A stretch of 48,814 nt of DNA. Source: a virus. The notes below the pieces were generated by a model, which had not been told where the DNA came from, did no database searches, and worked only from the letters and a program-made list of their open reading frames with translations. Shown piece by piece: positions 1 to 48,814 of this stretch. Every line of letters begins with the position of its first letter. The stretch's first letter is position 1. The position numbers and the translations under genes were made by a program. The stretch lies in IMG/VR virus record IMGVR_UViG_3300050821_007486, positions 1 through 48,814 of that record. The stretch is one strand, 5' to 3'.

Positions 1-17
1 TCATGTACATTGAACGC

Positions 18-46
18 TTGCCTTTTTGTTTGCATTGTGCTATGCT
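18..46 (+). promoter_or_regulatory. Promoter of the primase gene (TTGCCT/extended -10 family)
   Basis: The -35 TTGCCT (18-23) and -10 TATGCT (41-46) are separated by 17 nt ending in TGC, an extended -10. A Shine-Dalgarno GGAGG (56-60) and the ATG at 66 follow at once. The same architecture recurs at 14765, 15868, 15959 and 23056. A TGTACATTGA motif lies just upstream at 4-13. Confidence 0.85.
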
Positions 47-65
47 GTTAAAAATGGAGGCGTTT

Positions 66-1343
66 ATGTCAGAACAACTACATCTAGACATTTCTAAAAC
101 TCTCCAATTTCTAGATATGTTAGATCCTACTGGTCGTCATACTATTGCATCAGAAGCTCCTTTCGGTGGTAAAGACCGAGGCCCAAAGTGGGAGGGTGGC
201 GCCACATACGAGCATGAGCAACGCGATTGGATGATAGACGATATTAAAAAGCGCCAGGCTCGTGGCTCGAACGTTTATTATTCAGTTAATCGCCCTTGTC
301 ATGTTACTGAAAGACAAGGGGCGAATGGTAAAAATAATATTGATGATATCATTGCTGTTAGAGCTATGGCTTTTGATATAGATTTTACTACGAAAAGATC
401 TGAAGAATTGGACAAAGCATTATTAAATTTCATAAATACCAAGCTTATTGGGGATTTAAAACCATCTGTTTTAATCAGTACAGGAGGTGGATTTCAATTA
501 ATATATTTTATTGAAGAATTTATGAAAATAAAATTATTCAGAAATCAATCATTAACTGATGAACAGAAAAGAATTAATGAAAATACATTAGTTATTCGTT
601 CATACTATACGCAATTTGGACATGATGTTGAGACATATCTGCGGAAAATAGTTCCTAAAGACTTGCCAATTAAAGTAGATAATATGTCAAACATAGATCG
701 TGTGATGCGCCTTCCAGGAACAGTTAACTATCCAAAATTAGAAAAGCAAGCAAGAGGACAAAAACCAGCGTTAGCTCACCTCTTAGTAGATTATCATCAT
801 AAAACTGATATACGTAAACTACGCAGCCTAATACCACAGACACAAGCACAGCTAGAAAAAACTCATACAAAAATGCCATATATACCTCGCAAAGATGATC
901 CATGGACAGCCTATGAGAAGGCTAAGGCTTGTATTGAGTTCATTAGAGATAATGGCCTAGCCGATAGTAATGAGGATTACACTCTTCATGTAATGCTACC
1001 ACTCATAGGCGCTATACATGATGAGCACAAACATAATCAATTATCAATAGAGGAAGCTGAAGAACTGTTCTTAGAAGCTGTGTCTGGTGGAGAGCGCTAC
1101 GGTATGGATGGACGCGGTGAGGGATACTTCCGCAGACAGTGGCGCTCCCATAGACCTGAACTACGACGCAATGGGACAAAGAGCATTGGTGGATTAATAT
1201 GGTTTGCAGAGAACAATGGATTTAAGCTACCTTGGAAGAACACAGTATCCTGGGAACTATCATTTGCAGCTCAGCAGAAAGAGCTAAGTGAGAAGCGCGA
1301 CACGATATCTGCTGATGTTGCTTCACTTCTTCGTAAGTTGTGA
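66..1343 (+). CDS. Archaeo-eukaryotic primase (AEP/prim-pol type) DNA primase
   Basis: 425 aa. The start at 66 is chosen over upstream in-frame codons because GGAGG lies 5 nt before it and the promoter ends at 46. Motifs typical of AEP primases are visible: a metal-binding AFDIDF (D104, D106), a glycine-rich STGGG (138-142), and D205 followed by the RLPGTVN signature (215-221). The C-terminal half (about 280-425) is probably an accessory or helicase-interacting region. It would make primers for phage replication. The matching helicase is not adjacent but lies at 16212-17765, beyond the leftward cluster. The 3' end overlaps the convergent gene by 21 nt. Confidence 0.8.
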   Translation: MSEQLHLDISKTLQFLDMLDPTGRHTIASEAPFGGKDRGPKWEGGATYEHEQRDWMIDDIKKRQARGSNVYYSVNRPCHVTERQGANGKNNIDDIIAVRAMAFDIDFTTKRSEELDKALLNFINTKLIGDLKPSVLISTGGGFQLIYFIEEFMKIKLFRNQSLTDEQKRINENTLVIRSYYTQFGHDVETYLRKIVPKDLPIKVDNMSNIDRVMRLPGTVNYPKLEKQARGQKPALAHLLVDYHHKTDIRKLRSLIPQTQAQLEKTHTKMPYIPRKDDPWTAYEKAKACIEFIRDNGLADSNEDYTLHVMLPLIGAIHDEHKHNQLSIEEAEELFLEAVSGGERYGMDGRGEGYFRRQWRSHRPELRRNGTKSIGGLIWFAENNGFKLPWKNTVSWELSFAAQQKELSEKRDTISADVASLLRKL

Positions 1344-1679
1344 CTCTTTGCTCTTGACCATTATGAATACTTGCTCTAGCTTTTCTTTGGTGCGCTGCCC
1401 ATCAGTATGAAGACACATCAACAAACTTCTAAACTCAGCAGCGGTAAATATTGCTTTATGTTTATTCGTCATATTATCATAATTATCTATCTTCTTATTC
1501 AACTCAGCTTGTCTACTCTCTAAATTTGGCATATATTTTTTAACATATTCTTGAATTCTAATTTGCACTCTTTTCTCAAATTCTTTTTCCATTACCTTTA
1601 ATTTAGCTTTTACTGCTGAATCTATCTTTTTCTGGTGTGCTTTAGTCAGCACAACTGGCTTCTTTTTAGCTACCGGCAT
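1323..1679 (-). CDS. Hypothetical lysine-rich coiled-coil protein
   Basis: 118 aa from the second of two adjacent ATGs, which sits 6 nt from the Shine-Dalgarno AGGAG; the first ATG at 1682 is also possible. Very basic, with a long charged helix (about residues 15-70) that could form a coiled coil. No recognised domain. Last visible gene of the leftward cluster; its 3' end overlaps the 3' end of the rightward primase gene by 21 nt, so the two transcripts converge here. Confidence 0.7.
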   Translation of the reverse strand: MPVAKKKPVVLTKAHQKKIDSAVKAKLKVMEKEFEKRVQIRIQEYVKKYMPNLESRQAELNKKIDNYDNMTNKHKAIFTAAEFRSLLMCLHTDGQRTKEKLEQVFIMVKSKESQLTKK

Positions 1680-1695
1680 CATTTTCTCCTGAGGT

Positions 1696-1717
1696 GGGGG
1701 CTAGTTCCCTAGCCCCC
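1696..1717 (-). promoter_or_regulatory. Intercistronic hairpin
   Basis: Perfect 9-bp stem GGGGGCTAG/CTAGCCCCC with a 4-nt loop. In leftward transcripts it lies between the stop of the 1723-2082 gene and the Shine-Dalgarno of the next gene. There is no U-run, so it looks like a processing or stability hairpin rather than a terminator. A counterpart with the same layout lies at 3677-3698. Confidence 0.75.
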
Positions 1718-1722
1718 GATTG

Positions 1723-2082
1723 TTATTCAGATTTTTCTTCTTTCTTCTGCGACTCAAGCATTCTGAATTGTTCGAGGCGTTGATTAGCGCCTAGTTTGTA
1801 GCGCCTCAAGATTGTCTCGATGGCCTGAGCAACTTTCTTCAAAGACTTTGCATGAACAACATCTGCTGTACCATCTTCGATTGATTTATCCCAGATGTAT
1901 TTAGCAGCAAATGCTCTGTCAAAATCTACAGAACCAGTGATCGCGTCTTTGTCTTCAAAAGCTGCGATATATTTTCTGAACTCTGGTTCGTTCAGATATT
2001 TCTTTAGCGCAACTTTGATAACATCGAGCAATTCATTCTTATTTGGATCGGGAGGTAACTCAGTAGGAAGCATATCATTCAT
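1723..2082 (-). CDS. Hypothetical protein
   Basis: 119 aa, mostly helical and charged, with an acidic/lysine-rich tail. No domain recognised. Its ATG overlaps the stop of the 2079-2483 gene (ATGA), implying translational coupling. It is followed by the hairpin at 1696-1717. Confidence 0.75.
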   Translation of the reverse strand: MNDMLPTELPPDPNKNELLDVIKVALKKYLNEPEFRKYIAAFEDKDAITGSVDFDRAFAAKYIWDKSIEDGTADVVHAKSLKKVAQAIETILRRYKLGANQRLEQFRMLESQKKEEKSE

Positions 2083-2483
2083 GCGGCTTTCTCCTTTGAT
2101 ACAACCAACGCATAGACTCCAGGATTAACCTTCTTAATGATTTTCTTTTGCAATAATCTGGTTATGGCATTATTAATTGAACTATGAGAAAAACCTTGTT
2201 CAATAACAAATTGACTCATATTCTTCCAAAGGCCATGTGGAGGATTATACCTCAAATATTCTACAACGAAATCCTGAGACGATTTGCCTGATGGATGCTT
2301 AAATGAAGGCCCACGTACCTTCTTTGTACCATTAGGCTTTGTCAATTGATTCTGATCAATATTAATTATTTTAATTGGCCCTTCCATCTCAAGGATATGG
2401 ATCAGCTCAACGCCCTTAGTCATTAAGACATGACCTAGTGTTAAACCATCTTGTATATGAAGCGTAACTTTGAATGTAGCCAT
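2079..2483 (-). CDS. Possible winged-helix protein
   Basis: 134 aa. Residues about 90-128 read like a winged helix-turn-helix: a helix around SQFVIEQGFS, then a helix around SSINNAITRLLQKK, followed by a short strand-turn-strand. The N-terminus is strand-rich. It could be a DNA-binding regulator, but this rests on pattern only. It follows the cysteine-cluster protein after a short gap with an AGGAG ribosome site and is coupled to the next gene by ATGA. Confidence 0.65.
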   Translation of the reverse strand: MATFKVTLHIQDGLTLGHVLMTKGVELIHILEMEGPIKIINIDQNQLTKPNGTKKVRGPSFKHPSGKSSQDFVVEYLRYNPPHGLWKNMSQFVIEQGFSHSSINNAITRLLQKKIIKKVNPGVYALVVSKEKAA

Positions 2484-2499
2484 TTCATTCTCCTGTTGT

Positions 2500-3042
2500 T
2501 CACCAACGCTCGATCTTTCTACCTTGCGCTTCTAGTGATCTCACTATCTTTTGTACATCACCTGTTTCTTTCGCTTCTCCTGGTTTTTCTACCCATTCGT
2601 TCTCAATGTTCATATTAGGTGGAATAAGAATAATAGAACGTTCTGAATCAAAACGAATTTGTCCAACAATACCTTCCTTGCCGCGCCTCAGGAGATACTC
2701 CCTCAGCCTCAGATCTTTGTATGCGTTGGGATATTTAGGGTCAACCCAAATTTGGACTGTCTGGATTTGGACAACTCTGTCCCCATCCAAAGCAAGAACA
2801 GCATCAGGCATAATATCTATGACGTAATGCGACCTATCTGGGCGCGCCAAATCATTAGTATCATTATTAATTAGCCAACGACAATTCCACACATGGCAAG
2901 ATAATGGCATCTTATTTGTATAATATACCAAACAACCTTTGTGCACTCTTTGGTGCACGCATTTTGTGTTAGCTGGCTTATGTATCTCAGACACAGGCAA
3001 CAGCTTACAGCATAATTGGCAATCACCGCACTCTCGCTTCAT
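2500..3042 (-). CDS. YkgJ-like cysteine-cluster (Zn/Fe-chelating) protein
   Basis: 180 aa. The N-terminus carries the CxxCxxCC cluster typical of the YkgJ family (CGDCQLCC, residues 5-12), followed by further cysteines and histidines (NTKCVH, GCLVYY, LSCHVWNCRW), enough to bind a metal ion. The C-terminal part is unrelated to known domains I can name. The family is predicted to chelate zinc or iron; its role in phages is unknown. The start at 3042 overlaps the upstream stop as TAATG and is preceded by AAAGGTAA; an upstream in-frame GTG-type start at 3072 is less likely. Confidence 0.75.
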   Translation of the reverse strand: MKRECGDCQLCCKLLPVSEIHKPANTKCVHQRVHKGCLVYYTNKMPLSCHVWNCRWLINNDTNDLARPDRSHYVIDIMPDAVLALDGDRVVQIQTVQIWVDPKYPNAYKDLRLREYLLRRGKEGIVGQIRFDSERSIILIPPNMNIENEWVEKPGEAKETGDVQKIVRSLEAQGRKIERW

Positions 3043-3269
3043 TAATTTACCTTTCGATTTTTCTTTAACCATTCATCTAGATCATGTTCTTTATATCTTA
3101 CCCATTTAGCTCTGATTATTTTTAAGTTCAAAGCCATACGAGCTTCTTGATTATTTTTAAATGGCCCATCTATTTTTCCATTACGTAAAATGTAAAATGG
3201 TGGACCTTCTTCTGATATTTCTTCTTTTGGCCAGTCAATCTTTGGGATTTCAGGTCGAGATGTTGTCAT
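3042..3269 (-). CDS. Hypothetical protein
   Basis: 75 aa. The ATG at 3269 is chosen because it follows GGAG with a 6-nt spacer; an ATG four codons upstream lies on the Shine-Dalgarno itself. Basic C-terminus (WLKKNRKVN). No domain recognised. The identical initiation context GGAGCGTAAAATG is used at 13784, a local hallmark. Confidence 0.65.
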   Translation of the reverse strand: MTTSRPEIPKIDWPKEEISEEGPPFYILRNGKIDGPFKNNQEARMALNLKIIRAKWVRYKEHDLDEWLKKNRKVN

Positions 3270-3282
3270 TTTACGCTCCATT

Positions 3283-3447
3283 TCATTTCTTCTCTTCCAG
3301 TAGTAGTTTGATTCTAACGCAAAGACCCATTAGTTCACCTATTTGAAATGCAGTCGTATTATCTATATCAATTTCTAAATTGCCACGTATAGGCATTAAA
3401 ATTTCTATGGCTTTTAACACTCGTTCTTCAACTTCTTCACGTTTCAT
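3283..3447 (-). CDS. Small hypothetical protein, 54 aa
   Basis: Short ORF whose ATG overlaps the upstream stop (TAATG) and whose stop lies just ahead of the next ribosome site, so it fills the gap in the coding train. The product is helical and charged, starting MKREEVEERV and ending LLLEEKK. No function recognised. Confidence 0.65.
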   Translation of the reverse strand: MKREEVEERVLKAIEILMPIRGNLEIDIDNTTAFQIGELMGLCVRIKLLLEEKK

Positions 3448-3659
3448 TAGAACAGATCCTTCCTTGGATTGAGTAACTGTTTCACTTGATCTATGTGCTT
3501 ACAGAATTTTGGTGCTGGGCAATCACAATGATAATGCCCATATGATAATGTCACGTTGTACGTTGCTATTGGTGCTTTGCAATGATGATCTACCTTATAT
3601 ATTATCCAATGATTCTTCTTAAAGTCACGAATAAAATACTCATTTAATTCTCCAACCAT
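3447..3659 (-). CDS. SWIM-type zinc-finger small protein
   Basis: 70 aa. Contains CDCPAPKFCKH (about 46-56), which fits the SWIM motif CxCx(n)CxH, with strands before it (NVTLSYGHYH) as in SWIM fingers. SWIM domains bind zinc and mediate DNA or protein contacts; the phage role is unknown. Strong ribosome site AAGGAGG, after the hairpin at 3677-3698. Confidence 0.7.
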   Translation of the reverse strand: MVGELNEYFIRDFKKNHWIIYKVDHHCKAPIATYNVTLSYGHYHCDCPAPKFCKHIDQVKQLLNPRKDLF

Positions 3660-3676
3660 AATTACCTCCTTAGAAA

Positions 3677-3698
3677 TGAGGGGGATTGCTCCCCCTCA
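3677..3698 (-). promoter_or_regulatory. Intercistronic hairpin
   Basis: Perfect 9-bp stem TGAGGGGGA/TCCCCCTCA with loop TTGC, between the stop of the 3705-3914 gene and AAGGAGG of the next. As at 1696-1717, the leftward message reads stop within TAACAA, then hairpin, then about 6 nt, then the ribosome site. Confidence 0.75.
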
Positions 3699-3704
3699 CT
3701 GTTG

Positions 3705-3914
3705 TTAGTCAATCGGAGGATTCTCATAGTTCTGCATGATGAGCATTTGCGCTCGCGTTGGCGTGCAAGTGCATTGAGAATCACGGCACGCAGTACGGTA
3801 CTCAGTTTCGTGAGCTGATCTGTACTCTTTAACTTGCTCCAGCCTTGTCTTTGGCTTCTCGATCTTGGTGATAGTATCCCCTTCAAAAGCTGATTTTGTA
3901 TCAACTTTAGTCAT
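3705..3914 (-). CDS. Hypothetical protein, 69 aa
   Basis: Hydrophilic, charged product with CRDSQCTC (about 43-50), a possible metal site. No domain recognised. The ribosome site AAGGTAGC precedes the ATG at 3914. A longer overlapping frame on the same strand (3662-3904) is considered a shadow because it has no ribosome site. Confidence 0.6.
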   Translation of the reverse strand: MTKVDTKSAFEGDTITKIEKPKTRLEQVKEYRSAHETEYRTACRDSQCTCTPTRAQMLIMQNYENPPID

Positions 3915-3934
3915 AGTTAGCTACCTTTCAAAAT

Positions 3935-4124
3935 GGCGCAAAATTGCGCCGGGCATAAGGCCAACTCAACCTTATCACCGTTGCAATTCTAGGTTCGTTT
4001 TTAAAGGGGATATCGCGGGCGATAACGCGCTAGGCAGGTATGCCCTAGCCTATGCGCTAAAGGCCGCGATATCCCTCTCTATAGGGCAGGAAAACGCTAT
4101 TCCTGCCCTATGCCTACCGCGGAA
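3935..4124 (-). promoter_or_regulatory. Large structured intergenic region (multi-hairpin)
   Basis: 190 nt without an ORF, GC-rich compared with its surroundings and full of inverted repeats: GGCGCAA/TTGCGCC (3935-3950), a 12-bp arm pair GGGATATCGCGG/CCGCGATATCCC (4007-4018 and 4064-4075) enclosing further pairings, and a 12-bp stem ATAGGGCAGGAA/TTCCTGCCCTAT (4081-4092 and 4100-4111). Transcribed leftward between two genes. It could be a cis-acting RNA element or an excised small RNA. Confidence 0.7.
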
Positions 4125-4391
4125 TTAATGCCGCGTATCACTCTCCTCTTCTTCATCGTTTTCTATGGATGTCATTAGCACTGTCCTCATAAATTGGAAC
4201 CGTGCCTCATCATCCATGCCTGCTAGTAATTGTCCAGATGCCTCGCCCAATGATACAATTACGAATCTCTGTTCACTTAATGGCATGATTCTTCCTGGAT
4301 ACAATTCTTCAAACAGAGCGTGAAGACGACATCTAAAGCACGTCTTTTCATCATGTAGATCTTTGGACTCATCCTTGGTAGCCTTTTTCAT
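4125..4391 (-). CDS. Hypothetical acidic protein with CxxC
   Basis: 88 aa. The ATG at 4391 follows AGGAAACAAAG and lies inside the end of the upstream gene (23-nt overlap). CFRC near residue 17 may bind metal; the C-terminus is strongly acidic. No family recognised. The large structured region follows its stop. Confidence 0.6.
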   Translation of the reverse strand: MKKATKDESKDLHDEKTCFRCRLHALFEELYPGRIMPLSEQRFVIVSLGEASGQLLAGMDDEARFQFMRTVLMTSIENDEEEESDTRH

Positions 4392-4584
4392 CTTTGTTTC
4401 CTGGTTGGAGGTCTCTGTCGTCTTTCCATCCTTGTTCCCAATACACAAAGAACTGTGTTTCAGGTATCCAAGGATTATCTACAAGTGGCACGCCTCTTTG
4501 ATGCGCCACCTTGCCCATCTGGTAGACAGCTGATACATCTAGGGCTTCTGTCTCAGCGTGGCTCATTTTTGGTTTATCTGGCAT
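4369..4584 (-). CDS. Hypothetical protein, 71 aa
   Basis: The start at 4584 is preferred over longer in-frame options because GGAG lies 6 nt upstream and the longer version would run through the structured region 4607-4758. Contains a short strand-rich core (FFVYWEQGW). No domain recognised. Confidence 0.6.
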   Translation of the reverse strand: MPDKPKMSHAETEALDVSAVYQMGKVAHQRGVPLVDNPWIPETQFFVYWEQGWKDDRDLQPGNKDEKGYQG

Positions 4585-4606
4585 GGAGCGCTCCATAGAA
4601 GGGAAT

Positions 4607-4758
4607 GGGAGGAGGTCAGTTTGGGTGAGGTTTGATCCTCCTGCCTCCTCCCGCCCTTCACCCAACTTTCGTATCTATGTCAAACGATGCTGGTCTTGAC
4701 CTAATACGCCAGCTACTCTGAGAGGGGACTCCATAGGAGTGCTGGTACGCTGAGTGAA
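4607..4758 (-). promoter_or_regulatory. Structured intergenic element (type 2, copy 1)
   Basis: Between the stop of the 4761-4988 gene and the next ribosome site. It contains a 9-bp stem GGGAGGAGG/CCTCCTCCC (4607-4615, 4644-4652) and a second domain closed by TTCAC/GTGAA (4657-4661, 4754-4758) with CCAGC/GCTGG (4709-4713, 4741-4745) and an inner hairpin ACTCC-ATA-GGAGT. Motifs ACTTTCGT, ACGCCAG and CTGGTACG recur in the same order at 5599-5719. Confidence 0.6.
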
Positions 4759-4760
4759 AA

Positions 4761-4988
4761 CTATTTAAATACTACCCATGTTGCTTTATCATAATCTTCG
4801 ACGCGCAACCATGCTTCTGAGTACTGTGCTTCCCATTTCTCTTTTGGATACTCGTGAAACACTCTTGTTCCACATTCTGGACAATACATTGGTCTGCGTG
4901 GATTAACCCAACAAATCAAGATATTACAACATGGCATTTGTAACAGTCTGAATTGTACATAGTCGTTAGTTGGTTTCATTTCTTTCAT
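4761..4988 (-). CDS. Small zinc-ribbon protein
   Basis: 75 aa. Two cysteine pairs, MPCCNILIC and MYCPECG (about 18-40), form a likely zinc ribbon. The remainder is aromatic-rich (WEAQYSEAWLRV). It resembles short zinc-ribbon proteins common in phage early regions, function unknown. It overlaps the end of the upstream gene; AGAAGGA is the ribosome site. Confidence 0.7.
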   Translation of the reverse strand: MKEMKPTNDYVQFRLLQMPCCNILICWVNPRRPMYCPECGTRVFHEYPKEKWEAQYSEAWLRVEDYDKATWVVFK

Positions 4989-5157
4989 CCGATCCTTCTG
5001 GATTATCTTCTGGCAGACAATCTCTGTATTTCATTGAAACTAAATGACCACTATCACTCATGCATAATGAACAATAAACTTCTATGTCGTAATCATCACC
5101 AGTTTTATACACAATACTATATTCACAATCTGGACATATTGCAAATAAATATCTCAA
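4966..5157 (-). CDS. Small zinc-ribbon protein
   Basis: 63 aa with CPDC (9-12) and CSLC (30-33), spaced as in a zinc ribbon, followed by an acidic tail. Its ATG overlaps the stop of the 5154-5366 gene. No specific family recognised. Confidence 0.7.
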   Translation of the reverse strand: MRYLFAICPDCEYSIVYKTGDDYDIEVYCSLCMSDSGHLVSMKYRDCLPEDNPEGSDERNETN

Positions 5158-5366
5158 AGACCATGCTCCTTTATATCAGCTTCTATTATATCAGCTGTTT
5201 TTCTTAATATTTCTGGTATTTTTAATGTGACATCAAGTGTTGCTGAAACAGCAAAACCTGTTCCTTGATCGGCGCTACTATCAACCCAAACTATTACACC
5301 ATTTGCATGTGTAAGTTCTTGAATCATTGTAGCAAAATGATCATATTTACCTGGACCTGTTGCCAT
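5154..5366 (-). CDS. Hypothetical protein, 70 aa
   Basis: A compact alternating strand/helix sequence: VIVWVD and GFAVSATLDVTLKI strands, then a C-terminal helix. No domain recognised. The ribosome site AATAGGAGCGCC before the ATG matches neighbouring genes. Confidence 0.65.
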   Translation of the reverse strand: MATGPGKYDHFATMIQELTHANGVIVWVDSSADQGTGFAVSATLDVTLKIPEILRKTADIIEADIKEHGL

Positions 5367-5375
5367 GTGGCGCTC

Positions 5376-5576
5376 CTATTGTTTTGGATATGACATTTTA
5401 ATAGAATTATTCAAAGTATTAATTTCTATTTGAACGTCTATGTCAGTTGGATTATCTCTATCTTCTTTTGGTAGTATAAATTTGATAATTCCATCTTTTG
5501 GTTTCATCTCTGCCTTGTAATCTCTTGCCATTTTAAGAGCAGAATCCATTACTTGCTGTGGTGTCGGCGCTTTCAT
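5376..5576 (-). CDS. Hypothetical protein, 66 aa
   Basis: Starts at the ATG at 5576, five nt after GGAGG. The longer in-frame version would cross the structured element 5599-5719 and is rejected. Lysine-rich; no domain recognised. Confidence 0.65.
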   Translation of the reverse strand: MKAPTPQQVMDSALKMARDYKAEMKPKDGIIKFILPKEDRDNPTDIDVQIEINTLNNSIKMSYPKQ

Positions 5577-5598
5577 TGTATCCTCCATATTAAGGAAA

Positions 5599-5719
5599 GT
5601 GGGAGGGCGATCGTTGGCGCGCCACCCTCCCACCCCTTTTATCTGACTTTCGTTCGGTGCTTCTCACAAAACGCCAGTTCCTGGGGATATTGTGTGCGAC
5701 CGCAGGCTGGTACGTCAGA
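5599..5719 (-). promoter_or_regulatory. Structured intergenic element (type 2, copy 2)
   Basis: 9-bp stem GTGGGAGGG/CCCTCCCAC (5599-5607, 5625-5633) with the palindrome TGGCGCGCCA near its tip, then a domain closed by TCTGAC/GTCAGA (5642-5647, 5714-5719) with CACAA/TTGTG and CCAG/CTGG nested inside. Order of motifs as in 4607-4758. Confidence 0.6.
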
Positions 5720-5727
5720 CAAAACTC

Positions 5728-6054
5728 TTACACGTCAACTACTATCTCATCATATTTTTCGATGGCATCATCTAGATCATCACTGTTAAGTTCATCTTTA
5801 GCAGATGTAAGCTCGTCAACAATCTCTCCAAGTTTCTCGATTTCTTCCTGGAGCGCAGTGCCTTTATCACCTTCCTGTTGCGCCTCAGACATTTCGTCAT
5901 ATTCATTCTGCAATTCTTCTTGAACACTACCCACAACTTCTATTTCGTCATCAAGTCTGCTTACTAGCTTATCAATATAATCTGATAATGCTTTCTTATC
6001 TTCCTCAACTACCTTTTTTGAGTCAGCTATAATCTTGAGCTGTTTCTTTTTCAT
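5728..6054 (-). CDS. Acidic coiled-coil protein
   Basis: 108 aa, almost entirely charged heptad-like sequence (for example VEEDKKALSDYIDKLVSRL) predicted to form long coiled coils. Strongly acidic. No family recognised; it could be a partner or inhibitor of a host protein. Ribosome site AAGGAG. Confidence 0.7.
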   Translation of the reverse strand: MKKKQLKIIADSKKVVEEDKKALSDYIDKLVSRLDDEIEVVGSVQEELQNEYDEMSEAQQEGDKGTALQEEIEKLGEIVDELTSAKDELNSDDLDDAIEKYDEIVVDV

Positions 6055-6076
6055 GTCTGTCTCCTTGCCAAATTGG

Positions 6077-6376
6077 CTAATTATTAGATAGTGATTTAAT
6101 TGCTTTGATGCGATTCAAATTCTCGTTCAATTCTATTTGCTCCTCAGTATCTGCTGAGTTAATCCATATTCCGCTCATGTCAGGGAGTGGTATATCACTA
6201 ACAGTATTATCAACAGGAGAAGCGGAATCAAGCTGACGAATAGCCACGCTGTGGGAGTGGCTGCGATAAGCGACTCCACAATTCTGCTTCCACGGATAAT
6301 ACCAGCGAGAATAGCAATGAGCATCCGCTGCATTTGTCATTCCTATGGTTAGTGCTACTATGAGAGTTTTTCGCAT
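6077..6376 (-). CDS. Secreted small protein with HCYSRWYYP motif
   Basis: 99 aa. Signal peptide: MRKTL, a hydrophobic core, and a cleavage site after ADA (about residue 19). The mature protein begins HCYSRWYYPWKQNC with two cysteines that could pair in the periplasm, and a conserved-looking DIPLPDMSGIW. I recall short proteins of this kind in rhizobial-type genomes and phages; function unknown. One of three exported proteins in this cluster. Confidence 0.7.
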   Translation of the reverse strand: MRKTLIVALTIGMTNAADAHCYSRWYYPWKQNCGVAYRSHSHSVAIRQLDSASPVDNTVSDIPLPDMSGIWINSADTEEQIELNENLNRIKAIKSLSNN

Positions 6377-6385
6377 GGTGCGCTC

Positions 6386-6844
6386 CTAGTCATCAAGTAG
6401 AACTACTAAATCTCCACCTAAATATTCTTTACTCATCTCACCACACTTTACAATATCAGTAATAATGCCATCATTACCGCGTATAATATCAAACGTTGTT
6501 GATTGCTTCTCTTCTTTATTGACAGCTACAATGATAACAACTTCTTTTTTATCTTCACGTTTGCTTGGCATTAAACCAGAACGCTTTTTTGGGTCAAGAC
6601 TTTCTTTTGCCATCCATGCTTCACTTACAACGCTATAGCATGTAGCACTTTCTTCTTTCATAATAAATTTCATCATTTCTAGGGCCATAATACGTTGCTT
6701 TGAATTACTCCAAGGAGCCTTTACTAACAAGGTTTTTTCAGGACATTCGATTAAGAATGTAACAACAAGTTGAGCATCTTTCTTATTTATGAGAATTCTT
6801 CTGGCATATTCCTCAGCAGCTTCTAATAGTTCATCTATTGTCAT
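6386..6844 (-). CDS. Conserved phage hypothetical protein
   Basis: 152 aa. Its ATG overlaps the upstream stop (TGATG). Features resemble a phage hypothetical family that I cannot name: a central CYSVVSEAWM segment, a lysine-rich PSKREDKKE loop, then VVIIVAVN and a C-terminal strand region. Probably an alpha/beta fold; function unknown. Confidence 0.7.
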   Translation of the reverse strand: MTIDELLEAAEEYARRILINKKDAQLVVTFLIECPEKTLLVKAPWSNSKQRIMALEMMKFIMKEESATCYSVVSEAWMAKESLDPKKRSGLMPSKREDKKEVVIIVAVNKEEKQSTTFDIIRGNDGIITDIVKCGEMSKEYLGGDLVVLLDD

Positions 6845-7191
6845 CACATATCCCTCAGGAATGATGGTTCAGCTACGATGATTACTATGTTTCCGACCAA
6901 ATGGTCTTCTACTATGGGGCGCCCCAAGGATTCCTCCCATAGTTTATGAGCATATTTATTTGGCTTCATCATTAATTGCTTTCCGTATTCATTACAGAAC
7001 GCAACACATGGTCGCCCACCTAAATTGTTGAATCGTGGCACTAGTTCTATTTGCCCTCCTACACCATACTGGAGTATCTCCAGAGATGGTTGTTCAATAA
7101 GCACTTTTGGTTCAGGTAGCATAGTATGCCACCATTCTATGATGTAGATATAATTTCCTGAATCTGGCACAAAAATCATATCATCCATCAT
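6844..7191 (-). CDS. DUF3846-like protein
   Basis: 115 aa. The layout matches DUF3846: an N-terminal strand, a GGQIELVPRF-type segment, CVAFCNEYGK, an MKPNKYAHKLW helix and a C-terminal LVGNIVIIV strand. DUF3846 proteins are common in phages and mobile elements; their role is unknown. It overlaps the upstream gene by 11 nt and is coupled to the next. Confidence 0.7.
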   Translation of the reverse strand: MMDDMIFVPDSGNYIYIIEWWHTMLPEPKVLIEQPSLEILQYGVGGQIELVPRFNNLGGRPCVAFCNEYGKQLMMKPNKYAHKLWEESLGRPIVEDHLVGNIVIIVAEPSFLRDM

Positions 7192-7465
7192 TATCTTCGT
7201 CCTTTTCTGGTGGGAACATTGCTTCCCAGTCTTGGGGCGTATATCCTGTCATTAAGAACTCACGTTCATCTTTATCAAGATGAGGTAGCACATCTTGTAT
7301 CAATGATCGCTTATTATGCCATCTATAATATTGTTCTTCTGTCATATTTAATGTGACTTTATTAAACTTTCCTGTCCACATTGAGTATCTTATTACCAAT
7401 GCAGTGCCATCTGGAAAGAACGTTAACCTTTCTGTCTCATCTTTTGATTCTTCAAACTTTGCCAT
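7181..7465 (-). CDS. Hypothetical protein, 94 aa
   Basis: N-terminal strands (LTFFPDGTALVIRY), a central helix-rich part and an acidic tail (PPEKDEDNDG). The ATG overlaps the stop of the large upstream gene (TAATG), so it is translationally coupled. No domain recognised. Confidence 0.7.
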   Translation of the reverse strand: MAKFEESKDETERLTFFPDGTALVIRYSMWTGKFNKVTLNMTEEQYYRWHNKRSLIQDVLPHLDKDEREFLMTGYTPQDWEAMFPPEKDEDNDG

Positions 7466-8490
7466 TATTTATCTCCCTTTACCTTTACATAGCGACTGAT
7501 TACTTCACCAGAGCCTCTGGTGTATGGCTCAACGATCCAATGCTTATCGCCGCGCCTATTTAGATAGCGAGATACCATATGTATGCGTGGGCTCTTTCTT
7601 TCAAATCCTAATGGCTGTCCTTTCTGATGAACAGCTTTATCTCTATTGATATACATAGTCACTACAGTATGGTCCAGCTTCTGTGGCTTATCCATACGCC
7701 TACGGATTTTATTCAAATTTGACATATCAATTTCTTCTAACTCAATGATCTTACGAGATGATGTAAGCAACATTAGGCAAGACCATATCATTATGTACTC
7801 ACCATATACATCCGCATAGAAATTGGCTAAACGACGATCTTTATCATTTTCATATAGTGATAATGTAGGAGCAGGAAGATCCAAAAATTTCCTGCCCCAT
7901 TCGCTCGGTTGATGATAGGCTGTGTTCCAGATACTAAGGAGCGCGTCAAGTTGGATTTTATTGTTCCTCCAGATATGCGCTAAGTTAGCATCCAAGAAAC
8001 TTTTAACGTAACTTGGATGTGTCAATTTGCTATAGTCGAAATCCAGATCGAAGAAAGGAGAGATTGGACTCACATTAGGTGGCTCACCTTTCTTTATAAA
8101 GTGGTTACTCCATACCCAAGTAACCATTCCCTTTCTGCCTTTCTCATCTGTCTCTAGTAAAAATCCAAGACGTGTCGGCAATGGCCTATTAGGATGTTCA
8201 AAGGCATCAATCGAAAACGTTTTTCTCAGTTTCTCGCGTCCAGCTTCTGGCCATTCGATCCACATTCTTGTATATGGAATCTTAAGATATTGCATGGCTT
8301 CTCGCAACACCTTGGGGCGCCCCAATGTAAGCTCCACTGCTGTGTGGATAGTGTTCTCGTCAAACAAGAACCGTGGGCATCCTTTCAGCTTGTCTGTAAG
8401 TTGTGGAAATATACTAATTACAGGATTATTTATCAATCTTCTTTTTCTGGCTTCATAAACAGTTTCTACGATTTGATCCATGAGATACAT
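7465..8490 (-). CDS. Large hypothetical protein behind an attenuator-like leader
   Basis: 341 aa, the largest gene of the leftward cluster. The reading frame is open to 8628, but the start at 8490 is preferred: AAGGAAGAG lies 7 nt upstream, and the N-terminal extension would translate straight through an intrinsic terminator (8515-8550). The C-terminus (about 270-341) has a pattern of DHTVVTMYI, basic IHMVSRYLNRRG and EPYTRGSGE that I associate with an uncharacterised phage family; no catalytic motif was identified. Expression probably depends on read-through of the terminator. Confidence 0.65.
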   Translation of the reverse strand: MYLMDQIVETVYEARKRRLINNPVISIFPQLTDKLKGCPRFLFDENTIHTAVELTLGRPKVLREAMQYLKIPYTRMWIEWPEAGREKLRKTFSIDAFEHPNRPLPTRLGFLLETDEKGRKGMVTWVWSNHFIKKGEPPNVSPISPFFDLDFDYSKLTHPSYVKSFLDANLAHIWRNNKIQLDALLSIWNTAYHQPSEWGRKFLDLPAPTLSLYENDKDRRLANFYADVYGEYIMIWSCLMLLTSSRKIIELEEIDMSNLNKIRRRMDKPQKLDHTVVTMYINRDKAVHQKGQPLGFERKSPRIHMVSRYLNRRGDKHWIVEPYTRGSGEVISRYVKVKGDK

Positions 8491-8514
8491 GACATAGCTC
8501 TTCCTTGGTTGGAG

Positions 8515-8550
8515 AAAAAACCGCCAGGTACGCAATACTAATCCTGGCGG
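8515..8550 (-). terminator. Intrinsic terminator (leftward), possible attenuator
   Basis: On the minus strand: stem CCGCCAGG/CCTGGCGG (8 bp, 8521-8528 and 8543-8550), a 14-nt loop, then six U residues (8515-8520). It lies 25 nt before the start codon of the next gene rather than at an operon end. Confidence 0.85.
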
Positions 8551-8558
8551 CAAGTCTA

Positions 8559-8710
8559 CACCTGGCCTAGCTACCGGGGGGCGGTGAACATCAGCCAGGT
8601 GATCTCTTAATTCACAAAAAGCCATCAAGACGGGGGTTTGCGTTGATGGCTAAGTCTAGCCCAGATAGATTGAACCAACTCTGGGCTTGCTGGCGCTATT
8701 TAAGTGCGCC
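8559..8710 (-). promoter_or_regulatory. Four-hairpin leader upstream of the terminator
   Basis: Four consecutive perfect inverted repeats: GGCGC/GCGCC (8692-8696, 8706-8710), AGCCCAGA/TCTGGGCT (8658-8665, 8680-8687), GCCATCAA/TTGATGGC (8621-8628, 8643-8650) and CACCTGGC/GCCAGGTG (8559-8566, 8594-8601). They follow the stop at 8716 and run into the terminator at 8515-8550. CCAGG/CCTGG arms are shared by the last hairpin and the terminator, so alternative pairing is possible. Confidence 0.8.
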
Positions 8711-8715
8711 TAATC

Positions 8716-9072
8716 TCAATATTGCGGAAAGTTAAATCTTGGAATTAATGCTTCACGTTGTCGTGCCATCTCACGATATGCGCGTTCTTCCTCATCTGAC
8801 ATAGTGCAAATTTCCACAATACGTGCTGGAATGTCTGGCCCATCCTTAATCTTTGCCAACTTGCACACATTAGGTTCTACTTGTGGTGCAATTGGATGGA
8901 CTGTTACTGTTCTAGGTGGATATTGAGGAGGCGGTGGCGGTACTACGTCTCCATTTAGATTGTGGTAGACCTGCGGTGGTGGCGCAGCATAACAGTGCTT
9001 CTCAAAGTCACACATCTGCGCCTGAGCGCTGCTGGTCATTAGCAGCGCTCCCATTATGATAAGAGTTTTCAT
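8716..9072 (-). CDS. Secreted proline-rich small protein
   Basis: 118 aa with a signal peptide (MKTLIIMGALL, cleavage after AQA near residue 18). The mature part has an MCDFEKHCY cysteine pair, a PPPQ/PPPPP-rich linker and a helical basic C-terminus. The N-terminus is nearly identical to that of the 9663-9908 gene, suggesting related export signals. ATG overlaps the upstream stop. Confidence 0.7.
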   Translation of the reverse strand: MKTLIIMGALLMTSSAQAQMCDFEKHCYAAPPPQVYHNLNGDVVPPPPPQYPPRTVTVHPIAPQVEPNVCKLAKIKDGPDIPARIVEICTMSDEEERAYREMARQREALIPRFNFPQY

Positions 9073-9383
9073 CTTAGAACATCCGGATCTTCAAAATCTG
9101 GGAGGTCGCGATGAATATCAGGATCTGCAAGATCACCATCACCATCTAATTTTTCTCCCATAAGATCGTAGTTTGGATCAACTAGAACTTCTGGGCGATA
9201 GTGCGATAGCTTCTCATCTTGACATTTATCACAGACGTATGTGAGAAAGATACCGCGCGCATCATATATTGCCGTGCGCTCTATTCCAGAGCCACAGTAA
9301 CAATTCTTGAGGCGCATCTTGTGTGGGTCTGTTTGTTCCATTTCAGCTGCTCTCTGTGCGAAAGTTTGAAACATATGTGCCAT
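9069..9383 (-). CDS. Zinc-binding CYCG...CDKC conserved phage protein
   Basis: 104 aa. Residues about 27-55 hold NCYCGSG and CDKC flanking DARGIFLTYV, a zinc-ribbon-like pattern that I recall in phage proteins of Alphaproteobacteria; YRPEVLVDPNY follows and the tail is acidic. Function unknown. Preceded by a strong GC hairpin (9405-9429). Confidence 0.7.
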   Translation of the reverse strand: MAHMFQTFAQRAAEMEQTDPHKMRLKNCYCGSGIERTAIYDARGIFLTYVCDKCQDEKLSHYRPEVLVDPNYDLMGEKLDGDGDLADPDIHRDLPDFEDPDVLR

Positions 9384-9404
9384 TGTAGCCTCTTTTCATG
9401 TTAA

Positions 9405-9429
9405 CCGCCCCCACATAATGTGAGGGCGG
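9405..9429 (-). promoter_or_regulatory. Intercistronic GC-rich hairpin
   Basis: CCGCCC/GGGCGG arms (9405-9410, 9424-9429) with an inner CACAT/ATGTG pairing. On the plus strand CCTTTT follows, but both neighbouring genes run leftward, so it is more likely a processing or stability hairpin than a terminator. Confidence 0.7.
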
Positions 9430-9437
9430 CCTTTTAC

Positions 9438-9578
9438 TTACACTTCAGGTTCGTCGTCTTCAATTTCTTCTGATCGAATTGGATCAGTCTCTTTTTCTTC
9501 TGGCTCAGGCTCCTTCACCTCAGCTTCTTTAGGAGCGCTCAGTTCTTCGTCTTTGTGTTCTTGTTCTGGGTCGCCCAT
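9438..9578 (-). CDS. Very acidic small protein, 46 aa
   Basis: Short ORF with an excellent ribosome site (AGGAGG, 6 nt before the ATG). Nearly half of the residues are Glu or Asp (for example PEPEEKETDP), the composition of DNA-mimic or otherwise disordered proteins. No homology recognised; the DNA-mimic idea is speculation. Confidence 0.65.
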   Translation of the reverse strand: MGDPEQEHKDEELSAPKEAEVKEPEPEEKETDPIRSEEIEDDEPEV

Positions 9579-9596
9579 TAGCTACCTCCTTGGTTA

Positions 9597-9662
9597 CTGA
9601 TGATCTCATCAGGTGGCGCCTCACGCCACGACTATGGGAATCGCACTCCCATAGTTTCGATC
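9597..9662 (-). promoter_or_regulatory. Three-hairpin element, copy A
   Basis: Stems in plus-strand order: CTGATG/CATCAG; GTGGCG/CGCCAC with loop CCTCA; ACTATGGGA/TCCCATAGT with loop ATCGCAC; then TTTCGATCT. It fills the gap between a stop codon and the next ribosome site in the leftward message. See copies B and C. Confidence 0.8.
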
Positions 9663-9908
9663 TCAATTATTATTTTGAAGTCTACGACGAAGCAATTCAT
9701 TCTGAAGTTGCAATTGTTCCATTTTTAATTTTGTCATTCGTCCTTCAATGAAGCCGTTAAGGAACGCAGCAAGTGGGCCACCACTAGTATTTGGCTGTTG
9801 TGTATAACATGAATAACTTCCATATCCATAAGGATTGCATGTTGTTAGCTGAGCATTAGCTGTGCCCACTGTTACAGCTAATGTAGAAATAATGATAAGC
9901 GTTTTCAT
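9663..9908 (-). CDS. Secreted small protein
   Basis: 81 aa from the ATG at 9908, after AAAGGAAACGGT. Signal peptide MKTLIIISTLAVTVGTANA, then a mature part starting QLTTCNPYG with a cysteine pair, and a C-terminal helix (LKMEQLQLQNELLRRRLQ). Likely periplasmic. Flanked on both sides by copies of the three-hairpin element. Confidence 0.7.
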   Translation of the reverse strand: MKTLIIISTLAVTVGTANAQLTTCNPYGYGSYSCYTQQPNTSGGPLAAFLNGFIEGRMTKLKMEQLQLQNELLRRRLQNNN

Positions 9909-9925
9909 ACCGTTTCCTTTCATTA

Positions 9926-9983
9926 CTGACCTCGTCAGGCGTTGTTTCACAACGCGACAGCCAATCGCACTGACTGTTTCGGT
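9926..9983 (-). promoter_or_regulatory. Three-hairpin element, copy B
   Basis: CTGAC/GTCAG; GCGTTGT/ACAACGC; ACAGcCA/TGaCTGT (one mismatch) with the same 7-nt loop ATCGCAC; then TTTCGGTCT. Stem sequences differ from A and C but pairing is kept. Confidence 0.8.
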
Positions 9984-10097
9984 CTAGTAGCCTAATAATT
10001 CCCAAAATCCTTCCCATATAAGTATTAATGCAACAATCATAGGTATGATACACGCTTGAATTCCCATACGTCCATAATTGTCTAAGTTGCGCTCCAT
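9984..10097 (-). CDS. Tiny membrane protein, 37 aa
   Basis: MERNLDNYGR followed by one transmembrane segment (ACIIPMIVALILIWEGF). It starts 14 nt after the stop of the preceding small membrane gene; the ribosome site is weak, so coupling is likely. A longer frame through here (to 10364) is rejected because two better genes occupy that region in other frames. Confidence 0.5.
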   Translation of the reverse strand: MERNLDNYGRMGIQACIIPMIVALILIWEGFWELLGY

Positions 10098-10111
10098 TTC
10101 TACAAGATTGG

Positions 10112-10246
10112 CTAATGGTGGTAACGGACCAGTGCGCTTGCGAACGCTGCCAATACTATTCCCCACAGTACCCAAGTTGGCGCGCGATACATGAGACGCC
10201 AAATTGCTGCCCGTACTATGTTGTTTACCAGTTGTTGTAAGTTCAT
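10112..10246 (-). CDS. Tiny membrane protein, 44 aa
   Basis: Begins MNLQQLVNNIVRAAIWR (amphipathic, basic) and continues into a transmembrane helix (TWVLWGIVLAAFASALV). GGAG lies 7 nt before the ATG at 10246 and the upstream stop is 2 nt away. This is the usual form of short phage membrane proteins; a holin-like role cannot be excluded. Confidence 0.6.
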   Translation of the reverse strand: MNLQQLVNNIVRAAIWRLMYRAPTWVLWGIVLAAFASALVRYHH

Positions 10247-10248
10247 AA

Positions 10249-10434
10249 TTATTCTCCATGAACTTGCAGTCCTGGTGCTCCACCTTCGCAATTTGGGCAA
10301 AGCCGTAAATGAACATCACAGCTATTTGCACCAAATGTATGTCCACATTCGCACTGAAGAACATGAATAAGAGCGAATGGATGATTTCCTCGCTCTTTGG
10401 TTTTGCGGACTAACCTTTTAGATTTGATTGCCAT
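10249..10434 (-). CDS. Small zinc-ribbon protein
   Basis: 61 aa; basic N-terminus then CECGHTFGANSC and CPNCEGG (about 29-51), a zinc-ribbon-like pattern. Possible nucleic-acid binding. Preceded by copy C of the three-hairpin element and AAAGGAAAC. Confidence 0.7.
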   Translation of the reverse strand: MAIKSKRLVRKTKERGNHPFALIHVLQCECGHTFGANSCDVHLRLCPNCEGGAPGLQVHGE

Positions 10435-10452
10435 TGTAGTTTCCTTTCATTA

Positions 10453-10512
10453 CTGATCTCATCAGGCAGCGCCTCACGCTGCTATGGCAGATCGCACCTG
10501 CCATTTCGATCT
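10453..10512 (-). promoter_or_regulatory. Three-hairpin element, copy C
   Basis: CTGAT/ATCAG; GCAGCG/CGCTGC with loop CCTCA; ATGGCAG/CTGCCAT with loop ATCGCAC; then TTTCGATCT. Compared with copy A, the second and third stems show compensating changes in both arms. Confidence 0.8.
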
Positions 10513-10515
10513 TTC

Positions 10516-10749
10516 CTATGTGAAGCACTTGTCAAGTTGTTTTGACGTCTTGGCATTGTGCAAGCATATCTGATACGGTGACGGCTTATGATCCGGCACA
10601 TATGGCTCGTTATATCCAATGAAGAATAGCACACTAATAAAGATCAAAAATGTCCAGAAGATAATCTTTAATAATCTTCTGATTGGGCTGAACGCATCTC
10701 TAATTGCGCCTCTCACTGCATATCTGATTATATCAGCTTCTACGCTCAT
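10516..10749 (-). CDS. Small single-pass membrane protein
   Basis: 77 aa; a basic amphipathic N-terminus, a transmembrane helix (IIFWTFLIFISVLFFIGY, about 28-46) and a C-terminal part with two cysteines. The ATG at 10749 is 6 nt from AGGAG; a GTG one codon earlier is less favoured. Overlaps the upstream gene by 17 nt. Confidence 0.65.
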   Translation of the reverse strand: MSVEADIIRYAVRGAIRDAFSPIRRLLKIIFWTFLIFISVLFFIGYNEPYVPDHKPSPYQICLHNAKTSKQLDKCFT

Positions 10750-11002
10750 CACTATCTCCTATTTTGAAGGTCTTAGCGACCCAGGCCTCACATTCTTCTT
10801 TAGTGGTAGAGTTTGCACAATCATCTATGGTGCGCCACTCTCCGCTACCACTCTTATAAATGGCACGAGCAGGAGCACCATCTTCGATAGCTCTGGAAAT
10901 TTCAGCATCGACATAATACATGAAAGAACCAAGGCGAGCACCCCAAGCGCAGATAAATGGGTACTTGGCGCGGTTTTCGATTTGTTGATTAACTGGACTC
11001 AA
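10733..11002 (-). CDS. Hypothetical protein, TTG start
   Basis: 89 aa. The TTG at 11002 has GGAGG 5 nt upstream, so it is a credible non-AUG start. Two cysteine-containing segments (DDCANSTTKEECEAW) in the C-terminal half. No domain recognised. Confidence 0.65.
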   Translation of the reverse strand: MSPVNQQIENRAKYPFICAWGARLGSFMYYVDAEISRAIEDGAPARAIYKSGSGEWRTIDDCANSTTKEECEAWVAKTFKIGDSDERRS

Positions 11003-11298
11003 CCGAACCTCCTATCATAAGCGACGCTGTATGATTCGAAGTCACCGTTCTCACGAGCGGCGAGACGACGATCTTCAGCATTTTGGTCAAGTTCGTCGAT
11101 CCGCGCTTGTTTCACAACGCGCTTCCCATAACATGCAGCGCATGTAATGTCATACATGCCTGACATATAATCTTCTCTGAAGTCTGAGTCTTCATTGAAG
11201 TCGTCCGCAGTCAATCCATGTGCGTCTATATTTGGATTGACTGTTTTACCTTCTCCAGAACATACTGGACATACTATCCACGGATCATCCATTGTCAT
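10999..11298 (-). CDS. DnaJ-like zinc-motif protein
   Basis: 99 aa. CPVCSGEG (10-17) and CAACYGKR (about 53-60) match the CxxCxGxG knuckles of DnaJ-type zinc domains, separated by an acidic linker. It may bind zinc and a partner protein. ATG overlaps the upstream stop (ATGA). Confidence 0.7.
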   Translation of the reverse strand: MTMDDPWIVCPVCSGEGKTVNPNIDAHGLTADDFNEDSDFREDYMSGMYDITCAACYGKRVVKQARIDELDQNAEDRRLAARENGDFESYSVAYDRRFG

Positions 11299-11486
11299 TT
11301 CCCTATTGGTTGATAAGCAAGCGTAATCAAATACGCTGCTGTTTGGTCGGGTTCCATTTCGTTTCTGAAGTCGTTGTATAAGTCATGATCAATATTCAAC
11401 TCCGACAACGACTTCTTGACCATTAACTCTAAATGAAGTTCTACTATTGATTTCCAATCATCAAATGCTTCCTCTTGTTCTGTCAT
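11295..11486 (-). CDS. Hypothetical acidic protein, 63 aa
   Basis: Helical and acidic (MTEQEEAFDDWKS...), no domain recognised. Coupled by overlap to the following gene. Confidence 0.6.
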   Translation of the reverse strand: MTEQEEAFDDWKSIVELHLELMVKKSLSELNIDHDLYNDFRNEMEPDQTAAYLITLAYQPIGK

Positions 11487-11490
11487 AATT

Positions 11491-11769
11491 TTACTCCTTA
11501 TCTACTATTCTCAATGTATGTTTACGTGACTTAGTAGCTTTCTTGGCCTCATCTTGTTTTGGTTCGACGACTTCTGTGATTAGTAGCGCCCCATCAATCT
11601 GGTTCACTACATTCGTCAACATTTCCGAGCGCTTTTTCATTTTATCTAGTTCAGATTTATTGGGTGGTTTATTATCTATCACCCAATTTAGTTTCTTCAA
11701 TGTGAATTTTATTGTTGAGGATGCTTCCTTTATATCCTCAACATCGAATGTTAGTTCTATTACTGGCAT
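11491..11769 (-). CDS. Hypothetical protein, 92 aa
   Basis: Strand-rich start (PVIELTFDVED), then a helical charged middle and a lysine-rich end (EAKKATKSRKHTLRIVDKE). No family recognised. Ribosome site AAAGGAGAAAC. Confidence 0.65.
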   Translation of the reverse strand: MPVIELTFDVEDIKEASSTIKFTLKKLNWVIDNKPPNKSELDKMKKRSEMLTNVVNQIDGALLITEVVEPKQDEAKKATKSRKHTLRIVDKE

Positions 11770-11788
11770 TGTTTCTCCTTTGTGTGGG

Positions 11789-12001
11789 TCAGTCTTCGTC
11801 TACTTCATCTGAGTCATAAACGCCCAAAGCAAAGAGCAACAATTGTTTTTCAATTGCTTCTTTGCGCTGCTCAGTTACATTGCTGAGCTCTGGTATAAAC
11901 GATATCAGATCAGCAACGCTTTCTCTCAGAATTTCTACAACAGAAAGTTGCCCATTGGAATCTGTTGTGAAATCTTTCTCGTACTTCTTTATTAAATCCA
12001 T
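11789..12001 (-). CDS. Hypothetical acidic protein, 70 aa
   Basis: All-helical appearance with an acidic tail (YDSDEVDED). Ribosome site AGGAGAG before the ATG at 12001. No domain recognised. Confidence 0.65.
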   Translation of the reverse strand: MDLIKKYEKDFTTDSNGQLSVVEILRESVADLISFIPELSNVTEQRKEAIEKQLLLFALGVYDSDEVDED

Positions 12002-12039
12002 CTTACTCTCCTATATTTTGGCACTAAATGGCCTAAAAG

Positions 12040-12068
12040 AGTGGCGCCACCATTACAGCAGCGCCACT
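12040..12068 (-). promoter_or_regulatory. Intercistronic hairpin (GTGGCGC type)
   Basis: AGTGGCGC/GCGCCACT, 8 bp, 13-nt loop. In the leftward message it is followed by CTCTTTTAGGC and then the ribosome site of the 11789 gene. A sequence-related hairpin lies at 14226-14258 with the same downstream CTCTTAGGC-like tail. Confidence 0.7.
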
Positions 12069-12073
12069 TGTTC

Positions 12074-12235
12074 CTACAATTGTGTCAGTACGAAAATTGT
12101 GAATACAAATACTATGATTATTGGAATACAGCCTAGATTGTTATTTGGCCCTTCCCAGGCTCTTATCAATCCTTCCTGGTATAGTTGGTGGAAAACAACC
12201 ACCGCTACAACCAGCAAGAAGATAATGATTATCAT
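12074..12235 (-). CDS. Two-transmembrane small protein, 53 aa
   Basis: Short ORF preceded by AAAGGATAATGAA. Two hydrophobic segments (MIIIIFLLVVAVVVF, 1-15, and CIPIIIVFVFTIFVL, about 36-50) flank a polar loop (EGLIRAWEGPNNN). This form is compatible with a small holin or other membrane-active protein; nothing else supports a lysis role. Confidence 0.65.
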   Translation of the reverse strand: MIIIIFLLVVAVVVFHQLYQEGLIRAWEGPNNNLGCIPIIIVFVFTIFVLTQL

Positions 12236-12239
12236 TTCA

Positions 12240-12500
12240 TTATCCTTTCTTGTGTTTTTTCATGTGTTGTAGAAGATGCCCAGCGCATACCATCTTGTCG
12301 CATTCTGGACAATGTGCTACCACACGCCTCTTCATATGTAATCCTCCCTTTGGGACTATCTTCACTCTTATATTCCCAATTATTCGCTCTGCCGAATAAT
12401 CAGGTGGAATGTGTCCGTTGGGTGGCAATCCAAAATGGCGCAGAACTTCTGCGCTACGCATGGGAATACCATGTTCATTTAGTAGATTTACGTTTTTCAT
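12240..12500 (-). CDS. C2H2-like zinc-finger protein
   Basis: 86 aa. The C-terminus has CPECDKMVCAGHLLQHMKKH, i.e. CxxC followed by HxxxH-type histidines as in a C2H2 finger. The N-terminal part is basic. Possible nucleic-acid binding. The next small membrane gene begins 4 nt after its stop. Confidence 0.65.
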   Translation of the reverse strand: MKNVNLLNEHGIPMRSAEVLRHFGLPPNGHIPPDYSAERIIGNIRVKIVPKGGLHMKRRVVAHCPECDKMVCAGHLLQHMKKHKKG

Positions 12501-12512
12501 TGTCGTAGCCTT

Positions 12513-12851
12513 TCAGTATGCGTTTCTCAACATTGCTTCGTCAGCTTCGATGCACTCCATAATATTCCAGCGTTCTTGTTTGGAATATTTACGCATGGAG
12601 CGCTCAAAGAGCATATCTGGAATTTGCTCCGCTTGGCGAACAGACAATCCAGTTAATTCTTCAAATTTAGTCTCCACACAATGGGCGTCCCATATATAGG
12701 TGCGCCCATCATATTTGATCCAGTCACCTAATCCTTGATGGATAGTTACTGGAGTCTTGCTTTGGTCTGTGAAGTAGAATGTGATCTCAGTATATGAATA
12801 CGGATCGTGTTCTGGGCCCTCGGACCCACGTCTTACTTTTATCCTTGCCAT
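12513..12851 (-). CDS. Hypothetical protein, 112 aa
   Basis: Strand-rich first half (YTEITFYFTDQ, TPVTIHQGLG), helical second half (KQERWNIMECIEADEAML). No recognised domain. Ribosome site AAGGAG. Confidence 0.65.
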   Translation of the reverse strand: MARIKVRRGSEGPEHDPYSYTEITFYFTDQSKTPVTIHQGLGDWIKYDGRTYIWDAHCVETKFEELTGLSVRQAEQIPDMLFERSMRKYSKQERWNIMECIEADEAMLRNAY

Positions 12852-12861
12852 TTTACTCTCC

Positions 12862-13140
12862 TTATTTCTTCAACAGTTGTACACGACCAGTATTTTCGTC
12901 TCCAATTTTATTGTAATAGAGACTAGTCATCAGGCCTATAGTACCCATTTCCCACTTAATCTTAGATGGCTTTTTATGGGGAAATACATCTTGAAGTTCT
13001 TCGGCAGTTATGCCATTTAGCATGAAGCTAAACATCATATCTCTGTCAGATCCTGCTCTGAACCCGTCTCTTGGGTTAAAACATTTCTGAATGTTTTCTA
13101 TACCTGCTTCAATTTCACGTTGTGTAGGTCTGTGTGCCAT
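12862..13140 (-). CDS. Hypothetical protein, 92 aa
   Basis: The ATG at 13140 follows AAGGATAACGAAA, the same initiation sequence as in the neighbour at 13354 (AAGGATAACGGAA). Helical protein (TQREIEAGIENIQKCF) with an internal ITAEELQDVFPHKKPSK segment that could be a small helix-turn-helix; function unknown. Confidence 0.65.
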   Translation of the reverse strand: MAHRPTQREIEAGIENIQKCFNPRDGFRAGSDRDMMFSFMLNGITAEELQDVFPHKKPSKIKWEMGTIGLMTSLYYNKIGDENTGRVQLLKK

Positions 13141-13156
13141 TTTCGTTATCCTTCTG

Positions 13157-13354
13157 TTACTCGTGAATATTAACGCCACGCCAAGCACCGTTATCATAAA
13201 CGTTTATGGCACAAGAACGATCGCGATTGTCAAAGCCACGAACAAAAGTTACAATGTAACCATGTTCTGCCTCTTCAACTTTCCTTCTCGCTTCTTGCTC
13301 ATTTAGCAAGTCATCTACTTGCATTCCAATGTGTACTTCATATATTTTATTCAT
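13157..13354 (-). CDS. Hypothetical protein, 65 aa
   Basis: N-terminal strand, a helix rich in Glu/Arg (LLNEQEARRKVEEAEHG), then strands (YIVTFVRGFDN). Compact alpha/beta appearance, no family recognised. Confidence 0.65.
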   Translation of the reverse strand: MNKIYEVHIGMQVDDLLNEQEARRKVEEAEHGYIVTFVRGFDNRDRSCAINVYDNGAWRGVNIHE

Positions 13355-13359
13355 TTCCG

Positions 13360-13584
13360 TTATCCTTCAATCTTCAGCCAGCGACCATCGCTCTGCTTCT
13401 TGTATTTCTGGCCGAAGCCAGTACCGAGGCGCCCCACACCATACATGCGCCAACTCTTTTCACTCATGTTGGCCCATGGTCCTTGGCGTGTCTTGCCATC
13501 GATCATTGTGTCGGTGTATGGGATACCGAAATCATCTTTCAGTCCCAAACCGCTCATCCAGTAGATTTGTTTTGCAGTTGCCAT
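13360..13584 (-). CDS. Hypothetical protein, 74 aa
   Basis: Glycine- and aromatic-rich small protein (QIYWMSGLGLKDDFG). The ATG overlaps the upstream stop as TAATG. No domain recognised. Confidence 0.65.
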   Translation of the reverse strand: MATAKQIYWMSGLGLKDDFGIPYTDTMIDGKTRQGPWANMSEKSWRMYGVGRLGTGFGQKYKKQSDGRWLKIEG

Positions 13585-13784
13585 TATTTAACTCCAATCT
13601 TTGGTAGTGTCACAGGGATTGATTTATTACGCATCGTCACCATACGATGATTTTGTATGGTTACATGCTTCTCTGGCGTTGCTATATCAAAATAACCAGA
13701 ACCTATACCCATTTTCTTTCTTTCCAAGAATTCCATTTGCTTCTTGGCTCTGTACTCATGGTACTCTTTCTTTGTCATACTCAT
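13584..13784 (-). CDS. Basic small protein, 66 aa
   Basis: Lysine/arginine-rich N-terminus (KKEYHEYRAKKQMEFLERKK). AGGAG 6 nt before the ATG. Could bind nucleic acid; no family recognised. Confidence 0.65.
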   Translation of the reverse strand: MSMTKKEYHEYRAKKQMEFLERKKMGIGSGYFDIATPEKHVTIQNHRMVTMRNKSIPVTLPKIGVK

Positions 13785-13796
13785 TTTACGCTCCTA

Positions 13797-14192
13797 TTAC
13801 TTGGGAACAATATCGCCTTTAGCGATGACTTGCTCCGTTCGTGGGCGATAACGCTTACCTGGTTTGTTATTTATAACATCTTGTGGAACCATTTCTCCCT
13901 TATTCTTGCCTGATCTCAATTTTACTTCTTTGACTATTGTTATATCGTAATTTTGATCTATCTTTAATTCGTTCTTAGTTGGAATTACATGACTCTTGCC
14001 TTGTATGAGCCATTTAATCTTATGCTTCAACTTTCGTCTAATTCCGATCGTTGTGATGTGCATCGTTTTGTGTTTTTCTTTTTCTTGACCTGGTGCCATT
14101 TTCTGTTGCACCGGCAAATGGGCTAAACTCTTCTGGAGCGCCACTTCTTCGCGACGCTTTTTATGGAATTTAGCTTTTCTGTTAGCTGACAT
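13797..14192 (-). CDS. Basic protein, first main gene of the leftward cluster
   Basis: 131 aa from the ATG at 14192 (GAAAGGAG upstream). The frame is open to 14291, but that extension crosses a perfect hairpin and lacks a ribosome site. Highly basic throughout, with a C-terminal strand-rich part (YDITIVKEVKLRSG). No domain recognised. It sits about 565 nt downstream of the cluster promoter. Confidence 0.65.
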   Translation of the reverse strand: MSANRKAKFHKKRREEVALQKSLAHLPVQQKMAPGQEKEKHKTMHITTIGIRRKLKHKIKWLIQGKSHVIPTKNELKIDQNYDITIVKEVKLRSGKNKGEMVPQDVINNKPGKRYRPRTEQVIAKGDIVPK

Positions 14193-14225
14193 TTTAATCT
14201 CCTTTCTGGCTAAATTGCCTAAGAG

Positions 14226-14258
14226 GGAAGTGGCGCTAAATACTGATGCGCCACTTCC
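14226..14258 (-). promoter_or_regulatory. Perfect 11-bp hairpin between leader peptide and first gene
   Basis: GGAAGTGGCGC/GCGCCACTTCC with an 11-nt loop. On the plus strand five T follow (14259-14263), so it could terminate stray rightward transcription; leftward it overlaps the end of the 22-aa ORF and precedes the ribosome site of the next gene. Confidence 0.75.
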
Positions 14259-14304
14259 TTTTTGCATAAGATTTATTTTGGGAAAGCACAACGGGCGTAC
14301 TCAT
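14236..14304 (-). CDS. Putative leader peptide, 22 aa
   Basis: A mini-ORF starting MSTPVVLSQNKS with a near-ideal ribosome site (AGGAGG, 6 nt from the ATG), ending inside the 11-bp hairpin. Position and strength of the site suggest real translation. It could be a regulatory leader peptide or simply a tiny gene; no homology recognised. Confidence 0.45.
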   Translation of the reverse strand: MSTPVVLSQNKSYAKRKWRISI

Positions 14305-14757
14305 ATATCCCTCCTGCCCTATAGCGATTTAACGCTCTCTAAAGCTGGGATTCGTATATTTTCCACTTTTCCTCTTTCTTGGCCCTTCCTACATGCGAGA
14401 ATTGAGCCATCCGACAATCTTATGTGGTCGGTTGCGAACACCTTGGGGATATTACTATTGCTATCTGGCTTGTTTCGAGCAGGACAGGAAAGGTAAGGAA
14501 TTGGCGAGATTTACCCCTACTATTATGGGTTTTTGTACTTCCCCTAGGCTCTCCGTAATATTGGGAAGTTCCCTTATTGCATAGAAAGGCGCTTATGGCT
14601 GACCTTAACGTCCGATAGCGAATACCTTGCGGCGATCCGCGATTTAGTCTGATTTAATTTGCGGGCCTTGTGGAAGGAACCCTAAACAACTTTCCCTCGG
14701 CACTCTGACTGCCTCGGAGAGGGACCTGACGGCCCTTAGGAGAGGAAACACTCTCCC
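14305..14757 (-). promoter_or_regulatory. Long untranslated leader of the leftward cluster
   Basis: About 450 nt between promoter and first ribosome site without a convincing ORF. It contains GGAGAG/CTCTCC and TCCCTC/GAGGGA stems near the 5' end (about 14690-14755) and two copies of a 22-nt degenerate repeat, at 14427-14448 and 14610-14632, sharing GTC, GCGAA and ACCTTG blocks (plus-strand sense). I found no tRNA here. Confidence 0.6.
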
Positions 14758-14764
14758 TATATGC

Positions 14765-14793
14765 ACTGTAGCACGATACAGGCAGGAAGGCAA
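14765..14793 (-). promoter_or_regulatory. Promoter of the leftward early cluster
   Basis: Minus strand: -35 TTGCCT (14788-14793), 17-nt spacer ending TGC, -10 TACAGT (14765-14770). Same family as the other four promoters. Confidence 0.8.
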
Positions 14794-14843
14794 GTTGGTG
14801 TTTGTTCCCGTTTTGTTCTATATTGCTTGAGAGGAGGTTTGAG

Positions 14844-14906
14844 ATGAATAATGGCCCAAAAGGATGGAGAAATTATGAGCGTTATGATGCGCCCAGGCTC
14901 ACATGA
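14844..14906 (+). CDS. Possible 20-aa micropeptide, divergent from the early promoter
   Basis: ATG with GAGGAGG 6 nt upstream; the peptide starts MNNGPKGWRNYERYD. A weak promoter-like pair (TTGGTG and TATATT, about 18 nt apart, 14795-14824) lies just ahead. Its stop overlaps another ATG (TGATG) opening a short frame antisense to the terminase gene. Low confidence. Confidence 0.3.
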   Translation: MNNGPKGWRNYERYDAPRLT

Positions 14907-14950
14907 TGCGCCCTACCATCATGGCCCATCGTCTAATTCATGAATTCAAT

Positions 14951-15604
14951 TTACTTGACTGGCCGTGCTATGCGAGCTTTATTCTCTATATCTGCAATTT
15001 GTTTCTCAAGCTCGTCTGCTGAGAAGTTTTGTGGGTCAAACTCATCTTCATTCTTAGTAATAAGTGTGGATGTCTCACCCCATTTCTGAGGTTTGCCAGC
15101 CTTCAGATGCTTAAAGCGCACATCAACGCGCAGTTTAGCTCTGGATATCACCTCAGCGTCCAGCACGCGCTTTGTTGCGCCACGTGCAGTGGGAACGTCT
15201 TTGTAGTCACGATCCATATCATCTGCAATTTGTATTACCTGCTCCTCAAATATAGCTAAACGATCAAGTACGGACTGATTGTATAGTTGCTGAAACTCTG
15301 GCTGGTCACGCAACCATGCGTTACAACGGCGTATATTCGGCATATGTGGCTCATTACATATATTGATGAGCAATTCACCAGATGATATGCGCTCACATAT
15401 TTCATTTGCTTTATCGTCGTCAAATGGCATTGCAGCTTTAATTGGCGCTAGCCGCCTTTTCTCCTCAGCCGCATTGATGCGCTCCAGCTCAGCGCGCTCT
15501 TTCTCCAGACGTATGCGCTGGCGATTCTCGCGCTGCATCTGCTCAAACTCTTCAGAGCTGAGAATACGTTTCTCACCAGGCTCTAGGCCAAAGATATTAT
15601 CCAT
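14951..15604 (-). CDS. terS: Terminase small subunit
   Basis: 217 aa. The middle has the layout of small-terminase proteins: a helix-turn-helix-like start (EICERISSGELLINICNE), the hallmark AWLRDQPEFQQLYNQS, a helix with EEQVIQIADDMDRD, and a C-terminal ISRAKLRVDVRFKHLKAGKPQKWGE. An N-terminal charged coiled coil (about 20-55) may help oligomerise. It would recognise the packaging site and recruit the large subunit (23674-25179). Unusually, it is on the opposite strand and about 8 kb away from that gene. Overlaps the upstream gene by 8 nt. Confidence 0.8.
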   Translation of the reverse strand: MDNIFGLEPGEKRILSSEEFEQMQRENRQRIRLEKERAELERINAAEEKRRLAPIKAAMPFDDDKANEICERISSGELLINICNEPHMPNIRRCNAWLRDQPEFQQLYNQSVLDRLAIFEEQVIQIADDMDRDYKDVPTARGATKRVLDAEVISRAKLRVDVRFKHLKAGKPQKWGETSTLITKNEDEFDPQNFSADELEKQIADIENKARIARPVK

Positions 15605-15860
15605 CTTGCTGCGCCCTCAGTCTCTTCAGCTTTTCATATAATAGCGCCCGTCTTCTCATCTCAATACTGATTATGTATCTATGTAATAATGAATCATTCT
15701 TTGTTGTCAATATTTGTAGTATATGACGTCTCAGCTTATTGGATTTTGTGTATTTGTTTATTGGTTGTGGTTCATTAGTTGCGAATTTTTGTACTTGGGC
15801 GTTGGCCCAGATGCGCCTGGCACGCTCACGTGCTGTCTCTTTGGATGTGCCATCATGCAT
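15597..15860 (-). CDS. Basic hypothetical protein, possibly leaderless
   Basis: 87 aa, Arg/Lys-rich (KETARERARRIW, IEMRRRALLYEKLKRLRAQQ), co-transcribed with the terminase small subunit. The -10 box ends 7 nt before the ATG at 15860, so transcription should begin at or within a few nt of the start codon, leaving no room for a ribosome site. No domain recognised. Confidence 0.6.
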   Translation of the reverse strand: MHDGTSKETARERARRIWANAQVQKFATNEPQPINKYTKSNKLRRHILQILTTKNDSLLHRYIISIEMRRRALLYEKLKRLRAQQDG

Positions 15861-15867
15861 GAATCAC

Positions 15868-15896
15868 ACGATAGCATAGATCGGGCATGAAGGCAA
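15868..15896 (-). promoter_or_regulatory. Leftward promoter of the terminase small subunit pair
   Basis: Minus strand: -35 TTGCCT (15891-15896), 17-nt spacer ending TGC, -10 TATCGT (15868-15873). Divergent from the promoter at 15959-15987. Confidence 0.75.
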
Positions 15897-15919
15897 GCTC
15901 TTTAGTTACATTTCATTTG

Positions 15920-15929
15920 TGTACATTGA
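15920..15929. promoter_or_regulatory. TGTACATTGA motif between divergent promoters
   Basis: Ten-base motif also present beside the promoters at 18-46 (site 4-13) and 23056-23084 (site 23103-23112). Location between two -35 boxes makes it a candidate operator or activator site. Confidence 0.5.
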
Positions 15930-15958
15930 AAAGGCATAGGTCAAAATAAATTAGGCAT

Positions 15959-15987
15959 TTGCCTTCCTGCCTTAAAAATGCTATGAT
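15959..15987 (+). promoter_or_regulatory. Rightward promoter of the helicase unit
   Basis: -35 TTGCCT (15959-15964), 17-nt spacer ending TGC, -10 TATGAT (15982-15987). The first ribosome site (AGAAGAGG) begins 13 nt after the -10. Confidence 0.85.
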
Positions 15988-16014
15988 TTCAACACAATTG
16001 AGAAGAGGTAGCAT

Positions 16015-16182
16015 ATGTCTAATGTTCCACATAGAGATTTGTTTTCTCCAATAGAAAAGCCAAAACGTGGACCAAACAAGCGGCGCCCACTCAAATGGAC
16101 TGTGCCCAAAAAGATGGGCTGGAAGGATGTTCATGGCTCATGGGCCGTGGCCAATGGTATTGTCAAAATAGACAAAGAATAA
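16015..16182 (+). CDS. Small basic protein, 55 aa
   Basis: First gene after the 15959 promoter, with AGAAGAGG before its ATG. Starts MSNVPHRDLFSP and has a basic core (KPKRGPNKRRPLKW). No family recognised; position just ahead of the helicase suggests a replication-related or DNA-binding accessory. Confidence 0.65.
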   Translation: MSNVPHRDLFSPIEKPKRGPNKRRPLKWTVPKKMGWKDVHGSWAVANGIVKIDKE

Positions 16183-16211
16183 TCCAACAATAAAAATATG
16201 GAAGCGCCACC

Positions 16212-17765
16212 ATGCCTGATAATCGAGATGATGAATATCCAACACCAGAAGAATCAGAAGCCAATAGAAAAAAGGTTGAGGAATCATTAAAAGGCAGCAA
16301 TATTGTGAAACTTGTTGAGAAGCCAAAAATTGAGGAATCAAATGATATACCAGCTTATGTACGTGATTTAAATAGATTTTATGCCACAGTATGGCACGGT
16401 GTCAAATATAAAGTAATAGATGAATCTATTCCAGGTAAAGTAAAATTTGTTGAAGTTAATGAATTTATTCGCAGTATGGCTGATGATAAAGTTACAATAT
16501 ATCACACGTTGCCATCTGGTGAGACTAAATCCAAAAATGAGCCCAAATCTAAATTGTGGCTTGAACATTTAAAGCACAGAAAATATCAACAAGTTGTATT
16601 TGATCCTTCTAAACTAGTTATCACTCCACAACTATCTGGTGGTGATTATAACATGTGGCCCGGCTTCCCTGTAGCGCCACAGAAAGGCTCATGCATTCAA
16701 TTTCTACGATATGTCAAGAATATAGTATGCAAGGGTAACAAGGATCAATATAGATGGCTGATGGCATGGACAGCCCATATATTTCAGAAACCTTGGGAAA
16801 AACCAGAAACAGCAGTGGCTATTCAATCTGAGGAAGAAGGAACTGGTAAATCATTCTTTCCAGTAGTATTATCTGGTATAATGCATGAGAGCTCATATTT
16901 TCCAGCCTCAAACTCTAAAATGATAACAGGCGATTTCAACGGTCATTTGGAATATACCATATTATTACATGGTGAAGAAGCGTTTAGTGCTGAAAGCAAT
17001 AGAGATGATAGTATCATTAAAAATCTCATATCAGATATGATGATTCCCATAAATGCTAAGGGTGTTCAGGCCAAATTGGCTAAGAACTATGCCAGATTGA
17101 TGTTTACTGGTAATCCTCCACATATTGTTAAGGCTGGAAGATTTGCCAGACGTTTCTTGGTTCTTAAAATCTCAACGCAGCGCCTCCAAGATACATCATT
17201 TTACGGTAATCTATTGAAATATATGAAGAATGGTGGTTATGCAGCGCTCATGTATTATCTGATGCATTACCCAATTGATAAGTTCAATTTGCGTATTGCT
17301 ATTAAAACAGCTGGATTATTGGAACAAAAACTTGAGAGCCAAACTATTGATGAACGCTTTTGGTATACTCAATTATACGAGGGCCATTTATCTTATATTG
17401 GTACAAGTCAAGGTAAGTATTATGGTAATAATCAATTAGAATATCATGTCATTAAATATAAATTGTTCAGTCAATTTCAGCGATTTGCTGGTAGACGTGT
17501 TGAGAAGAGCAAATCAGACAGTGTAAGTTTCGGTATGCGATTTGCCAAATTCTTTCCGGTGATAGACGGACATGGTAAATTGCTTCGTGATCGAAATGAT
17601 GCGCCACTCAAATTTCTTAAGACTGATAAACATCAAGAAGTTCCATGTTATATTGTACCACCATTGTCTGTATGTCGTGCTATGTTTGATAATTATTTAG
17701 GGCAGAAATGTGATTGGCCTGATGATAATAATGAATGGGTAGAGAAACAATATGAAAATGGATAA
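16212..17765 (+). CDS. Superfamily-3/D5-like replicative helicase (DUF5906 type)
   Basis: 517 aa. The middle has DYNMWPGFPVAP (about 145-156), characteristic of DUF5906-type phage primase-helicases, a Walker A SEEEGTGKS (206-214, K213), an acidic Walker B-like LLHGEEA (251-257) and a sensor/arginine region around MFTGNPPHIVKAGRFARR. It would unwind DNA at the phage fork. No primase domain is present; the AEP primase is a separate gene at 66-1343. GGAAG precedes the ATG. A gene-free candidate origin follows directly. Confidence 0.8.
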   Translation: MPDNRDDEYPTPEESEANRKKVEESLKGSNIVKLVEKPKIEESNDIPAYVRDLNRFYATVWHGVKYKVIDESIPGKVKFVEVNEFIRSMADDKVTIYHTLPSGETKSKNEPKSKLWLEHLKHRKYQQVVFDPSKLVITPQLSGGDYNMWPGFPVAPQKGSCIQFLRYVKNIVCKGNKDQYRWLMAWTAHIFQKPWEKPETAVAIQSEEEGTGKSFFPVVLSGIMHESSYFPASNSKMITGDFNGHLEYTILLHGEEAFSAESNRDDSIIKNLISDMMIPINAKGVQAKLAKNYARLMFTGNPPHIVKAGRFARRFLVLKISTQRLQDTSFYGNLLKYMKNGGYAALMYYLMHYPIDKFNLRIAIKTAGLLEQKLESQTIDERFWYTQLYEGHLSYIGTSQGKYYGNNQLEYHVIKYKLFSQFQRFAGRRVEKSKSDSVSFGMRFAKFFPVIDGHGKLLRDRNDAPLKFLKTDKHQEVPCYIVPPLSVCRAMFDNYLGQKCDWPDDNNEWVEKQYENG

Positions 17766-17837
17766 TGATTGTGTGATGATAGGCGATATAGGCGGTGTTA
17801 TTTATGTTATAGTCATTATATTATAGGCTGTGTTTTA

Positions 17838-17863
17838 GATGTGAATTATCTATAATTCACATC
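17838..17863. repeat. 26-bp dyad (12-bp arms)
   Basis: GATGTGAATTAT/ATAATTCACATC separated by CT. It follows the helicase gene in AT-rich sequence; it could be an origin dyad or a weak terminator (no T-run). Confidence 0.75.
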
Positions 17864-18267
17864 AAATTATAAATGAAATACATAAATTGTACAAACCGGA
17901 CAACTTATTAGGATAGGGGGTAGGAGGAAATTTCCTAACGATTTCAATAGGTTGCCGGGCCACAATCAACCGGACAACTAGGTCTCAAGTCGGCCTATGG
18001 AAAAAACGGAAGCATAACGGGCGTGATATGATAGCAAAGATAGGCGAGTTGTATAAGCGCTTGTAATAGTTATGTATTATCCTCCTAACTATAGATAGTT
18101 AAGTAATAAAAGTTATCCGGTATCCAAACCACTTTGGTGGCGCTTCTTTCAGTCAGCGCTAAGCATACATTGGTACAAGAACAATGCAAGAACAAAACAT
18201 GAAATGCGAGAACAATCAGAGAACGTGGACCATGGCTTGTAATGGTGGATTCGGATTAACATAAATG

Positions 18268-18372
18268 GTATATCCTGGCTATTACAAAAAATCAGAACGA
18301 GTATATCCTGGCTATTACAAAAAATCAGAACGAGTATATCTTGGCTATTACAAAAAATCAGAACGAGTATAT
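18268..18372. repeat. Tandem 33-bp iteron-like repeats
   Basis: Three direct copies of a 33-bp unit beginning GTATATCCTGGCTATTAC (18268-18300, 18301-18333, 18334-18366), the third with one C-to-T change, then a 6-nt partial copy. No spacers, so not CRISPR. A length of three helical turns would place each copy on the same DNA face, as in iteron origins. Confidence 0.85.
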
Positions 18373-18860
18373 ACATAGGCCGAAGGTGGATATTGGCCTT
18401 GGTCTGGCCCCCATGAAATCATGGCCCAAGCACAAACCAAGAACGTGGCGCGCCCATGGTGAATGGTGGCCTTGGTGGTGGCGCAACATGAGAATGTGAA
18501 AACTTGGCCGCCCACCATGGTGGTGGCTCAGCCAGGCCCAGCCATCAGGCTGGACCACCATCAGCATGGACAACCCCAGGTTGTCCTCGACCAGTCAGAT
18601 TGGGCTGCCAGCTTGTCCCCGAGGGCGGTGGCCCTCAGCCATTTCGCTACGCGGAGCGCTTCCCCAAAATAGAAGCTCAGAACGATTTTCTCCAAAACCG
18701 AAAACGTTAACCCAATATTAAAAGTTTTTAACTTTTGCACTTTTAGCGATTCGTCTTACTTTCGCCGCAATCGGAGTGCAAACACATGTTCCCGGCGATA
18801 TCGTCGGGGCGGCGCTAGCTATGCCTAGGTCGCTTCTCTCGCGAAAAAAGGACTACGCAT

Positions 18861-19373
18861 ATGTTTAACTTTTCCTCGAAAATTTCCGCCGCTAAGGCCG
18901 CGCAACTCGCGGACAAGCGTTTGCGCGCGGAAGGCGCATACCTGCGTGCGGTAGGCGCGCAATTGTCGCCTAGCGAGATCCGCTTTGCGGGTAGCGCTAT
19001 GCAGGAAGGCAGTGCACGCGGCGCGATTGCTAATACCTTTTGTGCACAAGAGCCGGGCGGCTATACCTATGCCGCTATCGCCCGCGCGGCTGAAGTGTCG
19101 CTTGCCGATATGTCGAAAGTAAACCTCGACTATATCGCCCGCGCCTTTGCCTTTCGTGTCGATCTTGTCGGACTTGTTGTGTCTTACGACGAGGACGGAG
19201 TTATCGTGCGGCGCGCGACACATGCCGAGAAGGCAGAGGCCGTGCGGTATGCCGCTCGCATAACGGGCCGCAAGGCCGCAACGGTTGCTGAGGTCAGCGG
19301 CCTTGTGCTCGACAAACCCGCGCCGCGTAAGGCCGTTCCTGCGCTCCCTGCGCCTAGCAAGGAAGTTGCCTAA
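18861..19373 (+). CDS. GC-rich orphan gene, probable acquired cargo
   Basis: 170 aa, preceded by AAAAGGA and followed by its own palindrome and terminator. Codon use is strikingly GC-rich (many GCG, CGC, GCC) unlike all its neighbours. The protein is Ala-rich, with YTYAAIARAAEVSLADMSKV (about 68-87) that may be a helix-turn-helix, and a Pro/Ala-rich tail. No family recognised. Self-contained monocistron with different composition: a likely recent transfer (moron). Confidence 0.65.
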   Translation: MFNFSSKISAAKAAQLADKRLRAEGAYLRAVGAQLSPSEIRFAGSAMQEGSARGAIANTFCAQEPGGYTYAAIARAAEVSLADMSKVNLDYIARAFAFRVDLVGLVVSYDEDGVIVRRATHAEKAEAVRYAARITGRKAATVAEVSGLVLDKPAPRKAVPALPAPSKEVA

Positions 19374-19384
19374 CCTCTGCCCTA

Positions 19385-19406
19385 GGGAGGGCGATATCGC
19401 CCTCCC
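19385..19406. repeat. Perfect 22-bp palindrome
   Basis: Runs from GGGAGGGCGA through its exact complement, 12 nt after the stop of the GC-rich gene. Could be a hairpin acting with the terminator downstream, or a protein-binding palindrome. Confidence 0.8.
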
Positions 19407-19435
19407 TGCTTTTCCCGCATACCTGGCCCGCGTTT

Positions 19436-19460
19436 TACGCGGGCTTTTTTGCGTCTGCAA
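19436..19460 (+). terminator. Intrinsic terminator of the GC-rich gene
   Basis: GCCCGCG/CGCGGGC 7-bp stem, 5-nt loop, then TTTTTT. Confidence 0.9.
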
Positions 19461-19569
19461 ATTCACCTGTTTGAACGTGGGCGCCAGGCGTGAACCCCGC
19501 ACCGAATCCCACAAAATCTGGACCACGACAAATTATCTACGAACCATATACGTGGAACCATCCTACAGC

Positions 19570-19950
19570 CTAATGCACTGTTATGCACATGAACCTAGGA
19601 AGATTACATGGGGCGCACCAGCCACAGAACTGATGCCCTAAAGTCCCTGCCTGTGGGCAATTGCAGCGGTCGAGGTCATCATTGACTGGGGCGCGGCCGG
19701 TGCGTCTTTGGAATATCTCGGCAGTGATGGAAAATCTGGACTCCACTACCGCTAATGTGACATTAACATAATAGTTATCCAAAGCCCTCCAACTTCTATG
19801 GCTCTCCTCCCATTTGGCCCAATCACCTGATTCTTTCTCACGAGCAATGAGCTTAGCCATGTCTGCACGGACGATCTCTCTTTCGACATGATCCAATGGT
19901 CTTGGGTCCACGCCTGACCCTGGGCGCCTCAATTTATCATAGTCCACCAT
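19570..19950 (-). CDS. Cysteine-rich zinc-binding conserved phage protein
   Basis: 126 aa. The C-terminus holds CNCPQAGTLGHQFCGWC then CNLPRFMC (about 96-122), a multi-cysteine zinc site of a type I recall from phage hypothetical proteins. The N-terminal part is charged and helical. Excellent ribosome site AGGAGGTAGC. Last gene of the second leftward operon. Confidence 0.7.
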   Translation of the reverse strand: MVDYDKLRRPGSGVDPRPLDHVEREIVRADMAKLIAREKESGDWAKWEESHRSWRALDNYYVNVTLAVVESRFSITAEIFQRRTGRAPVNDDLDRCNCPQAGTLGHQFCGWCAPCNLPRFMCITVH

Positions 19951-19971
19951 CTGCTACCTCCTGAGCTAAAG

Positions 19972-20250
19972 TTAGAATATGGGCGCTACTATCATACGAC
20001 GCCATGCTTCAATAACCTGAAAGCAGTCATCGCACAGATAGTCCATTTCTTCCAACGGAATTCCTGGATGGAATTCATTGACCTCGTCCAATGCTTCCTG
20101 GTCTGACCAGCCTTTGTTATACACTTTCTGGCACTGGACACACCAGAACTCGTTAGCCTTTACTTTCGGTTTCACCCGACCCAGATAATCTACTGGCGCG
20201 TCACGGATGACCTGGAATGGGTCAGCTTTCACTTTTTCTTTTTTGCCCAA
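19972..20250 (-). CDS. Zinc-ribbon hypothetical protein
   Basis: 92 aa with CVQC (37-40) and CDDC (73-76). The TTG at 20250 is the only suitable start, 7 nt after GGAG. Overlaps the upstream gene by 22 nt. Function unknown. Confidence 0.6.
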   Translation of the reverse strand: MGKKEKVKADPFQVIRDAPVDYLGRVKPKVKANEFWCVQCQKVYNKGWSDQEALDEVNEFHPGIPLEEMDYLCDDCFQVIEAWRRMIVAPIF

Positions 20251-20564
20251 GATCCTTCTCCATGTTCTTTTTCATATTCAACGCGCGCCATACCTAAGCC
20301 TCTTATGAGGAATAATAGCTCAGGATGACCTGCCACTTCTTCCATTTCTTGATCTGTCAAATTACGTAGCTTGAGCCCATCACCAAAAGCCATTATATGA
20401 GAGCATTTTAAACAAATGCTGATGGCTCCAGGTTTTGGTGCTTCTTTGTGAGTTACACCTGAAGCAGTATCCATCTCATAACCACAGTTAGTACACATAC
20501 TTAGTGAAGCTACTTTATGGTCGTTCCAATCTATTTTAAATTTGCGCCTCTTTTGTTCTCCCAC
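20229..20564 (-). CDS. Zinc-ribbon conserved phage hypothetical
   Basis: 111 aa. CTNCGYEMDTASG (24-36) and CLKCSHIMAFGDG (51-63) form a zinc ribbon with the spacing and flanks (NLTDQEMEEV) of a common phage family. Function unknown. Starts at a GTG preceded by GGAGAAAG. Confidence 0.7.
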   Translation of the reverse strand: MGEQKRRKFKIDWNDHKVASLSMCTNCGYEMDTASGVTHKEAPKPGAISICLKCSHIMAFGDGLKLRNLTDQEMEEVAGHPELLFLIRGLGMARVEYEKEHGEGSWAKKKK

Positions 20565-20769
20565 GGTTCTTTCTCCATCGATGGACTGCTGCTGTTAAGT
20601 ACTCAACACTATATATTTCACAATCTTCAGCATAAGCTGATAGATCGCCAGCTAACTCATCATCAGTATAATCGTCAATATTATAGCCATTGGCCAAAGC
20701 TGCTTCTATGTTGTCAGCTACTATTTTGAAGAGCTTCTCATCTGAGTCTCGTAGTTCTTTCTCTAACAT
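20536..20769 (-). CDS. Hypothetical protein, 77 aa
   Basis: Acidic helical protein with a C-terminal VEYLTAAVHRWRKNRG basic helix. ATG overlaps the upstream stop (TGATG); an ATG one codon upstream is an equal alternative. No recognised function. Confidence 0.65.
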   Translation of the reverse strand: MLEKELRDSDEKLFKIVADNIEAALANGYNIDDYTDDELAGDLSAYAEDCEIYSVEYLTAAVHRWRKNRGRTKEAQI

Positions 20770-21086
20770 CATTCTTCTCCTAACGGCTTCTTGCCCAGCA
20801 ATCTGCGGTCATTATCACGCTGCTGTGGGGTGAGTGGTGGCGCGTCAAAGTGCTCCGCTTTATAGCCATTATCCACTAACCATCTAATGCTCTCAACAAG
20901 CATGGCATCCGTTGCATCTAGCCATTGAAGCCGTCCCTTATGAACAGCAGCTAATGGCACATCAAATTTCGCAGGTTCTGGATAATTCATACTTATCCAC
21001 CAAGCTTGGGCTTTTTCTAATGTGGGATTACGGAACAGATCATCACGCATAGCAAAATACTCTTTAAGGTCTTTTGGTTTGCTCAT
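20769..21086 (-). CDS. Conserved phage hypothetical protein
   Basis: 105 aa. Pattern of FDVPLAAVHKGRLQWLDATDAMLVESIRWLVDNGY is familiar from uncharacterised phage proteins. Helical; function unknown. Coupled by overlap on both sides. Confidence 0.65.
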   Translation of the reverse strand: MSKPKDLKEYFAMRDDLFRNPTLEKAQAWWISMNYPEPAKFDVPLAAVHKGRLQWLDATDAMLVESIRWLVDNGYKAEHFDAPPLTPQQRDNDRRLLGKKPLGEE

Positions 21087-21280
21087 TTTCTATCCTCTAG
21101 CTGGTCATTATTGAAGATATGAAGCATACCTTCGTACCCTGGGCCGTCAGCCTCAACCACATATCTGACCTGGCGCTTCAGGGTCCTGAATACAGCAACC
21201 ACGACTCCAGGATACTTATAGCCACTAGCCTTTTGGACCTTGGCGCCGACCCGGAATTTGATGATATCGTCATAGTTCAT
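21083..21280 (-). CDS. Small SH3-like conserved phage protein
   Basis: 65 aa from the ATG overlapping the upstream stop (TGATG). Strand-rich: FRVGAKVQKASGYKYPGVV, VRYVVEAD, MLHIFNNDQLE. Looks like a small beta-barrel often found among phage hypothetical proteins; no known function. Confidence 0.65.
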   Translation of the reverse strand: MNYDDIIKFRVGAKVQKASGYKYPGVVVAVFRTLKRQVRYVVEADGPGYEGMLHIFNNDQLEDRK

Positions 21281-21762
21281 CACTTCCAATAATCCTCACT
21301 GAAAAGATTATCTTCTAGCTGGAACATAGCTTGACGGTCTCGGTCTAGGCTCATGTAGTCAAGATGCTCCATCTTGACTAGACCATGCTGACAACCAGAA
21401 GCAGGATCAGTACTATAATCACGTAGTGGAACATGGTCCCCTCTCACTAAGTACAGTTCTTCTTTGGCGGCCACATAGACAAGAAGGGCGCTACGGCCAC
21501 CATGATGTGACAACATGCGATGGTAGCGCCGCTGTGCTGGTCTCACAGACCATTTGATTCCCTTCTTAGTTGACAAAAGATACTTAAGTTCTAAACCAAT
21601 ACTACTGATACCGAATTTAATTTTACAATCTGGTGCGCCTACTGAAGAGCCATATAATGAAGGCTCGATCCATTCCAATTTCAATCTGCCTTCGCACTCA
21701 AATATTTGATCTGTGAGCCAATGGCGCAGATCACTTTCACATCCAACATTCTCTAGTTTCAT
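21280..21762 (-). CDS. PD-(D/E)XK (VRR-NUC-like) nuclease
   Basis: 160 aa. The core has GAPDCKIKF (D45), then GLELKY (E58, K60), the PD-(D/E)xK catalytic triad in order, followed by SVRPAQRRYHRMLSHHGG, a Q-containing motif typical of VRR-NUC and Holliday-junction-resolvase-like nucleases, and a strand (ALLVYVA). Possible roles: recombination, branch resolution, or host DNA breakdown. Confidence 0.7.
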   Translation of the reverse strand: MKLENVGCESDLRHWLTDQIFECEGRLKLEWIEPSLYGSSVGAPDCKIKFGISSIGLELKYLLSTKKGIKWSVRPAQRRYHRMLSHHGGRSALLVYVAAKEELYLVRGDHVPLRDYSTDPASGCQHGLVKMEHLDYMSLDRDRQAMFQLEDNLFSEDYWK

Positions 21763-21764
21763 GA

Positions 21765-22001
21765 CTAATGTCCTACAATTCTCTTGACGTCTCTGATCTG
21801 TTCTGCTGTGGGCGCTTCAATATTCTCTATCTCATCCCAAGGTACGCACTTTAAGCATAGGTAGATGGCATTTGGCAAAATAGGAGTGCTGTTGGCTACC
21901 CATATCGCCCATTTGCAATTATCACAATAACTGCGAATTGAATTGGTGCGCGGCTTGAATTGTTCTACGCGCACGCACGCGATGATATATTTGTCCGTCA
22001 T
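21765..22001 (-). CDS. Zinc-ribbon hypothetical protein
   Basis: 78 aa from the ATG at 22001, which follows AGGAGGTAGG. CDNC (about 26-29) and CLKC (about 49-52) flank a strand (AIWVANS). Function unknown. Longer in-frame start at 22043 is disfavoured. Confidence 0.65.
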   Translation of the reverse strand: MTDKYIIACVRVEQFKPRTNSIRSYCDNCKWAIWVANSTPILPNAIYLCLKCVPWDEIENIEAPTAEQIRDVKRIVGH

Positions 22002-22333
22002 CCTACCTCCTTGAGACCGATCCTGCCCAAAAATTGCAAGCACATGATTTTGTGTATTTTCTCAGCTTCTTCCCAAGTGGCGCTGCGGATACATTCTTCA
22101 CCGCTATTATTGTGAAAAACCATTGTTTCAAACAATAATGGAGGCCCTACACCGAAAAAATTATGATCTAAACCTAGAAATACAGTGGAAATCCAAATTT
22201 TGTCGTCTCCAGTTCTTCCTACAAACCTTTCTGGCTTATCCCAATAATATTCGAACCACTGAGACCATTGCTCAAGAGTACATGCTATGACATTATGCCC
22301 TGCCAACACGTAGTGCCTCGGCCTTCTATCCAT
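21998..22333 (-). CDS. Conserved phage hypothetical protein
   Basis: 111 aa. The core STVFLGLDHNFFGVGPPLLFE followed by TMVF and a late TWEEAEKIHKIM match a widespread uncharacterised phage family. Function unknown. Strong ribosome site AGGAGG. Confidence 0.75.
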   Translation of the reverse strand: MDRRPRHYVLAGHNVIACTLEQWSQWFEYYWDKPERFVGRTGDDKIWISTVFLGLDHNFFGVGPPLLFETMVFHNNSGEECIRSATWEEAEKIHKIMCLQFLGRIGLKEVG

Positions 22334-22343
22334 TTGCTACCTC

Positions 22344-22493
22344 CTAAAGCCATCTTATTACCTTCCATATAACCCATGCTAATCCCCAAACTACTATAAT
22401 GGCAAAAATTGACGCAGTTATTAACTCACGCAGCGGATATTTTGCTGGTGGAAACTCTGGATAGTCATCTTCTTCGTAGTTATTGTCATTCAT
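22344..22493 (-). CDS. Tiny membrane protein, 49 aa
   Basis: An acidic N-terminus (MNDNNYEEDDYPEF) followed by one transmembrane helix (ITASIFAIIVVWGLAWVIW) and a basic end, so the N-terminus may face the periplasm. Starts 1 nt after the stop of the NusG-like gene; weak ribosome site, probably coupled. Confidence 0.6.
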   Translation of the reverse strand: MNDNNYEEDDYPEFPPAKYPLRELITASIFAIIVVWGLAWVIWKVIRWL

Positions 22494-22494
22494 C

Positions 22495-23028
22495 TTACAA
22501 ACTCAGCTTCCAAAGTTCGATTTGTGCTTTCCAGCCGTTGATATCGACTGAAACCTTTGTTTTTCCTTCCATATTAGGCAATATATCCATCTCTAAACGC
22601 ACTCTTTTGTCTTGAAATGTGCCTTCTGTTACTCTGACAAGGCTACCTTTACCGTAAAATGACCTAAGAAATGTCTTATCATCGAATTTTCCTAGCTGTA
22701 AAAGCCTCATATTCTCTGTAATTGCCTCTTTTTTCACTAAAATAGGGTACGTTTCACCCTCATCATCTCGCATTGTAAGCATTTTTATGAAGTTTCTGGT
22801 CGTCCTACAGACCTCTAAAGTAAGACTTTGGCGAAATTCCAGGAACAAATAGTTGCGCCAAAGAGGCGTGAAATTGCCTCTTTTGTCGATTTTGAAGGGA
22901 TAATAGGTCTTTAAAGGCACTTGATTGGCTCTTTTTATCGCTTCCACAGCCCCATGGGCCTTAAATACTGCTACTGACCACCGAAAATCAGGTCCTAGTG
23001 TGGTGGCGCTGCCAGCAAATAAGTCCAT
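22495..23028 (-). CDS. NusG/RfaH-like transcription antitermination protein
   Basis: 177 aa from the ATG at 23028 (GGAGG, 8-nt spacer). Residues about 15-110 follow the NusG N-terminal (NGN) domain: RWSVAVFKAHGAVEAI, a YYPFKIDKRGNFTPLWRNYLFLEF region, and a central helix. Residues about 122-177 contain a KOW-type barrel (GKGSLVRVTEGTFQDK). NusG-family proteins bind RNA polymerase clamps and alter pausing or termination. As the first gene after a consensus promoter it is positioned to act early on phage transcription. RfaH-like specificity is possible but unproven. Confidence 0.75.
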   Translation of the reverse strand: MDLFAGSATTLGPDFRWSVAVFKAHGAVEAIKRANQVPLKTYYPFKIDKRGNFTPLWRNYLFLEFRQSLTLEVCRTTRNFIKMLTMRDDEGETYPILVKKEAITENMRLLQLGKFDDKTFLRSFYGKGSLVRVTEGTFQDKRVRLEMDILPNMEGKTKVSVDINGWKAQIELWKLSL

Positions 23029-23055
23029 CCCAATGCCCTCCAATTCAGTTATGCG

Positions 23056-23084
23056 ATTATAGCATACCTGCCGAGCGAAGGCAA
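23056..23084 (-). promoter_or_regulatory. Promoter of the second leftward operon
   Basis: Minus strand: -35 TTGCCT (23079-23084), 17-nt spacer ending TGC, consensus -10 TATAAT (23056-23061). The strongest-looking member of the family. A TGTACATTGA motif lies upstream at 23103-23112. Confidence 0.9.
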
Positions 23085-23191
23085 GCAATAACATGAATCA
23101 TTTGTACATTGACCGCCTTAAAAAAGCCGCAATCGACGAGCACAGTTGTGACGCGGGAATCAATCCCCCTGAACCCGCGCGTCGCTCTGAA

Positions 23192-23281
23192 CCTGGGCTC
23201 TTAGTGCCCCACATTCAAGAGCCCAGGCTCTTAAATCGGCCAGCTGCGCCAGTGAAGTCAGCGCCTTATCATAATGATAAG
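23192..23281 (+). promoter_or_regulatory. Hairpins ahead of the structural operon
   Basis: Perfect 11-bp stem CCTGGGCTCTT/AAGAGCCCAGG (23192-23202, 23217-23227) and CTTATCA/TGATAAG (23265-23271, 23275-23281). They lie between the NusG-operon promoter and the first packaging gene. I see no member of the TTGCCT promoter family facing right in 23095-23359. Confidence 0.65.
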
Positions 23282-23359
23282 GAAAGAGGCGGAACAAACG
23301 CCCATAGTGCAAAAATGCATTTTGGCCAAGTGCCACTATAGTCCACTAAGGAAACTCTA

Positions 23360-23677
23360 ATGGGCCTTTCCGATCAATCTTCGCCACAAAATCCGTCGCA
23401 AGGCTCTGGTTTTGATGTTTACATCATTACTGGTGAGCAACTTAAAGCTCTCCAAGATGCTAACTATCCTGTCATTAGTAATACGATTGCGCTGATTGAA
23501 GGACAGCATATCGGCCAAATTCGTGGCTTTACGAATAGTTCACCAAATGAGGCACCAGGAATTTTGCTTGAGCATTATCGCAAGGCTCTGACTGAAATCG
23601 CATCTTATGAGCCAGTGGCGCCGCTGGATAATGAATACAATGAAGATGAGCGCCGCAGAGAAAACCGACCTGAGTGA
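23360..23677 (+). CDS. Hypothetical protein ahead of the large terminase
   Basis: 105 aa, AAGGA before the ATG. Holds FDVYIITGEQLKALQDAN and a charged C-terminus. The position is the usual one for a small terminase, but the sequence does not show it and a convincing small subunit is at 14951-15604. Overlaps the large terminase by 4 nt. Confidence 0.65.
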   Translation: MGLSDQSSPQNPSQGSGFDVYIITGEQLKALQDANYPVISNTIALIEGQHIGQIRGFTNSSPNEAPGILLEHYRKALTEIASYEPVAPLDNEYNEDERRRENRPE

Positions 23678-25179
23678 CATCCGAGCCAGAGAGAAAGCGC
23701 ACTCAGCTTGATAATATTAGGCGCACGCGCTACAAACAACTGATTACTGAAAAATGGTATCGCAGGTGTCGTGAAGATCTTCTCTCCTGGTCCACAGAGT
23801 GTGTCCAGGACTTCGGCTTCGAGCCTGCTGAGCACCATAAGAAGATTATTGAATATTTAGAAAAGGTAGTCAAGGGCGAAATTGATCGCTTAATGATCTT
23901 TGCTCCACCAGGCAGCGCAAAGTCAACATATACATCAGAACTTTTGCCACCATTTTGGTTTAGTCGATTTCCACGATCCAGCGTTATAGGATGTTCCCAC
24001 ACCGGCGAGCTGGCTGAGCGCTTCGGTCGTAAAGTCAGAAACCGCATACTGATAAAATCTAATGTTTTAGGCTATTCCTTAGATGAATCAAACCGTGCCG
24101 CCTCCCGATGGGAAACAAATGCTGGTGGAGAATATTTCGCTGCTGGTGTTGGAGGCGCGATTACTGGTCGTAGAGCTGACCTTGCTCTCATCGATGATCC
24201 TGTTAAGTCTCGTGAAGAAGCAGAATCCGAGACTGTCAGAGAGAAAACCTGGGAATGGTACAAGTCAGATTTAGTTACTCGTTTAAAGCCTGATGCGCGC
24301 ATAATACTCATACAGACGCGCTGGCATCTCGATGATCTGGGAGGTAAGCTCCTACACGAGATGGAAAAAGGCGGAGATCAATGGACGGTTATAAACCTCC
24401 CAGCTATCGCTAAAGCTGATGATCTAATGAAACGCAAAGTAGGCGAGGTTCTATGGCCTGCTTGGGAATCGTTAGAGGCCATTGAAAGAAAGCGCAAAAT
24501 TCTTGGCGAACGTGACTTTGCGTCGCTGTACCAGCAAGACCCACAGCCTCCTGGTGGGACCTTCTTCTTGGAGTCAACGCTCCTTGTTGATGGAAAACCA
24601 GTACAACCCTTTGAATGGGCGGATTGTGTATTTTGTACAATTGATACTGGCATCAAAGCCGATGCCAAGCACGATGCAACGGGGTGTATTTATTGGGCTC
24701 TAAACCAATATTTTGTTGATGCGCCTCTGCAAATACTTGATTACGATCTTTTCCAAGTTCCTGCTGATTTGTTAGTAGATTGGATGCCAAACGTTTATAG
24801 GCGGCTTGAGGAATTGGCGCGGCAGGTTCATGCAAGACGTGGTTCGTTAGGGCCGTTCATAGAAGAAAAAGGTTCTGGTATCGTTCTGCTGCAACAGCTT
24901 AATCGCCAAATGAAGCTAGCGAATGGTATCGACACCAAGCTGGCGCAACTAGGCAAACAGCCACGAGCTTTGAACGCTTCTGGATATGTCTCTTCTGGTA
25001 AAGTTAAATATACTGAACAAGCATACAATAAGACAATTGACTTTAAGCAGCGCCATATGAATCATATGCTAAGACAGGTTCACAGTTTTAATGTTGGTGT
25101 TCCTGATCAAGAAGATGATCTTGTTGACTGCTTTTGCTACGGCGTTGCGATTGCACTTGGTGACTCTGACGCATGGTAG
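23674..25179 (+). CDS. terL: Terminase large subunit
   Basis: 501 aa, GTG start overlapping the upstream TGA. ATPase: Walker A variant APPGSAKST (77-85), Walker B ALIDDP (171-176), coupling motif IQTRWH (213-218). Nuclease: acidic residues in TIDTGIKADAKHDATG (about 322-337), FIEEKGSG (about 395-402) and EDDLVD (about 479-484). It packages DNA into the prohead, with the small subunit encoded 8 kb away on the other strand. Confidence 0.95.
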   Translation: MTSEPERKRTQLDNIRRTRYKQLITEKWYRRCREDLLSWSTECVQDFGFEPAEHHKKIIEYLEKVVKGEIDRLMIFAPPGSAKSTYTSELLPPFWFSRFPRSSVIGCSHTGELAERFGRKVRNRILIKSNVLGYSLDESNRAASRWETNAGGEYFAAGVGGAITGRRADLALIDDPVKSREEAESETVREKTWEWYKSDLVTRLKPDARIILIQTRWHLDDLGGKLLHEMEKGGDQWTVINLPAIAKADDLMKRKVGEVLWPAWESLEAIERKRKILGERDFASLYQQDPQPPGGTFFLESTLLVDGKPVQPFEWADCVFCTIDTGIKADAKHDATGCIYWALNQYFVDAPLQILDYDLFQVPADLLVDWMPNVYRRLEELARQVHARRGSLGPFIEEKGSGIVLLQQLNRQMKLANGIDTKLAQLGKQPRALNASGYVSSGKVKYTEQAYNKTIDFKQRHMNHMLRQVHSFNVGVPDQEDDLVDCFCYGVAIALGDSDAW

Positions 25180-25186
25180 GCCCAAA

Positions 25187-25372
25187 ATGAACCACGAACA
25201 ACGCAAAAAGTTCGCAGCTCAAAATAAAGAATTGCAGCAGAAAATTTCTGTTTCAATTAAATATCAAAATGAGCAGCGCAATCGTCCTCCTGAGCCGGAA
25301 GAACCAACTGAGCCTCCGACTGAGCCAGATGATGAGGTGCAGCAGAGACCAAATAGACCTCTTACTTTTTGA
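25187..25372 (+). CDS. Small Pro/Glu-rich protein, 61 aa
   Basis: Starts MNHEQRKKFAAQNKELQQK (helical), then a PPEPEEPTEPPTEPDDE tail. Weak ribosome site. Possibly a virion or assembly accessory; no family recognised. Confidence 0.55.
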   Translation: MNHEQRKKFAAQNKELQQKISVSIKYQNEQRNRPPEPEEPTEPPTEPDDEVQQRPNRPLTF

Positions 25373-25535
25373 ACTTCAGCAGGATTGAGTCATCATGAGA
25401 GAATACCTCCCAACTTGTGGTGATTAGCGTCTCGGCCTCCTACCCCGATTGATCTCCTGCATTTTTGTCTGGGACGTTAGGCGTATAAAGATCCAGACTA
25501 ACAATGAGAAAACTTTAACCCGTGGAGAAAACATA

Positions 25536-26423
25536 ATGCCTTTTGCATATATTCAGTATCTCGACAAGGATGGTCGCCCGACCAGACCTACCGACCCAGA
25601 CTATGGGATTGATGAGGGCGCTCCAGATCAAGGTCTTCCTGGTGGTGGCCGTCCTGGTCATCTTCCGTCGCGCCCTGGCCGTCCTGTGGACCCAGGTTGG
25701 GGCATCAGTGAAGGTCGTCCTGGTCATCTTCCTGGTCGCCCAGGTGGCCCTGGTCGTCCTGTTGATCCAGGTTGGGGTATTGAAGAAGGCCGCCCTGGCC
25801 ATCTTCCGTCGCGCCCTGGCCCACGTCCTCCGCATCCTGATCAGGGACTTCCTGGACAGGGATTGCATCCTGATCATCGTCCGCCATGGCACAAGCCGGA
25901 GCGCCCTCCGCATGTTTGGCCTCCTGGACCGACTGATCCGGATTGGGGAATTGATGCTCCTATCGACACGCCTGACCATCCTGCACATCTTCCTGGAGCT
26001 CCAGAAGGTGGAATCGAAGGTGAAGCACCGGATAATACGCTTCCTCCAGTCGATGGACATCAACCTCCGCCTGATGCGCCTCCAGGCACGATCTGGCCTC
26101 CGCTTCCGCCAGACGCTCCTACTGGCAAGCACGCCTTCCTAGTCTGGATCAGCGGCGTTGGACTGCGCTACGGCGTCTTCCAAATTCCGGAACATGAAAC
26201 CGATCCTGGCTATGGCGTCGATGAAGGTGGCGCCCCTGATCAGGGACTTCCTGGCGGTGGTGGTCGGCCTCCTACGGCTGGACAGCCACTTCCTCGTCCA
26301 CCTGTTGGCGCACGTCCTCCGACGGCCGGCCAACCTCTTCCGCGGCCGCCGATTGGAGCAGGTGGAACTCCTACTCAGCCAGTTGCGCCTGGAACTCCTC
26401 CTGCGCCTCAACCTAAGCGATAA
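25536..26423 (+). CDS. Pro/Gly-rich repeat protein between terminase and portal
   Basis: 295 aa from the ATG at 25536 (GGAG upstream). Built of imperfect repeats around RPGHLPSRPGRPVDPGWGI, and later PPTAGQPLPRPP, with a single short folded-looking insert (HAFLVWISGVGLRYGVFQI, about residues 201-219). DPDYG/DPGYG punctuates the repeats. Low-complexity and likely extended. I recall PDQGLP-type repeats in other phages; function unknown, but the operon position suggests a virion protein. About 160 nt of gene-free leader precede it, with a weak promoter-like pair (TTTTTG, TATAAA) at 25462-25489. Confidence 0.7.
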   Translation: MPFAYIQYLDKDGRPTRPTDPDYGIDEGAPDQGLPGGGRPGHLPSRPGRPVDPGWGISEGRPGHLPGRPGGPGRPVDPGWGIEEGRPGHLPSRPGPRPPHPDQGLPGQGLHPDHRPPWHKPERPPHVWPPGPTDPDWGIDAPIDTPDHPAHLPGAPEGGIEGEAPDNTLPPVDGHQPPPDAPPGTIWPPLPPDAPTGKHAFLVWISGVGLRYGVFQIPEHETDPGYGVDEGGAPDQGLPGGGGRPPTAGQPLPRPPVGARPPTAGQPLPRPPIGAGGTPTQPVAPGTPPAPQPKR

Positions 26424-26429
26424 ATAATC

Positions 26430-26462
26430 TGAGGCGCTGCTTTCGAGTGGCGCCTCATTTTT
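26430..26462 (+). terminator. Intrinsic terminator inside the late operon
   Basis: TGAGGCGC/GCGCCTCA 8-bp stem (26430-26437, 26450-26457), 12-nt loop, then TTTTT. Only 24 nt before the portal start, with no room for a full promoter in between, so the portal message must read through it. Confidence 0.8.
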
Positions 26463-26486
26463 AACCGTTTGGTAACACTGTAAACA

Positions 26487-28061
26487 ATGGCCGAAGCCAT
26501 AGTAGAGGGCCAGGGTGGATTGTTTGGTGGTAGCCCGTTAGGGACGCCACTAATGAAAATCCTAATGGCCGATAATATTGAGCTAGGTTCTAGCGCAAGC
26601 TATGAGCTATGTAAGCTCATCTATTCGTATCATCCTTATGGCGCGAAGCTAGTTGATGTACCAGTCGAGCTTGCACAGTCCCAGGGACGGAATATCAATA
26701 TTCCCGGATCACCTGAGGACAGGATACGTAAAGCCTTTACAGATGAGTGGCACAGAATTGATGCTGATCGTATTATTGCTAATGTGGTGCGCTTAGCGCG
26801 CATCTATGGTATCGCCTCAGTTGCAGTGATGATACCTGATGAAGATCCTACAAAGCCATTAGAGTTTAATACTTTAGCCAGAAAAGCTCTTACTTTTAAC
26901 GTTTTTGATCCTTTGAACACAGCAGGTTCTCTAGTTCTTAATCAAAATCCAAACTCACCTAAGTTCTTAAAACCAGTTACAATTTCAGTTCAAGGGCAGG
27001 CATATAATTTTACTCGTACTTGCATTTATCAAAATGAAGACCCAATTTATCTTGATTATACTACTAGCGCTTGGGGCTATGTGGGTCGCTCAGTCTACCA
27101 GCGAGCGTTGTTCCCACTCAAATCATTTTTGCAGTCGATGATTACAGATGACTTGGTTACGAAAAAAGCAGGAGTCATTGTAGCAAAATTAAAAGCTCCT
27201 GGTAGCATCATAAACAACGTGATGCAGCAGATAGCCGGTATCAAGCGCGGTATGCTTAAAGACGCGATGACCGGCTCTGTAATGAATATTTCGACCGATG
27301 AAGAGATTGAATCTTTAAACCTACAGAATATAGATAACTCATCACGCACAGCGCGAAAAAACATACTTGAAAATATAGCAGCAGCAGCTGGAATGCCAGC
27401 AAAACTAGTAAACTCTGAAACATTAGCGGTTGCCTTTGCTGAGGGTGAAGAGGATGCTAAAGCGATAGCACGGTTTATTGACAAGTTGCGCGTTTCGATG
27501 CAGGGTTTATACAATTTCTTCACAAAGATCGTACAGTATCGCGCATGGAATGAAGAATTCTATGAAACTGTACAAAATGATTTTCCTGACGAATACGGTA
27601 AGAAAACATATAATCAAGCGTTTACCGAATGGTCAAATCACTTTATTGCGATTTGGCCATCATTGCTGACTGAACCTGATTCTGAGAAAATTAAGGTGGC
27701 AAATGTTAAACTACGTTCAGTTATCTCTATGCTGGAGGTACTACTTCCTGTTTCAGATGATGAAAATAAAGCCATTATCTATGAATGGGCAGCAGATAAT
27801 TTTAACGATTTGAAGGTTCTATTCCCGTCTCCACTTGACCTAGACTACAAGAAATTGGCAGCATTTAAACCTCCAGTCGAAGCAGGTGCTGGTGGCGCAG
27901 CAGGACCAGGCAAGCCGTCTTATAAACTTGGTCCTCTAGGCAAGAGTGGTGGAACGCGAGTTGATTCTTTGGAGGAATCTGTAATTGACTATTTAGATGA
28001 AGTGGCGCAGCGTAGGGAGCGCCAGCGTTTACCTCCTCAACAGACAACTGAGGCTCAATAA
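26487..28061 (+). CDS. Portal protein (DUF1073 family)
   Basis: 524 aa. Matches the DUF1073 portal family in length and layout: an N-terminal SYELCKLIYSYHPYGAKLVD segment, an RIYGIASVAVMIPD strand region, the QRALFPLKSFLQ stretch, and a C-terminal stem/wing region. It forms the dodecameric ring at one capsid vertex through which DNA passes. Ends with a Gly/Pro-rich, acidic tail. Confidence 0.85.
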   Translation: MAEAIVEGQGGLFGGSPLGTPLMKILMADNIELGSSASYELCKLIYSYHPYGAKLVDVPVELAQSQGRNINIPGSPEDRIRKAFTDEWHRIDADRIIANVVRLARIYGIASVAVMIPDEDPTKPLEFNTLARKALTFNVFDPLNTAGSLVLNQNPNSPKFLKPVTISVQGQAYNFTRTCIYQNEDPIYLDYTTSAWGYVGRSVYQRALFPLKSFLQSMITDDLVTKKAGVIVAKLKAPGSIINNVMQQIAGIKRGMLKDAMTGSVMNISTDEEIESLNLQNIDNSSRTARKNILENIAAAAGMPAKLVNSETLAVAFAEGEEDAKAIARFIDKLRVSMQGLYNFFTKIVQYRAWNEEFYETVQNDFPDEYGKKTYNQAFTEWSNHFIAIWPSLLTEPDSEKIKVANVKLRSVISMLEVLLPVSDDENKAIIYEWAADNFNDLKVLFPSPLDLDYKKLAAFKPPVEAGAGGAAGPGKPSYKLGPLGKSGGTRVDSLEESVIDYLDEVAQRRERQRLPPQQTTEAQ

Positions 28062-28252
28062 TGCCGTGTTCAGAAGAACATCTTAAGAAACTTGATTCGA
28101 TGATGGATACATTGTTTGGCCCTAAGAAGCCTGATAATTCATCTGTATCTGCATCTCCATCACATTCGCTAGAGAAAGATTGTAAGCCATTTTCTGATAA
28201 TGGCGATGCTCGTGAAGAACTGCGTCAAGGGGCGTTGAGCAAAGAACAGTGA
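28061..28252 (+). CDS. Small hypothetical protein, 63 aa
   Basis: Its ATG overlaps the portal stop (TAATG) and its stop overlaps the next start (TGATG), so it is coupled on both sides. Serine/charged-rich (DNSSVSASPSHSLEKD). No family recognised. Confidence 0.65.
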   Translation: MPCSEEHLKKLDSMMDTLFGPKKPDNSSVSASPSHSLEKDCKPFSDNGDAREELRQGALSKEQ

Positions 28253-30060
28253 TGGAAACGATAAATGCCGCAGGCATCTTATTCGTTACTCCAAAGGAAA
28301 AGGGTCTCTTTCTCCAGCGATCCAGCAATGGAGACTTCCCAGGTTATTGGGATCTTCCAGGAGGAAAGCGAGAGGATGGTGAATCTTCTGTTCAAGCAGC
28401 TATACGCGAATGCAGTGAAGAAATCGGGTTTTATCCTTCTGGAAATTTACTTGAGCTGTCAAGACGACAAAGTACAATAGAAGGTGATAGTGATAATCCT
28501 ACCAAAATAGTAGACTATGTTACTTATATTCAAGAAGTAGAAAAAGAATTTGAGCCACCAAAATTAGATGATGAGCATATAGATTGTATTTGGACGCGGC
28601 TAGATAATCCTCCTGAGCCTTTGCACCCTGGTTTAATTGTTTCTTTAGAGAAAATGACTGCTGATGAATTAGGCATCGCAGAATTAATGGTTAAAGGAGA
28701 ATTGACTTCTCCACAGAGATACGCCAATCTTACTCTATTTAATATGCGCATTACTGGTACTGGACTATCTTATCGAAGCGGTATCAAAGAGCATGTGTGG
28801 CGCGACAGTTCAATTTACTTAAATGATAGATTTATTAAGCGTTGTAATGGACTTCCGGTAATATTTGAACATCCTGGAAGGGCTACGTTAAATACACAAG
28901 AATATGTTGATCGTAATGTAGGTTCTGTATTTATACCATATATTAAGGGTGATGAAGTTTGGGGTATAGTAAAGATTTGGGACGAAAATGCCGCATCTAT
29001 TATGGCAGACAATCAGTTATCGACCTCGCCTTGTGTTGTATTAACTGGCGAAGATCAAAAAGTAAAATTTAAGAATGGAGAGAAATTACTAATTGAAGGT
29101 GAACCTAAACTAGTTGATCATTTGGCCGTGTGCCAAGTTGGAGTTTGGGACAAAGGGCAATCGCCGAGAGGCATAGAAACCGCTGAAATGGAGATAGTTA
29201 TGGCAGATGATGATAAAGCAGCGGCCCTCGAAGCCGCCCGCAAGGCTGATGCAGCGAAGGCGCAGAAAGATGAAGATGACGAAAAAGAAAAGGCCGATAA
29301 GGCCAGATTTGATTCTTACTTTGCATCCTTTGCTGACTCGATCAAGGACTCAGTCAAGAAGACCGTGAGCGATGCATGGGACGAGAAGGAGAAGGCCAAA
29401 GAAGATGCTGCAAAAGCTAAGTCTGATGCAGAGGCCAAAGCCAAAGCTGATGCCGCCGCTCGCAAGGATATGAGCGAGGAAGACATCAAAAAGAAAGATG
29501 CTGAAGAAAAAGAAAAGGCTGATAAAGCCAAAGCAGATGCCGAAGCGAAAGCAAAGGCAGATGCTGACGAGAAAGAGAAGGCTGACTCTCGCAAGCGTAT
29601 TGATGAGTTGGCGGCGAAAATTGACTCTTTGCCTCGTCAGATGACTGACGCAGACTATGCCGCTATGGCTGATTCGCAGGTTCGTGCGGATCGGATTTAT
29701 GGCATGCATGGTGGACGCGCGCCACGTCCTCTCGAAGGTGAGAGCCTTATGGGTTATCGTCGCCGAATGGCGAATGATTTGAAGACACACTCTGCTGCGT
29801 GGAAGGCGATCGACCTCAAAGTCATCTCCGATGATGCAGCGTTTGGACTTATTGAAAATACTATTTACAATGATGCTGAACAAGCGGGTCTGCATCCTGT
29901 GTCTGACGATGAAGATTTCCTGCGTGAAATCAAGTCGGAAGACGTGACGGGGCGCAAGATTTCGACATTCGTTGGGCGTCCGATGGCTTGGATGGGCCAA
30001 TTTGCTGCTCCTAAGCGGCAACTTGTCAGCATCTACAACGGGACTAGAATGAACAACTAA
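28252..30060 (+). CDS. Nudix hydrolase fused to DUF2213 maturation protease and scaffold
   Basis: 602 aa with three parts. Residues 1-140: a Nudix domain with an intact Nudix box from G38 to F60 (Gx5Ex7REUxEExGU; E53, E56, E57). Residues about 155-312: DUF2213-like prohead protease region (ITGTGLSYRSGI, CNGLPVIFEHPG, DHLAVCQVG). Residues about 317-480: a long Ala/Lys/Glu/Asp-rich coiled coil typical of scaffolds, then a folded C-terminal tail. The family cleaves capsid scaffold during maturation. The Nudix part could remove nucleotide derivatives or serve a structural role. Confidence 0.8.
   Translation: METINAAGILFVTPKEKGLFLQRSSNGDFPGYWDLPGGKREDGESSVQAAIRECSEEIGFYPSGNLLELSRRQSTIEGDSDNPTKIVDYVTYIQEVEKEFEPPKLDDEHIDCIWTRLDNPPEPLHPGLIVSLEKMTADELGIAELMVKGELTSPQRYANLTLFNMRITGTGLSYRSGIKEHVWRDSSIYLNDRFIKRCNGLPVIFEHPGRATLNTQEYVDRNVGSVFIPYIKGDEVWGIVKIWDENAASIMADNQLSTSPCVVLTGEDQKVKFKNGEKLLIEGEPKLVDHLAVCQVGVWDKGQSPRGIETAEMEIVMADDDKAAALEAARKADAAKAQKDEDDEKEKADKARFDSYFASFADSIKDSVKKTVSDAWDEKEKAKEDAAKAKSDAEAKAKADAAARKDMSEEDIKKKDAEEKEKADKAKADAEAKAKADADEKEKADSRKRIDELAAKIDSLPRQMTDADYAAMADSQVRADRIYGMHGGRAPRPLEGESLMGYRRRMANDLKTHSAAWKAIDLKVISDDAAFGLIENTIYNDAEQAGLHPVSDDEDFLREIKSEDVTGRKISTFVGRPMAWMGQFAAPKRQLVSIYNGTRMNN
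29200..30060 (+). CDS. Possible internal start giving a separate scaffold protein
   Basis: An in-frame ATG (M317 of the fusion) stands at the start of the coiled-coil region with GGAG 6 nt upstream. It would yield a 286-aa scaffold without Nudix and protease parts, like nested scaffold genes in other phages (for example lambda C/Nu3). Confidence 0.5.
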   Translation: MADDDKAAALEAARKADAAKAQKDEDDEKEKADKARFDSYFASFADSIKDSVKKTVSDAWDEKEKAKEDAAKAKSDAEAKAKADAAARKDMSEEDIKKKDAEEKEKADKAKADAEAKAKADADEKEKADSRKRIDELAAKIDSLPRQMTDADYAAMADSQVRADRIYGMHGGRAPRPLEGESLMGYRRRMANDLKTHSAAWKAIDLKVISDDAAFGLIENTIYNDAEQAGLHPVSDDEDFLREIKSEDVTGRKISTFVGRPMAWMGQFAAPKRQLVSIYNGTRMNN

Positions 30061-30097
30061 GTCTCGTTGATCTAACAACAATTAAGGAGCTTGTGTT

Positions 30098-30733
30098 ATG
30101 ATCTCTCTTAATCCGGTTCTTACTAGCAATGCTGCTGATACCTTCAGCGTAACACTTGATGGTATGATGCAGGGTATGGCTATGGACGACCCTGCTATCA
30201 GATATCAATTGACAGGAGGCCAGTTAGCGCCGACTGAAACTCTGCCTATGTTTGGCGGTGTTCCTATCTCTGAATATATTCCACCTATTACTAATATAAT
30301 GGATTCGTCACTTCAAAACTTGATTGCTCGTGCAACTACTGCTCCAACAGTTACTGGTATTAGCGTGTTTAATCAAAATCACGCTATGATAAATACTCCA
30401 CAAAGTCCTGTTCCACAGGCAGATATTGGAATGCTTGTTAACTTCTATAGAAATGGAAGTAGAGCGCGTATTCCATTCGCATTGGATCCAGCTTTCCCAT
30501 TTCCACCTCCTACTGCTCCTGGCATGATTGTTATGCCTACAGCACTTGGATTCAATGTTATTAACCAGTGGGTTTGTGCCCAAGCTAACAATGGTGTTGG
30601 CGGTTTCAATTTGCCTGCTACATATAATGTCATCGGATATAATATTGGCAATTCGATGACTGTTGTCTACAATGCGACGACTGGTTTCGCGGTCTGGAAT
30701 CGTCGTGGCAATACTATTCTTCTCGAAATCTAA
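30098..30733 (+). CDS. Probable capsid decoration/cement protein
   Basis: 211 aa between protease and capsid genes, the usual place for a decoration protein. Strand-rich, hydrophobic, Pro-rich (PFPPPTAPGMIVMP), no charged clusters. AAGGAG before the ATG. The role is from position and composition only. Confidence 0.6.
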   Translation: MISLNPVLTSNAADTFSVTLDGMMQGMAMDDPAIRYQLTGGQLAPTETLPMFGGVPISEYIPPITNIMDSSLQNLIARATTAPTVTGISVFNQNHAMINTPQSPVPQADIGMLVNFYRNGSRARIPFALDPAFPFPPPTAPGMIVMPTALGFNVINQWVCAQANNGVGGFNLPATYNVIGYNIGNSMTVVYNATTGFAVWNRRGNTILLEI

Positions 30734-30762
30734 CCACAAGGGCTCAACAACTGAGGCGCTAC

Positions 30763-30779
30763 ACGCCTCTCAAAAATGA
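30763..30779 (+). promoter_or_regulatory. Hairpin ahead of the capsid gene
   Basis: GAGGCG/CGCCTC with a 5-nt loop, 13 nt before an AGGTGA-type ribosome site. The arms resemble those of the terminator at 26430 but no T-run follows. Might stabilise the capsid message. Confidence 0.6.
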
Positions 30780-30791
30780 GGTGAACTTACA

Positions 30792-31820
30792 ATGGGTAGC
30801 GTCAATCCATCTTATGCAATAGTGAATCCATCATTCGTCGAGCCTGGCATTATTCTTCCTTATGTCCAAGCTTCTGGCGCATTTACAACTTTGGCTGGTG
30901 GCGAGCCGCTTGTCAGATTAGGTGAAGGCGATCTTTATGTTTACATGAAGCGCCTTGACGTCCGCACGCGCATGGCAGCCGGCCAGGCTGCTTACAACCA
31001 ATTGCCAAGCGTCAGTCTTGCGCTCTCGATGATTAGCACGCCTAGCTATCTTATGCGGGTACGTGCTGAATATGACCACCACGACACGGCCGCTATGGGC
31101 AATTGGGGCCTTAACATGGTTGAGGCGCAACGCCTTGGTATGCGACAGGGTCACTTCCAACTTGCTCGAAACGCACTACTTTATGGATTTAATCCAGGGA
31201 ATGGTGAAGGTCTCCTGAATGCACAGGGAGCCAATACTGCTCTATTGCCTCCTGATAGCAATGGTAATGATACCGTCGTTACATACGACAACGGCGAGAT
31301 GGGTGTCTGGTTTATTACACAAATCAGCTTCCTGAAGACAGAAACAAACCAACTCGGAATTGGGCGCCATTTTGTTGTTCTTGGACCGCAGAGAACTTTG
31401 GCGGCAATGGAATATCAAAACATCGTGCAGATCGTTCAGTTCCAACGTGAAGGTGCTGGTTCTGTTTCTACCAAGGGTATGTTTGAAACTGTTCTTACCA
31501 ACAATGGTGACACTATTGATTGGGTCTATGACGATACTTTGTTGGGCAAGGGTGTTGGCGGCGGCCAAAATGATGCCGTTGTTATTGTTATGCCAGAGGT
31601 CAAGAAGCCAGTTGGCAGCAAAATAAACACTAATGAAATTGCGAAGATTGCACCTGGAATAGAGGCTTGCACCTTGATGTATGCAGATATGGCCGCGCCT
31701 CGTGAAATTCCTACTCCTCTCGCCGGCGGCGCCATTGATGTTCTATCTGAGTGGCGCATCACTTCGGGCTGGGGCGTCCGTCCTGAAGCAGTACTCATTC
31801 TTACTATGCAGTATCAGTAA
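30792..31820 (+). CDS. Major capsid protein (DUF2184 family)
   Basis: 342 aa. Resembles the DUF2184 capsid family, which travels with DUF1073 portals and DUF2213 proteases: GEGDLYVYMKRLDVRTRM, an AMGNWGLNMVEAQRLGMRQG segment and a C-terminal SEWRITSGWGVRPEAVLIL. HK97-fold shell protein. Preceded by a hairpin and GAGGTGA. Confidence 0.85.
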   Translation: MGSVNPSYAIVNPSFVEPGIILPYVQASGAFTTLAGGEPLVRLGEGDLYVYMKRLDVRTRMAAGQAAYNQLPSVSLALSMISTPSYLMRVRAEYDHHDTAAMGNWGLNMVEAQRLGMRQGHFQLARNALLYGFNPGNGEGLLNAQGANTALLPPDSNGNDTVVTYDNGEMGVWFITQISFLKTETNQLGIGRHFVVLGPQRTLAAMEYQNIVQIVQFQREGAGSVSTKGMFETVLTNNGDTIDWVYDDTLLGKGVGGGQNDAVVIVMPEVKKPVGSKINTNEIAKIAPGIEACTLMYADMAAPREIPTPLAGGAIDVLSEWRITSGWGVRPEAVLILTMQYQ

Positions 31821-31874
31821 TCAATAATTATCCGGCAAGGTTAGCGCAACCTGAATGACGGATGATCCTGGCGG

Positions 31875-31895
31875 CCGCGGATTGCTACCCCGCGG
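31875..31895 (+). promoter_or_regulatory. Hairpin between capsid and next gene
   Basis: CCGCGG/CCGCGG arms with a 9-nt loop, 14 nt before AAGGA of the 31923 gene; no T-run. Another small stem AGGTT/AACCT lies about 30 nt upstream. Confidence 0.55.
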
Positions 31896-31922
31896 TCAGC
31901 CTTGGTAGCAAGGATAAATACA

Positions 31923-32492
31923 GTGCTTATGTTCATTGCAAATGGAATGCATCAGACTTTAAGCTTCCAATATCGCTTGCCTGAGTATAAGACTTATCGC
32001 CAACAGAGAGTTCCTATTGGTGGACAGATAAGGCTTTCTGGTGAATTAAACGAAAAGCAAATTGATATTATTGCGCAGTTCCATCAGAAATATGGGATGG
32101 TTAAAGCATCTGAAATTCAAATGTTTAAAGGATATTATATACCATATGTTTATTCTGTTGACGCTCCTATTTCCGCAGAAATCATTATGGAACTCATTGT
32201 TCAAAATAGAGAATATAATAGATTATTGGGTGAGAAACTACGTGCTGAAGCAGCTATTGCTGTGAATGCTTTGATTGAGGAAAATGCTGGAGAAAAACTT
32301 ACTAGCTTTGAAATGGAAATTTTCGAGAAAACTGATAAGAACAGAGAGGAACAACCGATTGGTGAAAAGATTGTGATTACTAGGTCAAAAGAACGTGGCG
32401 CTCCTCAAGACCCAGGTACTGGAAAGGGACCGTTGGGCATCGTAACTGATTTCTTGCGTCCTAAACAAACTATCAAAAAATCTGTATTTTAA
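31923..32492 (+). CDS. Head-associated hypothetical protein
   Basis: 189 aa from a GTG 8 nt after AAGGA; a TTG at 31902 and an ATG at 31929 are alternatives. Mixed strands and helices, charged C-terminus (KIVITRSKERGAPQD). Its place after the capsid suggests a vertex, completion or chaperone function; no family recognised. Confidence 0.6.
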   Translation: MLMFIANGMHQTLSFQYRLPEYKTYRQQRVPIGGQIRLSGELNEKQIDIIAQFHQKYGMVKASEIQMFKGYYIPYVYSVDAPISAEIIMELIVQNREYNRLLGEKLRAEAAIAVNALIEENAGEKLTSFEMEIFEKTDKNREEQPIGEKIVITRSKERGAPQDPGTGKGPLGIVTDFLRPKQTIKKSVF

Positions 32493-32965
32493 TGGCATCG
32501 CCTGAAACTCATCCAACACTACCTGGGTATATAAGATGGATCAGGAATATCATGCAAGTTCCAGAAACTGTATTACCGAATAATAGCCCATATATTGAAA
32601 TATCTTATGATTTAGCACTTGAAATAGTTAATATGTACATATTGTTTGCCAGTCCAATTGTTTATACTCAATGTGTTTATAATCTAGGTGCTGATTACTT
32701 AGTACAAATGGCGCAAGATAATCCCAATTTGCCTCCGCCACTTAATACATATTGGGCAGATTTGCGAGATTCTTTGGGTATTAATAGCTTCTTGCCTGGG
32801 TTGGTGAATACTGCTGAAGATCAAGGAACGTCTGCTGGTTTGCAATTGTTAGCGAGTATGGAAAATCTAACAATTGCTGACTTGCAGCAGCTGAAAACAC
32901 CATGGGGCCGCGTGTACTTAGGTTTGGCACAAAGTGTCGGGTCGATGTGGGGAATCACCTTCTAA
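32492..32965 (+). CDS. Probable head-tail connector-region protein
   Basis: 157 aa, start coupled to the upstream stop (TAATG). Helical and aromatic (YIRWIRNIM, YDLALEIVNMYILF). Size and position are consistent with a connector/adaptor, but I cannot assign a family. Confidence 0.6.
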   Translation: MASPETHPTLPGYIRWIRNIMQVPETVLPNNSPYIEISYDLALEIVNMYILFASPIVYTQCVYNLGADYLVQMAQDNPNLPPPLNTYWADLRDSLGINSFLPGLVNTAEDQGTSAGLQLLASMENLTIADLQQLKTPWGRVYLGLAQSVGSMWGITF

Positions 32966-33255
32966 TGCCCGCAATTAAATATCCTAATGATCGTAGAGAT
33001 CCAGCTGGTGCTATACCTGTTTATATAGTGGCTACTCCTCCTGTTGGTCCTCCTTGGCCTAATAAGCAAAACAATGGTGGCATTCCTGTCAATTTCACTG
33101 CTGTTGGAACAGAAGCGGCGTCTGGACCTATTCCGGTCAGGATTGTTACAGGTACAGGCCCAGGACCGAAATGGCCCTCAGATCAAGGGCAAGATGCTGG
33201 TGCTATTCCTGTATATAATTCTCCAGCAGGTATGCCTGTGTGGGATGCTACTTAG
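32965..33255 (+). CDS. Small Pro/Gly-rich virion protein
   Basis: 96 aa, TAATG-coupled. It has an internal repeat: GAIPVYIVATP, GGIPVNFTAVG, GPIPVRIVTG, GAIPVYNSPAG, i.e. four GxIPV strands linked by Pro/Gly stretches. Such repeated strands suggest a surface or fibre-like virion part. Confidence 0.6.
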   Translation: MPAIKYPNDRRDPAGAIPVYIVATPPVGPPWPNKQNNGGIPVNFTAVGTEAASGPIPVRIVTGTGPGPKWPSDQGQDAGAIPVYNSPAGMPVWDAT

Positions 33256-33264
33256 GAGCCTGCT

Positions 33265-33687
33265 GTGAAGAAGATAAATTGGCGTGGCCAAAATAAAAGA
33301 TATGCAGTTGCTAGAACTCCATATCCATCGCCATATGCAGTTATTGATTTTCCTCCTAATCCTAGTATTGGTGATCAATTTGTAGCGCCAAATGGTTCTA
33401 CTTACGAGTGGGACGGTACTGTTTGGATAGGTATTGTCCCAGTTATATCTGGTGGCGCTGTTATTCCGATTGATGCTAACCCTCCGATTGGAGCAGTATC
33501 AGGGCAGCTTTGGTGGCGCAACGATCCTGATGGCGTCATGTATATCCTTTACGACGATGGCACTTCGACGCAGTGGGTTCCGACTCAGCCTCCTGGTGGT
33601 GGCGCTGCGGGTATCCCAGAAGCACCGCAAGATGGCAATATGTATGTCCGTCAAGACGGTCAATGGGTAGCTGTTACTATCCCATAG
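33265..33687 (+). CDS. Virion surface/head-fibre-like protein
   Basis: 140 aa, GTG start after GGAG. Contains PPNPSIGDQFVAPNGSTYEWD and a second PPIGAVSGQLWWRNDPDG, then QDGNMYVRQDGQWV: short beta modules common in phage fibres and surface proteins. Function inferred. Confidence 0.6.
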   Translation: MKKINWRGQNKRYAVARTPYPSPYAVIDFPPNPSIGDQFVAPNGSTYEWDGTVWIGIVPVISGGAVIPIDANPPIGAVSGQLWWRNDPDGVMYILYDDGTSTQWVPTQPPGGGAAGIPEAPQDGNMYVRQDGQWVAVTIP

Positions 33688-33695
33688 GAGTTGAT

Positions 33696-34055
33696 ATGCC
33701 ACAGTATCCTTTAGTATATACTGAAGCGCAAGCTGCTAAATATTGGGGTATTCGTGTAGATTTTCCACCTCCACCTGTATTACCACCAGTTGTTACTCCA
33801 GCCACATTTGATATAGTTCTTCCAGTTGCGCCTGCTGATTCTGTTGGAATTGTGCAGGCAAGTGGAAATCCAACTGCCTTTGCGATTACTGGTGGTAATG
33901 CTAATGGCTATTATCAAATTGCTAATAGTGGTCTTATTGTTGTCACAACAGCAGGATCAACTGGAATAGTTGCTGGAACTGATACATTGACAGTTACAGC
34001 AAGTAATGCTGGCGGTACAAGCCCTGGCGCTACTATCACTATTAACGTAACTTGA
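33696..34055 (+). CDS. Ig/cadherin-like virion protein
   Basis: 119 aa from the ATG at 33696 (AGGAG upstream). N-terminal MPQYPLVYTEAQAAKYWGI resembles the start of the next protein; residues about 40-119 form a bacterial Ig-like repeat (NPTAFAITGG, DTLTVTASNAGGTSPGATI). Likely a displayed capsid or neck ornament. Confidence 0.65.
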   Translation: MPQYPLVYTEAQAAKYWGIRVDFPPPPVLPPVVTPATFDIVLPVAPADSVGIVQASGNPTAFAITGGNANGYYQIANSGLIVVTTAGSTGIVAGTDTLTVTASNAGGTSPGATITINVT

Positions 34056-34062
34056 GGTTACT

Positions 34063-34290
34063 ATGCCACAGAACCTTAGAACTGTAACTCCTGAATATGC
34101 AAAGAAAGTATATGGGATTATTGTTATTCAAAATGCTCCGCCACCTTTTCGAGATGATCCAGGTGATCCTACTTTGATGCCTTCTCCACGAGAGAAGAAA
34201 ATTGATGTAATTTGGAGTGATGGTACAATGCCACCATTGCTACCGCAAAGTGAAGATCAACCTACTACAAATGGACATAATCTATTCTAA
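34063..34290 (+). CDS. Hypothetical virion protein, 75 aa
   Basis: Begins MPQNLRTVTPEYAKKVYGIIV, alignable with the N-terminus of the preceding gene, then a Pro-rich tail. Possibly a duplicated anchoring segment that lost its Ig-like domain. Coupled to the next gene (TAATG). Confidence 0.55.
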   Translation: MPQNLRTVTPEYAKKVYGIIVIQNAPPPFRDDPGDPTLMPSPREKKIDVIWSDGTMPPLLPQSEDQPTTNGHNLF

Positions 34291-34778
34291 TGGCAAGTAA
34301 TCTAACATTACATATGGGTTTTCTTAATACTCCATATACTGATGAAGCTAGACAAGCTCCAGCTAGATTTGCTAAATCTGTTGAAAGATTAAAGCGTAGG
34401 CGCAGCTTTTCCAGAACGATGACTGCTGAGAAAGTAAGTAAAATTCTGGAAGGTAAATATAACATAGTTGAAACATTTAATGAGATATATGAGGATGATA
34501 TAAACGCTCTAATACATGAAGGATTTAAAGAAGTCGCTGAGCATGTGATTATGAACAAAGGTGGTGATACTAGAGCTAAAATGAAGAATTTGATGAAACC
34601 TTATACAAATCAAGTGCAGCGCATGTTTAAAGCATTTATAGATGATGAAGAAATGAACAATATGGTCCCTGGAGTTCCTACAAAAGTATCAATTAAAGGG
34701 CGTAGAGGTAGAAGGCCAGGTCCATCCTTCTTAAGGACTGGTATCTATAAAGCATCGTTTAGAGCGTGGGTTGAATGA
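34290..34778 (+). CDS. Probable neck/tail-completion protein
   Basis: 162 aa, basic. The C-terminal GPSFLRTGIYKASFRAWVE looks like the terminal strand region of HK97 gp10-type neck proteins, preceded by a helical core. Position between head and sheath genes fits. Moderate to weak assignment. Confidence 0.5.
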   Translation: MASNLTLHMGFLNTPYTDEARQAPARFAKSVERLKRRRSFSRTMTAEKVSKILEGKYNIVETFNEIYEDDINALIHEGFKEVAEHVIMNKGGDTRAKMKNLMKPYTNQVQRMFKAFIDDEEMNNMVPGVPTKVSIKGRRGRRPGPSFLRTGIYKASFRAWVE

Positions 34779-35782
34779 CAACAGTCAACGACGCTATTAA
34801 TGGTGCACAAGGCCCTTTGGGCGCTACATTAGCTGCTGGTGTTAAAACTCTTTCTGCTGATACTCAAATTACATTTCTTCTCTATCGAAAATTGGTATTG
34901 CCTTTAGATGGTTATGTTTTCTGGGTTAGAAATAATCTTACATTACCTACTCAACCTATATATCCTGTTCCAACAGATTCAGTAATTGTACATGGCTCTT
35001 TGCATTATTCAACAGAAATTGGGCAAGAAGAAGATGCCACTATAGGATACAATACTGTTGTATTCACTGCATTATCTGGTATAGATGCGTTCCAAGAAAT
35101 TACTCCAAAATATATGTATATTGCTACTTATCAAGGAATTAGATTTGCTTTTAGCTCACACGGTAAATATTATGAGCAGGCAGGTCTTTGGCATTATATG
35201 GGTGTTGCGGTAACGTCGATCACCGACATACAAATCATCGATGATGTGGCGCAACTTCCATCTGAACAGATAGTCTCTAATTCATTACCTATATGGTTGG
35301 CAATGCCTTCTTACAAGCCTCCATATCCTGGATTTACTTGTCCATTTACTTTGTATCCATCTTTTCTTATTCCGCAGAATGAACCTCCTCCTTATGGAGC
35401 AGTTCATATTGATGATACAAAGGCTCTTCAAGCTATTGCAATGTTAGGCCCAAGATTATCTAGCAGTCAACTAGCTTGGGAGAAAGTTACTATAACAACT
35501 TATGGCGTAGATAATGATGATATAATTACCTTTTTAAATTTTATTGTTCAGTATAGTAGCGATTGGAGTTTGATTGGTATTCGCAATATGCCTATTGTTT
35601 GTGATGTTAAGAGAGAGCAATCAGAGTTGCAGGTTATAGCCCAAAAGAAAGAAATTGTAGTTGAGGTTAACTATCTTCAACTATCTGTGCGTGATGTAGC
35701 TCGACAGTACATCAAAAGTTGTATTGTTGATTACAACCCTGAAGATTTGAAGACTAGAAGTAAGTCTCACAAAGCTGCATAG
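34775..35782 (+). CDS. Hypothetical structural protein upstream of the sheath
   Basis: 335 aa. Strand-rich with aromatic, Pro-rich loops (WLAMPSYKPPYPGFTCPF). Proteins of this size sit just before DUF3383 sheath genes in related phages; perhaps a tail terminator or neck protein. Overlaps the upstream gene by 4 nt. Confidence 0.6.
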   Translation: MTTVNDAINGAQGPLGATLAAGVKTLSADTQITFLLYRKLVLPLDGYVFWVRNNLTLPTQPIYPVPTDSVIVHGSLHYSTEIGQEEDATIGYNTVVFTALSGIDAFQEITPKYMYIATYQGIRFAFSSHGKYYEQAGLWHYMGVAVTSITDIQIIDDVAQLPSEQIVSNSLPIWLAMPSYKPPYPGFTCPFTLYPSFLIPQNEPPPYGAVHIDDTKALQAIAMLGPRLSSSQLAWEKVTITTYGVDNDDIITFLNFIVQYSSDWSLIGIRNMPIVCDVKREQSELQVIAQKKEIVVEVNYLQLSVRDVARQYIKSCIVDYNPEDLKTRSKSHKAA

Positions 35783-35793
35783 GAGTAGCTCTG

Positions 35794-37236
35794 ATGCCAA
35801 CCGATCCCAATAGCATCGTAACAGTTCAAGTTAATACTATTTTAGCACCAACTGCTCCTGATCTTCAGCAGAGTGGAGCTATTCTTAGCTTTGGTGGTAC
35901 TAACACTTCTGTTGGTACAGAATCATTTCTTACAGTATTTGAAGATTTGGCGCCTATTTTATCTGATCCATTTCCGCTTGCTAGTGCAGTTTGGGCTGCT
36001 GGTGAGGTTACTGTTACAACCTTAAACCCTCTTCCTCCTTCTACTGGTGGTCCTGGAACCATTATTCAAACTCTTATAACTGGGTTTGTGCCAACTGGTT
36101 ATAATGGCAATTTTGCTTGCACTGTTACTGGCGCTAATACATTTACTTATGGTGTTATTCCTGATCCAGGTGTTACGATAACTGTTGGACAAGCCCAACT
36201 TGCTGCGGCGGCACAACTTAATGCTCAAGTGTCTAGTTTCTTTAGACAAGGAACTAATGCTGGCGTTACTGTTCTTGAACTTGGATTTCATACTTCTTTT
36301 GGCAATGAACTTGTTACATTCGAGAATTTTCTTAATACTAATTCTTTGGCATTTTATGGTTATCTATTGCCATATTGGTGGGGTTCCGCTGCCAATATTC
36401 CACAATTTATTACTCTGGCAGAGCAATTTATCAATCCAGAAGCGATGCAGTATTTCTTTTTAACGCTCAATCCTGGAACGGAAGGTTTGATTCCAAATAC
36501 ACTTAAATGCGTTGTTCAATTGATGGAAGCACCATCAGTTGCTGCTGTTCGCGATGCTACATTACCAGGATTATATGCAGAATTTACAATAGCAGGTTTG
36601 TTTTATTGGGCAATGCAATTTAAAGCAACTGCTGTGACGCGTGTGTCTCCGATGTGCTTCAAGTACATCTATGGTGTTACACCGTACCCATTACAGAACA
36701 ATGGGCCTCTTCTTGTTTCTTTCAAACAGTTGAATGTCAACTATATTCAAACTGGAGCAGAAGGTGGAATTAACTACACCAACATTTACCAGGGCGTGAC
36801 AGCAGATGGATTTGACTACTTTAACTGGTGGTGGACGATTGACTGGGTCCAGATTAATGCTAATGTGGCTCTCTCGAACGCTATTATCAATGGAGCGAAT
36901 AATCCTACTGCGCCGCTGTATTATGATCAAAATGGTATCAGCTTCCTTGAATCTGTCCTTGCCGCAGTAATGACAAGTGGTGTGCAATTAGGCATGGTGA
37001 ATGGTCCTGTTGTACAGACTGGTTACGATCCAGTTTCGCTTTCTCAGCAGATTCAAATTGGCACATTTGAAGCTACGTGCAATGTGAATGCTGTACCGTT
37101 CTTGGCATATTCTCAGATTAATCCTGATGATTATGGACGAGGAGAATATGATGGATTGAGCACGTTGTTTATTCCTGCACGTGGCTTCGTCCATATTCTT
37201 GTCGTTGTAACTGCAACTGACATTGTGACAAACTAA
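35794..37236 (+). CDS. Tail sheath protein (DUF3383 family)
   Basis: 480 aa. The C-terminus has the DUF3383 signature: NVNAVPFLAYSQINPDDYGR, a GEYDGLSTLFIPARGF segment and hydrophobic final strand; the middle has an SLAFYGYLLPYW-type segment. Contractile sheath, so the phage is myovirus-like. Residues about 70-128 carry an inserted module (PTGYNGNFACTVTG, NTFTYGVIPDPG) also seen in a baseplate protein. Confidence 0.85.
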   Translation: MPTDPNSIVTVQVNTILAPTAPDLQQSGAILSFGGTNTSVGTESFLTVFEDLAPILSDPFPLASAVWAAGEVTVTTLNPLPPSTGGPGTIIQTLITGFVPTGYNGNFACTVTGANTFTYGVIPDPGVTITVGQAQLAAAAQLNAQVSSFFRQGTNAGVTVLELGFHTSFGNELVTFENFLNTNSLAFYGYLLPYWWGSAANIPQFITLAEQFINPEAMQYFFLTLNPGTEGLIPNTLKCVVQLMEAPSVAAVRDATLPGLYAEFTIAGLFYWAMQFKATAVTRVSPMCFKYIYGVTPYPLQNNGPLLVSFKQLNVNYIQTGAEGGINYTNIYQGVTADGFDYFNWWWTIDWVQINANVALSNAIINGANNPTAPLYYDQNGISFLESVLAAVMTSGVQLGMVNGPVVQTGYDPVSLSQQIQIGTFEATCNVNAVPFLAYSQINPDDYGRGEYDGLSTLFIPARGFVHILVVVTATDIVTN

Positions 37237-37265
37237 TCGAAATCTTGTCATAGGAGACAACGGCC

Positions 37266-37772
37266 GTGGTTGGAAATCCAAATCAACAACAGGGTACACT
37301 CAATCGCGTAAAGGCCACTGTGTATATACCTGGTGTGCCAGCTTTGAATGTTCTTCCCCAATTTTTGGGGAAGGAAGGTGTAAGTCTTTCTTTGGATGGC
37401 GTTGCTGCTGATTATATCGGAACAATGACCGGAGCAGTTCCTTCACCTGCTCCGTATCAGATTGCAACGGTTACTGTTAACCTTTTGAAATCTCAACCAT
37501 TTTCTCAAAATTATAAGAATCAATTTGAGTCTAATACTCTAATTGGAGATATAACGGTGTGGCCAGATGTGGGTGCGCAAGCTCCATCTGTATTAACTGG
37601 TGGTACGGCAGGCGGGGGCGCTGGTGGCGCATCATATGGTTTGCAACCATACAGTATTTATAATTGTGTTCTTGAGACTGTTAAGGAAATGTCATTTGCT
37701 GGCGAAAGCCCTCTTTATGTTGTAACTATCAAAGGCTATTACCAAGTTAATAGTCAGATGTTTAGTACCTAA
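37266..37772 (+). CDS. Tail tube protein
   Basis: 168 aa, GTG start after AGGAGA. It directly follows the sheath gene and has the expected length and strand-rich profile (ATVTVNLLKSQPFS, Gly-rich loop GGTAGGGAGGASYG, then YNCVLETVKEMSF). Forms the inner tube inside the sheath. Confidence 0.7.
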   Translation: MVGNPNQQQGTLNRVKATVYIPGVPALNVLPQFLGKEGVSLSLDGVAADYIGTMTGAVPSPAPYQIATVTVNLLKSQPFSQNYKNQFESNTLIGDITVWPDVGAQAPSVLTGGTAGGGAGGASYGLQPYSIYNCVLETVKEMSFAGESPLYVVTIKGYYQVNSQMFST

Positions 37773-37795
37773 ACTGACACGAGAAAGGTAGCACC

Positions 37796-38434
37796 GTGGC
37801 AATCACAATCAACAGGAAGCTCAATTTAGTTTTACCCATAGAATTAGATGAGCACAGAAAGATATATTTTCATTCTATACCTATAAGTGTGGAAGTATTT
37901 GATGCTAATTTCTGGATCTTAACACAAACATTGTCAAATTTATATGCGCATGGCATAGGACCAAGTATGTCTCCACGTATTGCGTTGCGCGCGCTGCGTG
38001 ATACAGCAAAGCAAATTGATGATACTCAAGATATTAGTTTAAATTTGGTAAATGAAATTTATCGTTTGACTAGTGTCATTATGCCTGGTTCAAATGGATC
38101 AGGTTGGATAAATTTACCATATTATGAAGTTAAAACCAAAAGACTTGTTGATGAACAAATATTGTCGGAGGTGGAAAATGCCATCGTTTATTTTATTGTA
38201 GCCTCAGCTCTGCACTTGCGCAGCGAGCTGGAAATGGCATTAGGGGGCTTAGTTGGAATTTGGAAAGCGGAAACTACATCATTGAGTGCTATGGATTACA
38301 TGCGTTCTTTGCCGACCTCGACTCAAACAGAGAATACTGGCGAGAAACAGGAACGCAAACCACACACAACTGTGATAACGGCAGCGCCCACGCAACAGAA
38401 GCCGTCGGCACCAGTGTCATCCATTCCATCCTAG
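37796..38434 (+). CDS. Tail assembly chaperone (gpG-like)
   Basis: 212 aa, GTG start after GAAAGG. Lies between tube and tape measure, the site of tail chaperones, with an open -1 frame across its 3' half. Helical N-terminal domain; disordered Gln/Thr/Pro-rich tail (QERKPHTTVITAAPTQQK) in the zero frame. Confidence 0.65.
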   Translation: MAITINRKLNLVLPIELDEHRKIYFHSIPISVEVFDANFWILTQTLSNLYAHGIGPSMSPRIALRALRDTAKQIDDTQDISLNLVNEIYRLTSVIMPGSNGSGWINLPYYEVKTKRLVDEQILSEVENAIVYFIVASALHLRSELEMALGGLVGIWKAETTSLSAMDYMRSLPTSTQTENTGEKQERKPHTTVITAAPTQQKPSAPVSSIPS

Positions 38435-38535
38435 ATTATTTATCTAGTGAGGGATTTCCTGAATTTATGTACCAATTTAATTTTAAACATAGATATTCCA
38501 GTGCGTTAGAATGGCGACAACGCTTCTTGGGATAA
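38248..38535 (+). CDS. -1 frameshift extension of the tail chaperone (gpGT-like)
   Basis: The -1 frame is open from 38155 to 38535 and has no convincing start codon or ribosome site. Best slip candidate is a five-G run read as TTA GGG GGC TTA (38240-38251), though not a canonical heptamer. The extension ends in an aromatic segment (EFMYQFNFKHRYSSALEW). Boundary of the fusion is uncertain. Confidence 0.55.
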   Translation, partial: LSWNLESGNYIIECYGLHAFFADLDSNREYWRETGTQTTHNCDNGSAHATEAVGTSVIHSILDYLSSEGFPEFMYQFNFKHRYSSALEWRQRFLG

Positions 38536-38538
38536 GTA

Positions 38539-41500
38539 GTGCCTGAATCAGTTATAGACGTTAACATAAGATTGGAGCAGAGCGCTAAAGCGCTTAATGA
38601 TGCTGTTGATAAGGCTGTTCGATTAGAACAGACTTTGGCTAGTGTAACAAGAAGAATGGGGGAAAATAACCAAGCAACAAAAACTACTAAACTTTATTAT
38701 GATAAAGCTACTGAAGCTGCCCAAAAATTATGGGCAACTAATCAGAGAGAAATGAATAAAATTGATCCAATTGTAAAAAGAATTGGTGACAGTATTGATA
38801 AAAGTCTTATTCAAAATGTTAATAAACTTGGAGAAGCTGTTGATAGGGCAGGACAAAGATTTGATACCAGTATTACTAGTAGACTTAAGAAAATTCAAGA
38901 AGAATATAAGAAAATTGAGGAAGCAAAGAAGAGAGCTGAAAAAGATCCAGTATTATCACATATGCAGAGGTGGAGAGTATCTGATCATCCTTCTGCTGAA
39001 GCAATGTATCAAAGTGCTAATTTAAAGAGACCTTGGAAGAAACCAAGTATAGAAGAAGGACAATTTACAGCCAAAGAACAACTCTATAGGTTATTTGTTC
39101 AAGCCCGACAGTCTGGAGCCCATCATGATGCGCTCCGTATGGTAGGAGGAATATCGAGTAGTGGTTCTCCACATGTTACTTTAATAAGTGGTCTTACCAG
39201 TTTGATGCGCAATTTTCTTAATGCGCCTTCTGGTATGCAATTATTAATTGGAGTTGCTACAGGCATAATTGCTTCTGGTGCGGCAGCAATTGCTCTTTCA
39301 CCAATTGTTACAAGGAGGCAAAGAGCAGCCAGAGGCGCTGGTTTAGCTTACGGACAATTTGAATCAGCTGAAAATACCTACGGTCCATATTATGACGCAA
39401 AGCAGGCTATTGGCGCCTCTGCGTCTGCTCAAGATCCAACATCTCAGCAATATATAGCTATGATGCAGCTGGGTCTAAGACCCAGCGCTAATGCAGCTAA
39501 TGATATAGATAGACAAAATATTGCCTTAAAAGAAATGATAAGTAAATTTTCAGATTTTGGACAATTTTTGGCTACACTACATAATACTCCACTAGGTTCT
39601 ATGATAACAGATGAAAGGGCTCGAACTGTTGCAAGTTTACCAATGGCAAGATTACAAGAATTGGCAAAACAAGAAGAAAATGATGCTAAACAAAATAAAA
39701 TAGATGAAAAAACTTCTGAAATTTATGTTAAACTATATGCAGATATGAATAGATTTGGTACTGCTCTTGAAACTGTAACGATTAAAAATTTGGCTGGATT
39801 TGCTTCTGGTCTTGATAGCATCCTTAATAAACTTGTTAGCTGGTTACAATCAGGTTATGGTCCTGGACAATCTTTTCCAACTGTCACAAGTAGTAAAGAT
39901 CAAGAGAATGTAACGAAAATGTTTGGAAAACCAAGTAGTGTTCCTACTTGGGGTAGTCCAACAGCGCCAAGTGGCGCACCCAAACGAGGTTTTGCTACTG
40001 GAGCATATAATGTCCCAGATGATGGGACTGCTATGCTCCATCAAAATGAACTTGTTATGCCAGCTAAAGAAGCATCAGCATTTCGAGATATGTTGAATAA
40101 TTCTACAACTGAAGGTGGTAAGGACTTTGGTGAATTTAATAGAGAACTTATGAAGAGTTCTGATATTATTGTTAAACTAAGTTCTTCAATGGAAGATTTA
40201 AATTCTGAGATTGAATCTGGAAAGTATCTAGCACAGAATTATGGAGGAGGACAAGGAGGAACTGGTACAACTGTAAGTGGTGGTGGTGGTACTGCTGTAG
40301 GAACTGGTGGAGGCGGCGGAAGTGGCCCACATAGTCCATCAAGCTCTAGCGGTGGTGGCGCGACAGTATCCAGTGGCGCTTCGGCAGATATGTCAGGAGG
40401 CGCAGGTTCGTTCATTAAACATCAAGAAGGTTTATCATTAAAACAGTATATGGATGCAGGACATAAAGCCATTGGTTATGGACATGATTTTACTGCTGCT
40501 GAATTAGCTCAAGGCTATGCTGTAGGAGCTAGTGGTGAACACATATCTACTTCTGGAAGTATAACTAAAGAACAGGCAGATTCATTATTTACAGCAGATT
40601 ATCAAAGTCGTTTTAAAGATGTAGCCAGTAAAGTTCCTGGCTTCGATAAGCTGAATTCTAATCAGCAAGAAGCTATTATGTCATATAAGTATAATACTGG
40701 AAGATTGCCTAGTAATTTGGCAGGCAATATTGCTTCTGGTAATATGTCAGGAATTTCTGCCTCTCTTGCAGGTGGTATTAAAACTTCGCAAGGTGTATAT
40801 AATGCTGGATTAGATAGACGCAGGCAGCAAGAAGCCAGCTTATTTAATTCTACACCAACAGCAGCAACTTCTACTGGTGGAGGCGGTGGCAGTCCTGCTA
40901 CTAATATGCCAGATTTAAGTGATTCTAAAGACTGGTCTGAACATTTAGCAAATATGAAAAAGAATAATTTACTTACTAATGAACAATGCGTAACTTTAGC
41001 TATGGCATCTGCCGGTGTTAAATATGGTTCTGGACAAGCAGGTGGACATACTACAGATTGGAGAAGAGGAGATTCAGTTACTTCTGGTAATATACAACCA
41101 GGTACTCCAATATCTACATTTGCTGGTTTACATGGAGAACAAAATCAAAACATTTATGCTGGTGGAACTGGTGGTAGAGCTAAAGTCGGTTTAGACCATG
41201 CTGGTATATTTGAGAGTTATATTAGAGATAAAAATGGTCAAATTATTGGAATGAATATGGCAGATCAATGGAAAGGAAGTGGCGGTATACATGATAAACA
41301 TGCTTATATGTTTGGTGGTGGTAAGGGTGAACATGATGCAAGAAATTATTCTGCCATTAAATTAGCTAATGACGAATATCTTGGTGGCAAAAATAATCCA
41401 ATGGAGAAAATGCGCGATATAGCAAAAGCTTATGATCCTAATAAACAATCTCAACAAGCAGCCACAGCCATAACAGGCCGAGTAGATCCTTATGGAAAAA

Positions 41501-41640
41501 CACCAACTCCACACATGGGAGACATGAGTCAATATCATAAAGATTCAAGTCCTAATGTTACTATATTCAATAAATCTGGTGCAAATTATAATCTTCAAAC
41601 TGCTTCCTTGGGCGCTGCTCAAGGAAATTTTGATGCATGA
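38539..41640 (+). CDS. Tape measure protein with lysozyme and cysteine-peptidase domains
   Basis: 1033 aa, GTG start 3 nt after the previous stop. Residues 1-135 coiled coil; one transmembrane segment near 234-256 (LLIGVATGIIASGAAAIALS); the typical tape-measure segment RGFATGAYNVPDDGTAMLHQ near 485-505; Gly/Ser-rich linker 565-620. Residues about 620-770: GH24 phage-lysozyme fold (E630, D639, IGYGH 645-649) with Ala644 where the catalytic Thr is expected. Residues about 800-970: BPSL0067/NlpC-P60-like peptidase (C817 in EQCV, H887, D909). These could cut cell wall as the tape exits. Sets tail length. Confidence 0.85.
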   Translation: MPESVIDVNIRLEQSAKALNDAVDKAVRLEQTLASVTRRMGENNQATKTTKLYYDKATEAAQKLWATNQREMNKIDPIVKRIGDSIDKSLIQNVNKLGEAVDRAGQRFDTSITSRLKKIQEEYKKIEEAKKRAEKDPVLSHMQRWRVSDHPSAEAMYQSANLKRPWKKPSIEEGQFTAKEQLYRLFVQARQSGAHHDALRMVGGISSSGSPHVTLISGLTSLMRNFLNAPSGMQLLIGVATGIIASGAAAIALSPIVTRRQRAARGAGLAYGQFESAENTYGPYYDAKQAIGASASAQDPTSQQYIAMMQLGLRPSANAANDIDRQNIALKEMISKFSDFGQFLATLHNTPLGSMITDERARTVASLPMARLQELAKQEENDAKQNKIDEKTSEIYVKLYADMNRFGTALETVTIKNLAGFASGLDSILNKLVSWLQSGYGPGQSFPTVTSSKDQENVTKMFGKPSSVPTWGSPTAPSGAPKRGFATGAYNVPDDGTAMLHQNELVMPAKEASAFRDMLNNSTTEGGKDFGEFNRELMKSSDIIVKLSSSMEDLNSEIESGKYLAQNYGGGQGGTGTTVSGGGGTAVGTGGGGGSGPHSPSSSSGGGATVSSGASADMSGGAGSFIKHQEGLSLKQYMDAGHKAIGYGHDFTAAELAQGYAVGASGEHISTSGSITKEQADSLFTADYQSRFKDVASKVPGFDKLNSNQQEAIMSYKYNTGRLPSNLAGNIASGNMSGISASLAGGIKTSQGVYNAGLDRRRQQEASLFNSTPTAATSTGGGGGSPATNMPDLSDSKDWSEHLANMKKNNLLTNEQCVTLAMASAGVKYGSGQAGGHTTDWRRGDSVTSGNIQPGTPISTFAGLHGEQNQNIYAGGTGGRAKVGLDHAGIFESYIRDKNGQIIGMNMADQWKGSGGIHDKHAYMFGGGKGEHDARNYSAIKLANDEYLGGKNNPMEKMRDIAKAYDPNKQSQQAATAITGRVDPYGKTPTPHMGDMSQYHKDSSPNVTIFNKSGANYNLQTASLGAAQGNFDA

Positions 41641-41657
41641 CAACGTAGGAGGTTTCA

Positions 41658-42884
41658 ATTCGCTTCTACGCTATCAAAATTAGTAGCTCAGCAGCCATAA
41701 TAGGTTTGGGTTCTATAACTGGTGCAGCTAATATAGTTAATACTGGTACTGCTTTAGCAGGTTTATCTGATTCTGCTGTTCCAACATTAGTAGCATCTAC
41801 TCCTTATGGAGCGCAATGGTCTAGCTCATACAACGGCCAGAATGATCCTGGTGCATTAGATGTTGATTTTGATATAACTGTTACTGGTGGCGCTGCTGTA
41901 GGACAACTGACTATAAAAGGTATTACGCAAGCTGATATTTCTCAGTCTACATATCTTACTGGTGCAAGAATTCAGGTATTTGGTGGATTTACAAATGGAT
42001 TACCATTAGCTAATGATCAAGTAGCGCACCAAGGATTAATATGTGATGGACAAATTTATCCTGCTTTTGGTAATTGGACAGGAAATGATTTAAGTCTAAC
42101 ATTTATAATCAAACCTGGAACACAGAGTGGAATAGGAGGACCAACAGACCCTAAGAACATTGTCCATAACTTACCTACAGGTACTCCATTATCTTCTGCT
42201 ATTCAACAAGCTTTAACAACAGCTTTTCCTAATTCCACATTTCTAATGAATATTAGTCAATCTCTTAAATTAAATCAGCCAGACCAAGGTTTTTACCAAG
42301 GTATGGAACAATATATGAATTATATTAAATCTCTTTCACATAGTATACTTGGGACACCTAGCACTACTGGTTATCAAGGAGTACAAGCATTTCCTATTGG
42401 ATATCAACAATATTTAATTACTGACTTTACTAGTCCTGGAAGTACAATACAGTTATTGTTTGAAGATTTAATAGGACAACCAGTATGGATTGGTGTAAAT
42501 ACAATCTCAGTTAAAGTAGCTATGAGAGCCGATATTAATGCAGCTATGGCTTCTGGAGGTCCTGTTCAGATTAAACTTCCAGCCAATAATAATGTTCCTC
42601 TCTTAGTTACTACTCAACCTGGTGGAGCATTAAGTTTAAGCAATTATGGAATGACTAATTATTATGAACATGGAAATCAGCTCCTATTTTCTGGAACTTG
42701 GACAGTAAGTAATATCAGACATATTGGACATTATAGGCAACCTACTGGTACAGATTGGGTTTCAATTATAGAAGCTACATCAGCAACTAATTTTGGTGCA
42801 GGAATGGCTACTATAAATTCGACAGGTGGTCTATTGACGTTTACACCTAGTGGTGGCGAGTCAGGTGGGATTGGTATGAATTAA
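41658..42884 (+). CDS. Baseplate hub-like protein, probable ATT start
   Basis: 408 aa if translated from the ATT at 41658, which has AGGAGG 5 nt upstream (41647-41652); the first standard start, a TTG at 41706, lacks a ribosome site. The protein starts (M)RFYAIKISSS, then a strand-rich region (ALDVDFDITVTGGAA, LSLTFIIKPG) and a hub-like middle (GQPVWIGVNTISVKVAMRADI). Fits a hub or spike-base role (P2 gpD/Mu gp44 position). Confidence 0.6.
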   Translation: MRFYAIKISSSAAIIGLGSITGAANIVNTGTALAGLSDSAVPTLVASTPYGAQWSSSYNGQNDPGALDVDFDITVTGGAAVGQLTIKGITQADISQSTYLTGARIQVFGGFTNGLPLANDQVAHQGLICDGQIYPAFGNWTGNDLSLTFIIKPGTQSGIGGPTDPKNIVHNLPTGTPLSSAIQQALTTAFPNSTFLMNISQSLKLNQPDQGFYQGMEQYMNYIKSLSHSILGTPSTTGYQGVQAFPIGYQQYLITDFTSPGSTIQLLFEDLIGQPVWIGVNTISVKVAMRADINAAMASGGPVQIKLPANNNVPLLVTTQPGGALSLSNYGMTNYYEHGNQLLFSGTWTVSNIRHIGHYRQPTGTDWVSIIEATSATNFGAGMATINSTGGLLTFTPSGGESGGIGMN

Positions 42885-43625
42885 ATGACAACTCTAGCAC
42901 AAGTGCAATTATTGTATCAGCTAACACCTATTTGGCTGCAGAACGGTATTGCTTCAAACATTGTTGGTGGATATTTGCCGATATTATCAATACTTAATTA
43001 TGAAGTATTTGCTGCGTTAAATAATACACAGATGGGTCCAGAAGGAGTTAATATGCCATCTGATTGGAGCTTTGAAAATGCCTTTGCTACTTTTCAACCT
43101 GCTCCTGGTGGTTCTTTAGTTAAACAATCTATTGCTGAATATCCTTTTGCTAATCTGAGCGTTGCTTCTAATGCAACACTCAGAGGAGCTATTGATGTTT
43201 CTATGATTATGTTAACTCCTATGAAGGAATCTAGTGCTTGGGCTATGAAGCAATCTAGGATGAGTAGTCTAAAATCAGTTTTGGATGCTCATAACAATTT
43301 AGGTGGAACATATATAGTATTTACTCCAGCATATATTTATAACAATATGTCTATGACAGATTTAACAGATATATCAACAGCAACTTCACCATTACCACAA
43401 AATACTTGGATATGGCATTTTACACAACCTTTGGTCTCGTTAGCTGATCTTCAAATAGCAGAAGGAAATTTATTATCAAAATTAACTAATGGCTTGCAAA
43501 CTTCTGGTGCAATAACTAGCGCATTAACAGCAATTGGTATAACTGCATCTGTTGGTAATTTTGCTCCTGGTATAACACAACCTACAATATCAGCTGCTCC
43601 TATGGTTACCACAATTATACAATGA
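42885..43625 (+). CDS. Baseplate/tail structural protein
   Basis: 246 aa directly after the hub gene. Helical and strand mix (QLLYQLTPIWLQNGIAS; SVASNATLRGAIDVSMIML), no motif recognised. Role inferred from position. Confidence 0.6.
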   Translation: MTTLAQVQLLYQLTPIWLQNGIASNIVGGYLPILSILNYEVFAALNNTQMGPEGVNMPSDWSFENAFATFQPAPGGSLVKQSIAEYPFANLSVASNATLRGAIDVSMIMLTPMKESSAWAMKQSRMSSLKSVLDAHNNLGGTYIVFTPAYIYNNMSMTDLTDISTATSPLPQNTWIWHFTQPLVSLADLQIAEGNLLSKLTNGLQTSGAITSALTAIGITASVGNFAPGITQPTISAAPMVTTIIQ

Positions 43626-44110
43626 CGACATATTATCCATTTATTCAATCTGCTAGTAGAGCCTTTTCATTTATGCCTGAATTTGATGGTAGTAATTATA
43701 ATGTTACAGTTTTATGGAACGTATCTTCACAGCGATATTATGTTAAATGTGTGAGTGCAAATAATGTTTTGATATTTATGGTTCCTTTAGTAAATTCTGC
43801 AAATGGAGCAGAAATAGAATCATTAGTATGGGACGAAAATAATGAGGTTGTGATCGCTACGATGGTGGCGCCACATGGAATGCTAATTGGTGAAATATTT
43901 AATGTCTCCATTATTCAAGCAGTTCCTACTGGATACAATGGAAACGGAATGGCTTTAATAACTGACGTTAATGAGTTTACATATCCTATGTCGCAAGATC
44001 CTGGCTATATGCAACAGGCTGGTATAGCGCAGTTTTTGATTAGTATGACTAAGAGTTATTTTAATTCAACTCTAGTATTTAGGAATATGCAATTTGAGGT
44101 GACACCTTGA
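43622..44110 (+). CDS. Baseplate protein with inserted PTGYNG module
   Basis: 162 aa, ATGA overlap with the upstream gene. Contains PTGYNGNGMALITDVNEFTY and QDPGYMQQAG (about 100-130), the same module as in the sheath protein. Such modules act as small beta inserts. Baseplate role by position. Confidence 0.6.
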   Translation: MTTYYPFIQSASRAFSFMPEFDGSNYNVTVLWNVSSQRYYVKCVSANNVLIFMVPLVNSANGAEIESLVWDENNEVVIATMVAPHGMLIGEIFNVSIIQAVPTGYNGNGMALITDVNEFTYPMSQDPGYMQQAGIAQFLISMTKSYFNSTLVFRNMQFEVTP

Positions 44111-45063
44111 ATGATGTTGCGCAAAAGTTTCCGTTAGCTATTCAATTACATAACTTTGCGCGCACGAAGGCTGCTGATAATACTCAAAATCAACCCAAGA
44201 CATTTCAAGGTCATGTATCTGCGATCTTAGCAAATGATATGTTAGAGTTTACTCTGGATGCTTCTGGTCCTTATACTTTACCAAAATTGCAAATCCCACA
44301 AGCTTTCTCTAGTTATCATAGAGAACCTACACAAGTTGGTGATAAAGGGTATGCTGTTCCTAGTGACTTTTCTATAGGAGGTATTGACGGAGTTGCTACT
44401 GGTCTTGCTAATATGTTTGGGAAGGGTAATTTAGCAACGCATGTATTTCATCCTATATCAAATAAGAATTTCGATCAACGTGATCCTAATATGTTCTTGG
44501 TTACTGGAGGACCTTCTGGACATACTATTCAATCTAAGGACAAATCTACATCCACTGTTATTGATATACTTAACAACATACTTCATCACTCATCTACATC
44601 AATTCAGCATACAGCACTTAGAAATATAATACATACTGCTGGAGATATTTTAAGTCATAATGGAGTAACAATAAATCAAATTGCTAGTGGTAATCTTAAT
44701 TCAGTTGCAACTGGTGTTATTAATCATGTTGCTAGTAGTATCGTTATGGGCGCGCCAAGTGCTGCTTTTGTTCAACAATATGCTGACTCTAATAGCAGGG
44801 ATATACAACTTCCTCCAATTCCTCCAATTCCATCTCTTCCAACACTTCTTAATGTTATTGGACATATATCTGCTAGTTTGACTATCTCTGCTGCTGGAGG
44901 AATGACATCTGGTGGACAACCAGTTATGACAGAGCCTGTACCTCCACAATTAATTCAAGCTCCATTAATTGTTGATGGAACAAAAGATCCATCTTTTACT
45001 GCACTTGCAAATTTACTTCAAACTCTTCAACAACTTGGTTTAATCTTGGATAATACGACATGA
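44107..45063 (+). CDS. Baseplate spike/assembly protein V-like
   Basis: 318 aa, TTG start (GAGG 7 nt upstream) overlapping the previous stop. N-terminal OB-like region (KTFQGHVSAILANDMLEFTLDA), a middle with YHREPTQVGDKGYAVPSD, typical of gpV/gp45-type spike proteins, and a long low-complexity His/Ser/Ile-rich part. Central spike of the baseplate is likely. Confidence 0.65.
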   Translation: MNDVAQKFPLAIQLHNFARTKAADNTQNQPKTFQGHVSAILANDMLEFTLDASGPYTLPKLQIPQAFSSYHREPTQVGDKGYAVPSDFSIGGIDGVATGLANMFGKGNLATHVFHPISNKNFDQRDPNMFLVTGGPSGHTIQSKDKSTSTVIDILNNILHHSSTSIQHTALRNIIHTAGDILSHNGVTINQIASGNLNSVATGVINHVASSIVMGAPSAAFVQQYADSNSRDIQLPPIPPIPSLPTLLNVIGHISASLTISAAGGMTSGGQPVMTEPVPPQLIQAPLIVDGTKDPSFTALANLLQTLQQLGLILDNTT

Positions 45064-45434
45064 GAGTATATGGGCGCATCGTACCAGATCCTCTCTATCC
45101 ATATCGAAAGAAATGGGTAGTTGTAGAGACAGATGCTAATGGTTTTAATGATATGGTTTATTTAACGAATATGATTCAAGTTATTAAACTTAATCTGCAT
45201 GAAAGTCCATGCTTTACTAATTGGGGTATTCCTGCACACGCTTCTGTTATGACGCAGATTGCTCCTGATTATTATTTGAATATGATACAGCAAAGATTTG
45301 CTCCATATTTTATGTCTTTAGTTTTGACAAATTTACCAAATAGAGTTGATGCAGATGGACGTCCTGCACCTGCTTATCAATTCTTTGTAGTTACCCAATT
45401 AGGCGCAGTTCTAACTGATGTGATACCTTATTAA
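45060..45434 (+). CDS. Baseplate wedge protein (gp25/gpW-like)
   Basis: 124 aa, ATGA-coupled. YLTNMIQVIKLNLHESPCF and NWGIPAHASVMTQIAP followed by a helix fit the small gp25/Mu gp46-type wedge protein placed before gpJ. Confidence 0.65.
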   Translation: MRVYGRIVPDPLYPYRKKWVVVETDANGFNDMVYLTNMIQVIKLNLHESPCFTNWGIPAHASVMTQIAPDYYLNMIQQRFAPYFMSLVLTNLPNRVDADGRPAPAYQFFVVTQLGAVLTDVIPY

Positions 45435-46894
45435 TGGCTCAATTACCTTTAGTGATGGGTCCACAAGGGTTAATACCTACGCCTCCTGCCACTTTGCGTG
45501 CGCAGTTGGTAGCTAAGGTTGCAGCAACAAATCCAGATTATACAGCAAATCTTCCAGGTATTCTTATTGAAGATATAGCATCTACTGAGGTTGCTGGACT
45601 TGTTGTTGCAAATCAATTCCTCGTAGATTTGGTTAATAGTGTAACGCCATATGGTGCTAATCCATTTATATTATATCAACTAGGAATAGACATATATGGG
45701 GTACAGCCTACCGCTCCCACTAATACTTCTGTTGATCTCATTTTTAGTGGTACTGTTGGTTTTATCATTATACCTGGGTTCACGGTAACAGATGGTGTAT
45801 ATCAATATATTTGTACTGATGGAGGAGTTATAGGGATTGATGGTGTCTCTCTACCTATTCATGCTGTTTCTAACTTTGTAGGAACTTGGGCTGTTCCAGC
45901 AGGAACTGTAACTGGTTTTATTACTGGTATTCCTGCTGGCATTACATTATCAGTTATTAATCCAACAGACGGTGTTCCATCTACTTCTACTGAAACAATA
46001 ACATCATTTAGAAGCAGGACGTTGACAGCAGGTCTTGCTGCTTCAACAGGAATGGATAGATACCTTAAAACATTGCTTGGTAATATTCCTGGAGTTATTC
46101 CGCGCCTTGTATCAGTTAGACAAGACTTAGACAATTGCCAATGGATAATCTTAGTAGGAGGTGGTGATCCTTATCAAGTTGCTTGGGCCATATACTATGC
46201 ATTGTTTGGCATTAATGCTTTGGCGCGTCCAAATATAGAAATTATTGGCATTACAAACTACGACCCAACTAATCCTAATCCTCAAATTCCTGTTATAACA
46301 ACTCAATATAATCACAATCTTTTAACAGGAATGGTTGAGACTATTACGCAAGTTGTAGGAATGGAAACTCTTAATGGACAATCATTCCCAGTAACTGTTC
46401 TCAACAATTTAACATTTACTATCCCAGTAGACCTATCTACTCTTGGTGATTATGTAAGTGGTGGTATTGTTTCTCCTAATCCTATTCTTCAAGAAATAAC
46501 TTTGAATTCTTATCCTGATAATTATCTTATTCCATTTTTATTGCCTCCGCAAGAAACAGTTTCTATGAATGTTTGGTGGCAAACAGATTCACCAAACTAT
46601 GTATCGCAAACTGCTATTTCACAAGCTGCTGCTCCTGTTATTGCTGATTATGTTAATAGCCTTTATGTAGGTATAACACCAATTAATATTTATGAAATGC
46701 AGTCATTATTCCTTAGAGCTGTCAGAAATATCGTTGCTTCTGAGAATATCACCATTCTTAAATTTGATGTATATTTTAATGATGTATCATATGCTCCAGA
46801 ACCTAATACTGGTATTATACCTGGAGATCCAAATTCTTATTTCTATACAACTTCTGATAGTATTGTTATTCAACAAATTGGCCAAGCTTCGTGA
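45434..46894 (+). CDS. Baseplate J-like protein
   Basis: 486 aa. Matches the Baseplate_J family: PPATLRAQLVAKVAATNPDY, GLVVANQFLVDLVNSVTPY, LDLYG-type IDIYGVQP, a TETITSFRSRTLT segment and conserved IPGVIPRLVSV. A module with NHNLLTGMVETITQV and FTIPVDL (about 283-343) interrupts the typical fold. Forms baseplate wedges. Confidence 0.8.
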   Translation: MAQLPLVMGPQGLIPTPPATLRAQLVAKVAATNPDYTANLPGILIEDIASTEVAGLVVANQFLVDLVNSVTPYGANPFILYQLGIDIYGVQPTAPTNTSVDLIFSGTVGFIIIPGFTVTDGVYQYICTDGGVIGIDGVSLPIHAVSNFVGTWAVPAGTVTGFITGIPAGITLSVINPTDGVPSTSTETITSFRSRTLTAGLAASTGMDRYLKTLLGNIPGVIPRLVSVRQDLDNCQWIILVGGGDPYQVAWAIYYALFGINALARPNIEIIGITNYDPTNPNPQIPVITTQYNHNLLTGMVETITQVVGMETLNGQSFPVTVLNNLTFTIPVDLSTLGDYVSGGIVSPNPILQEITLNSYPDNYLIPFLLPPQETVSMNVWWQTDSPNYVSQTAISQAAAPVIADYVNSLYVGITPINIYEMQSLFLRAVRNIVASENITILKFDVYFNDVSYAPEPNTGIIPGDPNSYFYTTSDSIVIQQIGQAS

Positions 46895-47994
46895 AGAATG
46901 TTAGAATTAGTTATGGAGCATTAGTACCTACTGCTGGTTTGGCAAGTATTGTAATTACTGCTGACAAATCTGTTCAAGTTTCTTCACCTGCTGCGGTAGG
47001 TGGTTATATAATAAATCCTGCTACTGCTTCTGATCAAAATTTAAATTCTCCAGCTATTCTTTTTGTTGATCCTTCTGGACCTGCTAATAATGGTATTAGT
47101 CCAACAACAATTCAACTTTGGCCAGGAGTTAGATATGAATTACCTCCAAATCCTGTTAATGGTGTTTGGGTAAATTCTAATTGGACTGGGCATAAATTTA
47201 CAGTAGTTCAATATTTACAGTATGTTCCATCAGCATACGCTCCAATTACAGGACCATTTCCTCCTTCTGATGTTACTGGATTAAAAGAAACTATTAGGTC
47301 TTATCTATATCAAGAATACTCAGATGATGATGATTTACAAGCGTTTGTGCGTTCCTATAATGAAATGATGCAAGATATTGTTGATACATTTAACGGATTG
47401 AATTTACCAATTTATACCAAATCTCCTGTTGCTGGCCCTGTGCTAGATTGGGTAGGACAGGGAGTTTATGGATTAGCTAGACCTAGTTTAAATTCTGGAC
47501 AATATAAAACGTTGGGTCCATATAATTCTATGAATTATGGTGAGAACGCTGCTGCTTACGATGGATGGGAACTATTGTATCCTAATCAAATTGCAACTAC
47601 AAATGATGATATTTATAGGCGTATTCTAACGTGGCACTATTCTAAGGGAGATGGAAAATACTTCTCTATTCCTTGGTTAAAGAAGCGCGTGATGCGATTC
47701 TTAATGGGAACAAATGGAACACAGCCTAATATAGATCAACATTATCAAATTAGTGTTTCACTAAGCCCTAACTGTGGCGCCACTATTAGGTTCGTCACTG
47801 GAAATAGAATAGTAACTGGTGGCGCGACATATAACTCAAATAATTTTGAATATAATAATGTGAGATATGAGGAAGTAGATTCAATATATATTCCGCTTCC
47901 TTCATTACCTAATATGCAAGATTTTGCTCAAGCAGTTAGTTCTGGTGTACTAGAATTACCATTCCAATATAAATGGGATGTGGTCGTAGGCTAG
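46891..47994 (+). CDS. Baseplate/tail protein (gpI-like C-terminal part)
   Basis: 367 aa, GTG start overlapping the upstream stop. N-terminal about 115 residues are strand-rich; the C-terminal part (YLYQEYSDDDDLQAFVRSYN, then GPVLDWVGQGVYGL) resembles the gpI/Mu gp48-type protein that follows gpJ. Apparently extra N-terminal domain fused to a gpI-like part. Confidence 0.6.
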   Translation: MKNVRISYGALVPTAGLASIVITADKSVQVSSPAAVGGYIINPATASDQNLNSPAILFVDPSGPANNGISPTTIQLWPGVRYELPPNPVNGVWVNSNWTGHKFTVVQYLQYVPSAYAPITGPFPPSDVTGLKETIRSYLYQEYSDDDDLQAFVRSYNEMMQDIVDTFNGLNLPIYTKSPVAGPVLDWVGQGVYGLARPSLNSGQYKTLGPYNSMNYGENAAAYDGWELLYPNQIATTNDDIYRRILTWHYSKGDGKYFSIPWLKKRVMRFLMGTNGTQPNIDQHYQISVSLSPNCGATIRFVTGNRIVTGGATYNSNNFEYNNVRYEEVDSIYIPLPSLPNMQDFAQAVSSGVLELPFQYKWDVVVG

Positions 47995-48005
47995 GAAAAA
48001 ATAAG

Positions 48006-48814
48006 ATGGCTCTGCTGTTTACTAACAATGCTACTACTAATATTTCAGGTTCTATTCTTCCAATAGATACCGCAGTTAATCTAACTGGAGGTACTGGTGT
48101 TGAGTTTCCTCAACCTGTTAATCCTGATGATTATTTTATTGCAACATTTATTGATACGATTACTGGAACTATTAGAGAGATAGTTCATGTTACGAATATG
48201 ACTGGAGATACGGCAACTATTATCCGTGCTCAAGAAGGAACTGTTGCTTTACCGTGGCCAGCTGGTTCTGTATTTACGCACAATCATACAGCTGGTGCAA
48301 TGCAAGCAATGATGCAAAAAGGTGCTTTGGGAAGCAATAGTATTATCTATAATGGTGATGATACTGGCATTGTTAATGCTATTCAAGTTGCAGCAGTTGA
48401 ACCTCCAATAACTGCATTAGCTGTTGGTATGACATTTGATATTGTTATTGCCAATACTGTTACTGGCCCAGCTACAATGCAGGTGACAGGATTTCCTCCA
48501 TATCCTGTTTATAGAGCAGATAGTTCAGCTATACAAGCAGGTGATATTACTATTGGACAACAAGCATTTCTGACATTTACTGGTTCTGCATTTCAATTGA
48601 ACAATTACAAACCTGCTGGCGCGCCTAATGTTATTCATGTTGGACAGGATATTGGTCCAGTTAATAATATTCGTGCAACTGTTGCGCCACCAATAGTTGG
48701 TAATTATATTCCAGGTACACAATTTAATATTGTAATTGGTAATACAAATACTGCTGATGTAACAGCTAGTTTTAATGGTTCTCCAGGATTACCTGTTTAT
48801 GAATATACAGGAAG
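48006..48814 (+). CDS. Tail fibre protein (partial, runs off the window)
   Basis: 269 codons visible from the ATG at 48006, no stop. The start is fibre-like: an ISGSILPIDTAVNLTGGTG segment, IDTITGTIREIVHVTN, then a RAQEGTVALPWPAGS motif typical of tail-fibre N-termini. Two approximately repeated units begin at 48381 and 48669 (96 codons apart; shared FDIVIANT/FNIVIGNT). Attaches to the baseplate and probably binds the host. Confidence 0.75.
   Translation, partial: MALLFTNNATTNISGSILPIDTAVNLTGGTGVEFPQPVNPDDYFIATFIDTITGTIREIVHVTNMTGDTATIIRAQEGTVALPWPAGSVFTHNHTAGAMQAMMQKGALGSNSIIYNGDDTGIVNAIQVAAVEPPITALAVGMTFDIVIANTVTGPATMQVTGFPPYPVYRADSSAIQAGDITIGQQAFLTFTGSAFQLNNYKPAGAPNVIHVGQDIGPVNNIRATVAPPIVGNYIPGTQFNIVIGNTNTADVTASFNGSPGLPVYEYTG

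What the first reader, a model, noticed from the sequence alone, without database searches (positions are those of the whole stretch)
9597..10512. Three covarying three-hairpin RNA elements in consecutive gene gaps
Copies at 9597-9662, 9926-9983 and 10453-10512 share layout: three stems in a row, fixed loop ATCGCAC on the third stem, CCTCA on the second stem in two copies, and tail TTTCGRTCT. The stems differ in sequence but stay complementary (GTGGCG/CGCCAC, GCGTTGT/ACAACGC, GCAGCG/CGCTGC; ACTATGGGA/TCCCATAGT versus ATGGCAG/CTGCCAT). Compensating change on both arms argues for selected RNA structure. Each lies between a stop codon and the next ribosome site, before genes for an acidic protein, an exported protein and a zinc ribbon. 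I know no described element of this form.
Basis: partly seen in the sequence, partly recalled or inferred. Interest (0 to 1): 0.9.

Follow-up and report, generated by a model that had tools for sequence, protein, structure and literature searches.

The report
Self-cutting RNAs between phage genes
The three RNA elements are self-cutting hammerhead ribozymes that sit between neighbouring phage genes and probably cut the phage's long messenger RNA into one-gene pieces; the kind of ribozyme is known, but this group is missed by the standard RNA database and carries a second, mutually exclusive hairpin that probably caps the cut end.

Summary
On the minus strand, that of the flanking genes, each copy is a complete type II hammerhead ribozyme: stem II strand, GAAA, stem III hairpin, UH, stem I hairpin, CUGANGA, stem II strand. 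A covariance model built only from other phages finds exactly these three places in the window (E 4e-13 to 6e-15; next best 0.09). Scans of viral contigs gave about 475 further distinct copies, up to nine per phage; reversed sequence gave none. Arrays of type II hammerheads in phages have been known since 2011 (PMC3088659), so the element is not of a new kind. Two features differ from the described consensus. Stem I ends in a five-base loop without the known pseudoknot, and Rfam's type II model misses these copies. The tail behind stem II is often complementary to the catalytic strand CUGANGA, and the variable base N7 covaries with its partner (p 9e-11; 7e-7 after clustering). That hairpin excludes the active fold. 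Folding predicts a hammerhead until the tail is transcribed, and a doubly capped 5' end beside a free ribosome site after cleavage, much as in the synthetic insulator RiboJ. Cleavage itself was not tested.

The parts
9602..9662 (-). Hammerhead copy 1 (type II): stem II GATC 9662-9659, GAA(A) 9658-9655, stem III ACTATGGGAGT/ATTCCCATAGT 9655-9645 and 9641-9631, H17 = C 9630, predicted cleavage between 9630 and 9629, stem I 9629-9613, CTGATGA 9612-9606, stem II GATC 9605-9602
   Evidence: model R1 51.0 bits, E 5.6e-15; orthologous copies 20-24 nt before the same acidic gene in L341, L344, L345
9597..9612 (-). Alternative hairpin of copy 1, CTGATG-AGAT-CATCAG, which uses the catalytic strand and excludes the ribozyme fold
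   Evidence: predicted MFE once the tail is present; kept in four orthologues
9928..9984 (-). Hammerhead copy 2: stem II GACC 9984-9981 / GGTC 9931-9928, stem III loop GTGCGAT, H17 = C 9956, predicted cleavage between 9956 and 9955, stem I 9955-9939, CTGACGA 9938-9932
   Evidence: model R1 46.1 bits, E 2.8e-13
9926..9938 (-). Alternative hairpin of copy 2, CTGAC-GAG-GTCAG
   Evidence: C-G in place of U-A of copies 1 and 3
10455..10511 (-). Hammerhead copy 3: stem II GATC 10511-10508 / 10458-10455, H17 = A 10483, predicted cleavage between 10483 and 10482, stem I 10482-10466, CTGATGA 10465-10459
   Evidence: model R1 45.7 bits, E 3.9e-13
10453..10465 (-). Alternative hairpin of copy 3, CTGAT-GAG-ATCAG
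9438..9578 (-). Gene after copy 1: small acidic protein (46 aa), start 23 nt after the ribozyme, Shine-Dalgarno AAGGAGG
   Evidence: orthologues at 46-67% identity behind a hammerhead in relatives
9663..9908 (-). Gene after copy 2: 81-aa protein with an N-terminal signal-like segment; its stop codon TGA abuts copy 1
10249..10434 (-). Gene after copy 3: 61-aa protein with CxC...CxxC (zinc-ribbon-like)
   Evidence: no Pfam hit

Best explanation
Three type II hammerhead ribozymes of a pentaloop subfamily, placed between genes of an early phage operon. Step 1: RNA polymerase makes a long transcript; stem III and stem I form, then CUGANGA and the 3' strand of stem II emerge and the hammerhead closes (core and fold shown by sequence and by RNAfold). 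Step 2: the RNA cuts itself at 9630/9629, 9956/9955 and 10483/10482 (inferred from the class; not tested). Step 3: the upstream mRNA keeps the stem III hairpin at its 3' end; the downstream mRNA starts with the stem I hairpin, and its freed CUGANGA strand pairs with the tail (RUCAG) into a second hairpin directly next to stem I (pairing supported by covariation across phages; timing inferred). Step 4: this doubly capped 5' end cannot re-form the ribozyme, is probably more stable, and leaves the Shine-Dalgarno site single-stranded 19-23 nt before the next start codon, so that each gene gets its own standard leader (inferred). It works like the synthetic insulator RiboJ, a hammerhead followed by a hairpin before the ribosome site.
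For: Complete core in all three copies. Covariance model without window sequence: exactly three hits. About 475 further copies in viral contigs, 0 on reversed sequence of the same loci at that stage. Covariation of stems I, II and III: 12 of 15 pairs with changes on both sides, 173 such cells against 42 in shuffles (pairing itself was a selection criterion, the variety of pairs was not). Context: 427 of 447 have a same-strand ORF ending just upstream and 409 of 447 a start with SD-like site within 90 nt, median 24 nt (random places 266 and 218 of 470); stop codon within -2..0 nt of stem II in 225 of 451. Alternative hairpin: N7 against its partner in the tail U-A 40, C-G 22, U-G 8, C-A 1, Fisher p 9e-11, p 7e-7 with one per flank cluster, helix of 5 or more pairs in 39% of clusters against 10% with shuffled tails. 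All three window copies are predicted hammerheads without the tail and three hairpins with it; 149 of 370 relatives switch likewise. Precedent: type II hammerhead arrays in phages cleave in vitro and in E. coli (PMC3088659); RiboJ leaves a hairpin before the RBS and raises expression (PMC6206723).
Against: No cleavage, RNA ends or expression data exist for this phage. The tail hairpin is not universal: about 40-50% of relatives have it, one copy in relative L341 lacks it, and the Streptomyces phage copies lack it. Copy L344:5770 has a U inserted next to the core and may be inactive although its hairpin is kept. RNAfold ignores the tertiary contacts of hammerheads, and its energy differences are small (0.4 to 3.9 kcal/mol).
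Confidence: 0.8

Rival explanations
1. Same ribozymes, but the tail hairpin is mainly an OFF switch or timer: if the polymerase passes the tail before cleavage, CUGANGA is sequestered and the transcript stays polycistronic, so cleavage depends on transcription speed, temperature or ribosomes that terminate at the adjoining stop codon.
For: The hairpin uses the catalytic strand and is the predicted MFE of the uncut RNA in all three copies and in 149 of 370 relatives; the stop codon of the upstream gene abuts stem II, so a terminating ribosome would cover it.
Against: Natural hammerheads usually cut within seconds to minutes (class knowledge), and the predicted preference for the hairpin is small, so cleavage should still drain the equilibrium. 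Stop-codon adjacency may only reflect compact genomes and the conserved A before stem II.
Confidence: 0.3
2. The tail complementarity is a by-product of a tertiary contact (tail or A before stem II with loop I) and not a hairpin.
For: The base before stem II is A in 444 of 478 copies, also where no stop codon explains it (162 of 195), so the distal end of stem II seems to take part in a contact; type II hammerheads are known to use a loop I-tail pseudoknot (PMC3088659).
Against: The covarying partner is N7 of CUGANGA, not loop I; the hairpin survives insertions (ATCAG, CATCAG, GTCAG at varying distance). Pseudoknots of 4 or more pairs occur in 38 of 61 copies with long loops but only 15 of 219 pentaloop copies.
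Confidence: 0.1
3. A structured RNA that is not catalytic, such as a protein-binding leader or RNase III site.
For: Hairpins before ribosome sites often act so; one relative (L344:5770) has a damaged core with the hairpin kept.
Against: All catalytic nucleotides are kept in hundreds of copies while the stems change freely; a non-catalytic hairpin would not keep CUGANGA, GAAA and UH.
Confidence: 0.03
4. A DNA-level feature: palindromic protein-binding sites or terminators on the plus strand.
For: Inverted repeats exist, and one weak terminator-like match lies at 9926-9938 on the plus strand.
Against: Terminator-like matches do not exceed shuffles (3 against 2.3); both flanking genes are on the minus strand; asymmetric core nucleotides are conserved; U-G pairs are tolerated more than C-A.
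Confidence: 0.02

Closest known systems
Type II hammerhead ribozyme (Perreault et al. 2011, PMC3088659; Rfam RF02276)
   Same: Same strand order, CUGANGA, GAAA, UH, three stems, stem II open; several copies flanking single genes in phage DNA.
   Different: Stem I of 6 bp with a 5-nt loop and no loop I-tail pseudoknot; the tail often pairs with the catalytic strand; RF02276 does not reach its cut-off on them, though it works on pseudoknot-class copies.
RiboJ (sTRSV hammerhead plus 23-nt hairpin, synthetic insulator; PMC6206723)
   Same: Cleavage leaves a hairpin directly before the ribosome site and standardises the 5' end.
   Different: RiboJ is synthetic, built on the sTRSV hammerhead with a separate hairpin; here the hairpin is made from the catalytic strand itself and the element sits inside natural phage operons.
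Hammerheads of viroids and satellite RNAs (from own knowledge)
   Same: Catalytic strands are held in an alternative inactive fold outside the cleavage step.
   Different: There the alternative fold belongs to the long rod of a circular replicating RNA; here it is a local hairpin in mRNA.

Membership tests
Hammerhead ribozyme (class), type II permutation | Core CUGANGA, GAAA, A15.1-U16.1 pair, H17 not G | tested here: met
   All three copies; H17 = C, C, A
Hammerhead ribozyme (class), type II permutation | Three helices; stems I and III closed by loops, stem II open | tested here: met
   stem II GATC/GATC, GACC/GGTC, GATC/GATC
Hammerhead ribozyme (class), type II permutation | Self-cleavage 3' of H17 with 5'-OH and 2',3'-cyclic phosphate ends | not testable with these tools
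   Needs RNA
Rfam RF02276 Hammerhead_II / published type II consensus | Gathering score of 37 bits | tested here: not met
   No match in the window even at E 10; pentaloop relatives 24-34 bits; positive control 16 hits at or above cut-off in pseudoknot-class loci
Rfam RF02276 Hammerhead_II / published type II consensus | Pseudoknot of 4 or more pairs between loop I and the 3' tail (frequent, not universal, in the published set) | tested here: not met
   Loop I TGAGG/TGAAA/TGAGG against tails ATCAGTAACC, AGTAATG: at most 3 pairs by inspection; as a class 15 of 219 pentaloop copies against 38 of 61 long-loop copies
RiboJ-like insulator (works like, not a member) | Cleavage product starts with hairpins and a free ribosome site | tested here: met
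   By prediction only: fold of the 3' product
RiboJ-like insulator (works like, not a member) | Raises or insulates expression of the downstream gene | not testable with these tools
   Needs a reporter assay

The most novel reading that the evidence does not exclude
Phages widely use a pentaloop type II hammerhead subfamily with a built-in refolding switch: the catalytic strand is reused after the cut as half of a 5' capping hairpin, so that one 60-nt element cuts the mRNA, makes the cut irreversible, protects both new ends and exposes the next ribosome site, with the upstream stop codon fused to stem II.
Probability: 0.5. Interest if true: 0.72.

Novelty: new variant of a known kind. Interest (0 to 1): 0.55.

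Why it matters
What bacterial and phage hammerheads are for has been open since 2011. A hairpin that covaries with the catalytic strand is direct evolutionary evidence about the life of the cleaved product, namely that the 5' end of the downstream mRNA is under selection. It makes the mRNA-processing hypothesis testable with two-base compensatory mutants. The subfamily also lies below Rfam's threshold, so hundreds of phage ribozymes go unannotated, and it is a natural counterpart of a widely used synthetic-biology part.

Tried and rejected
Rfam at gathering and at E up to 10 on the region: nothing; this could have suggested an undescribed element, but the control with pseudoknot-class copies shows that the model is simply tuned to another subfamily. 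DNA similarity to named phages: none. Named phages with a related capsid or terminase (PdC23, Chronis, QDWS, YenM_29.18, ctsTn925) and PaP3: no copy by the scanner or the model. The published phage PaP3 ribozyme has a variant core that my strict core pattern would miss, so that negative says little. Pattern CGAAA-N-CTGANGAGRTC and the GTGCGAT-loop pattern mostly returned chance matches that do not fold. Host genomes: of 116 stretches with the stem II pattern only one folds, the others score 17-23 bits (20 loci). Terminator and promoter scans: not above shuffles. Loop I-tail pseudoknot as explanation of the tail: rejected for the pentaloop class.

Full report
What is there. The window is a virus record of 48,814 bases with head, portal and tail-sheath genes, so a contractile-tailed phage; its major capsid protein is 50-62% identical to those of Pantoea phage PdC23, Klebsiella phage Chronis and others. 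The finding lies in a minus-strand cluster of small genes. Read on that strand, each element is GAYC-GAAA-[stem III hairpin, loop GTGCGAT]-UH-[stem I hairpin, loop TGAGG or TGAAA]-CTGAYGA-GRTC. This is the hammerhead ribozyme in type II order, with stem II open. All core positions are present and the predicted cleavage sites are 9630/9629, 9956/9955 and 10483/10482.

Is it more than chance. A structure-based scanner (core plus perfect stems) finds only these three in the window. Over the loci held at that stage (3.19 Mb) it found 153 copies, and none on the reversed sequences. A covariance model (R1) from 46 copies of other phages, none from the window, finds the three with 45.7, 46.1 and 51.0 bits and nothing else above 12.6 bits. 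Pattern-matched chance places in host genomes reach 17-23 bits. In the 46-sequence alignment 12 of 15 pairs show changes on both sides (173 cells against 42 in shuffles). Because pairing was required when the copies were collected, the 100% pairing there is not evidence, but the variety of pairs is.

Relatives. Seven viral-contig scans and their flanks gave 478 distinct copies, the three of the window included. Host genomes are nearly free of them: 1 of 116 pattern stretches folds. Five relatives of this phage (78-79% identity in a 387-aa protein) include L341 with seven copies and L344, L345 and L347 with three each, all on the strand of the small genes. Copy 1 is conserved in place: the acidic gene behind it has orthologues behind a hammerhead in L341, L344 and L345, 20-24 nt downstream, although the stems have been replaced. 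The other window copies stand before genes not found in these relatives.

Placement. Of 447 copies with enough flank, 427 have a same-strand open frame ending just upstream and 409 a start codon with an SD-like site within 90 nt (median 24); random places give 266 and 218 of 470. In 225 of 451 the stop codon of the upstream frame abuts or overlaps stem II, most often as TA[G] with G as the first base of stem II. The base before stem II is A in 444 of 478, also where no stop codon is adjacent (162 of 195), so that A probably has a structural role and the stop codon is built onto it.

Two subclasses. Most copies have a 6-bp stem I with a 5-nt loop beginning with U (314 of 478), a 4-bp stem II and no pseudoknot. 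A minority has a loop I of 7 or more bases, and there the published loop I-tail pseudoknot is common (38 of 61, 13.7 expected). Rfam's RF02276 recognises the second subclass (16 hits at or above cut-off in L434, L419 and L428) but none of the pentaloop copies in ten loci (24-34 bits, cut-off 37) and nothing in the window.

The second structure. In the three window copies the bases behind stem II complete a hairpin CTGAY-N-RTCAG that uses the catalytic strand. To test it I used only copies found without any condition on the tail (370). TCAG occurs in 79 tails where 20 are expected and is the most frequent of the 24 permutations. The base before TCAG, when outside stem II, pairs with N7 of CUGANGA: U-A 40, C-G 22, U-G 8, C-A 1, others 8 (Fisher p 9e-11). 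With one copy per cluster of homologous flanks it is U-A 30, C-G 15, U-G 8, C-A 1 (p 7e-7), and a helix of 5 or more pairs from C3 occurs in 39% of clusters against 10% with shuffled tails. Several phages hold both the U-A and the C-G version (L341, L396, L399, L426, L655, L748). In the four orthologues of copy 1 the hairpin survives an ATC or GTC insertion, a one-base insertion and U-A, U-G and C-G changes. N7 is the one variable base of the core strand, so this covariation is not imposed by the ribozyme. It is not universal: many GTCC-type copies, L341:7662 and the Streptomyces phages lack it.

How it most likely works. RNAfold gives the hammerhead as the best fold of each window copy when the transcript ends at stem II, and three hairpins in a row once the tail is added. 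The same switch is predicted for 149 of 370 relatives; with shuffled tails the downstream hairpin appears in 68. The cleaved 3' product is predicted as stem I hairpin plus the CUGAY hairpin, adjacent to each other, with the Shine-Dalgarno site mostly free. I infer a time order: fold, cut, refold. The upstream mRNA would end in the stem III hairpin, the downstream mRNA would begin with two hairpins and could no longer form the ribozyme. This matches how RiboJ is described: cleavage removes the upstream leader and a hairpin remains before the ribosome site, with higher mRNA and protein levels (PMC6206723). Shown: core, covariation, placement, mutually exclusive pairing. Inferred: cleavage, timing, mRNA stability, translation.

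Against what is known. Perreault et al. (PMC3088659) described type II hammerheads, their arrays around phage genes, cleavage in vitro and in E. coli, the pseudoknot, and the idea that phage transcripts are cut into gene-length mRNAs. A later paper repeats that bacterial hammerheads cluster near genes of Mu-like phages for reasons unknown (PMC10085705). The identity of the element and its likely role are therefore known kinds. In nine searches of the open library I found no description of the pentaloop subfamily or of a tail hairpin that takes up the catalytic strand, but subscription papers were not searchable, so novelty of these two points is provisional.

Noticed in passing
L344:5770-5830 (and the same copy in L347): Orthologue of copy 1 with an extra U between CUGACGA and GGUC: the ribozyme core is probably impaired while the tail hairpin CTGAC-GATG-GTCAG is intact, a natural case that could separate the two functions.
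   Followed up: partly
L434 and L419 (viral contigs): Phage contigs with seven and nine Rfam-level type II hammerheads of the pseudoknot class, L419 within about 6 kb.
   Followed up: partly
L646 record (125,690 bases): A large phage with at least nine pentaloop hammerheads, several tails reading GTTGAAAG or ATTGAAAG instead of RTCAG.
   Followed up: no
window 7465-8628 (-): 387-aa protein conserved in relatives at 43-79% identity but without a PHROGs or Pfam match; function unknown.
   Followed up: no
L770, L771 (Streptomyces phages Gibson and Wentworth): Culturable phages with four hammerheads each by the model in GC-rich early genes, without the tail hairpin; the public annotation shows no ribozyme.
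   Followed up: partly
all loci: The base directly before stem II is A in 444 of 478 copies and is often part of the upstream stop codon, with TAG sharing its G with stem II.
   Followed up: partly
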